This document shows positions 1 through 64,000 of a DNA stretch of 64,000 bases, piece after piece. Position 1 is the first letter of the stretch. Every line of letters starts with the position of its first letter. The DNA is from Candidatus Melainabacteria bacterium (GTDB lineage Bacteria; Cyanobacteriota; Vampirovibrionia; Obscuribacterales; Obscuribacteraceae), in assembly GCA_003151275.1 (NCBI GenBank), contig PLXC01000189.1, positions 1 through 64,000 of the forward strand. Direction: 5' to 3'. The position numbers were made by a program, and so were the translations under genes. The notes below the pieces were generated by a model that saw only the letters and a program-made list of their open reading frames with translations, did not search any database and had not been told where the DNA came from.

Positions 1-377
<377 letters not shown>

Positions 378-513
378 CAATAACCATCAGGAGTACTGAT
401 GATCGTTAAACGTTTAGTTTGCCTACTCAAAGCTTTTGACAGGCGCCTTGATGGCTATTCAGTTATCAGGGTTCAACGGCGTGCCGACCAATTGGTGACA
501 CGCAACAAGATAA

Positions 514-542
514 ATCATAACAACACCCACCCCAGGTGTCAA
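514..542 (-). promoter_or_regulatory. rRNA operon promoter
   Basis: Read on the minus strand, a perfect -35 box TTGACA (complement at 537-542) is followed after exactly 17 bases by TATGAT (complement at 514-519). This near-consensus sigma-70 promoter points at the 16S gene and would start transcription near 507, leaving a leader of about 130 bases before the mature 5' end. Confidence is high from the match and placement; the start site itself is inferred. Confidence 0.8.
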
Positions 543-957
543 CTTGCGGAAACCGCCTAGAATGCCATTTTCGTTATGTTGTAGCAATTCGAGATATATA
601 CTTTTCCTTTAGATTTGCCGTTTTGCAGCCGCCCGCCACTGACAGAAACCGGCTCTCTTGGCTCTTTCCAATAACAGCGAAAATTGTGGAGGCCAGGCCG
701 CTTCCATTTTCAGCCACACTCAAATAAGCCAGGTGTTATCCGAGATAGTCTAAACAGTAAGCTGCTCGACGATGTCGCACGGAAGTCAACAGGCGGCTGT
801 CGAGCAAATTCCACACATATATAGGAAGTCCACCAGCGGTAGTCCACAAGAAGCCCACAGCCGATCATCTCCCGCTTCAGAGCCTTGCCTACAAATCACC
901 ACGCTTTAATTGTCGTCGACGCGAAAATGCAAAATTCGCGGCGAACCGAAAATTTGG
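543..957. other. Intergenic region upstream of the rRNA promoter
   Basis: No convincing gene is visible. A 63-codon frame at 536-727 overlaps the rRNA promoter, has no ribosome-binding site and no recognisable protein character. The stretch probably holds upstream elements of the rRNA promoter and the 3' end region of the secreted-protein gene that stops at 1009. Confidence 0.5.
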
Positions 958-973
958 GCACCACATACGGTGC
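958..973. repeat. Dispersed 16-base palindrome, copy 1
   Basis: GCACCACATACGGTGC is an almost perfect inverted repeat (GCACC...GGTGC). It is one of about nine similar copies in the window (consensus GCACCAYATACRGTGC). It lies 36 bases beyond the stop codon of the secreted-protein gene at 1009-1458. Confidence 0.7.
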
Positions 974-1008
974 GCCAGTTTCCACACTTGAAAGCAATGA
1001 TCGCTAAT

Positions 1009-1458
1009 CTAATTTTCCTTCGGCGAATAACTTAGATTCACTTCTGAGCCCCAGCCACGTTCGTAGGTGCCGCGGAAATTGATAGAAATAGTATTACCAG
1101 CCTTATTAGCATAAAGACTCGAAGGCGTTGAAAGCGTCACTTTCCAGCCATAGTTTTGCAGGGTAACTTGGTACCAGTTGTGCGATTGCACCATGTTGTC
1201 TTTCACGACCCATTTTTCCGAATAAGTCACACCAGCGCCCTGACCGGTCAACGTAGCACCGTTTAAGAATTGGCTAGGACCGGCATAATCCGGCAAGTCT
1301 GGAATCTGAATCCTATTGGTAAGAAGAGTGTATTTGGTTACTTCGACCTTTTTCTTGGGTGTGCCCCATTGAGCAGAAGCTGACTGTACCGCGGCAAAGG
1401 CAGCCAGGGCAGTCAGTATTGCAGACACCCTAAAGCAGAAGTCTCTTCGAGTGTTCAT
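1009..1458 (-). CDS. Secreted protein of unknown function
   Basis: 149 residues. The N-terminus is a clear Sec signal peptide: charged start, hydrophobic core around residues 12-25, and a likely cleavage after the Ala-Ser-Ala-Gln area. The mature part is a small, beta-rich, Thr/Asn/Tyr-rich protein ending in a segment of alternating polar and hydrophobic residues. The ATG at 1458 is preceded by a good ribosome-binding site (AGAGAGGAA). It lies 21 bases downstream of the Tad-like gene on the same strand, so the two are likely co-transcribed and it may be exported together with that surface protein. I do not recognise a family; the function is unknown. Confidence 0.75.
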   Translation of the reverse strand: MNTRRDFCFRVSAILTALAAFAAVQSASAQWGTPKKKVEVTKYTLLTNRIQIPDLPDYAGPSQFLNGATLTGQGAGVTYSEKWVVKDNMVQSHNWYQVTLQNYGWKVTLSTPSSLYANKAGNTISINFRGTYERGWGSEVNLSYSPKEN

Positions 1459-1479
1459 TGAATAAACTCATTCCTCTCT

Positions 1480-3675
1480 TTAATTGATGTGCGAGAAAGT
1501 AACGCTGCCGTAGGCACCATTTTCGAACCAGAGGCGACCGAGGTTATTGTTAGCCCCGGAACCCGGCCACCAGTGAGCCCAGTCGTAAGCATACATCGAC
1601 GCGGCCGTGTTGACAGGCGGATTGTCTTCTGTATAAGGCGCAATGTGGACCAACTCGTCACCCCAATCAGCTGGAGTCTGAGCTCTCGCATTCACCATCG
1701 TGTCTTGAATGAAGTATTTATTGTACTGACAGGCAGGTCCTGGGAAGGCGGCGCTAGGATCGACGCCATCTGGATTTGGAGTGCCAACCATACCAGGAGG
1801 AGTTGCACCATCTATTTGTAGAGGCTTGCTGAGATCGCCGCTGGGCAAGTAGATATACAACTTGGTCTTCGTTCCACTATTAGGAGGAGCCATTGGCAAT
1901 TGGGCTTGCGGACTTTTCAGCAAGGCGATGACATCAGCCCTGATGGTCTTAGGTTGAATTTCCTGGCAGCGCAAGACGAGATCGTCCAGAGTGGTTGTTG
2001 GACCGCAACCGCCGACTTGATTGAGCAACTGCCAGACAGTACCAATTCTCTGCAGTGGCATCTTGTATTGAGGCGTTGGCACAGCCATAATCGGGGATGG
2101 CGATGGTATAGGGTAGGGTGTAGCACCACCATAGAAGTCGGCATAGACTCCAAGACCCGTGTTCATCACAGGAGAGGCTGTTACGCTCCACGGCTTGTTC
2201 GGTGCCGTTCCTTTATCAGAAAAGGCGACCAGAACTTGGGCTTTGACTTGATCTACATTCGAGAAGTTCTGCCCCGATTGAGGAGGCGGATTAATAGGGA
2301 ACATTTCTCCGCTTAGAGTCGTTATCGCTGCAGCGCCAGGCACACATGTTCCGGCGAGCGCGTAATTGGTGCTTGGGTCACTCAACTGTGCATAACAATT
2401 GGTGGTGCCGGAAGGCATCTTGATTTTGGCCATATTCGCTTTGTAGCTGGCAGAATTAGCTTGAGTCAGTTGAACCGGAATGCTGGCACCAGGAAACTGA
2501 AAAAAGACAGCCTGATTGGATGTGCTAGCAGCATTAGGCGGAAGAGGTCCCATGCCATTAGCCCAGTTCGCCCATGCTTGCACCGACGGATCGTCGTGAC
2601 CGAAGAGCAAATACGTACTGTTCTGGCTCTTGCCGCCCGGGTTATCGCCCAAAACAAATGTATCTTTAGCCAGCCAATTGTTGAAGATGTTCGCGTCGTA
2701 AGCATTAGCGTCATAACCAGGTGGCTGAGGATTGGCAGCCAGGTTCTGGATTTCAATATATCCGTACGGTAACGCGCCTGGGAATTCGAAACCATTGCCG
2801 ATTGAACCATTTTTACTGCCACCACTATTGATGGCACCGACAATTGCACACGCCACAGCACCTGTGAACAAATTTGTCTTTTGCTCCTGCACAGAAGAAT
2901 CGCTCTTGAAAGAGTTCGGAGGCGCAGTTCCGTGAGCTGGGGTGGGTTGATTGAAATCAGTCAACGCCACTAAGTGTGGTGTCACTTGCGGAAACACAGG
3001 GGTACCAAATATGGTTTGCCCCGTGGCCAGAGTGATAGGCTCGTAGCCAGCCATGTAAAAAGCATTCGGGTTGTTAGCGCCGGCGACGTTCAGAGGCACT
3101 TTGGTACTAACGGCTTTGGGCACCGTCAATCCATTAGAGCTGACGTTCGTGCTGAAGAAAACGTTCGTTGCCCCTTTCGGCTTCATGAAAGCTTTGTCAG
3201 TGACGGCTCCGCCCACGGACGTAACGGCTTGATTCTGGTTAATCAATCGGTGCTGATTGAGGGTACTTGCTTCGTCGAATTTACTATTGCCCATTAGGAA
3301 GCCCAATAGTGACGTACCGACAGAATCCAATTTTGCAATCAACGCAGGCACATTACCTGGAGCTGATCCACCGATCGCTTTCGCGTTCATCGCCACAATC
3401 ATGACCTTCGCGACGCATCGGTTGTACGTTAACAAGGTAATGCCAGAACCAGGCCCAGGATATTCAAACTCCTTGAATTCAATGGGAGCAGGCGTTGAAA
3501 TTAGCATTGATTTCTTGGCTACATTCAAAGCGCCGGCGTCTGTGGCGTTAGCCACCTCGCGCCCTCCGCCCAGTATCTTGGCCAAGAAGTAGACACCGAT
3601 TCCAATAACAACGATGACCATAACGCATACTGCGACTAATCCAAGGGTCGCGCCTTTTCTGCGACGAAGATTCAT
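1480..3675 (-). CDS. Tad-like surface/pilus-associated protein
   Basis: 731 residues. The first 60 residues show the layout of the putative Flp pilus-assembly (Tad/TadG-like) N-terminal domain: a basic start (MNLRRRKGAT), one hydrophobic segment at about 12-34, then a helical stretch with the typical ATDAGALNVAK-like ending in which the Asp-Ala-Ala/Gly pattern is conserved. The remaining ~670 residues are a large Pro/Asn/Gly/Ser-rich extracytoplasmic region without motifs I recognise. One membrane anchor suggests an inner-membrane protein with a big periplasmic or surface part. It is the first gene of a probable two-gene unit with the small secreted protein downstream. The family call rests on the N-terminus only. 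Confidence 0.7.
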   Translation of the reverse strand: MNLRRRKGATLGLVAVCVMVIVVIGIGVYFLAKILGGGREVANATDAGALNVAKKSMLISTPAPIEFKEFEYPGPGSGITLLTYNRCVAKVMIVAMNAKAIGGSAPGNVPALIAKLDSVGTSLLGFLMGNSKFDEASTLNQHRLINQNQAVTSVGGAVTDKAFMKPKGATNVFFSTNVSSNGLTVPKAVSTKVPLNVAGANNPNAFYMAGYEPITLATGQTIFGTPVFPQVTPHLVALTDFNQPTPAHGTAPPNSFKSDSSVQEQKTNLFTGAVACAIVGAINSGGSKNGSIGNGFEFPGALPYGYIEIQNLAANPQPPGYDANAYDANIFNNWLAKDTFVLGDNPGGKSQNSTYLLFGHDDPSVQAWANWANGMGPLPPNAASTSNQAVFFQFPGASIPVQLTQANSASYKANMAKIKMPSGTTNCYAQLSDPSTNYALAGTCVPGAAAITTLSGEMFPINPPPQSGQNFSNVDQVKAQVLVAFSDKGTAPNKPWSVTASPVMNTGLGVYADFYGGATPYPIPSPSPIMAVPTPQYKMPLQRIGTVWQLLNQVGGCGPTTTLDDLVLRCQEIQPKTIRADVIALLKSPQAQLPMAPPNSGTKTKLYIYLPSGDLSKPLQIDGATPPGMVGTPNPDGVDPSAAFPGPACQYNKYFIQDTMVNARAQTPADWGDELVHIAPYTEDNPPVNTAASMYAYDWAHWWPGSGANNNLGRLWFENGAYGSVTFSHIN

Positions 3676-3937
3676 ACTATTTCTCCAGCCTTTCAGGCGG
3701 CGGTAGTAGTTTCAGGTCACCTGAACTGCATTCTCTTCCGGGCAACATGAACGCAATTTAATTCCAATCTATCTCAACTGTCTGTTTATTGCAAGCCAAA
3801 CTACAGTATCGGTGCAAATCTACTCCAATGACCGGGCTAGCGTAGGGGCCGCCTACAGCTCACAATTACAGGGATCAGGATGCACTATCGCTGTGTCTGT
3901 GTGCGGGAAAGCCTGGCTACACAAGACTTTCCGATAC

Positions 3938-4954
3938 TTACAAAATCTGTTTTGCCAACATCCCTGCCGAGGGTCGCTTGCGAGCGCCCGTGATCACGAC
4001 CACTCTTTGGGCACGTAGCTCACACAGTAGAAATGAATTTGCCATCTTGAACAATGCCTTGGGCGTACCATCATCTGGAGCGATATTGGGATGCTGTTCC
4101 TGCAAAGCATCAACAAAATTGTGGAATGCCTGCTCCGCTGCCGGCTTGCTGCCGTAATCCACGACCAACAGCTTCATGCGTTCGCGGAATGGCGCCTGGA
4201 ATTGATAGTCCGCCACGCCACCGCCAATCGAAGCAGCAAGCGCTAAAAAATTCAGACCAGGGGCGGGAAACAGCCGCCTTGCTGATATTGGACCCATCAC
4301 AACTTTTTCACTACCGCGCACTCGATCTATAGTCGGCAATCTGGTGATAATCTGCGGAAGCTGCCCATGGCTGACAATCAAAGCACACAGCTGGTTCGCA
4401 ATATCGCTGACGGCAGCCTTGCTTTCTTCATCGTCTTCCGATGTGCCATAGACATTGATGAAAAATCGATCCTTCCAAATTGAGACGCTTTGGTCATCCT
4501 CACTAGATCCGTCGCCTTTCGCGACGAAGGTGGAAGAACCTCTTCTGAGCAGATTGTATGCAGCGTATGCCCCTTGCGAGGAATTGAACGAATAAAGGAC
4601 TACGTTAATGCGCCGCTGACCACGCTGAAACGCCTTTATGCCACTCGTATTGCAGCCGAATTCTTTCAGAGTCGCGGCTTTGTCTGCATCAGCATCTGGA
4701 GCGCCGACCGCAACCGGTTGCCAGCCCGGTGGGTTGATGCGTTGGAGAAGAGAGGCGATAACATCGATTCGGGGCTCTGGAGTGACTGACGGTACGGCCG
4801 CCGTGCTCATAGCCGGCGTCGATGACGTACCCATAGTTGGCATATCTGCCGTACCCATTGTCGGCACAGCCGCCGGTTGATCGGATGCGAAAGCAGCACA
4901 ATTCGCTGCGATATACGTTAGGACCAAGATCTGGAGTTTGCTAAAAGCGTTCAA
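3938..4954 (-). CDS. Secreted protein, possible DUF6599-like
   Basis: 338 residues, ATG at 4954. A signal peptide (hydrophobic ~8-22) is followed by a short Met/Thr/Pro repeat segment (PTMGTADMPTMGTS pattern, residues ~30-55) that looks like a spacer. The body contains a segment reading LLQRINPPGWQP, then an alternating beta/alpha region with a Tyr-rich strand (INVVLYSFNSSQGAYAAY). This resembles proteins in which a thioredoxin-sized domain monitors GW-containing modules (DUF6599 style), but I cannot confirm that. It stands alone between the Tad-like gene and the vWA gene, all on the minus strand. A Tyr/Ala-rich helix is repeated in the C-terminal half (AAEQAFHNF), suggesting two related domains. 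Confidence 0.7.
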   Translation of the reverse strand: MNAFSKLQILVLTYIAANCAAFASDQPAAVPTMGTADMPTMGTSSTPAMSTAAVPSVTPEPRIDVIASLLQRINPPGWQPVAVGAPDADADKAATLKEFGCNTSGIKAFQRGQRRINVVLYSFNSSQGAYAAYNLLRRGSSTFVAKGDGSSEDDQSVSIWKDRFFINVYGTSEDDEESKAAVSDIANQLCALIVSHGQLPQIITRLPTIDRVRGSEKVVMGPISARRLFPAPGLNFLALAASIGGGVADYQFQAPFRERMKLLVVDYGSKPAAEQAFHNFVDALQEQHPNIAPDDGTPKALFKMANSFLLCELRAQRVVVITGARKRPSAGMLAKQIL

Positions 4955-5074
4955 AACGAATTCCGAATGATTCGCTCAAGTCTAACAAATTACTTCGGCA
5001 AGCGAGAATACGCCGCAAAGCTCTTTTCATTCGGCATTAATTGGAACGGGGAAAGATCCTAATCGAGGACCAGA

Positions 5075-6061
5075 CTAATACTCCACCTTCAACTGTTTTT
5101 TAGCCTTTGCTCTGGCGGCATTTAAGACGATCTCATCTAGATTGCTGTCCGATCGACTCAGTGCTCCGCTATCGGCAAATGCGCCACCACCGCCTCCTGC
5201 CGCAGCGCCTCCTGCGAATCCTCTGGCACGACTCATCATCTTGCCACTAGACAGCATCGGTGAAGCCATCGGCGCAGCGGCAAAGACTGCCTTATCCATA
5301 TGTCCTTCTGCTGCGGCAGCCTTCCAATCAGTCTCACCAGCGCGCATTTTGTAAGTAGCACCAGCTGCGGTGACCATGGTTTCTCGCTTGCCACTGGCAT
5401 TAACGACCTCTTGCCGATAAGCGAGCGTGTCGTACTTACCATCCGTCAACTTAGCGATTTGTTTGAATACATCCACACCCCTCGGTCCAGGATAGGATTC
5501 CAAACCACTGCAGGCGATTGTATTTATTTGAATGCCGCGCGCAATTGCTTTTTTGCTTTCGTCGTCCCATTTAAAGTCGCCCGGATAATCGTGTGGTCCA
5601 GCATCACCAATCAGAAACAACAACTTAGCAGTGTCTTTGTCTTTTCCCCAATCTAGACTGTTTAGGGCAACATGCAGACCTTCGTTGAGCGACTCTGGTC
5701 CGTCACCACCGCCAGCGGCCTGGAGACCGGAGATATCTTTCACCACCTGATCTATATTGTCGGAGAAGGGAAAAACTTTTGTCACGTAGGCGTCACCACG
5801 ATCGCGATATGCCACCAGCCCAACTCGTACAATCGGAGCTGGTTTACCCGTGCTCAACTTAGCAACAAGTTCCTTGGTTTTGGTTTTGACCATATCGATT
5901 TCATGCTGCATCGAGCCAGTCGTATCAATACAAAACGCGAGGTCCATATGAGGTCTATCGCCCTTAGAATCCTTCGCATCGGCGGGAGCGCCATTTACTG
6001 AAGCAGTCGAGAATACAGCGGCTGCCGCCATAACCAATGAGATGGATTTTCTTTTCAACAT
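5075..6061 (-). CDS. Secreted von Willebrand factor A domain protein
   Basis: 328 residues, ATG at 6061 with AGGAG upstream. Residues 1-25 form a signal peptide. A vWA domain follows at about 38-225 with a complete metal-ion-dependent adhesion site: D46-x-T48-x-S50 in FCIDTTGSM, a Thr-containing loop, and an Asp in LFLIGDAGPHD. The C-terminus is Gly/Ala/Met-rich and low in complexity (a poly-Gly run near 292-296) and ends in a basic helix. Such proteins bind metal-dependent ligands outside the cytoplasm. The role here is unknown; neighbours are other exported proteins. Its promoter region is filled with the hairpin repeat cluster at 6097-6310, which may affect expression. Confidence 0.85.
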   Translation of the reverse strand: MLKRKSISLVMAAAAVFSTASVNGAPADAKDSKGDRPHMDLAFCIDTTGSMQHEIDMVKTKTKELVAKLSTGKPAPIVRVGLVAYRDRGDAYVTKVFPFSDNIDQVVKDISGLQAAGGGDGPESLNEGLHVALNSLDWGKDKDTAKLLFLIGDAGPHDYPGDFKWDDESKKAIARGIQINTIACSGLESYPGPRGVDVFKQIAKLTDGKYDTLAYRQEVVNASGKRETMVTAAGATYKMRAGETDWKAAAAEGHMDKAVFAAAPMASPMLSSGKMMSRARGFAGGAAAGGGGGAFADSGALSRSDSNLDEIVLNAARAKAKKQLKVEY

Positions 6062-6096
6062 GGAATTAACTCCTCGCCAGGTGTGCCCTAAACATA

Positions 6097-6310
6097 TGCC
6101 GAGCAGCTTTGCGGAGTCGGGCAGCTTGCTGCACAGACCCCACTAGTGTGCATAGGCAATCCTAGGATACTTCGTACGAGTCGGGATTACGTCCCGCCTA
6201 TCCCTGAAACGGGACTAGGAGTTACCCTAGTTTCAGCGGATCGTGCTTGCTGCAAAGCACTTCAATTGAAATCATTGAATTGCGTAGCGAGTTATCCTAG
6301 CATGCAGTGC
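6097..6310. repeat. Cluster of hairpin repeats (GCAGCTTGCTGC / CGCCTATCC family)
   Basis: A dense run of short palindromes between two divergent transcription units. Visible stems are GCAGC-TT-GCTGC near 6121-6132, GGGA-TTACG-TCCC near 6183-6195, CTGAAAC/GTTTCAG at 6204-6210 and 6230-6236 enclosing CTAGG/CCTAG, and GTGCTT/AAGCAC at 6243-6248 and 6255-6260. A stretch of 42 bases at 6111-6152 is identical to 49921-49962 inside mnmE. The module CGCCTATCC near 6196 recurs in the cluster at 32880-33030. No protein gene is credible here. Confidence 0.75.
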
Positions 6311-6358
6311 AACATTGAGCCATGCAGCTTCTTGAACAATCGGGAGGAGATCAAAAGT

Positions 6359-6712
6359 TCAAAGTCCTCGCAATTTAACGAGCACGTAAACGGCGACCGC
6401 ACATACAGTGGAGTATAGACCCGCAGTCAAGGTCGCCATCGCAGTTTCCACCAATGCTTGCCTTAGTCCATCCATTACTAAGTAACTTAGAAATATTGAG
6501 GACAAAAGAATCGGAAGAATTAGAATGACCTTTTGAGCGATTTCGAACCAAAATCCAAACTCGCAAGCTTCATCAGGTTCCAGACAGTCACAACTGGAAC
6601 CGTGTCGCATACCTCCTTTCGGAAGCAGATTAAGGTAGCCAGGGATCAGACCGATGGCGAAAGGCGCGCAAACCACAAATGCTTCCCAGTTGCCCGTAAG
6701 AGAGCACTGCAT
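6359..6712 (-). CDS. Small integral membrane protein, unknown function
   Basis: About 117 residues from the ATG at 6712 (a TTG at 6724 is an alternative; GGGGA lies six bases before the ATG). Three hydrophobic segments are visible: about residues 10-28, 60-80 and 92-112, with a Cys-rich polar loop between the first two (SCDCLEPDEACEF). That loop could bind metal or form disulfides. No family recognised. It is a lone minus-strand gene beside the repeat cluster, its 3' end about 50 bases from it. Confidence 0.5.
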   Translation of the reverse strand: MQCSLTGNWEAFVVCAPFAIGLIPGYLNLLPKGGMRHGSSCDCLEPDEACEFGFWFEIAQKVILILPILLSSIFLSYLVMDGLRQALVETAMATLTAGLYSTVCAVAVYVLVKLRGL

Positions 6713-6855
6713 GAAAGTCCCCAAAATACACGCAACAATTAGCGTCTTAAGAGCAATCGCTATTGCGAGTATCTAGCCTTGTTCTGAGCACGCATTCTCA
6801 TTAGGCTCCGAGTAGTTCACTCCTCATATACTTATATTGACACACGAGTACAACA

Positions 6856-7701
6856 ATGCGAATCCTTGAGGCTTACGAGAGTCTACGTGAATACAAAAAA
6901 GCAACTGCTGATTTTACCCAGGCTATTATTTATGCTCCATGCAGTTATTACTACTCCAAACGAGCAGCACTGTATGAAAAACTTGGAGAACAACAACTTG
7001 CCGAGCAGGACAAAAGAAATCTGAAGAGAGTAGAGAATACCGAACATACAGTGCAAATGGATCGCTGCAACCGCTCCATCAGCAATAATCCCAAAGATGC
7101 AGAAGCCTATCTCAGCCGTGGAGTTACTTACTACTGGATGGGTGATCACGCCCAAGCAATTGACGACATTACTCGTGGTCTCTCGTTGGTGAAAGGTAAT
7201 TCCGCAGTTTCATTGGGATTTAACATGAGTCCAGATTATGCCCTTTTTTGCCGTGGACGGGCATGTGCTGCCCTTGGTAAGTATGAGGATGCCATCAAGG
7301 ATTACAACCACGTGATCGCTTCGGGTGAAATGTGCATACTGGGACGGGGACTGGCTATGCCCCCTCGACACTTACCAATAGAGGAGCATCTACGTCGAGG
7401 AGAAGCCTATTTTGCCCTTCGACGCTGGCAGCCGGCGCTGCAAGATTTCACTAATGTAATCGAGAGCTTCAACGATAAAATCGGCATGACCGACCCCAAA
7501 AATCCAATTGAGAACAATCCGTGGCTCGCCGCTGCTTATCACGGTCGTGCTCAGGTTTACCAGAGAGAAGGCAATTACGATCTCGTACCTGAAGATCTTG
7601 AGAGGGCTAAGCGATGTGGCTTTTCCGAAACCAATCCAGGCGGTGCCAAACCAACTTTGAGTCCGGTACGGGTAAACTTCCTGAAACTTAAACAGTACTG
7701 A
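6856..7701 (+). CDS. TPR-repeat protein
   Basis: 281 residues with at least five tetratricopeptide-like helices pairs. Clear units include KDAEAYLSRGVTYYWMGDHA, ALFCRGRACAALGKYEDAIK and EEHLRRGEAYFALRRWQ, each with the small-residue/Tyr pattern of TPRs. No signal peptide or membrane segment is visible and the protein begins inside a TPR-like helix, so the gene may be shortened at its 5' end or use an earlier non-ATG start. TPR proteins usually serve as binding scaffolds. It stands alone between the small membrane protein and the convergent uxs gene. Partner unknown. Confidence 0.75.
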   Translation: MRILEAYESLREYKKATADFTQAIIYAPCSYYYSKRAALYEKLGEQQLAEQDKRNLKRVENTEHTVQMDRCNRSISNNPKDAEAYLSRGVTYYWMGDHAQAIDDITRGLSLVKGNSAVSLGFNMSPDYALFCRGRACAALGKYEDAIKDYNHVIASGEMCILGRGLAMPPRHLPIEEHLRRGEAYFALRRWQPALQDFTNVIESFNDKIGMTDPKNPIENNPWLAAAYHGRAQVYQREGNYDLVPEDLERAKRCGFSETNPGGAKPTLSPVRVNFLKLKQY

Positions 7702-7722
7702 ATACGGTGCTAAGCTCTGCCG

Positions 7723-8676
7723 CTATTTCTTAGCTGCAGCGACTTGAGGAAGATGTTCGCGATACCAGGCAATCGTAGTATTCAGCCCGTCAACTAGATT
7801 CTTTTCGGGCGTCCAATCAAGCAACTTTTTAGCGCGCGTGATATCTGGCAAACGACGTTTCGGATCGTCGGTCGGCAAAGGTTTGAAAACAATTTCACTT
7901 TTTGATCCGGTAAGTTCCTTGATCAAGTTCGCCAATTCGACGACAGTCCGTTCTTGAGGATTGCCCAGATTGACTGGCTCGTGGAACTTCACTCCCATGA
8001 GACGAACGATGCCTTCAACCAAATCTGACACGTATTGGAAGCTGCGTGTTTGCGAACCTTCACCATATATGGTGAGGGGTTTTGAAGTTAATGCCTGATG
8101 AATGAAGTTTGACACCACTCGTCCATCATTGAAACGCAAACGCGGTCCATAGCAATTAAAGATGCGGATGATCCGCGTATCCAAATTGTGCTTGTGATGA
8201 TATGCCATCGTAATGGCTTCAGCAAAGCGTTTGGCTTCATCGTAAACGCCTCGTGGTCCAATCGGATTTACGTTGCCCCAGTAAGACTCTGGTTGGGGAT
8301 GCACTTCAGGATCGCCATAAACTTCAGAGGTGCTCGCAAGAAAATATTTGGCATTTTTGCTCAGGGCCAGGCCGAGAGTGTTGTGCGTGCCGAGCGAATT
8401 TACTTTCAAAGTTTCGATAGGCAGTTCCAGATAGTCGATCGGACTGGCTGGTGAAGCGAAGTGAACAACCCAGTCGAGGTCACCGGCGACATGGATGTGA
8501 TTGCTAACGTTGTGATGAATGAATTCGAATTTTGTATTAGATGTATGCTTGGCGATGTTTTGCAAGTTACCAGTGACCAAATTGTCCATCGCTATAACAT
8601 AGTGTCCATCGGCGATCAGCCGATCAACGAGATGGGAACCGATAAAGCCAGCACCACCCGTAATGAGTATTCTCAT
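7723..8676 (-). CDS. uxs: UDP-glucuronate decarboxylase (UDP-xylose synthase)
   Basis: 317 residues, the usual length for soluble bacterial UXS. It converts UDP-glucuronate to UDP-xylose with bound NAD in the cytoplasm. Visible: Rossmann glycine motif TGGAGFIGS at 6-14, the UXS-typical [11 protein letters not shown] at 72-82, the SDR Ser/Thr segment STSEVYGDP at 115-123, catalytic Tyr145 and Lys149 in YDEAKR, and the substrate-binding RIFNCYGPR. It overlaps the upstream ugd by one base (TAATG), so the two are translationally coupled and make UDP-xylose from UDP-glucose, presumably for surface polysaccharide or lipid A decoration. A dTDP-glucose dehydratase is a less likely alternative because of the ASPASPIDY motif. 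Confidence 0.92.
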
Positions 8677-10067
8677 TAGTGTCCGATCCCCCTGTAAATT
8701 AGCCCTGCCATCGTAACATCAGATTCTTGCAAGGCATTCCGCCCATCTATTATCAAAGGCCAGCGCATCACTTTTGACAAGGCCTTCCAATCAGAGCGCT
8801 GGAATTCTTCCCACTCAGTGACCAGTACAAGCGCGTCAGAATCGGTCGCCAGATGAGTGAGTGTGTCACAGTAGACCAGATCCAGATCGGGATGCATATC
8901 CCGACAAATATCGTTGGCGACTGGATCATAAACTTTGACCGAAGCACCCATTTTCAAAAGCTGTCTGGCGATAGTTAAACTCGGCGCATCCCGCAAGTCA
9001 TCAGTATTTGGCTTGAAAGACAGTCCCATCAAACCAACCGTGCGACCTTTGAGGATTTTCAATTCCTCTTGCAGTTTCTTGATTACAACCAGGCGTTGGC
9101 GCTCGTTTACTTCGCAAGTGGCTTCCAGCAGTGGCGTTGTGTAATTGTATTCACGCGCAACTTGCTGCAAAGCGCCGATATCCTTGCCGAAACAACTGCC
9201 ACCCCACCCAACACCTGAACTCAAGAAACTGGCACCAATGCGCTTATCCAGCCCGATGCCGCGAACTATTTGGCGCACATCGGCGCCAACCTTTTCGCAC
9301 AATCCTGCAATTTCATTAGCGAAGCTAATCTTCATCGCCAGGAATGCATTCGCCGCATACTTAATTAGCTCAGCACTTGGCAGATCAGTGACGACAAACG
9401 GGACTGTTGCAAATGAAGTTGGACGCGGTGCATAAGAAGGAGGATCAAAAGTTTGAGCCAAAATGGGCTGATACAACTGCTTCATCAGGGCTGCTGCTTG
9501 ATCGTCTGAAGCCCCTACGACAATTCGATCTGGGTAGAACGAATCGGCGATTGCACTTCCTTCTCTCAAGAACTCTGGGTTGCTGACCACGGAGAATACT
9601 GGTGCATCTGATTTCGACGCCCGAGCCGGAACTGTTTGGACACTTTGAACGCCTTGGCTAACAAGCATTTCCACCCAGTTTCCTGAGCCGACTGGAACAG
9701 TGGATTTATTGACGATGATTCTCTTTCTGGACGAATCGAGTGAACGGCCAATCGCTCTGGCTACAGCCATTACTTGAGAAAGATCGGATTCGCCATTCAA
9801 CAATGGGGGGGTACCGACTGCTATGAATACTACTTGCGAGCGAGCCACTGCGGATTCGATGCTATCTGAAAATTCAAGAAAACCGGATTCAATTGCTTCT
9901 TTCAGAAACTGATCAAGACCTGGTTCAAAAAAGGGTGCCCTGCCTTGCTTGAGGCTAGCCAGCTTTTCTCGATTCGAATCAACAGCAATTACATGGTTGC
10001 CAAGATAAGCCAAACAAGCGCTTGTCACTAACCCAACGTAGCCGGCGCCAATAACAGAAATTTCCAC
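8676..10067 (-). CDS. ugd: UDP-glucose 6-dehydrogenase
   Basis: 463 residues. It oxidises UDP-glucose to UDP-glucuronate using two NAD+. The N-terminal NAD domain begins with VIGAGYVGL (GxGxxG, residues 5-13); the central helix carries the conserved GTPP at 85-88; the catalytic cysteine is Cys292 in [10 protein letters not shown]; the C-terminal UDP-binding domain contains [16 protein letters not shown]. The product feeds directly into the uxs gene downstream (TAATG overlap). Transcription runs leftward from the gap at 10068-10229, divergent from mazG. Full-length and intact. Confidence 0.95.
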
Positions 10068-10229
10068 AGATTTCCAATTCCTATGAGTGAGAAGTCAAAC
10101 TATTTAGGATGATCATTGGCAGATTACCAGAGAGCGGGCGCCAATCGGTCGAATATAACAATAAGCCTTCCTAAATGTATGCCCATTAGGGCTGTGATAG
10201 CCTCGTTCTTCAATAAAAAGGCGCACTTA

Positions 10230-11045
10230 ATGTCATCAAACCTCGAACTTTTCATCGCCACAATTGCCCGTCTACGTGCTCCAGACGGCTGTCCTTGGGA
10301 TCTAGAACAAACACATGAGAGCCTTTCAAGGTATGTGATTGAAGAAGCATACGAAGTCCAAGAAGCCATTCACAGCGGCGAGCCGGCGAAGTTGCAGGAG
10401 GAGCTTGGCGACCTACTCTTGCAGGTTGTGCTGCACGCTCAGGTGGCTAAAGACGCCGGCGAATTTGATATTGAAGATGTTGCAAAAGGAATCAATGACA
10501 AGATGATTCGCCGCCATCCTCACGTCTTTGGAGATAAGAAACTAGATAATTCCAAGGAAGTCGTCGGGCAGTGGGAAGAGATCAAGAAAAAGGAAAAAGC
10601 CGAAACTGGCAATCAGTCAGCCATTGACGGGGTACCGACCGCCATGCCGGCCCTGCTGCAAGCTTTGAAAATATCTGAAAAGGCTGTCAATCAGGGCTTT
10701 GAGTGGGAAAATGAAGGGCAGGTTTGGGAAAAACTGGAGAGCGAAATCATTGAGTTGAAGGAAGCCATATCCAATCCGGATATGGAGAAGCCTGAAAAAC
10801 GGATTGCTGCGCAACGAGAAATCGACCTAGAAATGGGCGATGTCTTGTTTACGCTAGTGAACATAGGGCGTTGGCATGGGCTCAATCCGGAGGAGTCACT
10901 GATAATGGCTATGGAGAAGTTCAAACAACGCTTCCGCAAAATGGAAGAGATATCAGCAGTGCCTTTAAAATCGCTGACTGCAAAACAATTAGATGACTTG
11001 TGGAATAGCGCCAAAGCAAATCTAAAACAGGAAATCGCGAAATAA
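10230..11045 (+). CDS. mazG: Nucleoside triphosphate pyrophosphohydrolase MazG
   Basis: 271 residues from the ATG at 10230, which is preceded by AAAAGG; the open frame extends 38 codons further upstream but that part is not MazG-like. MazG hydrolyses (d)NTPs to NMPs and pyrophosphate, cleaning the nucleotide pool and lowering ppGpp stress signalling. Two MazG domains are seen. The first has CPWDLEQTHESL and the metal-binding EEAYE...EELGDLLLQ pattern; the second has GFEWENEGQVWEKLESEI and EMGDVLFTLVN. It is divergent from ugd and followed by the dispersed palindrome at 11052 and a secreted-protein gene. Confidence 0.93.
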   Translation: MSSNLELFIATIARLRAPDGCPWDLEQTHESLSRYVIEEAYEVQEAIHSGEPAKLQEELGDLLLQVVLHAQVAKDAGEFDIEDVAKGINDKMIRRHPHVFGDKKLDNSKEVVGQWEEIKKKEKAETGNQSAIDGVPTAMPALLQALKISEKAVNQGFEWENEGQVWEKLESEIIELKEAISNPDMEKPEKRIAAQREIDLEMGDVLFTLVNIGRWHGLNPEESLIMAMEKFKQRFRKMEEISAVPLKSLTAKQLDDLWNSAKANLKQEIAK

Positions 11046-11051
11046 GAATCT

Positions 11052-11067
11052 CACTATATGTGGTGCA
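11052..11067. repeat. Dispersed 16-base palindrome, copy 2 (reverse orientation)
   Basis: CACTATATGTGGTGCA; its complement, GCACCACATATAGTG, matches the family consensus. It begins 7 bases after the mazG stop and ends 3 bases before the ATG at 11071, so it covers the place where the ribosome-binding site of the next gene would be. A second, oppositely oriented copy lies just after that gene. Confidence 0.6.
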
Positions 11068-11070
11068 TTC

Positions 11071-11826
11071 ATGGATGCTGCAAATAAAACGATTCGCAAA
11101 GTTTTCAGACACGTGTTCGTACTCTTTGCCTGTCTACCAATAACCTGGAACCTGGCTGTACACGCCGAAGACGGTTTTCGCCTGCGGCAACTTTCTTGCA
11201 CGACAGGCACGCATTACGTTCTGGTCAGTCGGAATTTTTTCAAAGTTGAGCTGCCAAATTCGTCCCTGATAATTACCAGTACAGCGCCCAAATGGAACGT
11301 GCTTACTTACAACACGAGAAGTAAACTCTATTGTGAAACCCCCTTGAAAGATTTCAAGGCCAGCTACATCAACAACACAACGCAAATCCAATTAACTGAA
11401 TTGGCAATGCTTCAAGAAATTGCAGCTAAGCAAAGAGCGCGTAAGATCGGTGGCAATGATTACATCGAGTATCCACTGATGATAGATCAAGATCAGACAT
11501 GGCCCGCATTTGCCGGTGCTAAAGGCGCCAGACTAGTGGTGCTAGCGGACCCGCACTTGCCGAAAGCGGCGGGCAAAATCTTGAAGAGAATTTGCGGACT
11601 CAATTCGATAAAAACGGACCAAGTGCCTATTAAAGTTGAGGTTTTGACAAAAGACGGAACGGTTTCAAGGTATCTTAGAACCATTGCAGGAAGCCACATC
11701 GCGCACGTTGAGACAGAAGTTACGCCGAAGGGATACACGAGAGTCGCAAAAGAATTTGACGTAATTCGAGATAAACAAATGCAATCGGACATAAAAGAAA
11801 TTCTTGACGCTTCAGACCACAAGTAA
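11071..11826 (+). CDS. Exported protein of unknown function
   Basis: 251 residues. Residues 1-32 form a signal peptide (basic KTIRKVFRH then hydrophobic VFVLFACLPITWNLAVHA). The mature protein is basic and mixed alpha/beta with two cysteine-containing segments (SCTTGTH, ICGLNS). No motif is recognised. No clear ribosome-binding site precedes the ATG, since the palindrome at 11052-11067 occupies that position. The gene is flanked on both sides by inverted copies of the 16-base palindrome (11052 and 11836), which is unusual and could mark a cassette. Confidence 0.7.
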   Translation: MDAANKTIRKVFRHVFVLFACLPITWNLAVHAEDGFRLRQLSCTTGTHYVLVSRNFFKVELPNSSLIITSTAPKWNVLTYNTRSKLYCETPLKDFKASYINNTTQIQLTELAMLQEIAAKQRARKIGGNDYIEYPLMIDQDQTWPAFAGAKGARLVVLADPHLPKAAGKILKRICGLNSIKTDQVPIKVEVLTKDGTVSRYLRTIAGSHIAHVETEVTPKGYTRVAKEFDVIRDKQMQSDIKEILDASDHK

Positions 11827-11835
11827 ATTGAGGAC

Positions 11836-11851
11836 GCACCACATTTAGTGA
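11836..11851. repeat. Dispersed 16-base palindrome, copy 3
   Basis: GCACCACATTTAGTGA, ten bases after the stop of the exported-protein gene and in the opposite orientation to copy 2. One position differs from copy 4 at 28638 in the central part. Confidence 0.6.
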
Positions 11852-12226
11852 GTTGGAAATTTACGCTAGCGGTGAAATTTTCGCAACGGATCGAGAACTG
11901 TTTATGGGGTACGGGATATCTCCCTCTCTTTTTTTATCAGTTAATATGTTAAGCAAGAATCGCAGATTTGACCGATGCTGAAAAGTCTTTCTTATCGGCT
12001 GTTATCGGAAACGTCAAAGCCTGGAGACGCTGATGTAATATAGCTTTACATTAGTGTGGAAGTCCAGTTTGGGGGAGTGGTCCTGCTTTTAATGTGGCTC
12101 AATTTTTTGAGCACTCGCATCCAGAAACTGCGGATTGTTTTCTGTCTTAGAATCGTATTCGGACTTAGAGTTTGAGTCGTAGCGAGCTTAGAGTTCGATA
12201 CCAGGAAACCTTGAGCTAGCCTAAAA
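11852..12226. other. Intergenic region with one hairpin
   Basis: No credible gene in 375 bases between convergent genes. A hairpin is visible: CTGATGTAA at 12030-12038 pairs with TTACATTAG at 12046-12054 (nine pairs, one G-U, seven-base loop). It is not followed by a T run, so it is not a classical terminator. It could be a small RNA or the 3' end structure of the flanking transcripts. Confidence 0.4.
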
Positions 12227-13081
12227 CTAGATTGGACGAGTGATTGCAGCAGTGGTGCCGTTGCGATCTTTAGGGTCTTTGTCCTTCTTTGCGACCTTGA
12301 GCGGAATGTTATTATCCAAACTCAAGTCGATGTATTCCAGGCGCCCTTTCATTGGCTGAACGGCGGCGAGAACAGAGGTCAATCGTCCCAGTCTGCGAGT
12401 CAACGTATTGTCGGCGGTTCCGAGCTTGAGATGCAAGTCACCATTTTGCACACGTATGTTGTTCGTCTCTCTGAGATCGACAAATTGCACAGGCTCCCCG
12501 GTTTGCTCGGAAATGAAGTCCACCCAATTCGCCCACTGCACCACATTTGTATGGGCAAGTTTAAAGTTGGATTTGCCGTAAATAACGAGGGGCGGTTGAG
12601 TGATAGTGGGAAAATCTTTGATTGGAATTATTCTGCCTGATTGAGCGATCACGCTTTCAGGGGGAGAGTCTGGACCCGGCGAAAAACTGGCCCAAGGAAA
12701 CTCTTCAAGCACTTCTACAACAATTCGCGGATGAGGCAACGCATAGCGCCGAACAAAAGCATGTTTCACAACTTTCAACGCCACCACTTGTTTTTCGAGT
12801 TGGCGTGGATTCAATCTGTAGAGCGGAGTGCCACCAACATTGCTAATCGAATTGCGAACTTGTTCAAGCGTAGCAACTTGATTGCCATGCACAACTATAT
12901 CTTCCGGGCCATTGCCCAAGGTCCACGGCAGTTTTGTGAAGCCGCTCCATCCTAGAACCAGCAGTCCGCACAACACCATGTAACGCACGATTTGGCGGCG
13001 AAATCGCGCCCGCCGAGCCACTTTCTTGCGCTGACGGCGACTTCGGATCCACTCTTTTCTAGTTTCTACCGGAACGGTCAC
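12227..13081 (-). CDS. ftsQ: Cell division protein FtsQ/DivIB
   Basis: 284 residues. A very basic cytoplasmic tail (SRRQRKKVARRARFRRQ) leads into one transmembrane helix at about 33-48, then a POTRA domain beginning VHGNQVATLEQVRNSI with the typical LYRLNPRQLEKQV and ALPHPRIVVEVLEEFPWA segments, and a beta-rich C-terminal domain. FtsQ joins FtsB/FtsL in the division complex and helps control septal peptidoglycan synthesis by FtsW/FtsI. Its start overlaps the dapF stop by four bases (ATGA type), so the two are co-translated. ftsL-like and ftsI lie divergently about 3 kb away. Sequence is weakly conserved, but domain order is clear. Confidence 0.85.
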   Translation of the reverse strand: MTVPVETRKEWIRSRRQRKKVARRARFRRQIVRYMVLCGLLVLGWSGFTKLPWTLGNGPEDIVVHGNQVATLEQVRNSISNVGGTPLYRLNPRQLEKQVVALKVVKHAFVRRYALPHPRIVVEVLEEFPWASFSPGPDSPPESVIAQSGRIIPIKDFPTITQPPLVIYGKSNFKLAHTNVVQWANWVDFISEQTGEPVQFVDLRETNNIRVQNGDLHLKLGTADNTLTRRLGRLTSVLAAVQPMKGRLEYIDLSLDNNIPLKVAKKDKDPKDRNGTTAAITRPI

Positions 13082-14136
13082 AAGCAGGTGGCCTCCGTCT
13101 GTCGACGAATCATAACATCATCACTCAAAGTGGACAGTTCAAAGTTACCAGAAAATGACTCGTTTGCAGGTCCCGACAAGCGAACACAATTGTCATCTTC
13201 TGACCACTCGACTTCAAGGGCACCACCAAGTAAATGGACAGTCACTTTTCGTCCCAATTTTTTCTCAAGCACGCCGGCCACTACGGTCGCAGCAGCACCG
13301 GTGGCGCAAGCTAAAGTGGCTCCGCAACCGCGTTCCCACACATATACGCGCACTCTGTTTTCGGACTCGATCAAACCGAACTCTACATTGACGCCTTCTG
13401 GAAATATATCTAGTGCTTGTATTTTAGGAGCAAGAGCAGCGTAGTTCGAGGGAAAACGGGCTGCCGGATCATCGCTCTCAGTCGGTCCCAACAATTTCGC
13501 GGAAGGTTTCAAATCGAAGATAACACAATGTGGATTGCCCATGTTTACACATGTGGCTTTTAGATCCGAGACGCTGATTGGAAGCTTGATGAACTTGCCA
13601 GATTTGGCTTTAACAGGAATCTGCTTTGACTCCAAAACTGGTTGTCCCAAATTGATTGTGATCTCGTTAGCGTTCTTATATATGATTTCGCTTTTTCCGC
13701 AGGCAGTGGCAATATTGAACTTTGTGTCATATATGCCTAAGTGATTACGCGCCCATAGTGCTGCGCAGCGCAGTCCATTGCCGCACATATCGGCGTTTGA
13801 ACCGTCTCCGTTTATATATATCCAGCCAAGATCAGACTGAGAAACATCCGGATATGTGAGCATTGCGCGCAGCTCTGGCTGCTCGCGAAAGTCAATCATC
13901 AAAATCAATCCATCAGCGCCGATGCCGAAGCGTCGATCACAAATTGCTTTGGCAAAATGGCTCCGCCGTTTTTGCCAGTTGCTGAGCAGCTCTTTACCAG
14001 CATCCGTTGCTGCAAGGGTGCGCGTTCCGATAACGACAAAGTCGTTTCCTAGTCCTTGCATTTTCGTAAACGGAACCAAAACTTTTACCGGTCGCCAAAT
14101 TTCGCCGAATTGATTATAACGTTTTGAGCTTGACAT
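13078..14136 (-). CDS. dapF: Diaminopimelate epimerase
   Basis: 352 residues, somewhat longer than the common ~280 because of an N-terminal extension of about 25 residues and internal loops. It converts LL- to meso-diaminopimelate for lysine and peptidoglycan synthesis. The family start FTKMQGLGNDFVV is at ~23-35. Both catalytic cysteines are present, in ADMCGNGLRC and GCGATLACATGAAA. Downstream ftsQ overlaps by four bases. Linking a cell-wall precursor enzyme with ftsQ in one operon makes functional sense. The ATG at 14136 may not be the true start; a later one would remove the extension. Confidence 0.93.
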   Translation of the reverse strand: MSSSKRYNQFGEIWRPVKVLVPFTKMQGLGNDFVVIGTRTLAATDAGKELLSNWQKRRSHFAKAICDRRFGIGADGLILMIDFREQPELRAMLTYPDVSQSDLGWIYINGDGSNADMCGNGLRCAALWARNHLGIYDTKFNIATACGKSEIIYKNANEITINLGQPVLESKQIPVKAKSGKFIKLPISVSDLKATCVNMGNPHCVIFDLKPSAKLLGPTESDDPAARFPSNYAALAPKIQALDIFPEGVNVEFGLIESENRVRVYVWERGCGATLACATGAAATVVAGVLEKKLGRKVTVHLLGGALEVEWSEDDNCVRLSGPANESFSGNFELSTLSDDVMIRRQTEATCL

Positions 14137-14257
14137 GATGCAATCATGCGAACAGTCTCACATTCAGGATTTTTTGTATTTGCGACGCATATACTTATCG
14201 AGCCAGGGCGCGCATCCGCTAGAATAGCGGCGGTCAATATTTAGTAACCAAAAAGCA

Positions 14258-15103
14258 ATGCGTATATATTTATCGGTCGACTTAGAAGGTGTCAATGGTG
14301 TGCAGCACTCTAGCCAAACGCAGCCTGGTGAGCCAGGCTACGAAAGAGCAGTAACGCTCATGCATCGCGAAACCAACGCCGTAATCGAAGGATTGCGCAA
14401 AGGTGGCGCCACAACAGTGTTAGTTAACGACTCACATTTCGATATGCGTAACTTAAGAATTGAACAACTGGCGCCCAAGACTTCTCTTATAAATGGTTGG
14501 CAAAAACCCTATTCAATGATGTCGGGTGTGCAGCATTTAGATGAGCAGAAAGTGGAGGCCGCTTGTTTTGTCGGCTACCACGCACGGGCAGGCTCGGCGC
14601 GCGGAGTTTTGAGCCACACATATCGGGCTCAGGTCTTTCTGGACGTGAAACTGAACGGGCAATCGGTGGGCGAAACAGGTCTAAACGCTGCATTGGCTGG
14701 TCATTTTGGCATTCCTATCATGCTCCTGACAGGCGATGACGTGGTCTGCGAGGAAGCTCAAGAGTTAATTGGGGCTATCAATTGCGTGCAAACGAAGAAG
14801 GCGGTCTCGCGCTATTCAGCCGAGTGCCCACCTTTTGACGAAACGTTGGCTAGCCTGCAAGCCGCCGCTGAGAAAGCGGTGAAGGACAAACGCGGCTGGA
14901 TTTTATTCAAACCGCCTAGTCCTTCCACGATGCGGATAACGATGTTTGACCCGGCGATGGCGGATGCCGCTGAGCTGCTGCCCCAAGTAAAACGCATAGA
15001 CGGGCGCCAGGTGGAGTTTTCAGACTCTGATTACAGCGTTTTATTCAAGCTCATGCTTGCCATTGGAGTTTTGGGAGCCAGCCGCAGAGACGCACACTTT
15101 TAG
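14258..15103 (+). CDS. dppA: M55 family D-aminopeptidase DppA
   Basis: 281 residues, close to the family length. M55 peptidases are zinc enzymes that release D-amino acids (D-Ala) from peptides such as those from peptidoglycan turnover. The N-terminal metal site is visible in YLSVDLEGVNGV (Asp8, Glu10), with VLVNDSHFDMRNL, the histidine-bearing FVGYHARAGS and GVLSHTYRAQV, and LLTGDD further on. It is divergent from dapF-ftsQ, with the gap at 14137-14257 holding both promoters. Placement beside peptidoglycan genes fits a role in recycling. It ends in a hairpin that overlaps the stop codon region. Confidence 0.9.
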   Translation: MRIYLSVDLEGVNGVQHSSQTQPGEPGYERAVTLMHRETNAVIEGLRKGGATTVLVNDSHFDMRNLRIEQLAPKTSLINGWQKPYSMMSGVQHLDEQKVEAACFVGYHARAGSARGVLSHTYRAQVFLDVKLNGQSVGETGLNAALAGHFGIPIMLLTGDDVVCEEAQELIGAINCVQTKKAVSRYSAECPPFDETLASLQAAAEKAVKDKRGWILFKPPSPSTMRITMFDPAMADAAELLPQVKRIDGRQVEFSDSDYSVLFKLMLAIGVLGASRRDAHF

Positions 15104-15126
15104 AAGCTGGCTGCTGGCTGTTTTTC
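15077..15126 (+). terminator. Rho-independent terminator of dppA
   Basis: AGCCAGC at 15076-15082 can pair with GCTGGC at 15106-15111 or with GCTGGCT at 15113-15119, followed by TTTTTCTTC from 15121. The 5' arm lies inside the last codons of dppA. The two alternative 3' arms are a duplicated GCTGGCT. Confidence 0.6.
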
Positions 15127-15303
15127 TTCAAATATTAAATTTGTTAATTTTGGCTGTTTAGGCGAAAGTTCGTACCGTTTCCCGGGTATTTAAATCTTGT
15201 AGGGAAATATACAAGCGCTTCCAGCCGGGACCTCATCGGCAAAAGTGCCTGTTTCTCGCGACTTGAATTCGGCAGAGTCTCACTCACTTTCAGGCGAGCG
15301 TCA

Positions 15304-15771
15304 ATGTTAAATCCATCGTACCAACAACTTTCTTTCCATCAGCAAATCATTTCGCTGACCCAAAATTACCCCTGTCCACGATGCACATGTGGCAGCCTCG
15401 AGCCATTTGGCTTGACTGAAACATTCAAATGCAATAGCTGCGAGCGCGCTTATGTGCCGTTGAGAGGTGGTCGCCTCCTTTACCCGGCCAACAGCATGGG
15501 CATCAAAATAGCACCAACATTCTGGTGGGACGGTTTGCGCTGGCACTGGGCAGGCACAACTGCTACCAGCCGCCAACTTAGTTCAATCGTCGCTCTGTTC
15601 CTAATGCCATTAGTTGCTTTGAATGTTGCTCTTTACATGAATATCGGAGCAGGAATGCTACCTGAATGGTGCAGCCCAGTTCTATTGACAGCAGTAATGG
15701 GATTGCTGACTATCCAAATGATATATTTCATGTGCTGGGACTTTGATTTTCTGACTAAACGGAAAGCGTAA
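15304..15771 (+). CDS. Zinc-ribbon membrane protein, unknown function
   Basis: 155 residues, ATG at 15304. The N-terminal half has a four-cysteine zinc-ribbon pattern, CPRCTCGS and CNSCERAY, about residues 24-51. After a Trp-rich stretch (WWDGLRWHWAG) come two membrane helices at about 92-112 and 122-145, and a basic end. It sits eight bases before rsmH and probably is the first gene of the rsmH-ftsL-ftsI-murJ unit, where mraZ would be in many bacteria; it is not MraZ. Function unknown. Confidence 0.7.
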   Translation: MLNPSYQQLSFHQQIISLTQNYPCPRCTCGSLEPFGLTETFKCNSCERAYVPLRGGRLLYPANSMGIKIAPTFWWDGLRWHWAGTTATSRQLSSIVALFLMPLVALNVALYMNIGAGMLPEWCSPVLLTAVMGLLTIQMIYFMCWDFDFLTKRKA

Positions 15772-15778
15772 AAAATTC

Positions 15779-16765
15779 GTGACTACAGAACAATCCGGCT
15801 CGGCCAATTCAGGCCAGGCCGGATTGGTGCATGTACCGGTGTTATTAGACGAGGCTCTTGAGCTGCTTGACTTGCAGCCAGGTAAGCTTTACGTGGATGC
15901 GACCGCAGGAGCTGGTGGACACCTCTTGCGCATTGAGCAGAAACTCTCTTCAAGTGGTGGACAACATCCATCACTAATTGGTATCGATCGAGATGAGCAG
16001 TCTCTAAGAACGCTGGCAACCAAGGTGGGAGCCAGTGTCAGCCTAATTCATGCCAACTACGAAGATATAAGATCAGCCCTTTCTCAATATGGTATCAACA
16101 CCATATCTGGTGGCATCATTGCCGACCTAGGCGTATCATCGATGCAACTTGACGATCCCGATCGGGGCTTCAGTTTTCTGCGCAACGGCCCGTTGGATAT
16201 GCGAATGGATTCATCACAACGCGTTACGGCAGCGCAGTTAATCAATAACTTATCCGAGTTCGATTTAGCCGAGATTATTTTTAGATACGGCGAAGAACGG
16301 CATAGCAGGCTGATCGCTCGCAACATCGTCAAAGCAAGGCCGTTGCAAACAACATTGGAACTAGCAGAAATAGTGCGTCGCAGCTTGCCGCGCCCTAAAA
16401 ATAAAGGCACCGCGCGTGACACTTCACATCCGGCAACAAGAACTTTTCAAGCCATCAGAATTGCCGTCAATACTGAGCTCGCGAGCCTTGAGAAATTTTT
16501 AAAAGAAGCAATAGATCTCTTAGAACCGGGTGCGAAAATTGTTGTCATCACCTTTCACAGTCTTGAAGATCGGCTTGTTAAGCAGATTTTTAAGCGTGCT
16601 TCGATCGAGTGCGTATGCCCGCCCAGACAGCCAGTTTGCACGTGTAATCACAAACGTGAGCTGCTGATAATAACTCGCAAACCCGTTGTCGCTGAGGAAA
16701 AAGAAGTACTTGCCAATATACGTAGCCGAAGTGCTAAACTGAGGGCGGGAGAAAAGTTAGGTTAG
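15779..16765 (+). CDS. rsmH: 16S rRNA (cytosine-1402-N4) methyltransferase RsmH
   Basis: 328 residues, GTG start at 15779 (next in-frame starts would cut into the HVPVLLDEAL motif). RsmH (MraW) methylates N4 of C1402 in 16S rRNA with SAM. Visible: HVPVLLDEAL, SAM motif VDATAGAGGH, IGIDRDEQSL, the D-rich ILADLGVSSMQLD-like segment (IIADLGVSS), DPDRGFSF, PLDMRMD and ITFHSLEDRLVK near the end. It opens the division gene cluster as in most bacteria. Nine bases separate it from the next gene. Confidence 0.96.
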   Translation: MTTEQSGSANSGQAGLVHVPVLLDEALELLDLQPGKLYVDATAGAGGHLLRIEQKLSSSGGQHPSLIGIDRDEQSLRTLATKVGASVSLIHANYEDIRSALSQYGINTISGGIIADLGVSSMQLDDPDRGFSFLRNGPLDMRMDSSQRVTAAQLINNLSEFDLAEIIFRYGEERHSRLIARNIVKARPLQTTLELAEIVRRSLPRPKNKGTARDTSHPATRTFQAIRIAVNTELASLEKFLKEAIDLLEPGAKIVVITFHSLEDRLVKQIFKRASIECVCPPRQPVCTCNHKRELLIITRKPVVAEEKEVLANIRSRSAKLRAGEKLG

Positions 16766-16773
16766 GAGTATAT

Positions 16774-17373
16774 ATGCCCAGCACTCTTTCAATTCGCCGA
16801 ATAAGAGAAGAGGACATCGAGAGCTACGCAAGCGGATCTGTGTTTCCATCAGATTCCAACGTCAGCCTGCCCAACTTCAACCGCAGCAGTCAAAAGGTGG
16901 CTGAGCGTCCGGTGGTCAAACATGGACGAACAAACGCACCGACTGCCAAAGCCCCGAAGTTCAATCCCAGTGCACATTTTCAAGTGCAACCGGCAAGACC
17001 GACCTTAGTACCATCCGCGGTTCCCTCACGACAAAATCGTCGCGCTCCATTGGTGGTGCGTGCAAATCGGGCACTACGGACAGTGCTGGTAGCTTTCTGC
17101 GGAATAGCTATTCTTGGATATGGATTGGATGTAGCTGCTTCAAACGACGTTGGACGTGCCCAAGAGCAGTCACGTCGCCTGAATGAACAGAATACGGAAC
17201 TGTCAGCCCAATTGCTCCGAGCCATCTCCTTCCAGGGGATTCAAGACAATGTGCTCGGTCGGTTTGGACTAAGAGTTCCGGAACAAGTTGTTATCGCTGC
17301 CGAAATAAAACCGCCTGCGGTGCCTTCATTCAAAGCCAGCAAGCACCACCTTCCGATAATGTCAGGCTACTAA
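16774..17373 (+). CDS. ftsL: FtsL-like division protein
   Basis: 199 residues, ATG at 16774 preceded by AGGAG. A long, basic, disordered cytoplasmic part (about 90 residues) leads to one transmembrane helix at about 105-120 and a short coiled-coil region (AQEQSRRLNEQNTELSAQLL) in the periplasm. This layout and the position between rsmH and ftsI match FtsL, which bridges FtsB/FtsQ and FtsWI. The primary sequence is too variable to prove it, so the symbol rests on topology and context. The cytoplasmic part is longer than in model bacteria (about 35 residues in E. coli). Confidence 0.7.
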   Translation: MPSTLSIRRIREEDIESYASGSVFPSDSNVSLPNFNRSSQKVAERPVVKHGRTNAPTAKAPKFNPSAHFQVQPARPTLVPSAVPSRQNRRAPLVVRANRALRTVLVAFCGIAILGYGLDVAASNDVGRAQEQSRRLNEQNTELSAQLLRAISFQGIQDNVLGRFGLRVPEQVVIAAEIKPPAVPSFKASKHHLPIMSGY

Positions 17374-17453
17374 GTCAAATCGACTTAGCCTCGACTTGAT
17401 TCTGCTGCCTTGAGCAGTGGCACCCAAAACTGTATAACGGAGGCTGTCAAAGG

Positions 17454-19319
17454 TTGGCAGGAGTTACGAGAGAGAGAGTTTCCCCAAGGCGCAATGGTCG
17501 CCCTCCTCGCAAGCCCCGGTCGCCACTCTGGCGCCTGCGTATCTGGCAAATTATTCTATTGGCCGGAATGGGAGCGATCGCCGTTCGCCTTTATTACTTG
17601 CAGATCTATAAAGGACCTGAGCTGACCAAGCGTGCTCAAGTGCAACGGCAGCAGCACAACCTGCTTGTACATCGAGGCGCTATCACCGACAGGCATGGTT
17701 TACCACTGGCAATAGATACCACCAGATATGATATCTATGTTCATCCGGATTTATTGAAGGTAGGCAGCAACGAAGCCGCTGAGACCTTTGCACGCATTAC
17801 GCATCAAGACACTCCAGAAAAATTTGCCCGCTTACAGCGGCTCCTCAAAAATCCTACTGTCGTCACTGTCGCTCGTGGTCTTGAGCGGGAATCAGTGGAT
17901 GAGTTACAAGCTTTGAACTGGGCTGGCATCGATGTGGTGCCTCGTCCATTTAGACATTATCCAGAAGGAAATTTGGCCGCGCACATCCTTGGCTATATGA
18001 ATTTCGATATGAAAGGTCAAGGCGGTGTTGAACAAGCTCAGGAGAGCCTGCTGAAAGACACTGGCAGCATCCCAAAGCCTGAGTTGGATGGTCACGGTCG
18101 CCCGATCATGCAACAGAAGGCTGAGCCGATTTGGGACATCACCCCGCCACTGGGAAGACACGTCGAACTAACAATCGACAACTATCTGCAGCATCTGGCC
18201 GAGCAAGAACTTGCGGCGATGTCGTCACACTGTCATGCGCTGAAGGGAACCGCCATCATCGAGGATCCAACCAATGGCGAGATCCTGGCCTGGGCGAACT
18301 ATCCATCATATGACCCAAACAAGTACTTCAAATATCCTTTTGAGACAACAAAGAATTGGGCGATGGTTGACGTTTATCAACCAGGATCGACCTTCAAGAT
18401 TCTGACAGTTGCATCGGGACTTTCCACCGGCGCTATCAAACCGAACAGCACGTTTTATGATGCAGGCACGCTCGCAGTAGGCAACCGTTCTGTTCATAAC
18501 CACGACGGTGGGCACGGAACTCTGGATTTGCTCCACCTGTTTATACATTCAAGCAACGTCGCTGCGGCCCAAGTGGCACTGCGAATGACACCAAAGCAAT
18601 TTCACGACAAGTTGTATGAATTCAGCGTCGGAAGAAAAACCGGGGTCGATCTTCCTGGCGAATCCGCAGGACTTTTGCTAGACGCAAAATATTGGAAGCC
18701 AATCGACCAAGCGACAACGGGATTCGGGCAAGGTGCAATGGCCACCACGCCACTGCAACTGGCCTCTGCCGTAAGCGCCGTGGCTAACGATGGCACATGG
18801 ATCCAACCGCACATTATCCGGCGCGTATACGACCCGCAAACCGGCGTAACCGAGAAATGGACTAACCCTGAAAAGCGCCAAGTTATCAGTAAAGAGACGG
18901 CGGAACTGGTTTCCAAATTGCTCGCTGATAACATTCAAATGGGAACGCAAATCGCTGGACAAGTACCAGGCTATCGAGTCGCTGGTAAAACCGGAACCGC
19001 GCAGAAAGTGGCGGTTGGTGGTCGGGGCTACATAGCAGGCGCCACGATCGCATCTTTCGTAGGTTTCCTACCGGCTGACAATCCGCAGCTAGTCTGCCTA
19101 GTTGTCATTGACTCGCCACGAAGTGAAGGCGGCTGGGGCAACACAGTAGCAGGACCAGTCTTCAATGCAATCGCGTTAGACTCCGCACGCTACCTCGGCA
19201 TACCACAAAAGCCCGAGGGTCCAGACATGAAGAAGATGAAGCCAATCGTCGCACCTTCTGTGAAATACGCCAGTGAATCCGGAGCGACCAAGGATCCAAA
19301 TCGTGTTCCACCGCACTAA
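17454..19319 (+). CDS. ftsI: Septal peptidoglycan transpeptidase FtsI (PBP3-type)
   Basis: 621 residues, TTG start at 17454 preceded by GGAGG. A basic tail, one transmembrane anchor at ~30-50, a pedestal domain (HRGAITDRHGLPLA) and a C-terminal transpeptidase domain. The active-site motifs are complete: Ser312-x-x-Lys315 (GSTFK), Ser366-Ser367-Asn368, and Lys512-Thr513-Gly514 (GKTGTAQ). It cross-links septal peptidoglycan with FtsW. It follows the ftsL-like gene and precedes murJ by 15 bases. It would be the target of beta-lactams. No C-terminal PASTA domains are present. Confidence 0.94.
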   Translation: MAGVTRERVSPRRNGRPPRKPRSPLWRLRIWQIILLAGMGAIAVRLYYLQIYKGPELTKRAQVQRQQHNLLVHRGAITDRHGLPLAIDTTRYDIYVHPDLLKVGSNEAAETFARITHQDTPEKFARLQRLLKNPTVVTVARGLERESVDELQALNWAGIDVVPRPFRHYPEGNLAAHILGYMNFDMKGQGGVEQAQESLLKDTGSIPKPELDGHGRPIMQQKAEPIWDITPPLGRHVELTIDNYLQHLAEQELAAMSSHCHALKGTAIIEDPTNGEILAWANYPSYDPNKYFKYPFETTKNWAMVDVYQPGSTFKILTVASGLSTGAIKPNSTFYDAGTLAVGNRSVHNHDGGHGTLDLLHLFIHSSNVAAAQVALRMTPKQFHDKLYEFSVGRKTGVDLPGESAGLLLDAKYWKPIDQATTGFGQGAMATTPLQLASAVSAVANDGTWIQPHIIRRVYDPQTGVTEKWTNPEKRQVISKETAELVSKLLADNIQMGTQIAGQVPGYRVAGKTGTAQKVAVGGRGYIAGATIASFVGFLPADNPQLVCLVVIDSPRSEGGWGNTVAGPVFNAIALDSARYLGIPQKPEGPDMKKMKPIVAPSVKYASESGATKDPNRVPPH

Positions 19320-19334
19320 CGCTGGGAGCGCCGA

Positions 19335-21299
19335 TTGAGTGAGTTTCGCGACAAAATAGATCAACCGGATCTGGTCGAGACGCCTTGTGAAAATTTGGAC
19401 GAGGATAGCTCCGCTTCAATTTCCAATTCAAAATCCGATCTGCCGAGTGACTCCTCAACATCGAACTCTTCGAATTCAACATCGGACTCTTCGAATCCAA
19501 CTTCGGATTCTTCGAATCCAACATCGAACTCTTCGAGTTCAACATCGGACTTTTCGAATTCAACATCGGACTTTTCTAAATCCACATCGGATTCTTCGAA
19601 TCCAACTTCCAACTCTTCCGAGTCAGCGTCGAACAATGCGAGTTCATTCTCGGATGAAAATTCCGAGGGTTCAGGGAAAAAGGGCTCCCAGCCTAAGAAA
19701 CCCAGCCTAGGCAAAAGTTTTAGCCTCGTTGCGGTCCTTACCGTAGTCTCCAAACTAGCCGGACTGATCCGAGACATTGTCATTGCAGGAGTCTATGGTG
19801 CCGGAGTGTTGGCGGACGCCTATAACTACGCGTACTTGTTCACTGGCAATGTACTGATCCTCTTTGGCGGGCTTGGCGGTCCGTTCCACTCGGCTACTGT
19901 GGCGACGTTGAACCCCCGGAAGGACGATCCCAAGTCCGGAGTTTTCATTACTCAAGTCATGGTGGCAACCGGAATTGTACTTACGATTTTGGCCATCGCA
20001 GTCTGCCTCCTCGCACCTGCATTGGTGCAATTAATTGCCGGCGACTACGGAGCCAATGCTAAGGTCCACGAATTATTTGCGGGCCAGATGATTTATCAAA
20101 TCAGAGTGATGTCGCCACTAATCACCATCGCCGGTTTGATTGGTGTCACTTACGGGATCTTGAATGTCTACAACAAGCTCTTTTGGCCTTCGCTCTCTCC
20201 CTCAATTGCAAGCTTGGCGATCGTGGCAGTATTGATTTGTTTTCCAGATCCAAACAGCTCTGTTCCGCTAGCCGTGGGCACTCTAATCGGAGCGTTTGGT
20301 CAATTGTTTGCGCAACTTCCAGGTATGTTCCAGTGCAATCTTCGTTTTCGATTCAGCATGAAACCTGCCGAGGGCCTAAGAGAATATCTCTCCATCTTAT
20401 GGCCCGCAATAATTGGAACATCGATCGGTCAATTGACCGTTTACGTCGACAGCTTCTTTTGTACCAAAATGGAGCCCGGCTCCTGGACTGCCATTTCCAA
20501 CGCAAACAGATTAATTCAACTGCCTCTGGGAGTATTAATTACGGCAATGTTGGTGCCAATTCTGCCGCGCTTCAGTGATTTGGCAACTGCGAACAAACCG
20601 GAAGACGTAAAAAAAGAATTTCGACGAGCATTGAATTTTCTTTGGTTTTTATCAATGCCATTAACGATGATTCTATTGGTCATTCCAAAACCTTTGGTAG
20701 CGGCTCTCTATCAGCGCGTTAATTGGACTGCTCGGGACACAGATCTAGTCGTAACTGCTTTAGCTTTTTTGGCACCATCTATAGTGATTTATATCGGGCG
20801 CGATTTAATCACTAGAGTCTTCTATGCGTACAAAGATTCTAAAAGTCCTTATTACGTAGGCATGGCTGCCATATTGCTAAAGGCGATTCTGGATTTCTAT
20901 TTCGTTATGCAGCTGCACATGGGCGTTGGCGGCATCTCTCTTGCTACGACACTAATAACCGTCTTCAATTTTTCTTGTCTCGCTTTTTTGCTGCGCAGAA
21001 AGATTGGCAGACTAGGCGCCTCGCAGTTAGTAAAGCCATTCGTCATTATGCTGGTGGCATCTATATTGGCAGGAGTCTGCACTTTTTATGGGTATCAAGT
21101 TCTTGCACCCGTCATCGGCAGCTTCGGAAGGTCCTTGCACTTGCTCGGACTGCTCGGCGTCATTGGCATCGCCAGCGGCGTTGGACTGCTTGTTTATACA
21201 GGAGTATGCATGGCGTTCAAGCTCGAGGAGCCATACATGCTCTTGCGACGAGTAAAACTCCTACCGCCAAAACCGCCAAGCACAGACTTGGAATCATGA
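19335..21299 (+). CDS. murJ: Lipid II flippase MurJ with Ser/Asn/Thr-repeat N-terminus
   Basis: 654 residues, TTG start at 19335. From about residue 125 on, it is a MOP-superfamily MurJ protein with about 14 membrane helices, including LTVVSKLAGLIRDIVIAGVYG, the DAYNYAYLF loop and PLGVLITAMLVPILPRFS. MurJ moves lipid II to the periplasmic face. The first ~120 residues are not normal for MurJ: a low-complexity cytoplasmic region of seven-residue repeats (STSDSSN type), encoded by a 21-base tandem repeat. Fifteen bases separate it from ftsI. The repeat region could vary in length between strains. Confidence 0.92.
   Translation: MSEFRDKIDQPDLVETPCENLDEDSSASISNSKSDLPSDSSTSNSSNSTSDSSNPTSDSSNPTSNSSSSTSDFSNSTSDFSKSTSDSSNPTSNSSESASNNASSFSDENSEGSGKKGSQPKKPSLGKSFSLVAVLTVVSKLAGLIRDIVIAGVYGAGVLADAYNYAYLFTGNVLILFGGLGGPFHSATVATLNPRKDDPKSGVFITQVMVATGIVLTILAIAVCLLAPALVQLIAGDYGANAKVHELFAGQMIYQIRVMSPLITIAGLIGVTYGILNVYNKLFWPSLSPSIASLAIVAVLICFPDPNSSVPLAVGTLIGAFGQLFAQLPGMFQCNLRFRFSMKPAEGLREYLSILWPAIIGTSIGQLTVYVDSFFCTKMEPGSWTAISNANRLIQLPLGVLITAMLVPILPRFSDLATANKPEDVKKEFRRALNFLWFLSMPLTMILLVIPKPLVAALYQRVNWTARDTDLVVTALAFLAPSIVIYIGRDLITRVFYAYKDSKSPYYVGMAAILLKAILDFYFVMQLHMGVGGISLATTLITVFNFSCLAFLLRRKIGRLGASQLVKPFVIMLVASILAGVCTFYGYQVLAPVIGSFGRSLHLLGLLGVIGIASGVGLLVYTGVCMAFKLEEPYMLLRRVKLLPPKPPSTDLES
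19448..19632 (+). repeat. 21-base tandem repeat in murJ (about nine units)
   Basis: Units close to TCGAATCCAACATCGGACTCT repeat in frame, each coding seven residues of the type SNSTSDS. Units differ by a few substitutions but not in length, so the reading frame is preserved. On the opposite strand it produces a spurious Ser/Lys/Met-rich open frame. Confidence 0.9.
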
Positions 21300-21314
21300 T
21301 CGTCGGAGAAAGAA

Positions 21315-21962
21315 ATGGCAAAGAATCGCATCCTGTGGCAGCTTGTTTTATTCGGAAAAAAAATCATTAGCTTGGAACGCAGCAAGGCAAAACTAATGGT
21401 TGAAACCAATGTTAAGACTAGCTTTGCCGATATAACCGCTGCGGAGGAAACGAAACAGAAACTGCAGCAGATCGTCGATTTCCTTAAGCTTCCCGACGAC
21501 ATCCAGTGTAAAGGGATTGGTCTGCCTAGAGGCGTTCTCATTGTTGGCCCGCCTGGTCAAGATAGAGCTTTGTTAGCCCAGGCGTTTGCAGGCGAGGCCC
21601 ACGTTCCGTTTTTCAGTATCTCAGGTCCTGATTTCATTGATGATTCTGTTGCAGATTCTCGTGTACGTGATCTTTTCAAACAGGTTAGAAAGCACGTCCC
21701 CTGCTTGATATTCATCGAGGACATTGACGTAATTTTCTCTAGCCTTGACGAGCACGCGCACGCTAACGACGCACTAAGAAAAACGCGAGAGCAATTATTG
21801 TTTGAAATAGATAGTGATGCCGGACAGAAGAGAATACTAGTGATCGGCAGCGCCAGTAGTGTTGAAAACATTGATTCGACCCTGAGGCTTCGATTTGACA
21901 GATGTTTTCGAATTGAGCGCACCCAAAGTGGCAGCCTAGTTTGTTCCTGCCAACCAGATTAA
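21315..21962 (+). CDS. FtsH-like AAA domain protein with degenerate ATPase motifs
   Basis: 215 residues, ATG at 21315 with GGAG six bases upstream. Residues 37-200 align by eye with the AAA domain of FtsH: FADITAAEETKQKL, IVDFLKLPDD, PRGVLIVGPPG, AGEAHVPFFSISG, SRVRDLF. However, the Walker A motif is GPPGQDRA (78-85) instead of GPPGTGKT, so the catalytic lysine is gone. Walker B is IFIED with the acidic pair in swapped order, and the arginine-finger region is altered (STLRLRFDR). There are no membrane helices and no HExxH protease domain. It may be an inactive FtsH paralogue acting as adaptor, or a decaying gene. It follows murJ by 15 bases. Confidence 0.8.
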   Translation: MAKNRILWQLVLFGKKIISLERSKAKLMVETNVKTSFADITAAEETKQKLQQIVDFLKLPDDIQCKGIGLPRGVLIVGPPGQDRALLAQAFAGEAHVPFFSISGPDFIDDSVADSRVRDLFKQVRKHVPCLIFIEDIDVIFSSLDEHAHANDALRKTREQLLFEIDSDAGQKRILVIGSASSVENIDSTLRLRFDRCFRIERTQSGSLVCSCQPD

Positions 21963-22087
21963 CCAAGAAAAATTATCTTACCAAGAACGAGTAACGTGTG
22001 TCCTTTTCGTAGGGCATTTTCAACGTGCGGCTGCCACGAGCTAAATTTGGTCCGAACCTATCAAAAATCGAGGTCCGCCAGATAAAC

Positions 22088-23992
22088 TCAAAGTACGTCA
22101 GTCTTTAGATTGTTTGCTTCGCAGTGGGCTGTAATTACTTCCAAAAATGCTTCGCCAAAGTTTTCGAGTTTTGTGTTGCCGACGCCTTTCACTCTAGACA
22201 TCGATGAAGGCTTGGAAGGCTTTACCTGAGCCATTTCCCTGAGTGTGGCATCGCTGAAAACCATGAAGGCTTGCCAGCCTCGTTCTTTCGCGATTTTAAT
22301 TCTGATAGCCCGAAGTTTTTCAAATAAGTCTTTGTCGACGCGTTGCCATGAGTCCTCTGCGATGCGCATGCGTTTTGCCTTCAATTCTTTTGTTGAACGC
22401 AATGGTTGCATCAATCTCACTGAGCGTTGATTTCGCAAGACGCTCCATGATTCTTGATTCAGCACGACCGCCGAAAAATTGAAGCCACTCTGCATTGTCA
22501 AATTTAATCGGTCGAGAACACCAAGTCCGATTAGTTGATCGATCCAGTCGCGCAAATCGTTTTTAGGATGTGAACTCAAAATTCCGAATGTGCTGATTTC
22601 GTCGTGCTGCCACTTGCGCACTGTCTCGCTGGTCTCACCGCGCAACACGGAAACTAAGTGGCCAACACCAAAACGCCCCTTGATACGAGCGACGCAAGAA
22701 ATGATTTTCTGGGCGATCAAATCTGATTCTTCGACATAAGTTGTTTCGCCTAAACAGACGTCGCAAGCACCGCAACTTCCTTTGGCAAAAGATTGCCCGA
22801 AGTATTCAACCAGAGCTCGATGCCTGCAGACAGCGCCTCGGCAATAGCGACTGATCTGATCGAGATGTTTATTCGCGACTTCCAGAAATGACGTGCTATT
22901 GGTTTCGGCGGCTAATTCAGTGGATGCGCTCCTTTCCATGATCGATTTCCACAACATCAGATCGGCGCTGGAATAAAGCAACACGCATTCTGCTTCAAGC
23001 CCATCGCGACCCGCTCGGCCTGTCTCTTGTTGATAGTGCTCAAGAGACTTGGGCATGCCGGTGTGCATGACATAACGCACATTGGATCGATCGATGCCCA
23101 TGCCGAATGCCACCGTTGCAACAATCAGGTCGCATTTCTCACTGGCAAAATACTCTTGTGCTGATCGGCGTTCGTCACTCGTTAATCCCGCATGATAAGC
23201 CACTGCATTCAGTCCATGCTTTCTCAATAATCGAGTCAGTTCGTCTACCGCTTTTCGGCTGATGCAGTAAATAATTCCAGCTTCATTGTCGTGTCTACGC
23301 ACCACATCGAGAACTTGATTGAGCGATTCGCGGCGCGACAACACGCGATAAGTCAGATTGGGTCTGTCAAAATCGCCGATCAAGACGTCAGGATTTTGCA
23401 ATCCGAGCTGGCGAATGATATCGGCGCGCACATCTTCAGTTGCGGTGGCAGTGTAGGCATGCACCGAAGCGTTCGGAAACAGATCCTTGATCTTCTTCAG
23501 CTGCCGATATTCGGTGCGAAAGTCATGCCCCCATTGGCTGATGCAGTGAGCCTCGTCAATGGCGAATGTTTCAACGCGGATTTGCTGTAAAAGATTGTGG
23601 AAATCAGCCATAGCGAGGCGCTCAGGTGAGACGAACAAAAGTCGAATCTCTCCGTGGCGGATGCTTTTTTCTAACGCGTTGCGCTCGCTGGCAGTCTGAG
23701 AGCTGTCGAGTTGCACGGCTGGAACGCCACAGGCTTTCAATCCATCGACTTGGTCTTTCATCAGTGATATCAGCGGTGATACCACGACAGTCGTGGTGCG
23801 GCGCAGAATCGCAGGCGCCTGATAGCACAATGACTTTCCGCCGCCGGTGGGCAACACCAACAGGGAGTCTCGACCGCGAAGAACAGATTCCATAGCCTGT
23901 TGCTGCAGCGGACGCAGACTGTCATAGCCCCAGTACTGCCGAATAATTTGTTGTACGTCGCCGAGAGTACTTTCCAATTGGGTTAATTCCAT
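22088..23992 (-). CDS. recQ: ATP-dependent DNA helicase RecQ
   Basis: 634 residues, ATG at 23992. A 3'-5' helicase for recombination and repair. Visible: DSLRPLQQQAM (Q-motif region), Walker A LPTGGGKS, DEAHCISQWGHDFR, YCISRKAVDELT, VATVAFGMGIDRSNVR and QETGRAGRDG. These are followed by the RQC zinc cysteines (CRGAVCRHR and CGACDVC), a winged helix and a C-terminal HRDC domain (RAIRIKIAKERGWQAFMVFSDATLREMA is its signature; key residues only quoted in part). All domains are present. It is convergent with the AAA-like gene and stands alone. Confidence 0.96.
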   Translation of the reverse strand: MELTQLESTLGDVQQIIRQYWGYDSLRPLQQQAMESVLRGRDSLLVLPTGGGKSLCYQAPAILRRTTTVVVSPLISLMKDQVDGLKACGVPAVQLDSSQTASERNALEKSIRHGEIRLLFVSPERLAMADFHNLLQQIRVETFAIDEAHCISQWGHDFRTEYRQLKKIKDLFPNASVHAYTATATEDVRADIIRQLGLQNPDVLIGDFDRPNLTYRVLSRRESLNQVLDVVRRHDNEAGIIYCISRKAVDELTRLLRKHGLNAVAYHAGLTSDERRSAQEYFASEKCDLIVATVAFGMGIDRSNVRYVMHTGMPKSLEHYQQETGRAGRDGLEAECVLLYSSADLMLWKSIMERSASTELAAETNSTSFLEVANKHLDQISRYCRGAVCRHRALVEYFGQSFAKGSCGACDVCLGETTYVEESDLIAQKIISCVARIKGRFGVGHLVSVLRGETSETVRKWQHDEISTFGILSSHPKNDLRDWIDQLIGLGVLDRLNLTMQSGFNFSAVVLNQESWSVLRNQRSVRLMQPLRSTKELKAKRMRIAEDSWQRVDKDLFEKLRAIRIKIAKERGWQAFMVFSDATLREMAQVKPSKPSSMSRVKGVGNTKLENFGEAFLEVITAHCEANNLKTDVL

Positions 23993-24306
23993 CGAGTTTC
24001 TCCGAATAGAGAACTCAGACTATCAAAACGATTTGGCAGACTCTGGGCACCAGTTGATTAAATGCCCGCGCTACGCCAACGCGGACAATTATCCGCCAAG
24101 CAATCACGTGCAACAAGGTGATTAATCAAATAATTGAACGACACCATAGACAACTATCAAAGTGACATTTCGAAACGAAGGACCAGACATATACGTTGCT
24201 CAGCAGTTGATAGCACCGAACGAATACGCTTATCCGAAACACGCCAAATCAATATACGCAGTTGTTAGTGACGAATCAATGAATACACACATCTGATAGT
24301 CGCTGA
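23993..24306. other. Intergenic region upstream of recQ
   Basis: About 310 bases without an open frame of note. It should contain the recQ promoter. CCGCG/CGCGG-like inverted repeats near 24066-24083 could form the end of the neighbouring transcript. Nothing else is recognisable. Confidence 0.4.
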
Positions 24307-24636
24307 CTACTCAAACGCTTGGACACTGCGCGGAGTGCTGGCAGCAGCTAACTCGTGAATTGGAAACTTGTACACCTTCCGTGGTGCCTCTTCAACTTTG
24401 CGCACCACCGGCTCATTGATTGGTAAAGCGAGGACGGGTTTCTTCTTAATAATTGAACGCGGTACCTGTGTGGGTTTGCGATTCTGAGTGTGGTGGACAA
24501 ATAGGCACCAACCAAGGCTTGCCGCGAGAAAAAGCAATAACACTTGATCCCACGTGGCCATAGCCAGCAAGTAACAGGCGGAGCCCACTCCTGCGGCCGA
24601 CGTAAACGTTTTAAAGGCGCTGCTCATGCGTCTCAT
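24307..24636 (-). CDS. Small membrane protein, unknown function
   Basis: About 110 residues. The frame opens at 24705, but ATGs at 24636 and 24627 follow AAGGG and are better starts. One or two hydrophobic segments (about 7-42, GVGSACYLLAM and VLLLFLAASLGWCLFV) are followed by a basic, Pro-rich cytoplasmic or periplasmic tail (PTQVPRSIIKKKPVL) ending acidic. No family recognised. The region just upstream has TATATAAGATAC, a possible promoter. Confidence 0.5.
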   Translation of the reverse strand: MRRMSSAFKTFTSAAGVGSACYLLAMATWDQVLLLFLAASLGWCLFVHHTQNRKPTQVPRSIIKKKPVLALPINEPVVRKVEEAPRKVYKFPIHELAAASTPRSVQAFE

Positions 24637-24839
24637 CCCTTGACTATTAAATTGGAGAAGGTGCTTCCGAACTGCACCAGGGTGTATATAAGATACACTC
24701 CCCACAATATATGGACATCGCTTGGAAATTGCAGTTTCCCTGACAGATACCTTATTTCAGGTTAATTTTGCCCATACGCAAAGTAAGATTATCGGACTGC
24801 GAATCTGCAATCCAGCTCCTGACGGGGGTTACCGGGCGG

Positions 24840-25346
24840 CTAGGGAGTAGGGGCAGGTGGTGCTTTTGTAGACTGCCAGAGTTGTCCGTCGCCGTATTTC
24901 ACCAGCAGAACCCGAAGTTTGAGTCCTGTCGAAAGAGGATCAATTTTCTCTTCCCGGAATTTCTGACTCGATTCCTGATCGGGAGCCAACATAGCTCCAT
25001 CAGAAGCTTGAAACGTTCCCACATTATTTCCGCTATCATCTGTAAAACGCATGCGAAACTTCACTGCAGATATCGGCTTCTGACCGATATTCTTATAGTC
25101 GATATAAATGCGAGCGTCGATTGGAGCATCGAATGGGTCCAAATCCAACTCGGTCCTCAGTCCAGCTACCGAGACGGGGCACCCAGCCTCCGGAACAAAT
25201 TCTGAACGAATAGATCGAACTTTAATTGCAGTTTGAGCGTATGAACATATACGAGTCGAAATTTGGGGAAACACTAGCATGAGGATAACCATGAAAATAT
25301 TCCAGACAAAAGCGAAAGCGACTGTATTGAGCTGGGCACTTTTCAT
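24840..25346 (-). CDS. Exported protein, unknown function (5' end overlaps a divergent gene)
   Basis: About 169 residues if the ATG at 25346 is used; it gives MKSAQLN followed by a hydrophobic core, a plausible signal peptide. ATGs at 25292 and 25280 are alternatives. The mature part is an Ig-like beta sandwich by pattern (ARIYIDYKNIGQKPISAVKFR and LRVLLVKYGDG), as in proteins that extend secretion or adhesion modules. The gene is divergent from, and its 5' coding end overlaps, the 5'-nucleotidase gene, with both reading frames showing signal-peptide character. Function unknown. Confidence 0.6.
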   Translation of the reverse strand: MKSAQLNTVAFAFVWNIFMVILMLVFPQISTRICSYAQTAIKVRSIRSEFVPEAGCPVSVAGLRTELDLDPFDAPIDARIYIDYKNIGQKPISAVKFRMRFTDDSGNNVGTFQASDGAMLAPDQESSQKFREEKIDPLSTGLKLRVLLVKYGDGQLWQSTKAPPAPTP

Positions 25347-27198
25347 GGTCGGGGGGCTACTCATAATGGTGGCTTCGCTGGCAGCTAAATCAGACAGCGC
25401 TGGTCTCAATCTTACAATCTTGCACACCAATGATCTGCACGCTCATGACGAGTCGTTCGAAGAACGTGAGCGGTCAGTGGGTGGTATGCCCCGCATCGGG
25501 CACATGCTCAGGCTGCTGCGCGCCAAAGATCCCAAGCACACATTAACTATTGACGCGGGCGACATTTTTCAAGGCACTCCTCTATTCACCAAATATCACG
25601 GTGAAGTGGAGGTAAACATGCTGAATAAAATGGGATACGACATTTACACGATCGGAAATCACGAATTTGATGATGGTCCCAAGAATTTAGCGAATCAACT
25701 GAAGATAGCCAAATTTGACATCATAAACGCAAATATGGACCTGACGGATGAGCCTGAATTAGCGTCCTTGGTGAAACCATCAGTCGTAAAAGAAATCGAC
25801 GGTCAAAAGGTTGGTTTTATAGGCGGAATTACATCGGAACTCAATTCTGTGGCCCTTAACACAGGCGGAGTCAGGATCAAGTCAGCGGGACCAAACTGGG
25901 TTCAACCTTTCATCGACGAAGTAAACAAGCTGAAAGCGAGTGGCATCAATAAAATCGTGCTCGTCACACACTGCGGTCTAGAGAGCGACAAAGTTTTGGC
26001 CCAAGCCATTCCCGACGTCGACGCCATCATCGGCGGGCACAGCCACACCCGATTGGATAAGCCCGTCATCGTAGAGCATGCCGACGGCACTACCACGACC
26101 ATTGTCCAGACTGGCTGTTATGGCAGAGCGCTAGGGAAATTAGATCTGGTATTCGATGGAAAGGGTCGTGTTGTTCCTGCCAGCACGAACTATAGGCTGA
26201 TAAACATCACTGACAAAATTTTTTCAGATCCCGATTTGAAAGCATATGTCGATGAGAAAGTTCTCCCGCTTTTAGGGCTTCGTAAAGAGATTGCCGGACA
26301 AGCGACAGAGCCCTTCGACAATCAATTCAGGACCTATCCGTGGGACTCGGCGTTGGGAGATTTGATCACGGATGCCCTTGTGGAAGAGGGGAAAAGTTAC
26401 GGCGTTCAAATCGGATTTGAAAATCGTGGCGGCATCCGGTCAAGAATTGAAAAGGGCCCGATCACCGCTGAAAAAATCGAGGAAATGCTACCTTTCGATA
26501 ACAAAGTAGTCTTCGCCACCGTATCTGGTACCGTTGTTTTGAAAGCTCTTGAACACAGTTTTAGTGGTCCATTGGGTGGAAGCTTTCTCGACCAGCACGG
26601 CATCAAGATTGCATATGACGCAAGCAAGCCTAAAGGCAGTCGAGTCGTATTTGCTTTGGTGAAAGATCACAACGGCGACTGGAAAGCAATCGATCCGAAA
26701 GGGAAGTACAAAATCGCGATCAATGACTACACTTTCAAATCAGGAGAAGGATACAACTTTGAAGGTGCCGAGGATATTCAGTACGTACAGGAGCGAATCT
26801 CGGTTGCCTTTAGGCACTTCTTGGACAAGCACCATGAAGTATCTCCGCAATCGCCTAATCGAATAGTGCCGCTCACAGCAGATCTCGCACAGTTGCAGAA
26901 AAAGAACGGCGAACTCTACCTGCAGATCAAAGCTCCGACTGGTTCAAAATTAACTGTTGTCGAAGGGTCCAGTAGCGGTCTTGAGTCTATTGGAAACATT
27001 CCTGTTCCCTTGACCAATCCAAAGATCTTCGAGAGCGGGTTCAAAGAGGGAGCTGACGGCACTTTCACCATCAAACTTGGCAAATCAAAAAACGCTTTAA
27101 AGGGAGAACGCTGGGTTTGCGTTTACGCAAAACCCAGCCTTGCTGCTAAGAAAACACTGATTAGCTATCCGATCGAAATCAAAAACTCGTCTGACTAA
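25291..27198 (+). CDS. Periplasmic 5'-nucleotidase/metallophosphatase (UshA-like)
   Basis: About 635 residues from the ATG at 25291 (GAGG six bases upstream; an ATG four codons earlier is possible). A signal peptide at 1-35 is followed by the calcineurin-like phosphatase domain with the two-metal site: LHTNDLHAH, DAGDIFQGTP, GNHEFDDG, VTHCGLESD and GGHSHTRL. The C-terminal 5'-nucleotidase domain has FENRGGIRS and the substrate stack region NDYTFKSGEGY. Such enzymes hydrolyse nucleotides and UDP-sugars outside the cytoplasm for phosphate and nucleoside scavenging. A C-terminal extension of ~90 residues beyond the nucleotidase domain looks like a beta-sandwich. Confidence 0.92.
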   Translation: MKIFQTKAKATVLSWALFMVGGLLIMVASLAAKSDSAGLNLTILHTNDLHAHDESFEERERSVGGMPRIGHMLRLLRAKDPKHTLTIDAGDIFQGTPLFTKYHGEVEVNMLNKMGYDIYTIGNHEFDDGPKNLANQLKIAKFDIINANMDLTDEPELASLVKPSVVKEIDGQKVGFIGGITSELNSVALNTGGVRIKSAGPNWVQPFIDEVNKLKASGINKIVLVTHCGLESDKVLAQAIPDVDAIIGGHSHTRLDKPVIVEHADGTTTTIVQTGCYGRALGKLDLVFDGKGRVVPASTNYRLINITDKIFSDPDLKAYVDEKVLPLLGLRKEIAGQATEPFDNQFRTYPWDSALGDLITDALVEEGKSYGVQIGFENRGGIRSRIEKGPITAEKIEEMLPFDNKVVFATVSGTVVLKALEHSFSGPLGGSFLDQHGIKIAYDASKPKGSRVVFALVKDHNGDWKAIDPKGKYKIAINDYTFKSGEGYNFEGAEDIQYVQERISVAFRHFLDKHHEVSPQSPNRIVPLTADLAQLQKKNGELYLQIKAPTGSKLTVVEGSSSGLESIGNIPVPLTNPKIFESGFKEGADGTFTIKLGKSKNALKGERWVCVYAKPSLAAKKTLISYPIEIKNSSD

Positions 27199-27209
27199 AG
27201 TTCAGCAGA

Positions 27210-28130
27210 TTAGATATGGTGCAGCAGTTCGTCGTATCTGGCAGCCACTGCCGTCACTAAAGACATTGGCAATGGTCGCTTGATTGGATCCTCACCCTCA
27301 GGTTTTAACGAATAGTTGACAATCTCTTCGTATTCAGCGGGCAAATGATTGCCGTAGTGCGCCCATACAAACCGGATTCCGCGTCGGGCTGCCACTAGAC
27401 CGTCTTTCGTCAAGCTATCGCCAACGAAAATTGCTTCCTGCGGGTAAACATCAAAATCAGCGAGGATCTGATCTACACCTGCCGGATTGGGCTTCTCATA
27501 GGTGATCGGAAGTACATGGAAATTCGTTTTTAAGTTCGTCGTCTGCGTGCGCATCTCTTTGACGCGGGCCCGTCCATGTTCTAACGAGATCGGCTGCCAA
27601 ATCTCATCGGCAGTTGGTTCAACTGTCTCCAGTGCGTAAACGGCGTCGAGCAGACCATCAAAAATCTGCTGATTACGAATACGAGCCATATATTCAGGCG
27701 CGTCACTAAGTGCGACAATTTTTACGCCCTGGTTTTTCAATTCAGCGAGCGTGTGCAGCACCTGCGGAAACGGCCGCAAATACTTAGTGCGATTGTTATC
27801 TAACGCGGCCCAAAACGGTTTCACGAAATCCTCTCGAAACTCTTCAGGACGCTTCGAAAAATGCTTCCAGGCGAAGCTCGTTTCTTCTAACAACCATGGA
27901 TACTCGTGAGTGCCGCGTCGATCAATAATCCTGCCGATATCTTCTGCCAGCTCAAGCACCGGCGTATCCAACTTGACACTGATCTCCCGCAAAAAATCTC
28001 TAATCGCCGGCACAAAGTAATCCCAGAATGATGCCAATGTTCCATCGACGTCTGTGATGATTAACTTCGTGCGCGGATGGGTGTGTTTGCCCAAAATCGC
28101 AAGTTGTTCTTGCCCTTTTAACTCATACAT
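27210..28130 (-). CDS. HAD-superfamily hydrolase (phosphatase)
   Basis: 306 residues. HAD motif I is ITDVDGTLASF (nucleophile Asp near residue 27, acid Asp two later), motif II VALSDAPE, and motif III/IV the lysine-containing region followed by FVGDSLTKDG. A large helical cap lies between motifs I and II, as in phosphoglycolate-type HADs. The substrate cannot be told. It is convergent with the 5'-nucleotidase gene, with stops 11 bases apart, so the neighbours suggest but do not prove phosphate metabolism. ATG at 28130. Confidence 0.85.
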   Translation of the reverse strand: MYELKGQEQLAILGKHTHPRTKLIITDVDGTLASFWDYFVPAIRDFLREISVKLDTPVLELAEDIGRIIDRRGTHEYPWLLEETSFAWKHFSKRPEEFREDFVKPFWAALDNNRTKYLRPFPQVLHTLAELKNQGVKIVALSDAPEYMARIRNQQIFDGLLDAVYALETVEPTADEIWQPISLEHGRARVKEMRTQTTNLKTNFHVLPITYEKPNPAGVDQILADFDVYPQEAIFVGDSLTKDGLVAARRGIRFVWAHYGNHLPAEYEEIVNYSLKPEGEDPIKRPLPMSLVTAVAARYDELLHHI

Positions 28131-28670
28131 ATTTGATTACCTGCACTTCCACTATTCATAAGCCGATGGCGATAGAACACTGTGCTTACGCCAGCTTCGA
28201 CACATTGCGTGCTCGATGTCTAGTGATCTCGTGATGACGATACTTTTATACGCTCTGCTGAGGCCAGCATTGAAGCTGGGTTATGCCTATATGCATATTT
28301 TCATTTCCTCCGATGACGTGATGTCATTTTGCCTGAGGGCGACTAAGAACAGGTTAAGGGTGCTGCTTTCATATGGCAACCCTTTTGTGACTAATGTTAC
28401 ATGCTCCCGAGAAGTAGAAATAGATCTGTTTGCACACCGCATTCCAAGCCAGTTCCAGCATACGGTGATTAAAAGCGCGCGCATTTCGGTCTGAAATATT
28501 TACATCTGAAACATAAGTTTGGCAGGTTTTGGGATCGTGCCATCGGCTATGTGGTCGTTCCAAAACGCCCTTTCTGTGAGGATTTGTGTAAATTATTGAA
28601 CAGGCGAATCTTACACCAGGATTACAAAGGGGTGTCGGCACCACATACAGTGAATATAAAAAAACCGCTG
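28131..28670. other. Intergenic region, 540 bases
   Basis: No protein gene supported. A 92-codon plus-strand frame at 28216-28494 has no ribosome-binding site, no family resemblance and mixed composition. The region must hold the promoter of the HAD gene. Near its right end is copy 4 of the dispersed palindrome (28638). Confidence 0.45.
28638..28653. repeat. Dispersed 16-base palindrome, copy 4
   Basis: GCACCACATACAGTGA, 18 bases beyond the stop of the TPR gene. A half-site CTATGGTGC follows at 28671-28679, overlapping the gene end. Confidence 0.6.
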
Positions 28671-29735
28671 CTATGGTGCGCCTTTCCCAAGCGAACTCAG
28701 GTTCTGCTGGGCTTCCGCATAATCCGGTTTAAGCTGGAGAGCTTGCTTATATTCGGACTCAGCTTGATCCATCTTGCCTAACTTTGAAAAGGCGACACCA
28801 AGATTGTTATGGGCAAAGTAGTTGGTAGGATCTATCTTGATCGCGAACTGGTAATGCTTTACGGCAGGCTGAAGTTGCCCGTTATGCTGATATAAGAGCG
28901 CCAAATTGTAGTGCGTATCTGCGAACATAGGATCTATCTTGAGGGCCTTTTTGTATTCATCGAAGGCCTTGGCCAGCTGCCCTTGCTTAAAATAAGTAAT
29001 GCCGAGGCTCGTGTGTGCTTGAGCATAGCCAAGATTGCGCTGTGCTTGGGGGTAGTCAGGATTGAGCTTCAGGGCTGCCTGGAACTCCTCCACTGATTCG
29101 GGATATTTACCTTGGGCACTGTAGGCAACACCAAGATTGTTATGAGCCTCGATGTAATCCGGATTGAGCGCAATCGCCTTCTTGTATTCATCGATTGCGT
29201 CATCCATTTTGTCAGTTTTTTGATCAAGACAGCCGAGTCCGTAATGGAAATTAGGGTTGTTACCATCGAGCTTAATCGCATTAGAGAAGCGCTCTGCTGC
29301 CTGCTCTAGCTTATTTTGATTGGCATAGGTAAGGGCCAGATTGTAATTAAACTCCGCATTTTGCGGATCAATTGTGATTGCCTCTTCTAGGAGTTTCTGC
29401 GCATCAGCAAACTTACGCCTATCGAACATCAAAACGCCGAAGTTATATCGAGCATCAGCGAGTTGAGGATCAGCCTCTAAAGCCTTCTTGTATTCGCCTT
29501 CGGCTTGATCTAGTTTGTTGCGATTGTGATAGATTTTGCCAATTAAGTTGTGGGCCCGGGCGTTCTTTCCGTCTTGCTCTAGGGCTTTCTGAAGCATTCC
29601 GATCGCTTCATCGTAGCGCTTATTCAAGTATGCTTTTTCACCCTTAACATACAACTTATCCGACTGTGATTCCGCCGAGACAGGCACCGCAAGAGCGCCA
29701 ACCGTTATCGCAACTGAAAGAGCACGCATGAGCAT
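28671..29735 (-). CDS. Exported TPR-repeat protein
   Basis: About 354 residues from the ATG at 29735 (a TTG at 29747 also opens the frame). A signal peptide (MLMRALSVAITVGALAVPVSAES) precedes nine or so classical 34-residue TPR units that run to the C-terminus, e.g. ARAHNLIGKIYHNRNKLDQA and IEAHNNLGVAYSAQGKYPES. The repeats are highly regular. It is presumably a periplasmic protein scaffold. It stands alone with intergenic space on both sides. Confidence 0.85.
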   Translation of the reverse strand: MLMRALSVAITVGALAVPVSAESQSDKLYVKGEKAYLNKRYDEAIGMLQKALEQDGKNARAHNLIGKIYHNRNKLDQAEGEYKKALEADPQLADARYNFGVLMFDRRKFADAQKLLEEAITIDPQNAEFNYNLALTYANQNKLEQAAERFSNAIKLDGNNPNFHYGLGCLDQKTDKMDDAIDEYKKAIALNPDYIEAHNNLGVAYSAQGKYPESVEEFQAALKLNPDYPQAQRNLGYAQAHTSLGITYFKQGQLAKAFDEYKKALKIDPMFADTHYNLALLYQHNGQLQPAVKHYQFAIKIDPTNYFAHNNLGVAFSKLGKMDQAESEYKQALQLKPDYAEAQQNLSSLGKGAP

Positions 29736-30078
29736 AGGGCTTCGCAACTAAGTTCCTCGATTTCTAGAGTCTCACATCACAGTTTATGTTATTCCGCGGC
29801 GGAAATCCTGCTCACATTTTTTGTCAGCGCCAATCCGCCTCCGGTAACCGAACAGTTCAGGTTAAAAGGCCAAGCCTGTCTTGGTTTCCAGGAGCAAAGC
29901 AAGTATCGTTTGCCACCATATTCAGTGTCGCCCAGGACAATCCTGCATAAATCTTAATATCCTCAAATGATTGCCAAGCCCTGACTTCGTATACGGGTGG
30001 GGCTGGACCGTGAGGAAGATTATCAAAGCCGGCGAATATCCCCTGCAAGTGGCTTGGCTGTGGGCGTGATCGTTTACA
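29736..30078. other. Intergenic region between divergent genes
   Basis: About 340 bases between the TPR gene and the aldehyde dehydrogenase. No gene credible. A weak copy of the dispersed palindrome, CACCATATTCAGTG, is at 29914-29927. Confidence 0.4.
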
Positions 30079-31671
30079 ATGGAGCTTTCAGCCGTGCAAG
30101 AAACAATGGTCGTCAGCAAAACCGCCACAATTCAATCGATCAATCCAGCCACTCGAGAAGTGATTGGCGAAGTTCCGATTATGGCTGCCGCGGAAGTTAA
30201 AGAGGCGGTAGACAAAGCCTGGAAGACCTTTGAGACATGGCAACTGGTTCCGTATCACAAGCGCATCAAGAAAATAATTGAACTTCGCCGCCTGATCGAA
30301 GCAGGTGCAGATGAAATTGCACAGCTAGTCAGCGCAGAAGTGGGCAAACCGATTGTTGAAAGCTACCTTGCTGAGCTGACCGGACCTCTAGACAGCTGCG
30401 TTTGGCTCGCCGAGAACGCAGAAACCTTGTTGAAAGACCAGGTCATTCAAATGACTAATCCATTGCTGGCGACAAAACAAAGCGTGGTGACGTTCGAGCC
30501 GCTCGGCGTGATCGGGGTGATTGCGCCATGGAATTATCCATTCGCAATTCCAGTGATGACGATTCTAATGGCTGTCATTTGTGGCAATACAGTCGTGCTG
30601 AAACCATCTGAAAAATCGCCGTTGGTGGGCATCAAGATTGGCGAGTTATTTGAAAAGGCCGGTTTTCCTAAAGGCGTGGTTCAAGTAATTACGGGCGATC
30701 GCAGCACCGGTGAACACCTGACTAAATGTGATCTGTCGCGCATAATTTTCACCGGGTCAGTCGAAGCCGGAAGCCAAATCATGTCGCAGGCAGCACCAAA
30801 TTTGATACCATTGAGCTTGGAACTGGGAGGTAAAGACGCCGCCATAGTGCTACCAGATGCGCCTGTGGATTGGACAGCCCGCGGACTGGTCTGGGGTGCC
30901 TTTACTAACGCTGGGCAAGCATGCGCATCGATCGAACGCGTGTACATAATCAAGGGCAAAAACACCCAAAAGCTAATTGATAAAATTGTGCAATATACCA
31001 CCGCTCTCAAATTAGGTTCGCCTGCGGATCAAACTACCGATGTTGGTCCAGTCATTGACGAATTGCAGCTTTCCAAAGTCGAGTCGCACGTTAATCAGGC
31101 TCGGGAAAATGGTGCAGAGATTTTGGTCGGCGGTAAACGGCACGATGATTTAGCCGGGTTCTACTATGAGCCCACTATTTTGACCAACGTAAATCACAGC
31201 ATGGATATCATGACTGAAGAGACGTTCGGTCCTGTGATGCCGATTATGGTCGTCGAAAGCGAGGACGAAGCTGTCTTAAAAGCGAACGATTGCGACTATG
31301 GACTTTGCGCTTCCGTATGGGCTGGTGGACTGAGTCGAGCAGAGGCGGTGGCTAGAGATTTACAAGTCGGAACAGTGCTAATCAACGACTGCCTGGTATC
31401 ACATGCGATGCCGCAAGTGCCGTGGGGCGGTTTGAAAAAGAGCGGTTTTGGTCGCAGTCATTCTCAATTTGGCTTGATGGATCTCGTTAACATTAAGCAC
31501 ATCAGCATCGACTCATCCGGTGGCAATCACCGTGTCTGGTGGTATCCATACGGGCCAAGCAGAGTTAAAACCGCAAGGGGTGGTCTGAAATTTCTGCACG
31601 GAACCTTCCCGCTGGGCAAGATCAAAGGGTTCTTTATCTTCGTCTTCAATCTATTTCGCAAAGCAAAATAG
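30079..31671 (+). CDS. Aldehyde dehydrogenase with C-terminal membrane tail
   Basis: 530 residues from the ATG at 30079; the ATG at 30106 is an alternative. An NAD(P)+-dependent aldehyde dehydrogenase: oxyanion Asn152 (APWNYP), GSVEAG coenzyme loop, general base Glu248 (LELGGKD) and nucleophile Cys282 (NAGQACAS). Beyond the normal end (~495) it has a basic, then hydrophobic, tail (FFIFVFNLF) like fatty-aldehyde dehydrogenases held at membranes. The substrate is likely a long-chain or lipid-derived aldehyde, by analogy only. It is convergent with the cysteine desulfurase, the stops six bases apart. Confidence 0.9.
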   Translation: MELSAVQETMVVSKTATIQSINPATREVIGEVPIMAAAEVKEAVDKAWKTFETWQLVPYHKRIKKIIELRRLIEAGADEIAQLVSAEVGKPIVESYLAELTGPLDSCVWLAENAETLLKDQVIQMTNPLLATKQSVVTFEPLGVIGVIAPWNYPFAIPVMTILMAVICGNTVVLKPSEKSPLVGIKIGELFEKAGFPKGVVQVITGDRSTGEHLTKCDLSRIIFTGSVEAGSQIMSQAAPNLIPLSLELGGKDAAIVLPDAPVDWTARGLVWGAFTNAGQACASIERVYIIKGKNTQKLIDKIVQYTTALKLGSPADQTTDVGPVIDELQLSKVESHVNQARENGAEILVGGKRHDDLAGFYYEPTILTNVNHSMDIMTEETFGPVMPIMVVESEDEAVLKANDCDYGLCASVWAGGLSRAEAVARDLQVGTVLINDCLVSHAMPQVPWGGLKKSGFGRSHSQFGLMDLVNIKHISIDSSGGNHRVWWYPYGPSRVKTARGGLKFLHGTFPLGKIKGFFIFVFNLFRKAK

Positions 31672-31677
31672 TGATCC

Positions 31678-32856
31678 TTAGGCGATTGCATTGGCTGAGT
31701 GCTGCGCTGTAGCAGCCTTCGCCATCGAATGCAAAATGTTAGTTAGCAAAACCGCAGCCTCTGTACATTCGTCGATAGTATTGTATCCGCATGCCGATAA
31801 ACGGACTGAACCTTTTGCTTGTTCGTCAGACAAACCAAGCGCCTTCAAGACTTGGGAAGGTTCGATTATGCCCTGGTGGCATGCTGAGCCACTGGATACG
31901 CAAATCCCTTTAAGATCCGAACGCATAACAATCGCTTCGCCTTCTACACCAGGCAACACGAAGCTGATGTGTCCAGGCAAGCGATGCGTAAGCAATGACG
32001 AACCGGTAAATATAAGCCCGTCCACTTGGGAGAGGTGTTGCTTGAAAATTTTAGAGATAGCGATGAGCTTCTCGTGATTTTGCTCGAATTCCAGGCGAGC
32101 CAACTCCGCTGCTTTGCCGATGGCAACTATATTTGAGAGGGCTTCGGTTCCAGGTAACAAACCCATTTCCTGTCCGCCACCAAAAATAATTGGCATGATA
32201 TTTTGCAGTTTCCGAACGTATAAAATGCCTACTCCCTTTGGGGCGTGAAACTTGTGACCAGATAATGCCAAAGCACTGATTGGCACAGCCTTCAAATCAA
32301 TTGACAGCTTCCCGGCAGACTGCACGGCGTCGGTATGAAAAAAGATATTCCGCTCTTGGGCAAATTTGGCGATCGAAGCAATGTCCTGCACCGTGCCAAT
32401 CTCATTGTTCGCCCACATAATCGAAATAATGCTAGTATCGCCGGTCGTATTCTTTTCGAGATCTTTCAGTGACACGAATCCTTCCCGATTGACCGGTAAG
32501 TAAGTCACCCGCCAACCCATTCCCTCCAAATATTGACATGGTCCAATGACGGAGGGATGCTCGATTCGAGTAGTGATCAGATGACGTCCGTGGCCATTTG
32601 CTTCTGCAAATCTTGCTCGCCCCAACAATGCCGCATTGTTGCTTAACGTGCCGCAGGAACTGAAGTATATTTCATCGACGTCACAATTCAAGAGCGCTGC
32701 GACACGGTGACGAGCATCGTTGACAGCGTCCTTAGACTCCCTGCCAAGTGCGTGAATGGATGAGGGATTGCCCCATGACCGCGAAAGATAGGGAAGCATC
32801 TCATCGATGACTTCCTCACGAACCCTAGTGGTGGCGCTATTGTCTAAATAGATCAT
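31678..32856 (-). CDS. Cysteine desulfurase (NifS/IscS family)
   Basis: 392 residues. A PLP enzyme that removes sulfur from cysteine for Fe-S clusters or tRNA thiolation. Visible: YLDNSATTRV at the N-terminus, FSSCGTLSNN, HTDAVQSAGK (His and Asp of the PLP site), the PLP lysine in LSGHKFHAPKG, and the persulfide cysteine in SSGSACHQG. The short 12-residue loop around that cysteine fits group I (IscS/NifS). No iscU or other isc gene is adjacent. In a bacterium with MnmE-type tRNA modification it could also supply MnmA. Divergent from the ABC permease gene. Confidence 0.93.
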   Translation of the reverse strand: MIYLDNSATTRVREEVIDEMLPYLSRSWGNPSSIHALGRESKDAVNDARHRVAALLNCDVDEIYFSSCGTLSNNAALLGRARFAEANGHGRHLITTRIEHPSVIGPCQYLEGMGWRVTYLPVNREGFVSLKDLEKNTTGDTSIISIMWANNEIGTVQDIASIAKFAQERNIFFHTDAVQSAGKLSIDLKAVPISALALSGHKFHAPKGVGILYVRKLQNIMPIIFGGGQEMGLLPGTEALSNIVAIGKAAELARLEFEQNHEKLIAISKIFKQHLSQVDGLIFTGSSLLTHRLPGHISFVLPGVEGEAIVMRSDLKGICVSSGSACHQGIIEPSQVLKALGLSDEQAKGSVRLSACGYNTIDECTEAAVLLTNILHSMAKAATAQHSANAIA

Positions 32857-32879
32857 ATAAGTTTGGCAGCTTTACAGTC

Positions 32880-33030
32880 AGGCAGTATGGCTCCAAGGTG
32901 CGCCTATCCTCGTATAAAGAAGAGCGCGTCCGAAATTAGCATCCTAACACGACAGCGATTTTCAATGCTATTTTATCCGAGGATAGTCTATCCTAGGAGC
33001 GCCTATCCTGCAGCGAAGCTGCCCGATTTA
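32880..33030. repeat. Hairpin repeat cluster (CGCCTATCC family), copy 2
   Basis: Between the divergent desulfurase and permease genes. It has CGCCTATCC twice (near 32899 and 33000), a related GGATAGTCTATCC palindrome near 32983-32995, and GCAGC-GAA-GCTGC near 33010-33022. These modules match the cluster at 6097-6310 and the insert in mnmE. The repeat occupies the only space where the promoters of both flanking genes can lie. Confidence 0.65.
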
Positions 33031-33059
33031 AAGTTGCAAAATCGCTTCGAGGCGGCAGT

Positions 33060-34058
33060 TTGAGTTCGATCCTTTTTCGTTTTTTGGCATTAGCGATAAT
33101 CCTGGCTATCGCGATAGTTGTTAACGTGTGTGTGGGCGACGTTTGCTTGACGCCTGCTCAGGCATTTCAAGCAATCACCGGTCATCAGTCGCAATCAAGT
33201 TTAGACGAAGTCCTCTGGCAAATCCGCTTGCCGAGAATTTGCGTTGCTATGGTAGTTGGAACGGCTCTAGCAATTTCTGGTTATGTTCTCCAAGCTTTGT
33301 CACGAAACTCCTTGGCAGACCCATATTTGACTGGAGTCTCAAGCGGAGCCGGTCTGGCTGTAGCGCTCGCTATGATCTGTAATGCCAGTTTTTCCTTCAT
33401 ACCCGCAGCAGCATTTATTGGAGGACTGCTAGCCAGTTTACTGGTCGCCTCCATGGCGCGCGGTCCAGGCGGATTATCAGTGGGTCGACTACTCCTGTCA
33501 GGCGTTGGACTTTCTGCAATTTGCGGCGCATTTATAACGATGATCCTGATCCACGCCTCCAGCGTAGCGCAAGGACAGGGACTCTTCTTCTGGCTAGCTG
33601 GTGGCATCGCTGGAAGAACATGGAGCGAAGTGACACCATCTTTTGTCTACACTTTCGCTGGAATTTTAATAGCCTTAGCCATGAGCAAACAAATTCGCTT
33701 ATTATCCCTTGGGGCGCAATCCGCTCAGGCACTGGGTTTAGACGTGGCACGGGCACAATGGATCCTGCTTGCTGCCGCAGTCCTAATGTGTGGGGCGGCT
33801 GTATCGATCAGCGGATTGGTCGGCTTTGTCGGACTAATCGCTCCGCACCTGGCCAGGCGCCTTTACGGTCAAGATGAACGCATGCAAATTGTTTGCGCTG
33901 CCATGCTTGGCATGACACTAGTTCTTCTTAGCGATCTGGCAGCAAGAACCTTGGGGCAAGGACAAGAATTGCCGTTAGGAACCCTGCTCTCGCTCATTGG
34001 TGGTCCATTTTTCCTCTGGCTAATCAGTAGGCACAACAAAGAGGTTTTGCAGAGCTAG
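33060..34058 (+). CDS. ABC transporter permease, FecCD/BtuC family
   Basis: 332 residues, TTG start at 33060 with GAGG upstream. About ten membrane helices, with the family's N-terminal WQIRLPRICVAMVVGTALAISG, the GARSAQALGLDV-type coupling segment (LGAQSAQALGLDVARA), and FVGLIAPHLARRLYGQDER near the end. It imports iron-siderophore, haem or cobalamin together with the ATPase that follows (TAGTG overlap). No substrate-binding protein and no TonB-dependent receptor are next to it, so the substrate cannot be told. No cobalamin riboswitch was found upstream. Confidence 0.9.
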   Translation: MSSILFRFLALAIILAIAIVVNVCVGDVCLTPAQAFQAITGHQSQSSLDEVLWQIRLPRICVAMVVGTALAISGYVLQALSRNSLADPYLTGVSSGAGLAVALAMICNASFSFIPAAAFIGGLLASLLVASMARGPGGLSVGRLLLSGVGLSAICGAFITMILIHASSVAQGQGLFFWLAGGIAGRTWSEVTPSFVYTFAGILIALAMSKQIRLLSLGAQSAQALGLDVARAQWILLAAAVLMCGAAVSISGLVGFVGLIAPHLARRLYGQDERMQIVCAAMLGMTLVLLSDLAARTLGQGQELPLGTLLSLIGGPFFLWLISRHNKEVLQS

Positions 34059-34876
34059 TGGCAACCGAGACCAACCTGATTGAAGCGGTGGATTTGAGTG
34101 TAGGCTTTGACAAGCTGCCAGTGCTCGAACGCGTGTCGGTGCGTTTGGTGTCCAGTCAGATCGTAGCTGTGGCCGGACCCAACGGTGCCGGCAAGTCGAC
34201 ACTAATTAAAACAATGGCACGACAACTAAAACCTATCTCTGGAAACGTGCAACTAAATGGCAAGAACATTTGGTCAATGGGCACTCAGGAATTCGCCGCC
34301 AAAGTTGCCTACGTGCCGCAAGATATCGAAGCCTCCACAGAATTAAGTGTTGAGCAGATGGTCATGCTCGGTCGCAACCCGCACCAAAAGTGGTGGCAAT
34401 GGTATGGCGCAAATTCCGACAGCGCTGCTGTCGACAAAGCGCTGAATGATACAGAAATGGAAAAGCTTAGACGCAAACCGATCTGTCAACTCTCAGGCGG
34501 AGAGCGTCAACGCGCAGCCCTGGCCACGGCTCTTGCCCAAGAGCCCCTGTTCATGTTTCTGGACGAACCGACATCGCATCTCGACTTTAAGCACCAGATT
34601 GAGCTGCTTGCTCTGCTCAAACGATTGCGATTGAATGGATTGGGAATGATGATTGTTTTGCACGACTTGAACGTAATTGCCAGAGTTGCCGACAGCGTAA
34701 TTCTAATCGAAAGCAATCAAGACAACACGAGCAAAATCGCTGCCACCGGCTCTGTCAAGGACGCGTTGAGCACCGAGAATCTACGCCGAGTCTTCGAAAT
34801 AGATGTCACCACATTTGATGACCCTGACACCGGTGAACTCGTATACAATCCATTTTCACTTGCGAAAAAAGCCTGA
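34058..34876 (+). CDS. ABC transporter ATP-binding protein, FecE/BtuD type
   Basis: 272 residues, GTG start overlapping the permease stop by one base. Walker A GPNGAGKST at ~40, Q-loop YVPQDIE, signature LSGGERQRA, Walker B MFLDEPTSHLD, switch His in VLHDLNV. It powers the permease encoded just upstream. It ends inside a hairpin (34870-34893). Confidence 0.93.
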   Translation: MATETNLIEAVDLSVGFDKLPVLERVSVRLVSSQIVAVAGPNGAGKSTLIKTMARQLKPISGNVQLNGKNIWSMGTQEFAAKVAYVPQDIEASTELSVEQMVMLGRNPHQKWWQWYGANSDSAAVDKALNDTEMEKLRRKPICQLSGGERQRAALATALAQEPLFMFLDEPTSHLDFKHQIELLALLKRLRLNGLGMMIVLHDLNVIARVADSVILIESNQDNTSKIAATGSVKDALSTENLRRVFEIDVTTFDDPDTGELVYNPFSLAKKA

Positions 34877-34893
34877 TCACAAGGGATCAGGCT
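34870..34893 (-). terminator. Bidirectional terminator hairpin
   Basis: AGCCTGATC at 34870-34878 pairs perfectly with GATCAGGCT at 34885-34893 (nine pairs, six-base loop). On the minus strand the stem is followed by TTTTTT, so it is a standard terminator for the 34918-35931 gene. On the plus strand it overlaps the end of the ATPase gene and lacks a strong T run. Confidence 0.75.
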
Positions 34894-34917
34894 CAATCAC
34901 AATGTTGTTAGTTCGGC

Positions 34918-35931
34918 TTAGAAACCGATGCGAATACCGCTTCCGTTGTTACCTAGGGGTATGCGAACACTGAGTCCGACTCGGTTATTATCGAAATAAG
35001 GTCCACCATTCCCGCGGCCATAACGACCAGAATTACCATCGTTCCAGCTGCCGCCGTTATTCCAGCTGCCGCCGTTATTCCAGCTGCCGCCGTTGTTGTT
35101 GCCGTTTCCAAAGCAACTGTCATTTACATAGTACGGAAGTTGTCGCTCTGGTGGACGTTGGTTGGCATGCCTGCTCTGTTGGTTGTATATCTGAATGCGC
35201 AGCTGCTGGTCGTAATCTCTTTGGTTCTGACCATTTTGTTGAAAGTCACCCGTTCCTTGATAACGATCGCGCTGATATCCTTGATCCATCTGCTGTTGAC
35301 GAACATAGTCTATTTGTCGACCTCGATCATAGGATTGATCAAGCTGCCGCTGGCGAGCCATGTCTATTTGACGCTGACTGGCATCGGCCTGATCAAATTG
35401 ACGCTGCCGAGCCATTTCAATTTGCATGTCACGATAATCTCTTCCGCCGCCGCTCCCGCTATCAGGAATGCTATAGGTGCCGTTTGAGGGCGACCGCTGC
35501 GTGTCATAGAATCGAGGCTGCTGATCGCGCTGGGCCAAGCCAGCGACATTGGGATCTACGTTTCGGAAGTCTTGTTTGGGATCTCTTCGATAGTCGGCAC
35601 CATCAATGGAAGATTGATTGAAGTATGCATTTTTGCAATGGATATTATTGATGATGACAGTTCCGTCACCTCTTACCTCACGCTGAACAAAAGTCTGCGG
35701 ATAATCGCTCTCTCGGATCTGCCCAGGCATACGGTCGCGATGGAATGCGTCGTGGTTTTGGTCGCCATTGCTCTGGCCACTTCCATCGTATATATAGTTG
35801 TCGCCGCCGCCGGATTTACCCTGCTGCCCCTGTTGTTGATTACGTGCGTCCCCGCTCCACCTGAACACATCGTCAGAATTGCCGCCATTACCGCCAGCGC
35901 CGGGGTTTGTATATCTTGGAACGTCGGACAT
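34918..35931 (-). CDS. Low-complexity Gly/Asn/Gln/Arg-rich protein
   Basis: 337 residues with no signal peptide. The first part is Gly/Asn/Ser-rich; the middle (about 165-240) is a charged Gln/Arg/Asp-rich repeat with the pattern MARQRQxDQ; the C-terminus has three GSWNNG repeats coded by an 18-base tandem repeat near 35041-35098, then a conserved-looking beta strand pair ending in RIPLGNNGSGIRIGF. The last 20 residues could be a folded membrane-strand signal. No family recognised. The coding sequence is real judging by the clean frame, terminator and upstream TATATACATATTCTGG-like promoter region. Confidence 0.65.
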   Translation of the reverse strand: MSDVPRYTNPGAGGNGGNSDDVFRWSGDARNQQQGQQGKSGGGDNYIYDGSGQSNGDQNHDAFHRDRMPGQIRESDYPQTFVQREVRGDGTVIINNIHCKNAYFNQSSIDGADYRRDPKQDFRNVDPNVAGLAQRDQQPRFYDTQRSPSNGTYSIPDSGSGGGRDYRDMQIEMARQRQFDQADASQRQIDMARQRQLDQSYDRGRQIDYVRQQQMDQGYQRDRYQGTGDFQQNGQNQRDYDQQLRIQIYNQQSRHANQRPPERQLPYYVNDSCFGNGNNNGGSWNNGGSWNNGGSWNDGNSGRYGRGNGGPYFDNNRVGLSVRIPLGNNGSGIRIGF

Positions 35932-36271
35932 GGGACTCTCCTTACACTATGACGCGCGGGCTGAATGGTAACGCTTGTCTATATACATATTCTGGAAAAG
36001 TTGGACTGTCAATGGTGAAAGCCCCACCTAAATTCCTGTATGCCTCAACTGGATGGCTTCTTACTCGGGGGTGTGAGCCTGAAAAACGGACGGCACATTA
36101 GCATTATTCCCTCCGCCAGAGTTGGACAAACCGAGCCGGGTTCTAAATTCCCGCGCCTTACCTCTTCAAATATACGAAACGGCTGTGAGTATTCAGTGAC
36201 ATTAAATATTAAATTGACAGCAGTCCCCAGAAAACGCAATGACTGACACCCTGCAATGTAAGCGTAATCTG
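35932..36271. other. Intergenic region before the tRNA array
   Basis: About 340 bases. It must carry the promoter of the minus-strand low-complexity gene. Small frames at 35907-36101 and 36040-36246 have no protein character. Nothing else is recognisable. Confidence 0.4.
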
Positions 36272-36301
36272 TTGCACCACTTTTGCATTATTGTGTTATA
36301 G
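36272..36301 (+). promoter_or_regulatory. Candidate promoter of the RNA/tRNA locus
   Basis: TTGCAC at 36272-36277, then 18 bases, then TTATAG at 36296-36301 with TG just before it (extended -10). Transcription would start near 36308 and read through the inverted-repeat region into the tRNA genes. Confidence 0.5.
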
Positions 36302-36307
36302 TCGAAG

Positions 36308-36585
36308 AAAGTTTCGTTCGGGAAATAAGATCGTGAACCGTTTATTCCAGCATCAAAGCCAGACACTCAGCCAATTTAGTTGGCTGTCGTTTGCGCTGTT
36401 GAATTTGCCCGCTGGAATAAATCAAAAGGATCACGATCATGTTTCGCTATCACTACACCAAAGTACGTCGCACCAATAGAACCGATTGCCCGTCGGGAAT
36501 CGGCTCATGGCGGCGTCGTTCGTGCATTGCGTTGGCGCGTGGAATGATTCCGCAGCGACCCTGGCGCCAAGTGTCCAGTTTTTAA
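36308..36585 (+). ncRNA. Candidate structured RNA upstream of the tRNA array
   Basis: Nested perfect inverted repeats. P1: GATCGTGA 36329-36336 with TCACGATC 36431-36438 (8 pairs). P2: TTTATTCCAGC 36341-36351 with GCTGGAATAAA 36411-36421 (11 pairs). P3 inside: CAGCCAA 36369-36375 with TTGGCTG 36381-36387. Further on are CCGATT/AATCGG (36482-36487, 36498-36503) enclosing CCC/GGG, and TTGGCGC/GCGCCAA (36532-36538, 36564-36570) enclosing GGAAT/ATTCC. No tmRNA, RNase P, SRP or 6S motif is visible. An AAAGGA in the internal loop between P1 and P2 could instead be the ribosome-binding site of a 48-codon frame at 36439. Length, ends and function are inferred. Confidence 0.45.
36439..36585 (+). CDS. 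Possible small basic protein (48 codons), doubtful
   Basis: ATG at 36439, stop TAA at 36583-36585, with AAAGGA eight bases upstream. The product would be Arg-rich (MFRYHYTKVRRTNRTD start) with no recognisable fold. Two strong hairpins lie inside the frame, which favours structured RNA over coding. If translated, the upstream P1/P2 stems would place the ribosome-binding site in an internal loop, suggesting structure-controlled translation. Confidence 0.25.
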   Translation: MFRYHYTKVRRTNRTDCPSGIGSWRRRSCIALARGMIPQRPWRQVSSF

Positions 36586-36728
36586 ATCAAATGTAAATCA
36601 AATGGAGTGCGTGCTTTAGCGTGCTTCGAAAACGAGGTGAGCTTGCTGCACATCAGCTATCGCTGTGCGCTTTTGAGCAAAACAAAACAGTAGCGCGAAA
36701 ATCTGATCAATACACACTTTGTTCGTAA

Positions 36729-36799
36729 TGGCCCGTCGTCTAATGGTAGGACTCCGCCCTTTGAAGGCGAGGATCTTGGTTCGAGTCCAAGCAGGCCAG
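36729..36799 (+). tRNA. tRNA-Gln (anticodon TTG)
   Basis: Acceptor TGGCCCG (36729-36735) pairs with CAGGCCA (36792-36798) with one mismatch, discriminator G. Anticodon stem CCGCC/GGCGA-like with loop CTTTGAA, anticodon TTG; T arm CTTGG-TTCGAGT-CCAAG. U1-A72 and G73 fit glutamine identity. CCA is not encoded. First of the array. Confidence 0.88.
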
Positions 36800-36803
36800 A
36801 ATC

Positions 36804-36875
36804 GTGCATGTCGTCCAGAGGCCTAGGATGCCTGGTTGTGATTCAGGCGACACGAGTTCGAATCTCGTCATGCAC
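36804..36875 (+). tRNA. tRNA-His (anticodon GTG)
   Basis: Acceptor GTGCATG/CATGCAC is perfect, anticodon stem CCTGG/TCAGG with loop TTGTGAT, T arm ACGAG-TTCGAAT-CTCGT. A T follows the acceptor (then CCA), and the base before the 5' G is C. It therefore lacks the encoded G-1 and C73 pair expected of bacterial histidine tRNA, so its aminoacylation is uncertain. Confidence 0.85.
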
Positions 36876-36880
36876 TCCAC

Positions 36881-36954
36881 GCCCGGTTAGGAAAATTGGT
36901 AAATCCGCCTGACTTAGAATCAGGACTTTCTCGGTTCGAGTCCGAGACTGGGCA
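36881..36954 (+). tRNA. tRNA with Leu anticodon TAG, short variable loop
   Basis: Acceptor GCCCGGT/ACTGGGC, anticodon stem CCTGA/TCAGG with loop CTTAGAA (anticodon TAG, reads CUA), T arm CTCGG-TTCGAGT-CCGAG, discriminator A, CCA encoded. The variable loop is only about five bases, whereas bacterial leucine tRNAs have a long variable arm. It is clean as a cloverleaf but unusual for Leu. Confidence 0.82.
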
Positions 36955-37019
36955 CCACTTTTAGAACGCTATGCAAAGGAGGATTCAATTGGATTGACAC
37001 GACAGAGGTTCGAACCAAA

Positions 37020-37034
37020 CACCAGATACGGTGA
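37020..37034. repeat. Dispersed 16-base palindrome inside the tRNA array
   Basis: ACCAGATACGGTGA core between the Leu-anticodon and Trp tRNA genes. Just upstream lies a T-arm-like GAGGTTCGAACC, possibly the remnant of a lost tRNA gene. Confidence 0.5.
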
Positions 37035-37061
37035 CCGAACGAATCACTGATAGAAAAACGA

Positions 37062-37132
37062 ACGCAAGTCGGTTAATGGTAAACCAGCGGACTCCAAACC
37101 CGCGACTCGTGGTTCAAGTCCACGCTTGCGTG
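37062..37132 (+). tRNA. tRNA-Trp (anticodon CCA)
   Basis: Acceptor ACGCAAG/CTTGCGT is perfect, D arm GGTT...AACC, anticodon stem GCGGA/CCCGC with loop CTCCAAA, T arm CGTGG-TTCAAGT-CCACG, discriminator G as expected for Trp. No encoded CCA. Confidence 0.88.
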
Positions 37133-37144
37133 ATCATTATGTAA

Positions 37145-37224
37145 GGAGATGAGGCGAGTGGAAGCAAGCTCTTTGCTAAAGAGTCGTCGTAATCCGATAA
37201 CAGGTTCGAATCCTGTCATCTCCG
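37145..37224 (+). tRNA. tRNA-Ser (anticodon GCT)
   Basis: Acceptor GGAGATG/CATCTCC, anticodon stem GCTCT/AGAGT around loop TTGCTAA (anticodon GCT, reads AGC/AGU), long type II variable region (CGTCGTAATCCGATA), T arm ACAGG-TTCGAAT-CCTGT, discriminator G. Canonical for serine. Confidence 0.88.
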
Positions 37225-37228
37225 ATAA

Positions 37229-37301
37229 GCCAACATAGCAATGATGGTTCACGCGCTCGTTTGAAGAGCGAGACATCTCAGTTCGATTCTGAGTGTTGGC
37301 A
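37229..37301 (+). tRNA. tRNA with Gln anticodon TTG, atypical
   Basis: Acceptor GCCAACA/TGTTGGC is perfect, anticodon stem CGCTC/GAGCG with loop GTTTGAA (anticodon TTG), T arm CTCAG-TTCGATT-CTGAG, discriminator A and encoded CCA. The D arm is weak (TGA/TCA at best). G1-C72 and A73 do not fit glutamine identity, so this duplicate Gln-anticodon tRNA may be charged differently or be inactive. Confidence 0.78.
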
Positions 37302-37370
37302 CCATTTTGACACCGCGGCAATGGAGCGCACGCAGCTTTCAGCGCGGAATTGGAGAGCAGGCAAGATGCT

Positions 37371-37400
37371 GCTTCGAAAAATTCGGAGCAAGCTTTATTT
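37371..37400 (+). terminator. Probable terminator of the tRNA array
   Basis: GCTTCGA 37371-37377 pairs with TCGGAGC 37383-37389 (one G-U), five-base loop, followed by AAGCTTTATTT. It lies about 70 bases after the last tRNA and just before the end of the convergent membrane-protease gene. Confidence 0.5.
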
Positions 37401-40400
37401 CGGTAGATCGACGGTTTGCTTATCTTTCAGGAGGACAAGTGCGGTCGCAAAAAGTGGTGCACAAATAATTGCAAAGGAGAGGGCGATCTCTATCTGACCA
37501 ATCTTCTGCACATGTTCAACTAATTCTCCCGAATATATTCCCGACACTACTTCAATCAGAACGAAAACGTAACAAATGGCGTTAAGTCGAAATACGCGAG
37601 TAGTAAACCACCAACACGCCAGTAGCATAGCGATGATTGAAACTGTGTCAATCACACAGTCTTGCCAATACCATGACGAGGCACCAAATAATACTCCGGT
37701 GATGGTGATACAGCTCACAGCTCTGACTGTTGTATTTAAATACCTCCTCCAGAAACTCGCAGTGATGGCGATTGCCATTAATCCAAAAATGAGCCAAGCC
37801 GATACTGCGGTTAACAAATCAACTGCTGGAAAAAACATAGAGAACAGAATCGGAGTATGTCCAGGCATTTCCAGATGCAGTGCTGGTGAGAATCGGGTCA
37901 GTGCGACTGATTGCAAAGTCTTTATTGCAAACAAGACTGCAATGAATGCATAAGAGCCAATTGCTGCGTCGAGCCAAACACTCGACCGAAAAATTCGCTC
38001 GACACTATTTTGCGGCGTCAGGAGAAATCCATGACGAAGCTGATTGGCAATTATTGGGAAGCTTACTTTCAGAGAACTGAAACCAACGATACATAGCAAC
38101 AAGTAGCCAATTGATATGAGGAGCAGTTTCACCGCCTCAGCCGCAAGCGATTGACCGACGAAGGAACTGAAAGTCTCGGCGGTGTTGTATAACACTAACA
38201 ATTTGGCCGCATTATTGAAGCTGGAAATGATCGAGGCAAGTACGCCAACTCCAGTAAAAAGTATTGCTCCCTTCCACTGGATTGAGGTAGATCGAAGAAT
38301 GTGAATGCTCCACACAAGAAAGGCAACCATGAGAGCCAAAACTCCCCCTGCAAGAAGAACTGAGTCTGCTTGTTGATACCACTTCTTTTTCGCCCTGGGC
38401 CAAGACCAGGTGTCCGGAACATCCCAATCAAGCCGAAGTTCAGAGATGTGGTCGCCTTTCACTTCGGTGTTTAGCTTAGCTGCAGTCGACCCAGCGTTGA
38501 ACTTAGGAATGTTCAAGTCAAACTTATAATCAATTCGATTGGCGCGTTCAATTCTGTTTTTACCGTTCACGCTATATGGCGTGAGTTCAGGACGATATTT
38601 TTTTATGTAATCATCGACAATTTTCAAAGCTTCTGATTCATCAAGCTTCTTGCCTGGGCTCTCATCGATGTCTTCAACTAGACTGGCTCGCTTGCTTCCA
38701 TCTCCGTTGAGATAGACCCAAAAAGATTTGGGATCAAGAGGCTTGAAAAATCTGACACGCCATTCCAAACAAGGCTCGGTCTGATTGTAAATCGCCTCTG
38801 TATTGTGACGACCAAGTTGCTCAAAGACGTGTTGCCACTTTTGCGTATCAGAAGAATCAGGTTTGTTAACCAGCTCCACTTCACTCTGGTAGCCCGGATC
38901 GGTCAGCCCATCCTCGTGCAAATATTTCCTGGCAAGACTAAGCGCCTGATGAGAATCAACCCTCACCTGCTTACCTTTGCCGATTCGATCTTCAACAGGT
39001 ATGAGCCCGGCAGACCCGCAGACGACTGCGACCGCAATCAGGCACGATCTGATCCTTTTGCTGAGTGGAACATGTATCGCATCCTCGCGCTCAATCTTTT
39101 GCTCATGCTTTCCCTCAACCGCAGCGGGAGCTTGCAACGTTGCATTGGACAAGTCCAACTCAGGCACATTGTTTGCTCGTGCCCAGCGCTTGCTGTACCA
39201 GACGCCGATTAAAAATGGCACTAAGACGAAGAGAGAAGGAATTATTTGACTGAGTTGGTGCGATGAAAAAACCGGTTCGACAGTTAAGAACGCATCATAT
39301 AAATAGTGGGCAACAAAACATGGCAGCACACCGAAAGCGTTAATTATGCAACCAAAAACCAGTCCGACCACCGTCAACTCCACGCCGCGCGCATAGCTTG
39401 GCTGCTGTGGATACTGACTGTGGGCGAATCCCCAAATCAACGCTTGGATGATATTTGCCAGCCAAAAATTTTTCAACCATCGACGCAATAGACCTAAGCC
39501 GACTACCCGACAGGTAAATTCTTCCAGCCCTGCGGCACTGACACCAATCAATGCTCCGTCGATAGCCGGACAGGCAGTGCCAATTACTTTGTAGTCGTCC
39601 ACACCAAGCGGGCAAAAGAAGCCCAAGTTTTCGCCCAACTTGTAATAGCTGATCACCCAAAACATCATGCCACCAACCAGCAGATATCCAAAGATCATTT
39701 TGCGCGTAAAATCTGACTGCGCCATCCCCTTCAGTGAAAAGAGGAAAGGCATTGCCATGTGCTGCGGCCAGGAGCGGCGATAAACGGTTTCCGCTCCACC
39801 TACAAGCGCGAGGCTTAGTAAAAACGCTCCGACTGCCATCAACAAATCCATGATCACAGTCCTAGTAACAAAATTCGACAACGTTGAACTGGTATCGTAA
39901 GCAGTATCAAGAGTATTCGACCAATTATTGACCTGACCGAGCAAGAATAGAACGCTCAAGATCAGGCTGCTAACGATTGCAAACCGCCAGCGTATGTTGT
40001 GCGTGTTTAGTCCGTGGATGAAGGCCCCGATGGTAGCTGCGATAAATATAAAAATGAAGAAGGATGCGATTTTGCCAAGCAGCTCGTTATTCTCTCGAAT
40101 ACTTTTGTATTCTCGCTTCCACGTATCCGTTGGTGAAAGATAGTATCGATACTCGGAAATTTCATTGCCTGCTACTTCGACACGAATTCTCAATTCCGAC
40201 TCTGGATAACCGCGTTTTCTCCACTCAAAATGTTGATCGAGTCGATTCGGTTTTGTTTCCGCGCCAGAATCGAAAAGTTCATAACCGGCAAGGTCCTGTT
40301 TCCCAGTTTCCTTGATGAACGTTTGTGCAAGTTGCAGGGCGTTATCTTTGCTCAACGAAGGCAATTTCTTGTCGTTTTCTAGCCGATTGAATACCGACTT

Positions 40401-40796
40401 GAGCTGCCCATCGGTAGTCCAAGCGACATAAATCTGCTCTTTGCTCAACTCTTTGCAAAATCGAGTGCGCCAGATCCACACTGGCACGTCGCGCTTCATC
40501 AGCTCATTGGCCTTTTTAATTCCAAGCTTGAATTCAAGAACAGTTTTGGCGTCATCGTCTGATAGAAAAGTAGTGGTCTGAATAAACTTGTCTAAGTTGT
40601 AGCCAAACTTTTCAGCCATCATCCGAGAAGAGGACGCTGCCTCTTCCTTCGTCATTTTCATTTCAAGAGACGCAGCCGGAAAAACTTGCTTGTTGAAGAG
40701 GGCGTAAAAGACAAAACCAGTGATGCTGATCAACACGCAGATGATCAAGGGCAGACTAATCCGTTTCGATTTGTTAGTGCTTGGATCTGAAGTCAA
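37395..40796 (-). CDS. Giant internally duplicated CPBP-type membrane protease
   Basis: 1133 residues. Each half has a short N-terminal membrane helix, a periplasmic-type alpha/beta region with a WRxRFxKxL segment (WIWRTRFCKEL at ~107, LEWRVRFFKPL in the second half), then a bundle of membrane helices. The first half carries the CPBP (CAAX/Abi) protease motifs: Glu425-Glu426-x-x-x-Arg430 (EEFTCR), His459 (FAHSQ) and His497 (AHYLYDA). The second half (from ~581) keeps the architecture but lacks these motifs, so it looks like a catalytically dead copy. Substrates unknown. It is convergent with the tRNA array. Confidence 0.85.
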   Translation of the reverse strand: MTSDPSTNKSKRISLPLIICVLISITGFVFYALFNKQVFPAASLEMKMTKEEAASSSRMMAEKFGYNLDKFIQTTTFLSDDDAKTVLEFKLGIKKANELMKRDVPVWIWRTRFCKELSKEQIYVAWTTDGQLKSVFNRLENDKKLPSLSKDNALQLAQTFIKETGKQDLAGYELFDSGAETKPNRLDQHFEWRKRGYPESELRIRVEVAGNEISEYRYYLSPTDTWKREYKSIRENNELLGKIASFFIFIFIAATIGAFIHGLNTHNIRWRFAIVSSLILSVLFLLGQVNNWSNTLDTAYDTSSTLSNFVTRTVIMDLLMAVGAFLLSLALVGGAETVYRRSWPQHMAMPFLFSLKGMAQSDFTRKMIFGYLLVGGMMFWVISYYKLGENLGFFCPLGVDDYKVIGTACPAIDGALIGVSAAGLEEFTCRVVGLGLLRRWLKNFWLANIIQALIWGFAHSQYPQQPSYARGVELTVVGLVFGCIINAFGVLPCFVAHYLYDAFLTVEPVFSSHQLSQIIPSLFVLVPFLIGVWYSKRWARANNVPELDLSNATLQAPAAVEGKHEQKIEREDAIHVPLSKRIRSCLIAVAVVCGSAGLIPVEDRIGKGKQVRVDSHQALSLARKYLHEDGLTDPGYQSEVELVNKPDSSDTQKWQHVFEQLGRHNTEAIYNQTEPCLEWRVRFFKPLDPKSFWVYLNGDGSKRASLVEDIDESPGKKLDESEALKIVDDYIKKYRPELTPYSVNGKNRIERANRIDYKFDLNIPKFNAGSTAAKLNTEVKGDHISELRLDWDVPDTWSWPRAKKKWYQQADSVLLAGGVLALMVAFLVWSIHILRSTSIQWKGAILFTGVGVLASIISSFNNAAKLLVLYNTAETFSSFVGQSLAAEAVKLLLISIGYLLLCIVGFSSLKVSFPIIANQLRHGFLLTPQNSVERIFRSSVWLDAAIGSYAFIAVLFAIKTLQSVALTRFSPALHLEMPGHTPILFSMFFPAVDLLTAVSAWLIFGLMAIAITASFWRRYLNTTVRAVSCITITGVLFGASSWYWQDCVIDTVSIIAMLLACWWFTTRVFRLNAICYVFVLIEVVSGIYSGELVEHVQKIGQIEIALSFAIICAPLFATALVLLKDKQTVDLPK

Positions 40797-40806
40797 TTAA
40801 GTGTGT

Positions 40807-40821
40807 CACCAAATCTGGTGC
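40807..40821. repeat. Dispersed palindrome, copy 6
   Basis: CACCAAATCTGGTGC occupies most of the 25-base gap between the kinase gene (stop at 40822) and the start of the membrane-protease gene (40796), both minus strand. Confidence 0.55.
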
Positions 40822-41451
40822 TTAATGCTGAATCAACAAGAGCAGTTTGGGAATGAAAACAATGGCACCGATGGTAGCCGCTGCGCAAGAAGCGACTAAC
40901 ACTGCTGCCGCAGCTGTGTCTTTCGCGTAACGCGCCGACTCGTGATACTCGTTGCTTGAAGAAATATCGACCAGGTGCTCTAAAGCCGTGTTGACGTATT
41001 CAGCAGTGACGACCATCGACATTGCGATCGTCAAGGCGATCCAATTTTGTGCGTCTACCTTTAGCCAAATTCCCAGCGCGATTACTACTGCCACTAAAGC
41101 AAAGTGAATGCGTACATTCCGCTCTTCCTTCAGTCCAATCCAAATGCCGTGAAAGGCATGATAAAACGATTCAATCATAGTGACAGCCGGTCCAGTTTTT
41201 CGAAGCCAAGCCCGAGGGATAAATGAGGTTTCAACCTGTGAAACCGGCTCAGTTACAGGCGATTCTGGACCATTGCTCACAACACCTACTGGCCGGGTGC
41301 GGTGTTTAATTACTTTGGTCTTCGGTACTCCCAATGATTTCAATTGTGTGCCCCCGAATGCCGCCCTGCCAACTTGCTTAACTGCATTCAATGTGCAGAA
41401 AGCCACCATACATTGACCATAACACAGGGTTGATAAGTACAACAAGGTCAA
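40822..41451 (-). CDS. dgkA: Diacylglycerol/undecaprenol kinase family protein
   Basis: 209 residues, of which the last ~120 are the DgkA-type integral membrane kinase: a helix with SFYHAFHGIWIGLKEERNVRIH, three membrane helices and the catalytic AEYVNTALEHLVD, followed by AKDTAAAAVLV. It phosphorylates diacylglycerol or, more often outside proteobacteria, undecaprenol for cell-wall carrier recycling. The first ~85 residues are extra and not family-like; starts at 41409 or 41178 are possible, but none has a clear ribosome-binding site. Short gap to the protease gene downstream on the same strand suggests co-transcription. Confidence 0.87.
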   Translation of the reverse strand: MTLLYLSTLCYGQCMVAFCTLNAVKQVGRAAFGGTQLKSLGVPKTKVIKHRTRPVGVVSNGPESPVTEPVSQVETSFIPRAWLRKTGPAVTMIESFYHAFHGIWIGLKEERNVRIHFALVAVVIALGIWLKVDAQNWIALTIAMSMVVTAEYVNTALEHLVDISSSNEYHESARYAKDTAAAAVLVASCAAATIGAIVFIPKLLLLIQH

Positions 41452-41547
41452 ACGATTAGCATTATGCCGAGGAAATGGAGCGCAGCTATCTAGCCGCCCA
41501 TGGCTATCTCGGGGCGGGACTGGAGTTCCGCGCTCAATTTGGTTAGC

Positions 41548-42069
41548 TTATCGACTTACGCCAGCAGCCTCAAGCACGGCGCGTTGCCTGGAAAACATAT
41601 CCTTCTCTTGCGCTTTGGTTATGTGATCGAATCCCAAGATATGTAAAACTCCGTGAACAAATAAGAAGGCAATTTCCCGATCCAGGCTATGTCCAAATTC
41701 CAACGCTTGTTCCTGAGCTTTCTCGATGGAGATGACAATTTCGCCAAGCTCAATGGTCTCCTGACCGAAGTCTGGTGGGAAATCTACTGCTTCACCGTCA
41801 AAAATCAGCGGGAAAGAAAGTACATCTGTTGGGGCGTCTTTGTCACGCCACTGCTTGTTTAGTTCTTGAATTTTTTTATTTCCGACAAACATGAGGTCAA
41901 TTGAGCCACGCTCCGCGACTGTTTTTAGGAGCTTCTTGGAAAGATGGCGCGCTGCGTTACTTTTGAGATTGTCACAGACTTCTGCAAAGAGCATGTCAGT
42001 GGCACGAGACCAGTGCTTTATATCTATAGATGTTTTCCGCTGCTTGTTAGAAATGTGAACGGCAGTCAT
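41548..42069 (-). CDS. ybeY: Endoribonuclease YbeY (rRNA maturation)
   Basis: 173 residues from the ATG at 42069 (GGAG eight bases upstream); the frame is open 25 codons further. YbeY is a zinc endonuclease for 16S rRNA 3' processing and 70S quality control. The zinc motif HGVLHILGFDH is at the C-terminal third; NKQWRDKDAPTDVLSFP and LGEIVIS are also typical. Divergent from rimP with both promoters in 42145-42254. Its place beside ribosome-assembly genes fits its role. Confidence 0.93.
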   Translation of the reverse strand: MTAVHISNKQRKTSIDIKHWSRATDMLFAEVCDNLKSNAARHLSKKLLKTVAERGSIDLMFVGNKKIQELNKQWRDKDAPTDVLSFPLIFDGEAVDFPPDFGQETIELGEIVISIEKAQEQALEFGHSLDREIAFLFVHGVLHILGFDHITKAQEKDMFSRQRAVLEAAGVSR

Positions 42070-42254
42070 GACGGCCACTCCGAAGACTAAACCCGGCTCA
42101 GGCAGACGCTTGAGGATTGTAGCTTGCCTGAAAAGAGCCGCCATGTTAACATAGAGTTCATATGGAATCGTGTTGTCGTGGGCTATGAAAGATAGCTTAC
42201 GGCATTCTCGTATTTGGCCGTCCGTTCGAACGGGCGCAGATTCGTCGCAAAAGC

Positions 42255-42869
42255 ATGTCCGACAAAAAGACTCTCGATCAAATATTACAGAACATTATCG
42301 AAATCGCAGAGTCGATCGCTGACCCGCTTGGGCTGTTCGTTGTCGAATGTAAATTTGGACAACAGGGGCGCAAACGTAGCTTGGAAGTAACGATTTTCAG
42401 GAAAGAGTCATGGGTTTCGCTTAGCGATTGCGAGCAACTCAGCCGGCTGCTGGAAGCGGAACTCGAAAGGCGAATGGCTCTGGACGGTCCTATCGTTGAA
42501 GGCAGCTTCGATTTGCAGGTGCAAAGCCCCGGCATCGACAGGCAGCTGAAAACAGAAAGAGAGTTCAAGATCTTCACTGGACAACTCGTTCAAGTGCAGA
42601 GCAAGGACAAAATTGGTGACCTTGGTATCAATTTCAAAGGGATTCTGACTGGCACCGCTGACGGAAAGCTGCATTTGTCGAAAGCTTGTGCAATCAAACC
42701 AAAGCAACACGCCAAGGGCAAACAACCAGCACCTACGCCTGATGCACACCATGACATTATTGTGGAACTGAAAACTTTGATCAATGTCAAATTGTTCTCA
42801 GACGACCTATCACATCGCCCAAGCGGCTCGCCGCCTGTAAAGGATAACTCAAGCGGTCTACCCGCTTAA
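42255..42869 (+). CDS. rimP: Ribosome maturation factor RimP
   Basis: 204 residues, ATG at 42255. RimP acts in 30S assembly. Family features: VECKFGQQGRKRSLEVTIF, the SLSDCEQLSRLLEAELE helix, VQSPGIDRQL (SPG motif) and a C-terminal SH3-like half. It has a longer tail (about 40 extra residues, Pro/Ser/Lys-rich) than the ~150-residue average. First gene of the nusA-infB operon. Confidence 0.92.
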   Translation: MSDKKTLDQILQNIIEIAESIADPLGLFVVECKFGQQGRKRSLEVTIFRKESWVSLSDCEQLSRLLEAELERRMALDGPIVEGSFDLQVQSPGIDRQLKTEREFKIFTGQLVQVQSKDKIGDLGINFKGILTGTADGKLHLSKACAIKPKQHAKGKQPAPTPDAHHDIIVELKTLINVKLFSDDLSHRPSGSPPVKDNSSGLPA

Positions 42870-42913
42870 ACAATTTTCGGACCAAAAAACACGATCAGAC
42901 CTCAGGTCTGATC
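42851..42913 (+). promoter_or_regulatory. Tandem hairpins between rimP and nusA (attenuator candidate)
   Basis: Hairpin A: AAGCGG-tctac-CCGCTT at the very end of rimP (42851-42867). Hairpin B: GATCAGACC-tca-GGTCTGATC, perfect, 42893-42913, flanked by an A-run and ATCATAAAAAAT. Together in the 88-base gap before nusA they could act as an RNase cut site or partial terminator, allowing NusA to control its own operon as known in E. coli. The regulatory role is inferred. Confidence 0.5.
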
Positions 42914-42957
42914 ATCATAAAAAATACAATTGAATAAAATCTGTGGGAGGAAATCGA

Positions 42958-44097
42958 ATGATTAAAATAGGTGACAAGCTGCTTGAAGCAGCAGAGGAAT
43001 TAGAGCGCGATCGAAACATCCCGCAGGAAGAGTTTATTTCGTACGTATGCGACGCCATCGTTGCCGCATACAAGAAGAAAGTACCGGATCACGATGTCGA
43101 AGGCGTCAGAGCGATTTTCGATCATGAAACCGGTGAAATAGGCATTTTCGCCCCCAAAGAAGTAGTCGAGAAAATCAGCAATGAGTATCACGAAATTAGC
43201 CTTGTCGATGCCCAAGATTTAATTCCGGACGTGGCAGTAGGCGAAGTTCTGGAAATTGAAGTGACGCCCGCTGACTTCTCAGAATTCGGTCGGATCGCCG
43301 CACAAACAGCCAAACAGTTGATGACTCAGCGTTTACGTGAAGCTGAAAAAGAGCTGATCAAAAAAGAATTCGAAGCCCGTAAAGGCACATGCACCACCGG
43401 TCAAATTGAGCGCATCGAAGTAATCAGCAACAGCCGCAACAATGTGATTGTCAACTTGGGACGAGTTGAAGGTTGCATGCCGACTAGAGAGCAGTTGCCT
43501 GGGGAAACCTATCGCGTCGGCAACCGCGTGCGCGTCTACGTTCTTGAGTTGAGAGACACTGGACGTATTCCCCAAATTATTGTCTCCCAAGCGCACCCCG
43601 AGCTGGTTCGCGAATTGTTTGAACTTTACGTTCCGGAAATTGAGGACGGTACTGTAGACATCAAGTCCATCGCCAGAGAAGCTGGATACCGCACCAAAAT
43701 TGCGGTCCACTCAGACGATGCTGATGTTGACCCGGTTGGAGCTTGCATCGGCACCCGCGGCGTTAGAATTCAAAACGTCGTTGCTGAACTGCGAAACGAG
43801 AAGATAGACGTGATCCGCTATTCACTCGACCCAGTCGACTACATTTCAAACGCTCTCAGCCCAGCCCGCATCACCACCGTGGCACTTTACGAAGAAGGTC
43901 CGGATAGTGGCGGGAAACGTGCCGAAGTGATCGTTCCAGACGATCAACTTTCACTGGCAATCGGACGAGGAGGCCAAAACGTAAGGCTAGCCGCCAAGCT
44001 GACTACGTGGAAGATCGACATTAAATCCGAGAGCCAAGCTGGTGGGTCATTCCGTTCACTCAATCAAACACTTGAGGACCTTAGCCCATCTTCATAA
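42958..44097 (+). CDS. nusA: Transcription factor NusA
   Basis: 379 residues from the ATG at 42958, which follows GGGAGG at the normal distance; the GTG at 42943 lies upstream of that site. Domains: N-terminal RNAP-binding part, S1 (KGTCTTGQIERIE... VNLGRVEGCMP), KH1 and KH2 ending DDQLSLAIGRGGQNVRLAAKLTTWKIDI. It controls pausing, termination and antitermination. No C-terminal acidic repeats, as in most non-proteobacteria. Second gene of the operon; about 20 bases from ylxR. Confidence 0.96.
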   Translation: MIKIGDKLLEAAEELERDRNIPQEEFISYVCDAIVAAYKKKVPDHDVEGVRAIFDHETGEIGIFAPKEVVEKISNEYHEISLVDAQDLIPDVAVGEVLEIEVTPADFSEFGRIAAQTAKQLMTQRLREAEKELIKKEFEARKGTCTTGQIERIEVISNSRNNVIVNLGRVEGCMPTREQLPGETYRVGNRVRVYVLELRDTGRIPQIIVSQAHPELVRELFELYVPEIEDGTVDIKSIAREAGYRTKIAVHSDDADVDPVGACIGTRGVRIQNVVAELRNEKIDVIRYSLDPVDYISNALSPARITTVALYEEGPDSGGKRAEVIVPDDQLSLAIGRGGQNVRLAAKLTTWKIDIKSESQAGGSFRSLNQTLEDLSPSS

Positions 44098-44114
44098 ACG
44101 CCGGCGAAAACCAC

Positions 44115-44534
44115 ATGAACGGGCGCCAACAAGCAGTTGGTCCCGTTCCTGTTTCGCAAAATTCGAGTGGTGCGATGAAACCCAAACAGGGTGAGCACTC
44201 GCGAATTTGCGTATCATGTCGCAATAAAAAACCTCAAATCGAGTTAATCAGACTGACGGTTGATTCTCTTACCGGTGCAGTAAAGCTTAACAATGGGAAA
44301 CCACCAGTGCATGGTCGCTCGGCTTATTTGTGCTGTTTGAAACGGTGCGTTGACCAAGCGCTCAAGGGCGGCAGGCTCAAGCACGCCCTTGAAGGACGAA
44401 AGGTCAAAGGTGTGACAAATACGCGCTCGACCCGGTGGCCTCTTGAACCACAACTTATTCACGATATGACCGGTATGTGCACAGATAGCAAAAAAACGTG
44501 CCAAAATACTGAGAGTAAGGAGGTGCTTGAATGA
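44115..44534 (+). CDS. ylxR: YlxR family RNA-binding protein
   Basis: 139 residues. The core at ~28-85 matches the DUF448/YlxR fold: RICVSCRNKKPQIELIRLT, GRSAYLCCLKRCVDQALK, RLKHAL. This protein is encoded between nusA and infB in many bacteria; it binds RNA and has been linked to RNase P. The N-terminal 25 and C-terminal ~50 residues are extra and low in conservation. Its stop overlaps the infB start (ATGA). Confidence 0.88.
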   Translation: MNGRQQAVGPVPVSQNSSGAMKPKQGEHSRICVSCRNKKPQIELIRLTVDSLTGAVKLNNGKPPVHGRSAYLCCLKRCVDQALKGGRLKHALEGRKVKGVTNTRSTRWPLEPQLIHDMTGMCTDSKKTCQNTESKEVLE

Positions 44535-47161
44535 ATGATCGTATGCGAGTGTACGAGCTTGCGCGGCAGATGAACATCCCAAACGAGGATGTCATTACTA
44601 CTTTGCGCGAACTCGGACACGACATCAAAAGCCATTCAAGCACTGTCGATAAAGCAGCAGTGGGTCAACTTATTTCAGCTCTCAATAAAAAGAAACAGCA
44701 GCCAGAAAAGCCAGACAACAAGGGCAAGGGTGTTAAGACAGCCGCTAAGACGGCAACCAAGGCTCCGCCGCCTCCACCACCGGTTGTGAAACCTCGAGTT
44801 CTTTCGCGCACTCGACCGACGCCGCTTGTCGTGCCTGGCTCAGAAGTCGCCGCTGGGGTGACCGAAATGGCACCAGCCGCGAGCACCGCGGTTGCGACGC
44901 CACTAACTGAAGAAGTACCGGTGACTCAAGTACCTCCGAATGGACATCCTGCCGCTGCAGAGCCGACCGTGTCTGGTAATGGTGCCCAACCAACGCTCAC
45001 ACCACTGACAGTGGCATCTACATCGGTGCAAGAAACACCTGTGGTTGTGCCAGTACCGGCTGAAACAGAAAAACCCGAACCTGAAGTAGTTCAGCCAGTA
45101 GCAGCCGCAGCTGCATCTGTTACCGAAGAAAAAGAACAAAAGGGCGATAAGGCAGAAGTAAAAGTTGATAAAAAAGACAGTGATGGCGAAGGCTTCACAC
45201 CTCCAAATAACGGACAACCGGTGAAACCAATGGCTCCATCAGTACCTGTACGAATCGCGGCGCCTTCAGTGCGCGCCACTCCACCGCGTCCGCCGAAATC
45301 GCATCGACCTACACCTTCAGAGCGTCATGCCGCCAAGAAAGATGAGCGTTCGCGCCCGACGGCACCAACTCCAGTTGAAGTTCCACGCATCATCACTTTG
45401 ACAAATTCTTTGACAGTCAAAGAATTGGCAGAGAAAATGAACGTCGCTGACACTGAAGTGATTAAGCGCCTCTTCATGCGCGGATTCCCCAGAACTGTCA
45501 ACCAAACCGTCGAATACGAATTGGCTAAAGATCTCGCCATCGAGATGGAATACGAAGTTCTTTCCGAAGACGCGCCGAGTGCTGAGTCTCTAGTTCCGGA
45601 AAAGGAACTGACTGCCGAAGAGCAAGCCTCCTTGGTGTTGCGACCACCCGTGGTTACGATTATGGGTCACGTCGACCACGGCAAGACCAGTTTGCTTGAC
45701 GCAATTCGTCAAACCAAATTCCTTCTCACTGCCTCCGAAGCAGGTGGTATCACTCAGCACATCGGTGCCTATCACGTTGAAGTTGAATCAGAAGACGGCA
45801 CGATGCGTCAAATCGTGTTTCTCGACACTCCGGGTCACGAAGCTTTTACAGCCATGCGTGCGCGGGGAGCTAAGGCAACAGACATCGCCATTTTGGTTGT
45901 GGCAGCTGATGACGGTGTAATGCCACAAACAATCGAAGCAATCGACCACGCCAAAGCAGCTGGAGTTCCGATCATCGTTGCCGTCAACAAGATCGACAAA
46001 GCTGACTCGGATCCCGATCGTGTTCTGACTCAATTAATGGAACATGGATTATTGCCCGACAAATTCGGTGGCGAAACCGTAACAGTCAACGTTTCCGCAA
46101 AGAAACGCACTGGTCTCGACGAACTTCTAGAAATGATTCTTCTCGTTGCAGACATCCAAGATCTGAGAGCGAATCCTGACAAACCAGCCACTGGTGTCAT
46201 TATCGAAGCGGAACTTTCTCGCGGGAAAGGTGCTGTAGCCACAGCGCTCGTTGAGAATGGAACCTTGCGCGAAGGCGATTACATCGTTGCCGGAAGTAAG
46301 TCTGGCAGAGTGCGCGCTTTGTTCGATGACCGGGGGCAGCGCGTCAAAGCGGCTGGACCTTCCATGCCGGTTGAAGTGTTGGGACTGGACGAAGTGCCTC
46401 AAGCGGGCGACCGTTTTGAAGTCTGCGCCGATGTACACGCTTCGAAGATATTGATCGAACAGCGTAAGCTTAACCAAGTAGAACGCAAGCAGCACCATGT
46501 CAGCCTTGAATCTCTTCACGAGATGCTCACCAAGGGCGAAGTCAAAGAACTCAACGTGATCGTAAAAGCTGATGTGCAGGGTACGGCTGAAGCGATTGCA
46601 GAGCAAGTGAAAAAACTAAGCGGCAACGAAGTGGCAGTGCGTGTTCTGCGCACCGCATCTGGTGACATCTCCGAAAACGACGTTAACTTGGCTGCTTCCT
46701 CAGAAGCGATCATTATCGGATTCAACGTCAATCCAGACCAGAATGCCAGACAAGTAGCTGAATCTGCTGGAGTTGACATAAGAACTTACAGCATCATCTA
46801 TCAGATCACGGACGACTTAGAGAAAGCAATTCAAGGCTTGATCCAACCAATCCGCAAGGAAGTGAAGATAGGCGTTGCCGAAGTTCGCCAAATTTTCAAG
46901 TTCGGCAAAGCCCTGATGATTGGTGGTTGCATGGTGACCGAGGGCAAAGTGCAGCGTGGTTGCATTGCCAAAATCGAACGCAATGGTGCCATCGTTCACG
47001 AAGGCAAGCTCGATACTCTCAAGCGCTTCAAAGATGACGTTAAAGAAGTTGCTCAAGGTTTCGAATGCGGCATGAGCTTCGAGAAATTCTCGGATCTGCA
47101 AGAAGGCGACAAAATCAATGCCTTCATTATTCAAGAATCCAAAGGCGAGATCACTCGCTAA
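44531..47161 (+). CDS. infB: Translation initiation factor IF-2
   Basis: 876 residues. Start ATG at 44531 follows AAGGAGGT, overlapping ylxR by four bases. N-terminal IF2_N helical domain ([17 protein letters not shown]), a long Pro/Ala/Val-rich linker (~60-290), a second IF2_N-like segment ([22 protein letters not shown]), the GTPase (G1 GHVDHGKT at 379-386, [13 protein letters not shown]), domain II and III and the C-terminal fMet-tRNA binding domain. It delivers fMet-tRNA to the ribosome. The linker is long but of a common kind. Confidence 0.97.
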
Positions 47162-47225
47162 TTGAGATGTGCGAAAACTGAACTGGGCAGTGTTGTCCAG
47201 CAAAATGTCGCGGAGGAATCTACCA

Positions 47226-47579
47226 ATGTCTAGTCAACGGGCACTAAGAGTTTCTCAGTCGATCAAGCGCGAGCTCTCGGATATGATCCGCCGTGATTTG
47301 AACGATGAACGCATTGGCGGATTGATTTCCATTACAGAAGTCGAATGTACTTCCGATTGCAGATCGGCTCGCATTTTCATTTCGATCTTGGGCGACGAAG
47401 AAGTTCGCACCAAAACAATGGAAGCACTGAACTTAAAAGTTGGATTTATACGCGGTGAACTTTGCCGTCGGCTAGGATTGCGTTTTGCACCGGAGCTGCA
47501 TCTCAAGCTGGATGATTCGCTGGAACGCGGCTCGAAAGTTACAGACTTGTTAGGCAAGATTTCACGCGGCGAAGTTTAA
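47226..47579 (+). CDS. rbfA: Ribosome-binding factor A
   Basis: 117 residues from the ATG at 47226, preceded by GGAGGAA; the earlier frame part to 47169 is not needed. RbfA is a KH-fold factor in late 30S maturation. Typical segments: RALRVSQSIKRELSDMI, the strand ISITEVECTSDCRSARIFIS, and LRFAPELHLKLDDSLERGSKV. Follows infB, precedes truB by nine bases. Confidence 0.95.
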   Translation: MSSQRALRVSQSIKRELSDMIRRDLNDERIGGLISITEVECTSDCRSARIFISILGDEEVRTKTMEALNLKVGFIRGELCRRLGLRFAPELHLKLDDSLERGSKVTDLLGKISRGEV

Positions 47580-47588
47580 AAGACGAAC

Positions 47589-48524
47589 GTGACTGCTCAA
47601 AAGAAAAACTTCGGATTCATTAACGTCCACAAACCAATCGGCATTACCTCGCATGATGTAGTGAATAAGATTCGCCGCTTGATCGGTGAAAAGCAGGTTG
47701 GCCATGGCGGCACGCTGGATCCGCTAGCCGAGGGTGTCTTGCCTGTCGCTATCGGTTCAGCCTGTCGCTTATTGCGCTTTCTACCACAAGACAAAACGTA
47801 CGTAGCCGAGATTCTATTGGGACAACAAACCACGACTGATGATATCGAGGGTGATGTCATTCGTTCTGCGGATGCAAGTTCAGTAAGTTCAATATCGAAT
47901 CAGGCAATCGAAGCAGCCTTGAGCAAATTCAAAGGCGAGATCGATCAAGTGCCACCATTCTTCAGCGCGATTCATGTAGATGGAAAGCGTCTGTATGAGT
48001 TGGCTCGTGCCGGAAACACCGCAGTCGAGATCAAACCGCGCAAAGTGACGATACACAAGCTGGAGATCCTGCGGATAACATTGCCCGTTGTGCAGATCCG
48101 GGTTGCATGTTCCAGTGGCACCTACATCCGTTCCATTGCACGCGACCTTGGTGAAAGCCTCGGTTGCGGGGGCTGTCTTAAAAGTTTGGTGCGCGAGCAA
48201 GCTGGTTTATTTTGGCTAGACAAATCACTAACCCTAGAATCAATCGCGGCAAAAATGGACTCCTTAGAAGACGTTATTACCGATCCCGTCACGATCTTCA
48301 ATAAGACCGAGTACTTCAACACGATCGATGTTGACGAAGAAGTGGCGCGAAAATTTGGTATGGGTCAATTCGTACCCATTGATAATTTCGACCTCTCACA
48401 GATCGACTTCGACAAACCAGTGTTAATCACTCACTTAAATAGTCTGATTGCTCTTTGCAAGATCTCCCCTGAACGGCTGCTTAAACCTGAAGTGGTAATC
48501 GCGGATGCACAACGGAAAAATTGA
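47589..48524 (+). CDS. truB: tRNA pseudouridine-55 synthase TruB
   Basis: 311 residues, GTG start. Makes pseudouridine 55 in the T loop of tRNA. Motif I KPIGITSHDVVNKIR, catalytic Asp44 in GHGGTLDPLAEGVLPVA, KTYVAEILLG, and RVACSSGTYIRSIARDLG. The C-terminus overlaps the next gene by 20 bases. Standard member of the operon. Confidence 0.96.
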   Translation: MTAQKKNFGFINVHKPIGITSHDVVNKIRRLIGEKQVGHGGTLDPLAEGVLPVAIGSACRLLRFLPQDKTYVAEILLGQQTTTDDIEGDVIRSADASSVSSISNQAIEAALSKFKGEIDQVPPFFSAIHVDGKRLYELARAGNTAVEIKPRKVTIHKLEILRITLPVVQIRVACSSGTYIRSIARDLGESLGCGGCLKSLVREQAGLFWLDKSLTLESIAAKMDSLEDVITDPVTIFNKTEYFNTIDVDEEVARKFGMGQFVPIDNFDLSQIDFDKPVLITHLNSLIALCKISPERLLKPEVVIADAQRKN

Positions 48525-49074
48525 TCGAACCACAATTGTGAATGTCACTCTTGTCTGCGAGGGTGCGCTTTTGCTTGTTGCATCATGCTGGTGCTTTATC
48601 ACGGAGATCTCTTTGCGTGATAGACTGCAGCCGCAACTTATACCAAGCTTAATAGGCATAGGCGCAGGCGTTTTGACCGCGTGCAGTGGCTTCCTTTTGT
48701 TGTTTTTAGCCAACAAATTTAAGACGTTGAAATGGTTAGGTGATTTGAGGGCAATCGTCTATAAGGACGTCTCGCCGATTTTTGCCCAGTTGAATTTCAT
48801 GGACATATTACTTGTCGCAGCCTCGTCCGGATTTTGTGAAGAAGTCTTCTTTCGTGGCGTGCTCCAGTTTAAGCTGGGAATTTTACCGGCAAGCATCGTC
48901 TTTGGCATGATCCACTGTCCCTCAATGACGATGTTACCGTACGCATTTTGGACTTTCATGGCCGGATTGTTTCTTGGTTGGCTCTATCTTTGGACCGACT
49001 CATTGTGGACACCGATCCTCGCTCACGCCGTGAGCAATTTCATCGTGCTTCTCTTTTTCAAATATCGCAAGTAA
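48505..49074 (+). CDS. CPBP family intramembrane metalloprotease
   Basis: 189 residues, ATG at 48505 inside the end of truB. Five or six membrane helices. Protease motifs: EEVFFRGVLQ (Glu-Glu-x-x-x-Arg), FGMIHCPS (His) and ILAHAVSNF (His). CPBP proteases cleave within membranes and some act in prenyl-CAAX processing or bacteriocin immunity. The 20-base overlap makes it part of the infB operon, an uncommon partner. Second CPBP protein in this window besides 37395-40796. Confidence 0.85.
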   Translation: MHNGKIDRTTIVNVTLVCEGALLLVASCWCFITEISLRDRLQPQLIPSLIGIGAGVLTACSGFLLLFLANKFKTLKWLGDLRAIVYKDVSPIFAQLNFMDILLVAASSGFCEEVFFRGVLQFKLGILPASIVFGMIHCPSMTMLPYAFWTFMAGLFLGWLYLWTDSLWTPILAHAVSNFIVLLFFKYRK

Positions 49075-49085
49075 GCAAAAGAAGA

Positions 49086-49108
49086 GGCAGCCCGAAAGCT
49101 GCCCCTAA
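49086..49108. terminator. Terminator hairpin between convergent genes
   Basis: GGCAGC at 49086-49091 pairs with GCTGCC at 49098-49103, six-base loop, between the convergent CPBP and HU genes. The flanking T content is modest, so it may serve both strands. Confidence 0.55.
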
Positions 49109-49127
49109 ATCCTATTCAATCGGACGT

Positions 49128-49547
49128 TTAACGACGTCCTTTTTTCTTAGCTGCTTTCTTCGCAGGAGCTGCCTTTTTCTTAGCTGCTGCTTTTGGTTTA
49201 GCCGCTGCTTTCTTCGGAGCGGAGCTAGCCGCTGCTGTCACAGCTTTTGGCAACGCAGCTTGCTTTGCTCTGCCATCAACAATATCCTTCAATTCCTGTC
49301 CGGCTCTGAAAACAGGCACACGTGCAGCTTCAATTTTGAGCTTTTGTTTGGGATTTTGAGGGTTGACGCCGATGCGCGCTTGACGTTGTCTGCGCTCAAA
49401 TGTACCGAATCCAACTAATGTTACCCGGTCGCCTTTTGCAAGTGCTGCCGTCAATGTGTGTAGCAGCGCGCCAACGGAATTTTGTACTTCTACTTTTGTT
49501 TGTCCGGTAGCTTTTGCAATTGAGTTAACTAATTCTGCTTTGTTCAT
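49128..49547 (-). CDS. hup: HU-type DNA-binding protein with Lys/Ala/Pro tail
   Basis: 139 residues from the ATG at 49547 (AGGAAAAACAGC upstream); residues 1-90 are a normal HU fold: MNKAELVNSIAKATG, VGFGTFERRQRQARIGVNPQN, and FRAGQELKDIV. Residues 91-139 are a Lys/Ala/Pro-rich tail with repeats like AAKPKAAAKKKAAPAKK, resembling histone H1 tails and seen in some other bacteria. It compacts and organises the chromosome; the tail should increase DNA binding. Confidence 0.94.
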   Translation of the reverse strand: MNKAELVNSIAKATGQTKVEVQNSVGALLHTLTAALAKGDRVTLVGFGTFERRQRQARIGVNPQNPKQKLKIEAARVPVFRAGQELKDIVDGRAKQAALPKAVTAAASSAPKKAAAKPKAAAKKKAAPAKKAAKKKGRR

Positions 49548-49783
49548 GCTGTTTTTCCTAACGAAAAGGAGTGGAGAAAGCCTGTAGTGAAGCCCAAAAA
49601 ACAATTGAGTGATACTACCACCGCACCGAGATCTTATTCAAGTAGGTGCGCGATCAAAAGTAAGCGTGCACGATCAAAGCAAGTGTGCACAAACAAGCTA
49701 GAACCCCGAGTATGCTAGATTCATGGTGTTTAGAAGCACCGGGAACTCGTACGCTCCGGGCTCATGCAAAATGATGGTTCCTG

Positions 49784-51298
49784 ATGATTTTGGAAGACAC
49801 GATAGCAGCAATTTCAACGGCGCCTGGAACGGGAGCTATCGCGATCGTGAGAATGACCGGTCCCGCCGCCTGGACAATAACGGGTCAACTATTTTCGTCG
49901 AAAGATAAGCCGGGCAGCATGCGGAGTCGGGCAGCTTGCTGCACAGACCCCACTAGTGTGCAGGAGCCGAGCAGCTTGCTGCATAGGCCCTCCTCGGATA
50001 AGCCCTCCTCGGACAGGCAATCCTCGGACAACAAACCGGTTGGTCAGATCGGTAACTGGAAAAGTCATGTAGCGATGCATGGCTTCCTTCGTGACACAGG
50101 CACTGACCAACTGATCGACGAGGTCGTCGTGATTCCGTTTAAAGGCCCACACTCTTACACGGGTGAGGATCTCGTTGAAATTAATTGTCACGGCGGGCAG
50201 ATTGTCACGAGCGACATTCTTTCCTTATGTTTGGCAAATGGTGCGCGTTTAGCTCGGCAAGGCGAATTTACGCAACGAGCATTTCTAAATGGGCGCATGG
50301 ATCTTACCCAAGCCGAGGCCGTTCTGGATGTCATTCAGGCAAAAACAGGGTTGCAGAGCCGGTTTGCAGTTTCGGCATTGAAGGGAGAGCTGGGCAGCCA
50401 AATCGAAAAAACAAGAAATATTCTGGTCGAGCTGCTATCGCGAATCGTGGCCGGATTGGATTTTCCCGAAGAAGTAGGCGACATGCCACTTGATGATTTG
50501 GAAAAAATTGTCGAACAATGCACGAAGGAACTGAAGGTGCTTGTAAGCACCGCCCGTTCCGGACGATTCTTGCGTGAGGGCGTGAGGGTAGCAATTGCTG
50601 GCAAACCAAACGCGGGTAAATCCAGCCTCCTCAATCAACTTCTCAAGTTCGAAAGAGCGATCGTCACCGATGTGCCCGGCACGACGCGAGACTCGTTGGA
50701 AGAATTGCTGGACATGAACGGCATTCCCGTTTTACTAATTGACACAGCCGGCATCCGTTCCACAGATGATCAAGTTGAACAAATAGGTATTGAACGCACG
50801 CGCAAAGCAATTGAGCAATCTGATCTTGTCCTCTTGGTTACCGATGTTTTAACTGGATGGACAGAAGACGATAAACTCGTATGCGATCTTGTCGCCGATC
50901 GCCCACATGTTGTTCTGGCAAACAAAATAGACTTGAATCCAGACTTTGTTTTCAACGAGAAATACGAGACGGGACCCGCTTGTCTTTCCAAAATCGCTAT
51001 TTCGGCAAAAGATGGCAGTGGTTTGAACAACCTTAGCGAAGCAATTGAGCGTTGGGTTTTCAACGATCAACAACTGAAAGATGCGGGAGGCTCGTTAAAT
51101 GCACGGCAAGGCGAACTTTGTGAACGAGCTCTGCGCTCCCTGGCATTGGTTCAAGAAACGGCTCTGAACAATATGCCCCAAGATTGTCTCGCCACTGATT
51201 TGAAGCTGGCAATTGACAGTCTTTACGAAATGAGCGGCGAGATGGTTTCCGAAGAGATAATAACGAACGTGTTTGCCAAATTTTGCATCGGAAAGTGA
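49784..51298 (+). CDS. mnmE: tRNA modification GTPase MnmE (with in-frame repeat insertion)
   Basis: 504 residues; typical MnmE is about 455. It makes the cmnm5 group on U34 of tRNAs together with MnmG. The N-terminal domain starts [22 protein letters not shown] domain [38 protein letters not shown]-terminal FCIGK with the catalytic Cys. About 40 residues between residues ~42 and ~86 ([20 protein letters not shown] and further) have no counterpart in MnmE and are coded by the dispersed hairpin repeat. The frame is kept, and the site is a loop of the formyl-THF-binding domain, so the protein may still work. Confidence 0.94.
49907..50040 (+). repeat. Dispersed hairpin repeat inside mnmE
   Basis: About 130 bases with two diverged units around GCAGCTTGCTGCA (49931-49943 and 49971-49983) and a CCTCCTCGGA run repeated three to four times. 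Bases 49921-49962 are identical to 6111-6152. The repeat interrupts mnmE in frame and adds about 40 codons. Confidence 0.85.
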
Positions 51299-51310
51299 GG
51301 AATCAATTTA

Positions 51311-51772
51311 ATGGCGGTCCTGCTTTCCGAAGATCAAGATTACAAAACCTCGCTGCGCATCCAGCCTGGCGATGCCAAAATTATTCAAAATCAAATGTGG
51401 CAGCGTTACTCCATAACCCTGACTAGCGGTGTGCAGGAGCTGATGCTTGGAGGCAAAGAAGCCGCGGCATTGGAAAGCGACGGCTGCCTGTTCTGCCGGA
51501 AGCCTAAGGATGAAGTTCAGGATTTGATAAACAAACTACGGCAAGTTGTCGATTTCGACCGCGAAAAACTGCTTTTTGAGCCAGCTGAACCATCTTTTGA
51601 ACTTTCCGTTAACAGATCGGGCGTGACTGGAATTAAGGTGGAGATTTGGTTGGATCCCGGAAATGCTAAGACTGGTATATACCGCTGGGATGGCGTCGGA
51701 ATCAGGTTTTATACTCTGCAAGAACACTTGATCTCGTTTTTGAAGGAGCTTGAGGACGAGTTTGCCTGTTAA
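51311..51772 (+). CDS. Protein of unknown function between mnmE and thrS
   Basis: 153 residues, ATG at 51311 with TGAGGAAT upstream. A soluble alpha/beta protein with CLFCRKPKDEVQDLINKL in the middle and a GVGIRFYTLQEHLISFL C-terminus. No signal, no membrane helix and no motif I can name. It is 12 bases after mnmE and 51 before thrS, so it is probably part of one transcript with tRNA-related genes. Confidence 0.7.
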   Translation: MAVLLSEDQDYKTSLRIQPGDAKIIQNQMWQRYSITLTSGVQELMLGGKEAAALESDGCLFCRKPKDEVQDLINKLRQVVDFDREKLLFEPAEPSFELSVNRSGVTGIKVEIWLDPGNAKTGIYRWDGVGIRFYTLQEHLISFLKELEDEFAC

Positions 51773-51823
51773 AATTGGCTCCTTACGGCAGTTTGTCGAT
51801 GCCGCCAATGAAAGGAGCGAATC

Positions 51824-53806
51824 ATGTCACAGGTTGAAACCCGCTTAGCAAGCGATGAAAAAATGGACGAAATCACTGTAAATCTTCCCGATGGGTCGCA
51901 AAAGACCATTGCCGCGGGGTCTACCGGTGCAGATCTGGCAAAATCCATTGCCCAGGGTCTATATAAGAAGGCTGTTGGATTGCAGATCAACGGCGAAACT
52001 CGTGACCTCTTTACACCTTTGACAAACGGCGACACCGTGCGCATTCTCAAGGCTGAGGATGCGGATTCGGTTGAGCTGTTGCGTCACTCTACTGCACACG
52101 TCATGGCTCAAGCCGTGCAGAAAATCTTTCCCCAAGCAAAAATCGCCATCGGACCGACAATCGAAGATGGCTTCTATTACGATTTTGAAATTCCGGGACA
52201 CACATTGTCGACCGACGATCTTTCAAAAATCGAAACTGAAATGACAGCTATTGCTAACTCGAATCAGCGGATCGAACGCTACGAAATTCCTGATGTGGAT
52301 AACCAGCTTGCTGAATTCAAAACTCAAGGCGAGAAGTTCAAAGCTGAACTTCTTGAGGAGCACAGAGACCACACTCCGACCTTGTACCTAATGAAAGACA
52401 AAGACGGCAAAGTGATTTGGAATGATCTTTGTCGTGGACCTCACTTGCCGAATACTGGCGTAATCAAGCATTTCAAACTCTTGAAAGTATCCGGCTCGTA
52501 TTGGCGCGGCGATGAAAAGAAAGAGCATCTGCAGCGAGTCTATGCGACAGCATTTTGGACCAAGGATGATCTGAATGCTTATTTGCTTCGTCTTGAGGAA
52601 GCTGAAAAGCGAGACCACAGGAAGCTGTCTAAGCAATTGGATCTCTTTTCGACCCACGAGGAAGTGGGGCCGGGACTAGTTTTCTGGCATCCAAATCTTG
52701 CCACCGTCCGCAATATCATTGAAGATTTCTGGCGATTGGAACACAGAAAGCGCGGCTATGATTTTGTCTTTACGCCGCACATTGCCAGTGAAGAGCTGTA
52801 CAAGATTAGCGGGCATTTGGATAGTTACGGCGAGAACATGTATTCGGCCATGGACATAGATGGGCAGCCGTATCGGGCTAAGCCGATGAATTGTCCTGGA
52901 CACATCATGATCTACAAATCCAAACTGAGAAGTTACAGAGATTTGCCTATTCGCTTCGCTGAGTTGGGCACCGTGTACCGTTATGAACGCTCTGGTGTTC
53001 TGCATGGAATGTTGAGAGTGCGCGGATTTACGCAAGATGATTCGCACATCTTTTGCACTCCTGAGCAACTGGAGAGTGAAATCAATGGCATTCTCGATCT
53101 AATCGATACGATGATGAAAACTTTCGGCTATACATACAAAGCTTATCTGGCTACCCGTCCGGTGGATAGCAAGCTGGGCACGGATGAAGAATGGACATTT
53201 GCTACCAACGCGTTGGAAAACGCGATGAAGCAGCGCAACCTTGAATTCGAAGTTGATGAAGGTGGTGGGGCATTTTATGCACCGAAGATCGACATCAAAC
53301 TATTCGACGCGATCGGTCGTGAATGGCAAGGGCCAACCGTGCAAGTCGACTTAAATTTGCCGACTCGCTTCGATGTAAATTACATCGCAGAAGATGGCAA
53401 TCGCCACAAAGTGATCATGGTGCACCGCGCTGTGCTTGGCTCTATGGAACGCTTCTGCGGCGGCTTAATCGAACACTACGCTGGAGTCTTCCCGCTTTGG
53501 TTAGCTCCAACCCAGGTAGCGATTTTGCCGATTGCGGACCGTCACGCTGACCGCGCTCACGAAATAGCGAAGGCTCTCAAAGCCGAAGATATTAGAGTGC
53601 ATCTCGATGAGAGATCAGAGACGCTGAAGTATCGAATTCGAGAAGCGCAAGTACAACAGATTCCGTACATGCTGGTTCTCGGTGATAACGAAGTGGCAAA
53701 TGGTCTAGTCGCTGTGCGACATAGAAGATTGGATGACTTGGGCGCCATGCCGCTCGAAGACTTCATCAATCGCTTGCACGCTGAGATCAAGTCCAAAGAA
53801 ATCTAA
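51824..53806 (+). CDS. thrS: Threonyl-tRNA synthetase
   Basis: 660 residues, standard length. N-terminal TGS domain (ITVNLPDGSQKTIAAG), editing domain with RHSTAHVMAQAV and HxxxH zinc-like motif, class II catalytic core (MNCPGHIMIYKS with the zinc Cys and His), motif 2 TVYRYERSGVLHGMLRVRGFTQDD, motif 3 VHRAVLGSMERFCGGLIEHYAG and the C-terminal anticodon-binding domain. ATG at 51824 preceded by AAAGGAG. All parts intact. Confidence 0.97.
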   Translation: MSQVETRLASDEKMDEITVNLPDGSQKTIAAGSTGADLAKSIAQGLYKKAVGLQINGETRDLFTPLTNGDTVRILKAEDADSVELLRHSTAHVMAQAVQKIFPQAKIAIGPTIEDGFYYDFEIPGHTLSTDDLSKIETEMTAIANSNQRIERYEIPDVDNQLAEFKTQGEKFKAELLEEHRDHTPTLYLMKDKDGKVIWNDLCRGPHLPNTGVIKHFKLLKVSGSYWRGDEKKEHLQRVYATAFWTKDDLNAYLLRLEEAEKRDHRKLSKQLDLFSTHEEVGPGLVFWHPNLATVRNIIEDFWRLEHRKRGYDFVFTPHIASEELYKISGHLDSYGENMYSAMDIDGQPYRAKPMNCPGHIMIYKSKLRSYRDLPIRFAELGTVYRYERSGVLHGMLRVRGFTQDDSHIFCTPEQLESEINGILDLIDTMMKTFGYTYKAYLATRPVDSKLGTDEEWTFATNALENAMKQRNLEFEVDEGGGAFYAPKIDIKLFDAIGREWQGPTVQVDLNLPTRFDVNYIAEDGNRHKVIMVHRAVLGSMERFCGGLIEHYAGVFPLWLAPTQVAILPIADRHADRAHEIAKALKAEDIRVHLDERSETLKYRIREAQVQQIPYMLVLGDNEVANGLVAVRHRRLDDLGAMPLEDFINRLHAEIKSKEI

Positions 53807-54364
53807 GCCGGTCCCAACCTGGGAGCGCAAGCACGCTGCAATTTAGTCTCAATCAATGACGCGTTGATTGTGATTGCGCCTGTTTGACCTTGCCTGTTTG
53901 ACCTTGCGTTGATCCCATGTTTATAACCTGGACGCCGCAATGCTTACTGAACATTAAAACCTGGGTACCCCTTTTCCTTTTTCAGTTCCAATATTAAGTA
54001 ACGCGATATTACATCAGTGTTTTCAGACTTTTACGATCCTGGAAACAACTGATGGTTCAAGCTTTTAAGCATCGTGAAAAGCCGCGTTTTCAGCTTAACA
54101 TATTAATCGAATAAAAAAGGAAGGGACACCACTCCCGGTGCGAGCTTTTCATAATGCTGCGTTTTATCTCTATTTTTAAATCGCTGGGACTGTCGATGTC
54201 GAATACGTCTTGAGTGATTCACGAGAAATGCGATAGCGCTTTCAATAATTATTGATTTGCCACCGCAAACTCTTATCCAACTGTGGCAGAGGACGCAAAG
54301 CAATGCAACCAACTTATTTCTCCGTCTGATTCTGCGAGCCAAACACCAGCATCATCATTAAAAT
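53807..54364. other. Intergenic region after thrS, 560 bases
   Basis: No gene supported. A 14-base direct repeat GCCTGTTTGACCTT occurs twice near 53878-53905. CACCACTCCCGGTG near 54128-54141 is a weak relative of the dispersed palindrome. A 79-codon minus frame (54103-54342) has no protein character. Confidence 0.4.
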
Positions 54365-55255
54365 CTACTTCTTATCGTTGATGCGAGCGATTGCATCACG
54401 GGCTTCGTTGCTGATTTCGGCATCTTTGAGAGCGAGTTTAAGCGCGGGAATGGCTTGTTTTGCGTCCGGGCCGATGCCGCCTAAACCTTTTGCTCCAGCG
54501 GATCGTACGTCTACGTTTTTGTCGGTTAACAAGACAATTAATTGTGGGACCGCACCGACCGCTTCGGATCCTGCCCCTCCGATCGATTTAGCTGCGGCGA
54601 TGCGGGCTGAGTCGATGTCGTCGCTCAAAAGCGCTGTTAATGCAGGAACATCTTTTGCAGCACCGGGAATACGTTCCAGTCCATAAGCAGCAGATTCGCG
54701 CAAGTCCTTATTGCCAGTTTTTATCGATTCGATCAAGGCAGGCACGGCGGATTTGGCATCCGCTCCAAAGACACCGAGTGCACGCGCCGCCATTTGACGA
54801 ACAACCGGTTCAGGATCTTTCTGCAAAGCTACAATCAAAATTGGAACGGATTGCTCGGGCTGTTTGCCGATGTCACCGAGAGCGGAAGCAGCATATGTGC
54901 GTTCATATCCACCATCGCTACTTTGCAAGAAAGCGATAACGGCAGGAACTGCAGGCGCCGCATCGGCACCGATATGACCAAGAGCATTGCAGGCTTCGCC
55001 CTTGACGCCGGGGGACGTATCGTTAATTAGAAGTTGAATGAGGTTGGGAACGGCATCCTTGGCAATCGGCCCCATCTCACTGAGATGATAGCCCGCGCTC
55101 TTACGCTCCCCATCGTCGCTACTCGATAGACCCTTAATAGCGGCTTCAACATCCGCATGACGATATTGCTCGGCTTTGGCACTGCCGCAGTTAACGCCAA
55201 AACTCAATAACAGCGAAAAAGAAAGGGCAATTTGCGCACCTCTCATCATATTCAT
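54365..55255 (-). CDS. Exported HEAT-repeat protein
   Basis: About 296 residues from the ATG at 55255 (AGGGGG ten bases upstream). Signal peptide (IALSFSLLLSFGVNC) then about eight HEAT/PBS-lyase-like repeats of ~36 residues, e.g. DAVPNLIQLLINDTSPGVKG and GAVPQLIVLLTDKNVDVRSA. The repeats end with DARDAIARIN. Such solenoids bind proteins or pigments; no phycobilin-lyase specific feature is present. Likely periplasmic scaffold. Function unknown. If the cysteine near residue 20 were a lipobox it could be a lipoprotein. Confidence 0.8.
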   Translation of the reverse strand: MNMMRGAQIALSFSLLLSFGVNCGSAKAEQYRHADVEAAIKGLSSSDDGERKSAGYHLSEMGPIAKDAVPNLIQLLINDTSPGVKGEACNALGHIGADAAPAVPAVIAFLQSSDGGYERTYAASALGDIGKQPEQSVPILIVALQKDPEPVVRQMAARALGVFGADAKSAVPALIESIKTGNKDLRESAAYGLERIPGAAKDVPALTALLSDDIDSARIAAAKSIGGAGSEAVGAVPQLIVLLTDKNVDVRSAGAKGLGGIGPDAKQAIPALKLALKDAEISNEARDAIARINDKK

Positions 55256-55429
55256 AAACGTCCGACCCCCTAATATCCCAATCAACCGTAACTTAACGGC
55301 CGCCCGCCGGGAAATAGGAGGACTGGAAAGCTTTCAAACCCGAAGGCAAAAAATCAGTAATTTTACCAATGTCTGATTAGACCGTTCAGGAGCTTGTGAA
55401 GAGTTGGTACGAGGCACCGCAGGTGCAGC

Positions 55430-57511
55430 TCAATTCCTGTCAGGATGAACAACGCAGCTCGGAAGAGCGGTGGTCAATCGGGACATTTCAACTTTTGTTA
55501 TGCCACGGCACTTGTTTAGATAGAGGTCGCGAAGTTGATTCATGCGGGCTAACATCGGAATTGATTTTGCAGTCACTAGTGTGTCAGAGAGGTCCAGTGA
55601 TCTCAGCTGCTTTAACGAAGACAAGCGCATTATTCCACTGTCGCCAAAGCATGTCCCGCATGCAGTAAGAGATTTCAAGGACTTCATTTTTTCCACAGCG
55701 CTCAATCCTACGTTTGTGAAACCTGAATAACTCAATTTCAGGCTCGTCAAATTTGGCAGCTGGGCTACGTATCCGATCGCTTCGTCGGTAAGGTACGGAT
55801 TAGATTCAAGATTTAGTGAATCTAGTTTCTTTAATGCCGGCAAGAATGCTAGATCCGCGGCAGTTAGGTTTGAGGTATATGAGAGATCAAGAGATTCTAG
55901 ATTGCTTAGAGCGGCAAGGTTCTTCAAGTTTTGAGGCGTAGCCCCTTTCAATCCAGCCATGTTTAAATGCTTCAGTGTTGAATGCATTTTGGCCAAACTG
56001 GCAGCACAGTCACCGGTAATGTTCGTGTTATTAATCGAAAGCTCTTTCAAGGGCTGACCGCAAAGAAGTCGGATACCTTCGTTGGTGACGGCAGAACCAT
56101 TCAAGTCCGCAATAAACACCTTTTGGTGCTGCTTTGTGACCAGGGCGATTAGTTGTTTAATTGAATTGTCTGATGTGTCTTTTCCCGAGCTGTGAAATAC
56201 GCCGTTTTCAAAGGACAAATTAGTCACCATACTAGAAAAGTTTGGCGTCAAGTTTTCCAGTCCTTCGAGAGGAATTGGTTCGGACGCGACTTCTTTGCTA
56301 TTAGCATGTTTAAGTTGATCGTTGGCACTTTGCTTTTCGGTGCTGCGAACAATATTATTGTTTTTTTGGTTTAGTGTTCTGGTATTGAATGCGGTACCAC
56401 CACTCAGAACAAAATATCCCACCAATCCAATTACCACCAACGCTCCTAGAACTGCTCCAGCCCAAACCAGCTTATTGCTAGCTCGCTTGCTTCCTGCATT
56501 TTGTTGCTTTTCCTTGCTCTCGTCGGTTACTTTTCCTTCCGAGAAGGATCTAAGATCGGCTGCCAACTCTTCAAAAGACTGATATCTGTCAATCTGATTT
56601 TTTGCCAACGCTTTGGCAGCAATTGCTTCAAGCTGCTTTGGAAATTGACGTCCAAGGGAAGCTTCTGACAAACTAAGCGGTACAGTGTTAATGTGTTGCA
56701 TTAAAGTCTCAATCGCGGAGTCCCCATGCAGGGGAGGCGCTCCGGTCAGCACGTGAAACAGTACGCAGCCGGCTGAATAGATGTCACTTCGCTGATCGAC
56801 TTTCTTTCCTAGGGCCTGTTCAGGGCTCATATAAAGAGGACTACCGAATATTTCACCAGTTTTTGTCAGGCTCAACTCACCCGAACTTTCAGTTTGCATG
56901 ACTTTCGCAATGCCAAAGTCGAGCACTTTTACTTTTCGGGTGCCTCCATGATCGTGCGTGAGCATGATGTTGCTCGGTTTGAGATCTCTGTGCACTATTC
57001 CTTTGGAGTGAGCGTAAGTCATGGCGCTGCATAGCTGTTCAAATATTTTGAGCGTCTCGCCAATCGAGAGAGCACCGTTAATTTTGATTAGATCGGCCAA
57101 GTTCTCGCCTTGCAGAAGGTCCATAACCATAAATGCGTGGCCATCAGGGGTGATACCGAAATCTCTGATCCCAATGATATTTTCATGGGTAAGCCGACTA
57201 GAAGCTTTCGCTTCTTGTTTGAAGCGACCGAGCGAAGCCGGAGAACTCTCACGCAAAAGCATCTTAATAGCCACTTCGACGTCAAGCTCGTTGTGACGCG
57301 CCTTTACGATTATGCCCATGCCTCCCGAACCGATCGGCGCGATGTATTCGTAGCAATCCTTAATCATAGTGCCAGGTTTGAGACCGTTGACTAGCAGCGT
57401 ACCGTCTGCAGGGCAGGCCAGCGGTGGATGCTCGAATCGCTTGCCACATGTAGGACAGCTCGTTGACAGCGAATATACTGATTTGGTAGGGGTGATTTCT
57501 TGCGACGCCAT
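55430..57511 (-). CDS. Membrane Ser/Thr protein kinase with leucine-rich repeats
   Basis: 693 residues. N-terminal Cys4 zinc-ribbon-like part (CPTCGKRF, CPADG; 19-36), Hanks-type kinase domain 53-325: G-loop GSGGMG 61-66, Lys83, HRD 174-176, DFG 198-200, GSPLYMSPEQ. A transmembrane helix at ~348-369 and a C-terminal extracytoplasmic LRR region (~470-690) with LxxLxLSxSxxT-type repeats. All catalytic residues are present, so it should be an active receptor-like kinase sensing an external ligand through the LRRs. A soluble zinc ribbon at the N-terminus is unusual. Confidence 0.9.
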   Translation of the reverse strand: MASQEITPTKSVYSLSTSCPTCGKRFEHPPLACPADGTLLVNGLKPGTMIKDCYEYIAPIGSGGMGIIVKARHNELDVEVAIKMLLRESSPASLGRFKQEAKASSRLTHENIIGIRDFGITPDGHAFMVMDLLQGENLADLIKINGALSIGETLKIFEQLCSAMTYAHSKGIVHRDLKPSNIMLTHDHGGTRKVKVLDFGIAKVMQTESSGELSLTKTGEIFGSPLYMSPEQALGKKVDQRSDIYSAGCVLFHVLTGAPPLHGDSAIETLMQHINTVPLSLSEASLGRQFPKQLEAIAAKALAKNQIDRYQSFEELAADLRSFSEGKVTDESKEKQQNAGSKRASNKLVWAGAVLGALVVIGLVGYFVLSGGTAFNTRTLNQKNNNIVRSTEKQSANDQLKHANSKEVASEPIPLEGLENLTPNFSSMVTNLSFENGVFHSSGKDTSDNSIKQLIALVTKQHQKVFIADLNGSAVTNEGIRLLCGQPLKELSINNTNITGDCAASLAKMHSTLKHLNMAGLKGATPQNLKNLAALSNLESLDLSYTSNLTAADLAFLPALKKLDSLNLESNPYLTDEAIGYVAQLPNLTSLKLSYSGFTNVGLSAVEKMKSLKSLTACGTCFGDSGIMRLSSLKQLRSLDLSDTLVTAKSIPMLARMNQLRDLYLNKCRGITKVEMSRLTTALPSCVVHPDRN

Positions 57512-57652
57512 TTTTATAAAACTATGCTTGTTCTATTTTTCTACCCGGAGCTCGATAACGGCGAAACCGTTTTGTTTCGCGATTATCAGGGGTTTCCCCA
57601 CTCAAGAGAGAATTAATTTACATCGGATGAAAGGAGTATGAAATCATCGCCA

Positions 57653-58321
57653 CTATTTGTTTGCACCAAGTTTGCCCGCTGACATTTCTCTGCGCACCCG
57701 CTCGACGTTCCTAGCCAGGCTGGCCACCATGGGACCGTTTCCGGATTTCAGCTTTTCGGCAGCTATTGCTTGTTTGAAGTAATCCATAGCTTCGTCATAC
57801 TTGCCTCGCTTCTCATAAGCTTCTGCAATAAGCAGCAAATTGACTGAGATATCACGCGGGCTAGTTCCTGGAATTTTCTGGTTGATCGAAAGCAGTCGTT
57901 TCAGATAAGGAATGGTGTCATAACACGCGCCGCTAGCACAGGTCACTCTCACTACATCGTTCAATGGCTTGATCAACTCCGGAGCACTGGAGCCATATTT
58001 AGCTTCGTCTATTTTCAACACTCGCAAATACAAAAGTCTGGCGTCGTCAAACTTTCGCTCGCTTATATAGACCTGAGCCAAATCATCAAGAGTTTGAGAA
58101 AGACGCGGATCAGTTTCTTTAAAGCTACGCGCATCTAGCAGAGCTTTTTTAAGCGACTTTTCTGCGCGACTATAATCTCGAGCCTGAGTAGCGGTTCGTC
58201 CATCCTTGCTGTCCTTCGCCCATAACGCGCCACGAGTATCCGCAGCTGCAGCAGAAAGCACCGCAAAAAACGAAACACTGAGGAGAGTGGAAGACAAACA
58301 TAGTTGCTTGCGTATTGGCAT
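57653..58321 (-). CDS. Exported TPR-repeat protein
   Basis: About 222 residues from the ATG at 58321, which gives a clear signal peptide (MPIRKQLCLSSTLLSVSFFA); an ATG at 58372 with GTAGGAT upstream is the alternative. Three to four TPR-like units of the tetratricopeptide/kinesin-light-chain spacing (LDDLAQVYISERKFDDARLL, LIAEAYEKRGKYDEAMDYF). Last of a row of minus-strand exported-protein genes; close to the lipoprotein gene upstream (58398). Function unknown. Confidence 0.75.
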   Translation of the reverse strand: MPIRKQLCLSSTLLSVSFFAVLSAAAADTRGALWAKDSKDGRTATQARDYSRAEKSLKKALLDARSFKETDPRLSQTLDDLAQVYISERKFDDARLLYLRVLKIDEAKYGSSAPELIKPLNDVVRVTCASGACYDTIPYLKRLLSINQKIPGTSPRDISVNLLLIAEAYEKRGKYDEAMDYFKQAIAAEKLKSGNGPMVASLARNVERVRREMSAGKLGANK

Positions 58322-58397
58322 GCGGATAACTCTAGCTTCTCCAGTGACATTGATAGGCTTATCAAGGCTCATATCCTACAAATTTTTCGCCGATGCT

Positions 58398-58994
58398 TCA
58401 ATGGTGCCTTTTGGAATTGTCCAGACGAACGACCCATCGGTCTTTCGAATCAGGCTTAGTTGATGGAATGACAAGATCTACACCGCTCTCAACGGTACTG
58501 ACGGGCAGATCGAATATTGCTAAAAAAGGCTTGAACGCCCCAGGTTCGATTTCACACTCAAACAAATCTTTAGGACCTCCATTCATGAGGACCGCGTCCT
58601 TACCGTTGTCACTTGGAGCGTAGCTTTCCCCATCGACTGCTTTGACTTGGAGGTTTTCAGTCTTGATCGTTGCTGCATTGTTGCCGTTATTTTTTGCGCG
58701 GAAACGAACTATGTAAAAAAGATTGCCCTCTGCAGCAGTTCTTCCCTTTGACGTTTGACCGAGATATTTTGACTTCTCAACTGAATCGATGGCATATTGA
58801 ACTCTGTCATCGAGAACATAGGTCTGATGAAGCTTACTAACTAATGGTCCAGTAGCTACTTTCGGAGCTGCAGTCGTAACAGCAGGCGACTTAGAGCTAT
58901 CCGCAGTGGACGTGGACCGTTTTACTTCTGGAGCAGCACACGCGCTAAATAAAGTTACCGAGCACAGAACAACGGCAACCATCGACTTTCGCAT
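58398..58994 (-). CDS. Lipoprotein with DUF4352-like domain
   Basis: 198 residues. Signal peptide with lipobox (TLFSACAAP; Cys about residue 19), a Ser/Thr linker, then a beta-rich domain of the DUF4352/telokin-like type: NLFYIVRFRAKNNGNNAATI and FECEIEPGAFKPFLAIFDLP. Such domains are common in secreted lipoproteins, often near kinases or secretion genes. Role unknown. 12 bases downstream of the GH130-type gene. Confidence 0.8.
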   Translation of the reverse strand: MRKSMVAVVLCSVTLFSACAAPEVKRSTSTADSSKSPAVTTAAPKVATGPLVSKLHQTYVLDDRVQYAIDSVEKSKYLGQTSKGRTAAEGNLFYIVRFRAKNNGNNAATIKTENLQVKAVDGESYAPSDNGKDAVLMNGGPKDLFECEIEPGAFKPFLAIFDLPVSTVESGVDLVIPSTKPDSKDRWVVRLDNSKRHH

Positions 58995-59006
58995 ACTTAC
59001 CGTCCA

Positions 59007-60788
59007 CTATTTCTTGCTGTCATTTTCCTGGGTCAAAGCTGCGGGAGATCGCAGTAAAGATTGACGCAAGCTGTCACTGATTCCGTTAAACTGATTGACT
59101 GAAGTAAAGTTCGTTTGCGCGACACCAACATAACTGTCCGCGGCTCCATAATATACTAGATAACCGTTTTTGCCGTTAGGCACAATGCCTTGAGGGAAGA
59201 CAACGTTCGGAACTTGATGCACTGTCGAAGACGAGTTTTCAATTTCCCAAGGCGTTTCCGGCGAGAAGATTGGTTTGTTCGAACGATACAGCAATTGCGT
59301 CGGATCCTCTTTGCTGAAGACCGCGAGTCCTGTTTGATATTTGAACATGCCTTTGCCGCCTTCGTACGGCATGCCACCACTATAAATCAGGTTGATACCA
59401 TCCTTGGTGACGATCGCAGCTGGCCCTGGTTCAACAACGTTCGAATCGAACTTCCCAGGACGTCCCGGCAAAACAGGTTGATTTGTGGCGTCGGCCCATT
59501 TAACCCCATCGACTGATGAGGACAGTCCCAATTCATCAATACCATTGCGGCTACCCATATAGAACATCCAGAACTTGCCGTTGATTTTTTCTGGAACAAA
59601 TCTGCCGTCAACTTCGCGAGAGACGATAGAGCCGGACTTTGTCCACTGCGTGTTCCAAGTCCCTTCATTGGCTGGCATCATAACGCCGCGCTCCGTCCAG
59701 TCTTTCAAATCTTTCGACGTCCAATCAGCGAGCTGGGCATTCTTGCCGTCCCACTTTGTAGCAGTCAAATCGTATTCACTGGGATTGACTGTATCTGCGG
59801 TCACTCGCGGATCTTCGATTCCCAAACGTTCGTTCTCAGTTCTTGGTTTCAGCACCGGCTCGTCGCTGCGCTCGAGGATCGTCTTACCATCGGGAGCGGT
59901 GCGTGCGTATCCGACTGTGGACACGCCCTTAGCATCTTGGGCGCGATAAAGGATGGCAACGTCGCCATTGGGCAATCTCGTTGCGGTTGGATTGAAGGCA
60001 CCGGCGGAATCAAAAAAATTGCCTTCGCGTGGACCGAGAATAGGTTGATCAGACAGACGTTTGAGCGGAGTCAGAGTCTCGGTCATTTCTTTGGGATAGT
60101 GCTCTCCGCCTTTTGCTTCGCGCGAGGCATTGATGCCTTTCCCGATTGCAAAATCCAAGCCGGCAAAAGCGGCGCCAAACATCGCGAAATTACCAGCAGA
60201 CTGGGCTATTTCTGTCCCGCTGGCCCAGCGATGATTCATCAAGCCTTCATTCAATAATGCGTTTGTGGCACCACCTACGGCACCACCAGCCGCGTTGACG
60301 CCGATCCGACGCGCCAAAGATCCTTCAAATCCACCGCCCAAAGCGCCGGTGGCCAGACTCATGGAAGCAAACGTACCTGCTTGTACACCCGCCTGCTTAA
60401 GTCTCGAACTGAGTAAATCTTGTCCATGTTCTGTCGGGGTGAAGACCCCGCCATAAATTCCGCCGGTTAAGCCCATGGTGGTTGCCGACGCCAGTGCGCC
60501 TGTCTCACCGATGCCAACTGTCTTGAGCAAGGGCTTAGTCAGTCCCTTGGTTGCAATGGATAAAGCTGCGAAGTCCACAACAAAACCGGCCAATGCACCT
60601 GCTTTAGCGCCAAGCGAATCCTTATGATCCGCTCCCTGCATCTGCATTTCTGGCAGTTTCACGCCTGGAACCTGATCGGCAATCTGGACTACTGCGTTCC
60701 AGGGATTCGCCAGTGCGCTGTGCACAAATTCTTTTCCGAAGTCGGCTGCGTTTTCAGTAACTGCGCCAAGACCGAATCGCTCTGACAT
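59007..60788 (-). CDS. GH130-type phosphorylase/hydrolase fused to a glycine-rich domain
   Basis: 593 residues. Residues ~245-580 show the GH130 five-bladed fold: GNFFDSAGAFNPTATRL, VAILYRAQDAKGVSTVGYA, GIEDPRVT (Glu325-Asp-Pro-Arg), WTKSGSIV, and KYQTGLAVFS. GH130 enzymes phosphorolyse or hydrolyse beta-mannosides. The first ~230 residues are a Gly/Ala/Thr-rich part with small-residue motifs (GGGFEG, AAGGAVGGATNALL) like glycine zippers that insert into membranes or form helical bundles. The fusion is unusual. The enzyme half may have lost substrate-specific loops, so activity is uncertain. Confidence 0.8.
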   Translation of the reverse strand: MSERFGLGAVTENAADFGKEFVHSALANPWNAVVQIADQVPGVKLPEMQMQGADHKDSLGAKAGALAGFVVDFAALSIATKGLTKPLLKTVGIGETGALASATTMGLTGGIYGGVFTPTEHGQDLLSSRLKQAGVQAGTFASMSLATGALGGGFEGSLARRIGVNAAGGAVGGATNALLNEGLMNHRWASGTEIAQSAGNFAMFGAAFAGLDFAIGKGINASREAKGGEHYPKEMTETLTPLKRLSDQPILGPREGNFFDSAGAFNPTATRLPNGDVAILYRAQDAKGVSTVGYARTAPDGKTILERSDEPVLKPRTENERLGIEDPRVTADTVNPSEYDLTATKWDGKNAQLADWTSKDLKDWTERGVMMPANEGTWNTQWTKSGSIVSREVDGRFVPEKINGKFWMFYMGSRNGIDELGLSSSVDGVKWADATNQPVLPGRPGKFDSNVVEPGPAAIVTKDGINLIYSGGMPYEGGKGMFKYQTGLAVFSKEDPTQLLYRSNKPIFSPETPWEIENSSSTVHQVPNVVFPQGIVPNGKNGYLVYYGAADSYVGVAQTNFTSVNQFNGISDSLRQSLLRSPAALTQENDSKK

Positions 60789-60901
60789 TTGGGCTCCAGG
60801 TGAAGGGCTGTGGATGGAAGGAATGTAAAGAAGATAGACGTGTAACCCGGAGAGGGTAATGGGGAAATTACCATTTCCGAATAAATAGTCATCCGGCTGA
60901 G

Positions 60902-61360
60902 CTAACTCGCTGGATTAATTAGCGAAACGCTAAAACCTTTGAGCACGTTCCCTTTGCTGTCGAAGACGCACTCGACTAAGTGAGGCGGAAGTTTGTATGT
61001 TACACGCATGTAGCTCTTCAGCTTTTTTGAGGAGATCGGCAGTACCGTCAATTTCTTTTGAACTGTGCGCTGGTTGTCTTGGGCAGTAATTCCGGCCGGA
61101 CCCAAGTCGAGAAATGGCGACATTGTTCGCATCACGTTTGGCTCTGCCAGGTATTCGCAGCCAATCGCGCGGAACTGAGCTTCTTTCATGTTGTAAGACA
61201 AGCCAAAACCAAACTTGAAAAACTCGAGCATGCGCAAGGAGTCAACTTCACTAATAGGAACGTCGTACACACAAGATGGTGCGCCTGTCGACTTGAGAAG
61301 TTGTTTGTACTCTAGCCCCTCAATGTTTTTCCCTAGCAGATTCACAAGTAGTTCGTACAT
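60902..61360 (-). CDS. Protein of unknown function
   Basis: About 152 residues from the ATG at 61360, preceded by AAGGA at the right distance; ATGs at 61381 and 61369 are alternatives. A soluble, mixed alpha/beta protein with MRTMSPFLDLGPAGITAQD in the middle. No signal peptide or membrane helix. No family recognised. It lies next to the relic transposase on the other strand, so it may be cargo from an accessory segment, but there is no evidence beyond position. Confidence 0.6.
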   Translation of the reverse strand: MYELLVNLLGKNIEGLEYKQLLKSTGAPSCVYDVPISEVDSLRMLEFFKFGFGLSYNMKEAQFRAIGCEYLAEPNVMRTMSPFLDLGPAGITAQDNQRTVQKKLTVLPISSKKLKSYMRVTYKLPPHLVECVFDSKGNVLKGFSVSLINPAS

Positions 61361-61410
61361 TGAACTCATCCTTAAAGTCATGATAAGAATGGCTTAGCTG
61401 CCTTGAACGT

Positions 61411-61641
61411 CCGCTATTTGTATCCTTCGCATGCGAAGGTGTTGTCTTCGAAAACGTGCCATTAGTGAAGGAATTGATTAAAAAGACAGAAACTAAAACA
61501 GGGCTGCGCGTTACCGTGGATGTACTAAATAAAGTTTGCGAAACTGGTCGCAAAGCCGCCAAGCAGCTGCAGTCAACCTTGAACATCATCTCTGATGCCG
61601 TTTTGCCCAAATGGAACTATGTTCTTTCTCCGCAGACATGA
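61411..61641 (+). pseudogene. Relic of an ISAzo13-type transposase (C-terminal part)
   Basis: About 62-75 codons remain. TETKTGLRVTVDVLNKV, CETGRK and LPKWNYVLSPQT match by eye the C-terminal end of ISAzo13/Rhodopirellula-type DDE transposases (KTGL.V..VLD...Y..G.KVS, EWNYTI.P). All upstream catalytic parts are missing because the convergent gene begins just to the left. The frame has no ribosome-binding site of its own. It marks an old insertion of a mobile element. Confidence 0.65.
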
Positions 61642-62025
61642 TGTGAAATTTTCGGTCTCGCATTTTTGTGCGAGTAAATTTTTCAGATTTGTCTTCATTA
61701 ACCATACTGGTGCAATAGAAAGCTGGCTGAAAAAACCAGCAGTATGCCTTGGTATAGAGAGACCGACTCGGAGGCGGACAGCGCAAGCCGCTGCTGCCGA
61801 TGAGTCGGAATCCGCTGGTTGAACAAGCTAGCGGTAATGGAACAGAAGTGGAGAATTGTAGACGATATTTTGAATGGTATCAATAATGCTGATTTGCTCC
61901 CAGACAAATCCTCGACGAGCCTGAATTTCCGCAAGTCATTTTTTTTTACGATCCTTAGTGCCTTTGTCAATATGGTATAAATGCCTGGGAACCCTGGTCA
62001 TGGTTGTCGCGAAGGGATAAGTTTT
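61642..62025. other. Intergenic region right of the transposase relic
   Basis: About 380 bases with no credible gene. A hairpin GCTGG-CTGAAAAAA-CCAGC is at 61721-61739. No terminal inverted repeat of an insertion sequence could be identified. Confidence 0.4.
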
Positions 62026-62649
62026 ATGAGCAAAATCAAGGTCAAAGCATTGTTAGGAGCGGCCTTTGCCCTGACATTACAAGGGGTGGTTTGTAGCCAA
62101 AATGCTACAGCCGATAACACTCATACGCCTTTACAACTTAGTCAACTCGACGCAAAATGCAATAATGGCGGGCCAGCCTCCGCTGCTTTTATGAATGTGC
62201 ACGGAAGACAGGTTCTAGATTTGAAGGCGCAAGGAATTACGGGAACGGACGGCGAAGCCTTGGCCCGCGTAAATGTGGGAGGAAGAGGAATTATATTCCA
62301 GCGCATTGAGATTGGATACACTGGTGTGTGTCAATCGTCTCTTGGTTTTTTCGAAGCTGCTATAAGCTTCACACCACCAGGATCCTCGGTTAGTCAGGGC
62401 ATCTCCTTTCGCTGTCCTGACATGCAGGTGCCAGGCCTTCCAGGATTGCTTATCATAACTCCCGCAACCATAGCAGCGGTCACTGGTGAGGGATCAATAC
62501 CAGCCGGCTCCACATTGGATGGTATCAATCTCAATGTACAGGGCACGACCGCCACGCTTCAGGAAGGCTTCATTAGTTCAGTAAAAGTGAACAACATTAA
62601 GGTCGGGTTTGACCACACAGCCCCGGCAGTTTTTTGCACCCCAGATTAG
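62026..62649 (+). CDS. Secreted protein of unknown function
   Basis: About 207 residues from the ATG at 62026 (AAGGGATAAG upstream); the frame is open 15 codons further. Signal peptide: KIKVKALLGAAFALTLQGVVCS. The mature part is beta-rich, with four to five cysteines that could pair (KCNNGG, GVCQSS, FRCPDM, AVFCTPD), and repeated Gly/Ser/Thr loops. No family recognised. It stands alone, followed by the palindrome at 62688. Confidence 0.7.
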   Translation: MSKIKVKALLGAAFALTLQGVVCSQNATADNTHTPLQLSQLDAKCNNGGPASAAFMNVHGRQVLDLKAQGITGTDGEALARVNVGGRGIIFQRIEIGYTGVCQSSLGFFEAAISFTPPGSSVSQGISFRCPDMQVPGLPGLLIITPATIAAVTGEGSIPAGSTLDGINLNVQGTTATLQEGFISSVKVNNIKVGFDHTAPAVFCTPD

Positions 62650-62687
62650 CGTCCCTCCGAGTTCCGCATATTAGGACATTCCGGTGT

Positions 62688-62703
62688 GCACCATTTCTGG
62701 TGC
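62688..62703. repeat. Dispersed palindrome, copy 7
   Basis: GCACCATTTCTGGTGC, a near-perfect inverted repeat 39 bases after the secreted-protein stop. Confidence 0.65.
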
Positions 62704-63135
62704 GCTGGCGTTACGATGCAGAACAACTGCAACTTGCGCAAAGGTCGTTATCAGAGATAGGCGCAGAAGAGGTGAATTGGATGGATTGCTGCCTCCGCCA
62801 TTGAGTATGGTGTATCAATCACATTTCACCATTTTGAAAGTGACGGAACTGCTATGTTTACGATGCTTCGCTTTCGCTGACCATACCGGACTCCCCTTGC
62901 TCCTAGGTCTCACATGTGGCTTGGGCGTCGGAGCTTTCGTGCCCTTCTATTCACCGCTTTCATTACTTACTGGCAGCGCGGGCGGACTAAAATGCTGCCT
63001 GCCCTTCAATTGAGTGTACACCGATGTCGCCGTTCCCTGCTCCATCAGGTTCTATAAATGTCACCGCTCCGGTGGGAATCCAATAAGAGCACTTATTTAA
63101 CGAGCGGTTTACCTCTGATTCAACAACACCGCTTT

Positions 63136-63151
63136 GCACCATATACGGTGC
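63136..63151. repeat. Dispersed palindrome, copy 8
   Basis: GCACCATATACGGTGC, the best match to the consensus, in the gap before the last gene, about 95 bases upstream of its ATG. Confidence 0.7.
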
Positions 63152-63244
63152 ACGCACATGACGGCGATCAAGCAATTCTCTTTCTTCACGAATTCGACAC
63201 AGTAGTCAAGTAACATTCGGTCATCTCCGATAAGAGACGTCGTC

Positions 63245-64000
63245 ATGCATAGAAAGAAATTTCAGACATCTGGTCGATGCGTTAGTGGCGCAAATCCTGC
63301 CGAACGTTTTATCGTGATTACTTTGTGCACAAGTCTTCTGTGGATGTCCAGCGAGCCATTCGCAGTCGCAGGAGCGATAGTCGCTAAGAGCAAGACGCCT
63401 GTCGATGTGAGGCGATTTGATGACACAAGTCAGAGTGGGGCCGTCCACGGAACGTCCGTGCACATTTCGCACGCGATATCGGCAAGCCCGACTTGGCACC
63501 CACTGTATGGTCAAGCGAAAGCAGACACCGCTCCAGCACCCAAGACTTTGCACGCAGGCATTCAGGAAAGTAGAAGCTTGAACTTCGGCGCCATATTGAT
63601 CAAAGACAACAATGACTTTCCGAAAAATTATTTCGGCGTGCCGTTTCGCGTGGCAGTGGCAGCGGCACCGCAGCGCATTCATTTAGCGGAAAAAAGACCT
63701 GCTACAGCACCATCGTGTAAAACTATAATTCCTATCGCGCCCATATTGGTTGGCAACGTTCGACATCAAGCGCTAGCAGGGCAGGCTGAAAAGGACTTCA
63801 TAGCTTTGACGGGTCTGCGAGCGAGCAAAGCCTTGACGGATCTGCGGACAAGCCAAGCGTTGATCGATCAGCAAGCAAGCAAAACTATAGCTGCAGAACA
63901 ACAGCAACTACAGTCGCCTCTTCCCGTTAGCACCGGATCTGATGCCTCGGCACCAAATCGAGAACTGAACTCGCAACCGAGCTACCAATACCAACCTGGT
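63245..64000 (+). CDS. Secreted Pro/Gln/Ala-rich protein, partial (runs off window end)
   Basis: 252 codons from the ATG at 63245 without a stop to the last base, so the gene continues. A long signal peptide (hydrophobic part FIVITLCTSLLWMSS, about residues 22-36, likely cut near AVAGA) precedes a low-complexity region rich in Ala, Thr, Pro, Ser and Gln, with a degenerate repeat near residues 190-215 (LTGLRASKA, LTDLRTSQA, LIDQQASKT). The C-terminus is Gln/Tyr/Pro-rich. No fold is recognised. The opposite-strand frame at 63221-63682 is its shadow. Confidence 0.65.
   Translation, partial: MHRKKFQTSGRCVSGANPAERFIVITLCTSLLWMSSEPFAVAGAIVAKSKTPVDVRRFDDTSQSGAVHGTSVHISHAISASPTWHPLYGQAKADTAPAPKTLHAGIQESRSLNFGAILIKDNNDFPKNYFGVPFRVAVAAAPQRIHLAEKRPATAPSCKTIIPIAPILVGNVRHQALAGQAEKDFIALTGLRASKALTDLRTSQALIDQQASKTIAAEQQQLQSPLPVSTGSDASAPNRELNSQPSYQYQPG

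Follow-up and report, generated by a model that had tools for sequence, protein, structure and literature searches.

A conserved rod-shaped RNA with a start codon at its foot precedes tRNA arrays in one bacterial order and is a candidate structure-gated translated leader

Among leader RNAs concerned with tRNA supply, T-box riboswitches sit before synthetase or amino-acid genes, and the leader peptides TnaC and MgtL couple translation to transcription, the position of the ribosome on a short translated leader deciding the outcome for the controlled genes behind it. Type I toxins typically have hidden Shine-Dalgarno sequences. To our knowledge, tRNA operons are taken to be untranslated and, although control by translated leaders is known, we know of no tRNA arrays lying inside the frame that a leader opens. 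GOLLD and ROOL are structured RNAs of unknown function often found near tRNA islands (PMC12286853).

Here we analyse an element lying directly before six tRNA genes in a 64,000-nt stretch of DNA from Candidatus Melainabacteria bacterium (contig PLXC01000189.1, positions 1 to 64,000; the window). As a leader RNA concerned with tRNA supply it resembles the T-box riboswitches but precedes tRNA genes, not synthetase or amino-acid genes. With TnaC and MgtL it would share a short translated leader, but the genes to be controlled are tRNA genes instead of protein genes, the frame often enters them and the peptide is mostly unconserved. GOLLD and ROOL, finally, are far larger and elaborate phage or prophage folds, whereas the element is a rod of 126 model positions with a start codon at its foot. 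The first-pass annotation of this DNA had compared it to the latter two; that comparison was apt as regards a structured RNA tied to tRNA arrays and lacking an Rfam match, and failed as regards a large ornate RNA of phage type. No description of an arrangement of such an element with a tRNA array was found in the openly licensed literature searched.

The element in the window and its comparison with known RNAs

The features of the locus are as follows.

36272-36302, + strand: promoter-like region, TTGCACCACTTTTGC plus extended -10 TGTGTTATAGT ending at 36302; from the alignment, conserved by eye
36320-36445, + strand: core structured RNA (rod), 126 model positions; from covariance models R1 and R2 and identity to a relative
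36329-36339, + strand: P1 5' strand, GATCGTGA and the CC pairing beside it; 8-bp core 36329-36336
36341-36351 with 36411-36421, + strand: P2, 11 bp; C-G to A-U double change
36348-36360, + strand: CAGCATCAAAGCC, where conservation within the rod is highest; no change in any of 7 rows
36368-36374 with 36380-36386, + strand: hairpin at the apex of the rod, 7 bp with a TTTAG loop; double changes from A-U to G-C
36428-36438, + strand: P1 3' strand, 8-bp core 36431-36438; overlaps the Shine-Dalgarno-like AGGA at 36427-36430
36439-36585, + strand: 48-codon leader frame, its ATG right after P1; ends 143 nt 5' of tRNA-Gln
36482-36503, + strand: second hairpin CCGATT..AATCGG; pairing seen, two-sided change at two pairs (seven rows)
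36504-36728, + strand: spacer, site of tRNA-Pro and tRNA-Asn in relatives; conservation lost past 36550
36729-37304, + strand: tRNA array Gln-His-Leu-Trp-Ser-Phe, six genes; ARAGORN and Rfam

The three nested repeats of 8, 11 and 7 pairs recognised at first reading were recovered at these positions, spanning 36320-36503 together with the second hairpin, as were the 48-codon frame after P1 and, by ARAGORN, the six tRNA genes; of the further hairpins proposed, CCGATT..AATCGG was present. The 8 bp of P1 were read within a 22-nt arm pair (I1, 82%), and the gap between AGGA and ATG was 8 nt in most loci when inspected by eye. The segment 36308-36590 folded at -101.3 kcal/mol, compared to -78.6 ± 4.7 kcal/mol for 200 shuffled sequences (z -4.85), none of which folded as well. 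Scores of the window rod were 145.5 bits with R1, which has the window among its building rows, and 120.4 bits with R2, which does not. The stretch CAGCATCAAAGCC was partly altered in more distant rows.

The element was 96% identical to that of a relative across 289 nt. As the single relative of the 1133-residue protein next to the array, the genome collection yielded Candidatus Melainabacteria bacterium palsa_1080 (locus L001), whose protein was 87% identical to that of the window and which has the same array of six tRNAs at the corresponding position. When both loci were compared in 50-nt bins, identity amounted to 90-100% over 36301-36550 and 96-100% in the tRNAs, falling to 46-64% over 36551-36700. 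Since the first of these segments is conserved nearly to the level of the tRNAs and the 150 nt behind it are not, the conserved unit takes in the rod, the second hairpin and the beginning of the frame; it ends near 36550, well short of the limit at 36730 initially assigned. As to the promoter suggested at first reading, the promoter-like extended -10 TGTGTTATAGT is conserved by eye, and an RNA start near 36308 is expected from it. The distance between the -10 and the ATG was 143-145 nt in 8 of the 10 loci listed and 134 nt in L027; in L028 no -10 was found with the pattern used. The flanks of the locus encode, on the minus strand, a divergent 337-residue Gln/Asn/Gly-rich protein with repeats (34918-35931), which adjoins the promoter region, and the 1133-residue protein (37395-40796), which lies past the array, convergent with the tRNAs, and by eye looks like a two-half membrane protease of the CPBP type; the 5' part of a 16S rRNA gene, also on the minus strand (1-377), is cut by the window start.

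Rfam returned only rRNA and tRNA matches over the window and none for the element, in line with the first-pass annotation, which had called for this search and seen no tmRNA, RNase P, SRP or 6S identity. At E<=5, the single match within 36200-36740 was sR28, with 12.1 bits, under its cut-off of 39. No tmRNA was found in the window by ARAGORN or Rfam, no T-box was matched by Rfam in the window or the element, and GOLLD and ROOL gave no gathering-level Rfam match in the window or in 11 related loci. The rod itself has 123-126 model positions without branch points and is thus not a multi-branched fold of several hundred nucleotides. A disguised copy of 6S, SRP or RNase P RNA was ruled out because genome G001 has a 6S-like RNA (36.5 bits, below the cut-off), an SRP RNA and an RNase P RNA on other contigs; among six relatives, 6S was found in two (sub-threshold), SRP in five and RNase P RNA in three. 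Separately, the loci L010 and L011 gave full-length, sub-threshold 6S matches of 40 and 36.5 bits (cut-off 46.4), which are possibly the divergent 6S of the group. Judged from its sequence relatives, the element is a member of an undescribed structured RNA family that has no Rfam counterpart, and adds a family for annotation.

Distribution of the family and covariation of its pairs

The family was found in 21 of the 53 genomes of one order, which we take to be Obscuribacterales, beside tRNA arrays; 15 of these genomes were recognised by covariance model and 6 via their tRNAs. Among the 53 genomes, BLAST detected matches in seven. Six of these lay beside tRNA arrays; the remaining one (L008, E 1.7e-4), without nearby tRNAs, was dropped as chance. 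The seven-row covariance model R1 added three loci from 382 genomes of the class, all beside tRNA arrays. With laxer filters, R2 produced three matches at E<=1 in 40 genomes of the order, and these too lay beside tRNA arrays, a context absent from the model. A further model, R3, gave 8 matches at E<=5 in 40 genomes, of which the best three adjoined tRNAs and were accepted and the other five dropped; in 16 genomes, mostly of known members, it revealed extra copies in a second array of G037, G038 and G001 (two copies). These two R3 runs jointly cover all 53 genomes. The accepted loci thereby numbered 20 including the window, the other 19 lying in 15 genomes. The matches L036-L041 and L045, with no tRNAs nearby, were dropped as chance, and L029 turned out to be the same palindromic stem read on the opposite strand. 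L041 scored 27.2 bits and had no tRNA nearby, yet stood above the accepted L033-L035 (22.8-25.5 bits); since matches without tRNAs were dropped, the link to tRNAs is, among weak matches, partly a criterion of acceptance. All R3 matches of at least 28 bits were beside tRNAs. No further member genome appeared when R3 was run on 386 phylum and 382 class genomes with strict filters at E<=0.1, a cut that misses weak members such as G017, G030 and G049 (E 0.10-0.39); L041 was the sole additional match from these runs.

In place of a conserved 48-codon protein without covariation, we found covariation, and codon bias was absent in the window lineage: among its four sequences, differences at the three codon positions were 50:48:55, with a pooled pN/pS of 0.66 over 33 codons. 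The first-pass annotation had looked to a covariance model and to compensatory changes for its stems, and in the 11-row alignment A5, 89% of the cells paired and two-sided change was seen in 18 of the 27 pairs, which none of 500 shuffles equalled; sliding the partners by 1-3 columns lowered pairing to 25-44%. A5 was fitted to the structure and therefore favours it. Model-fitted alignments were used for the distant rows, whose middle was misplaced by direct MAFFT. In a seven-row MAFFT alignment, 95.2% of the cells were paired and two-sided change occurred in 9 cells (0 of 500 shuffles). Counted by pair, such change affected 4, a figure that 58 of 500 shuffles also reached; for pair types, 471 of 500 shuffles reached the observed number.

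The strong structure and its covariation, together with the lack of coding bias in the window lineage, would also fit a structured non-coding RNA that is processed from the tRNA transcript and acts in trans, the frame being incidental. We consider this quite improbable, given that the AUG and the open frame are kept across lineages and that the loci whose first tRNA is tRNA-Asp show a codon-position bias (see below).

The second arrays (L042 and L046, both on contig C50 of G001, L043 and L044) run Met-Gly-[RNA]-tRNA-like-..-Thr-Lys-Arg-Arg-Val-Asn and contain an additional copy of the module, or two. Behind the first of these copies stands the tRNA-like sequence, with TGC in its anticodon loop; ARAGORN did not call it, and it may represent a tRNA-Ala that is unusual or has decayed. 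By eye, a GCGTAAC-like motif stands shortly 5' of a tRNA in L042, L043, L044, L032 and L026; as it occurs in different reading frames, it is perhaps an element at the RNA level.

The start codon and the frame towards and through the tRNA genes

All 20 accepted loci had an ATG at the 3' foot of P1. Its column was identical in 10 of the 11 rows of A5, the ATG standing one codon later in L032, and it was preceded by a Shine-Dalgarno-like sequence, weak in L031 and L032. From this ATG, frame 0 stayed open for 35-232 codons, compared to a maximum of 46 codons in frame +1 and 18 in frame +2. Between the ATG and the first tRNA, stops in frames 0, 1 and 2 numbered 11, 54 and 46 over the 20 loci (binomial 8e-9), and 5, 38 and 26 over 13 lineages chosen by the analyst (binomial 2.9e-7). 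The probability that a shuffled spacer stays open ranged from 0.006 to 0.71 per locus, the most telling loci being L033 (0.006), with 298 nt of non-tRNA spacer and 0 stops, and L034 (0.007), open over the first 369 of its 389 nt. The structure-controlled leader, mentioned at first reading as an alternative to the structured RNA, also holds, with its ribosome-binding site in the rod; structure and frame are one module and not competing readings.

In 6 of the 20 loci (the window, L003, L004, L005, L027 and L034) the frame ended before the first tRNA, and in all four members of the window lineage it did so 63-148 nt 5' of tRNA-Gln. In genomes G008, G009 and G012, tRNA-Pro lies 51 nt from the start of the ATG and is followed by Asn, Gln, His, Leu, Trp and Phe. 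The second hairpin of the window aligns with CTAATTGTCC-TTCGGGGATTAG of L006, L007 and L009, which is the end of the leader plus the first bases of tRNA-Pro. Since the arrays of L026, L031 and L035 likewise begin with tRNA-Pro, its loss from the window array is the simplest reading, and the window lineage has probably lost both tRNA-Pro and tRNA-Asn here with retention of the hairpin.

What the first-pass annotation had not foreseen is that the frame continues into the tRNA genes of relatives. Frame 0 entered the first ARAGORN-called tRNA in 11 of the 20 loci, crossing two to six tRNAs, and in 14 of the 20 if the tRNA-like sequence of L042-L044 is counted; the start of that sequence was placed by its first bases, ARAGORN calling only its counterpart in L032 (tRNA-Ala) and Rfam not listing it in L043. 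By ARAGORN, the complete tRNAs inside frame 0 were six in L046, four in each of L006, L007, L009, L030 and L031, three in L026, and two in each of L028, L032, L033 and L035; Rfam recorded extra tRNAs, missed by ARAGORN, in L033, L034, L035 and L050. Of 381 cases of a tRNA read in a given frame, only 158 were without stops. The reach of frame 0 into the array was 297-591 nt in L006, L026, L028, L030, L031, L032, L035 and L046, and only 9 of 370 background runs from tRNA starts attained at least 300 nt; the reach in L033 (161 nt) and L043 (130 nt) was matched by 13-16% of background runs too. Another frame extended further into the array in L027 and L044, and likewise in L003-L005 beyond their stop.

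A frame open through several tRNAs is what a repressing ribosome would need, and near the start of tRNA-Pro base pairing is possible between the leader and the 5' end of that tRNA in L006 and, by eye, in L026. These observations give some ground to the main rival of the reading that we prefer, namely negative feedback, in which ribosomes started at the leader would block tRNA folding and RNase P cutting, so that ample translation capacity leads to less tRNA. It is nevertheless unlikely in our judgement, as it leaves unexplained both the open frames in the long non-tRNA spacers of L033 and L034 and the end of the window-lineage frame before the tRNAs.

In the 38 genomes of the order where the models had given no accepted match, a query with the tRNA pair Gln-His gave 12 loci in 8 genomes, and these were scanned with a script for ATG frames of at least 50 codons holding a whole tRNA. 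Six loci in six genomes (L047, L049-L052 and L055; hereafter Asp-first) had a frame of 176-256 codons that crosses tRNA-Asp and tRNA-His and whose start, GGAG...CGATCATG, was the same throughout and lay 223-295 nt 5' of tRNA-Asp; in L049, all five ARAGORN tRNAs lay within the frame. In the remaining six of the 12, such frames measured 52-87 codons and spanned a single tRNA, or were absent. As the Asp-first loci were picked for a tRNA-crossing frame, their independent contribution lies in the start, the codon pattern and the rod. Their spacers before tRNA-Asp held 0, 25 and 12 stops in frames 0, 1 and 2. Without filters, R3 placed a rod before the ATG in 5 of the 6 loci, at 13.7-16.9 bits; that of L055 scored 7.4 bits, lower than an unrelated site in the same locus. 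The GGAG was fully paired in the consensus fold of the six loci.

Over the 73 codons 5' of tRNA-Asp in L049-L052, codon-position differences were 50:41:150 (six pairwise comparisons) and omega was 0.14-0.30. These values indicate, at the level of codon substitution, that the Asp-first leader is translated and that its hydrophobic peptide is under purifying selection. A protein search with the Asp-first frame returned 21 homologues of 131-264 aa, some of them from the same six loci, and by eye 19 of the 19 that were read continued into the tRNA region; if the translated-leader reading is true, such predicted proteins are explained as readings of a leader plus tRNAs. A query of 74 leader codons, with a length window covering shorter proteins, had no match, and short frames may simply go unpredicted.

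Such selection is also what a small-peptide gene under structural control, membrane or type I toxin-like, would show; its tRNA neighbourhood would be due to chance, and cleavage at the tRNA would leave a non-stop message to be cleared by rescue systems. Like the messages of type I toxins, the element has its Shine-Dalgarno sequence hidden in a stem and, in one lineage, encodes a small hydrophobic peptide; by eye, the peptides of L030 and L034 also start with hydrophobic residues. The window peptide (MFRYHYTKVRRTNRT..), however, is basic, those of the other lineages differ from one another and for the most part lack a hydrophobic character, no Pfam match above the cut-off was obtained for the three proteins scanned, one G001 array carries two copies (L042 and L046) and, unlike in toxin messages, the frame enters tRNAs. 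A small-peptide gene is accordingly a distinctly unlikely account.

Codon content bears on classical attenuation, in which a leader rich in codons of the first tRNA would control the array through ribosome stalling. By eye, Pro codons precede tRNA-Pro in L026, Thr codons tRNA-Thr in L028 and Lys codons tRNA-Lys in L030, but inspection by eye also showed no match of this kind in the window, in L032 or in L042-L044, a single codon in L006, and no U-run after the second hairpin. We consider this explanation highly improbable.

A putative translated leader tying tRNA arrays to translation

The hidden ribosome-binding site, the kept AUG and the frame open into the tRNAs, combined with peptides that are mostly unconserved, suggest that the passage of ribosomes is what has been selected. 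The likeliest reading, in which we place about as much belief as doubt, is that the element is a structure-gated translated leader tying the expression of the tRNA array to translation. RNA started near 36308 would fold as a rod whose 3' strand partly hides the Shine-Dalgarno sequence, with the AUG at its foot; once the rod opens, ribosomes would initiate at the AUG, translate the leader and, in most relatives, continue into several tRNA genes, and by trailing the polymerase they would help the long tRNA-array transcript to reach completion. We infer, according to this scheme, that leader and tRNAs form one transcript, that the rod is a switch that can be opened, and that ribosome passage helps tRNA production and does not hinder it. 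That only 21 of the 53 genomes of the order have the element by these searches counts against the translated-leader reading. In its general form, which we advance tentatively, the proposal is that the order expresses tRNA arrays through translation: a switchable start would load ribosomes that read through the tRNA genes, the transcript would be message and tRNA precursor at once, and ribosome traffic would govern tRNA supply.

The textbook reason for coupling transcription to translation is protection against Rho and against terminator hairpins (PMC5021804), and cyanobacteria are reported to be without Rho (PMC13289151). In the member genome G040, a search of 2.39 of the ~6.7 Mb revealed no Rho resembling that of E. 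coli. The one notable match of E. coli Rho to those 2.39 Mb had 22.5% identity over 213 residues (E 1.8e-4). We take that match to be probably an ATPase of the ATP-synthase type. Given the reported absence of Rho from cyanobacteria and the lack of a match in about one third of G040, the Rho-based reason for ribosome coverage may be inapplicable here, and the benefit may be protection from terminator hairpins or another one.

If true, a conserved start site whose frames open into tRNA genes would represent a new mode of controlling tRNA supply; it would connect translation to the synthesis of tRNA, in a way open to testing, in bacteria that may be without Rho, and would raise the question of how a single RNA accommodates both ribosomes and tRNA folding.

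As the frame of the window stops before the tRNAs, translation there would be confined to the leader. From the stop of this leader frame onwards, the Shine-Dalgarno-bearing 13-nt sequence TAAATCAAAAGGA (36418-36430) is repeated twice in tandem, as TAAATCAAATGTA (36583-36595) and TAAATCAAATGGA (36594-36606), so that the stop codon is followed by new ATGs, possibly reflecting re-initiation or a duplication.
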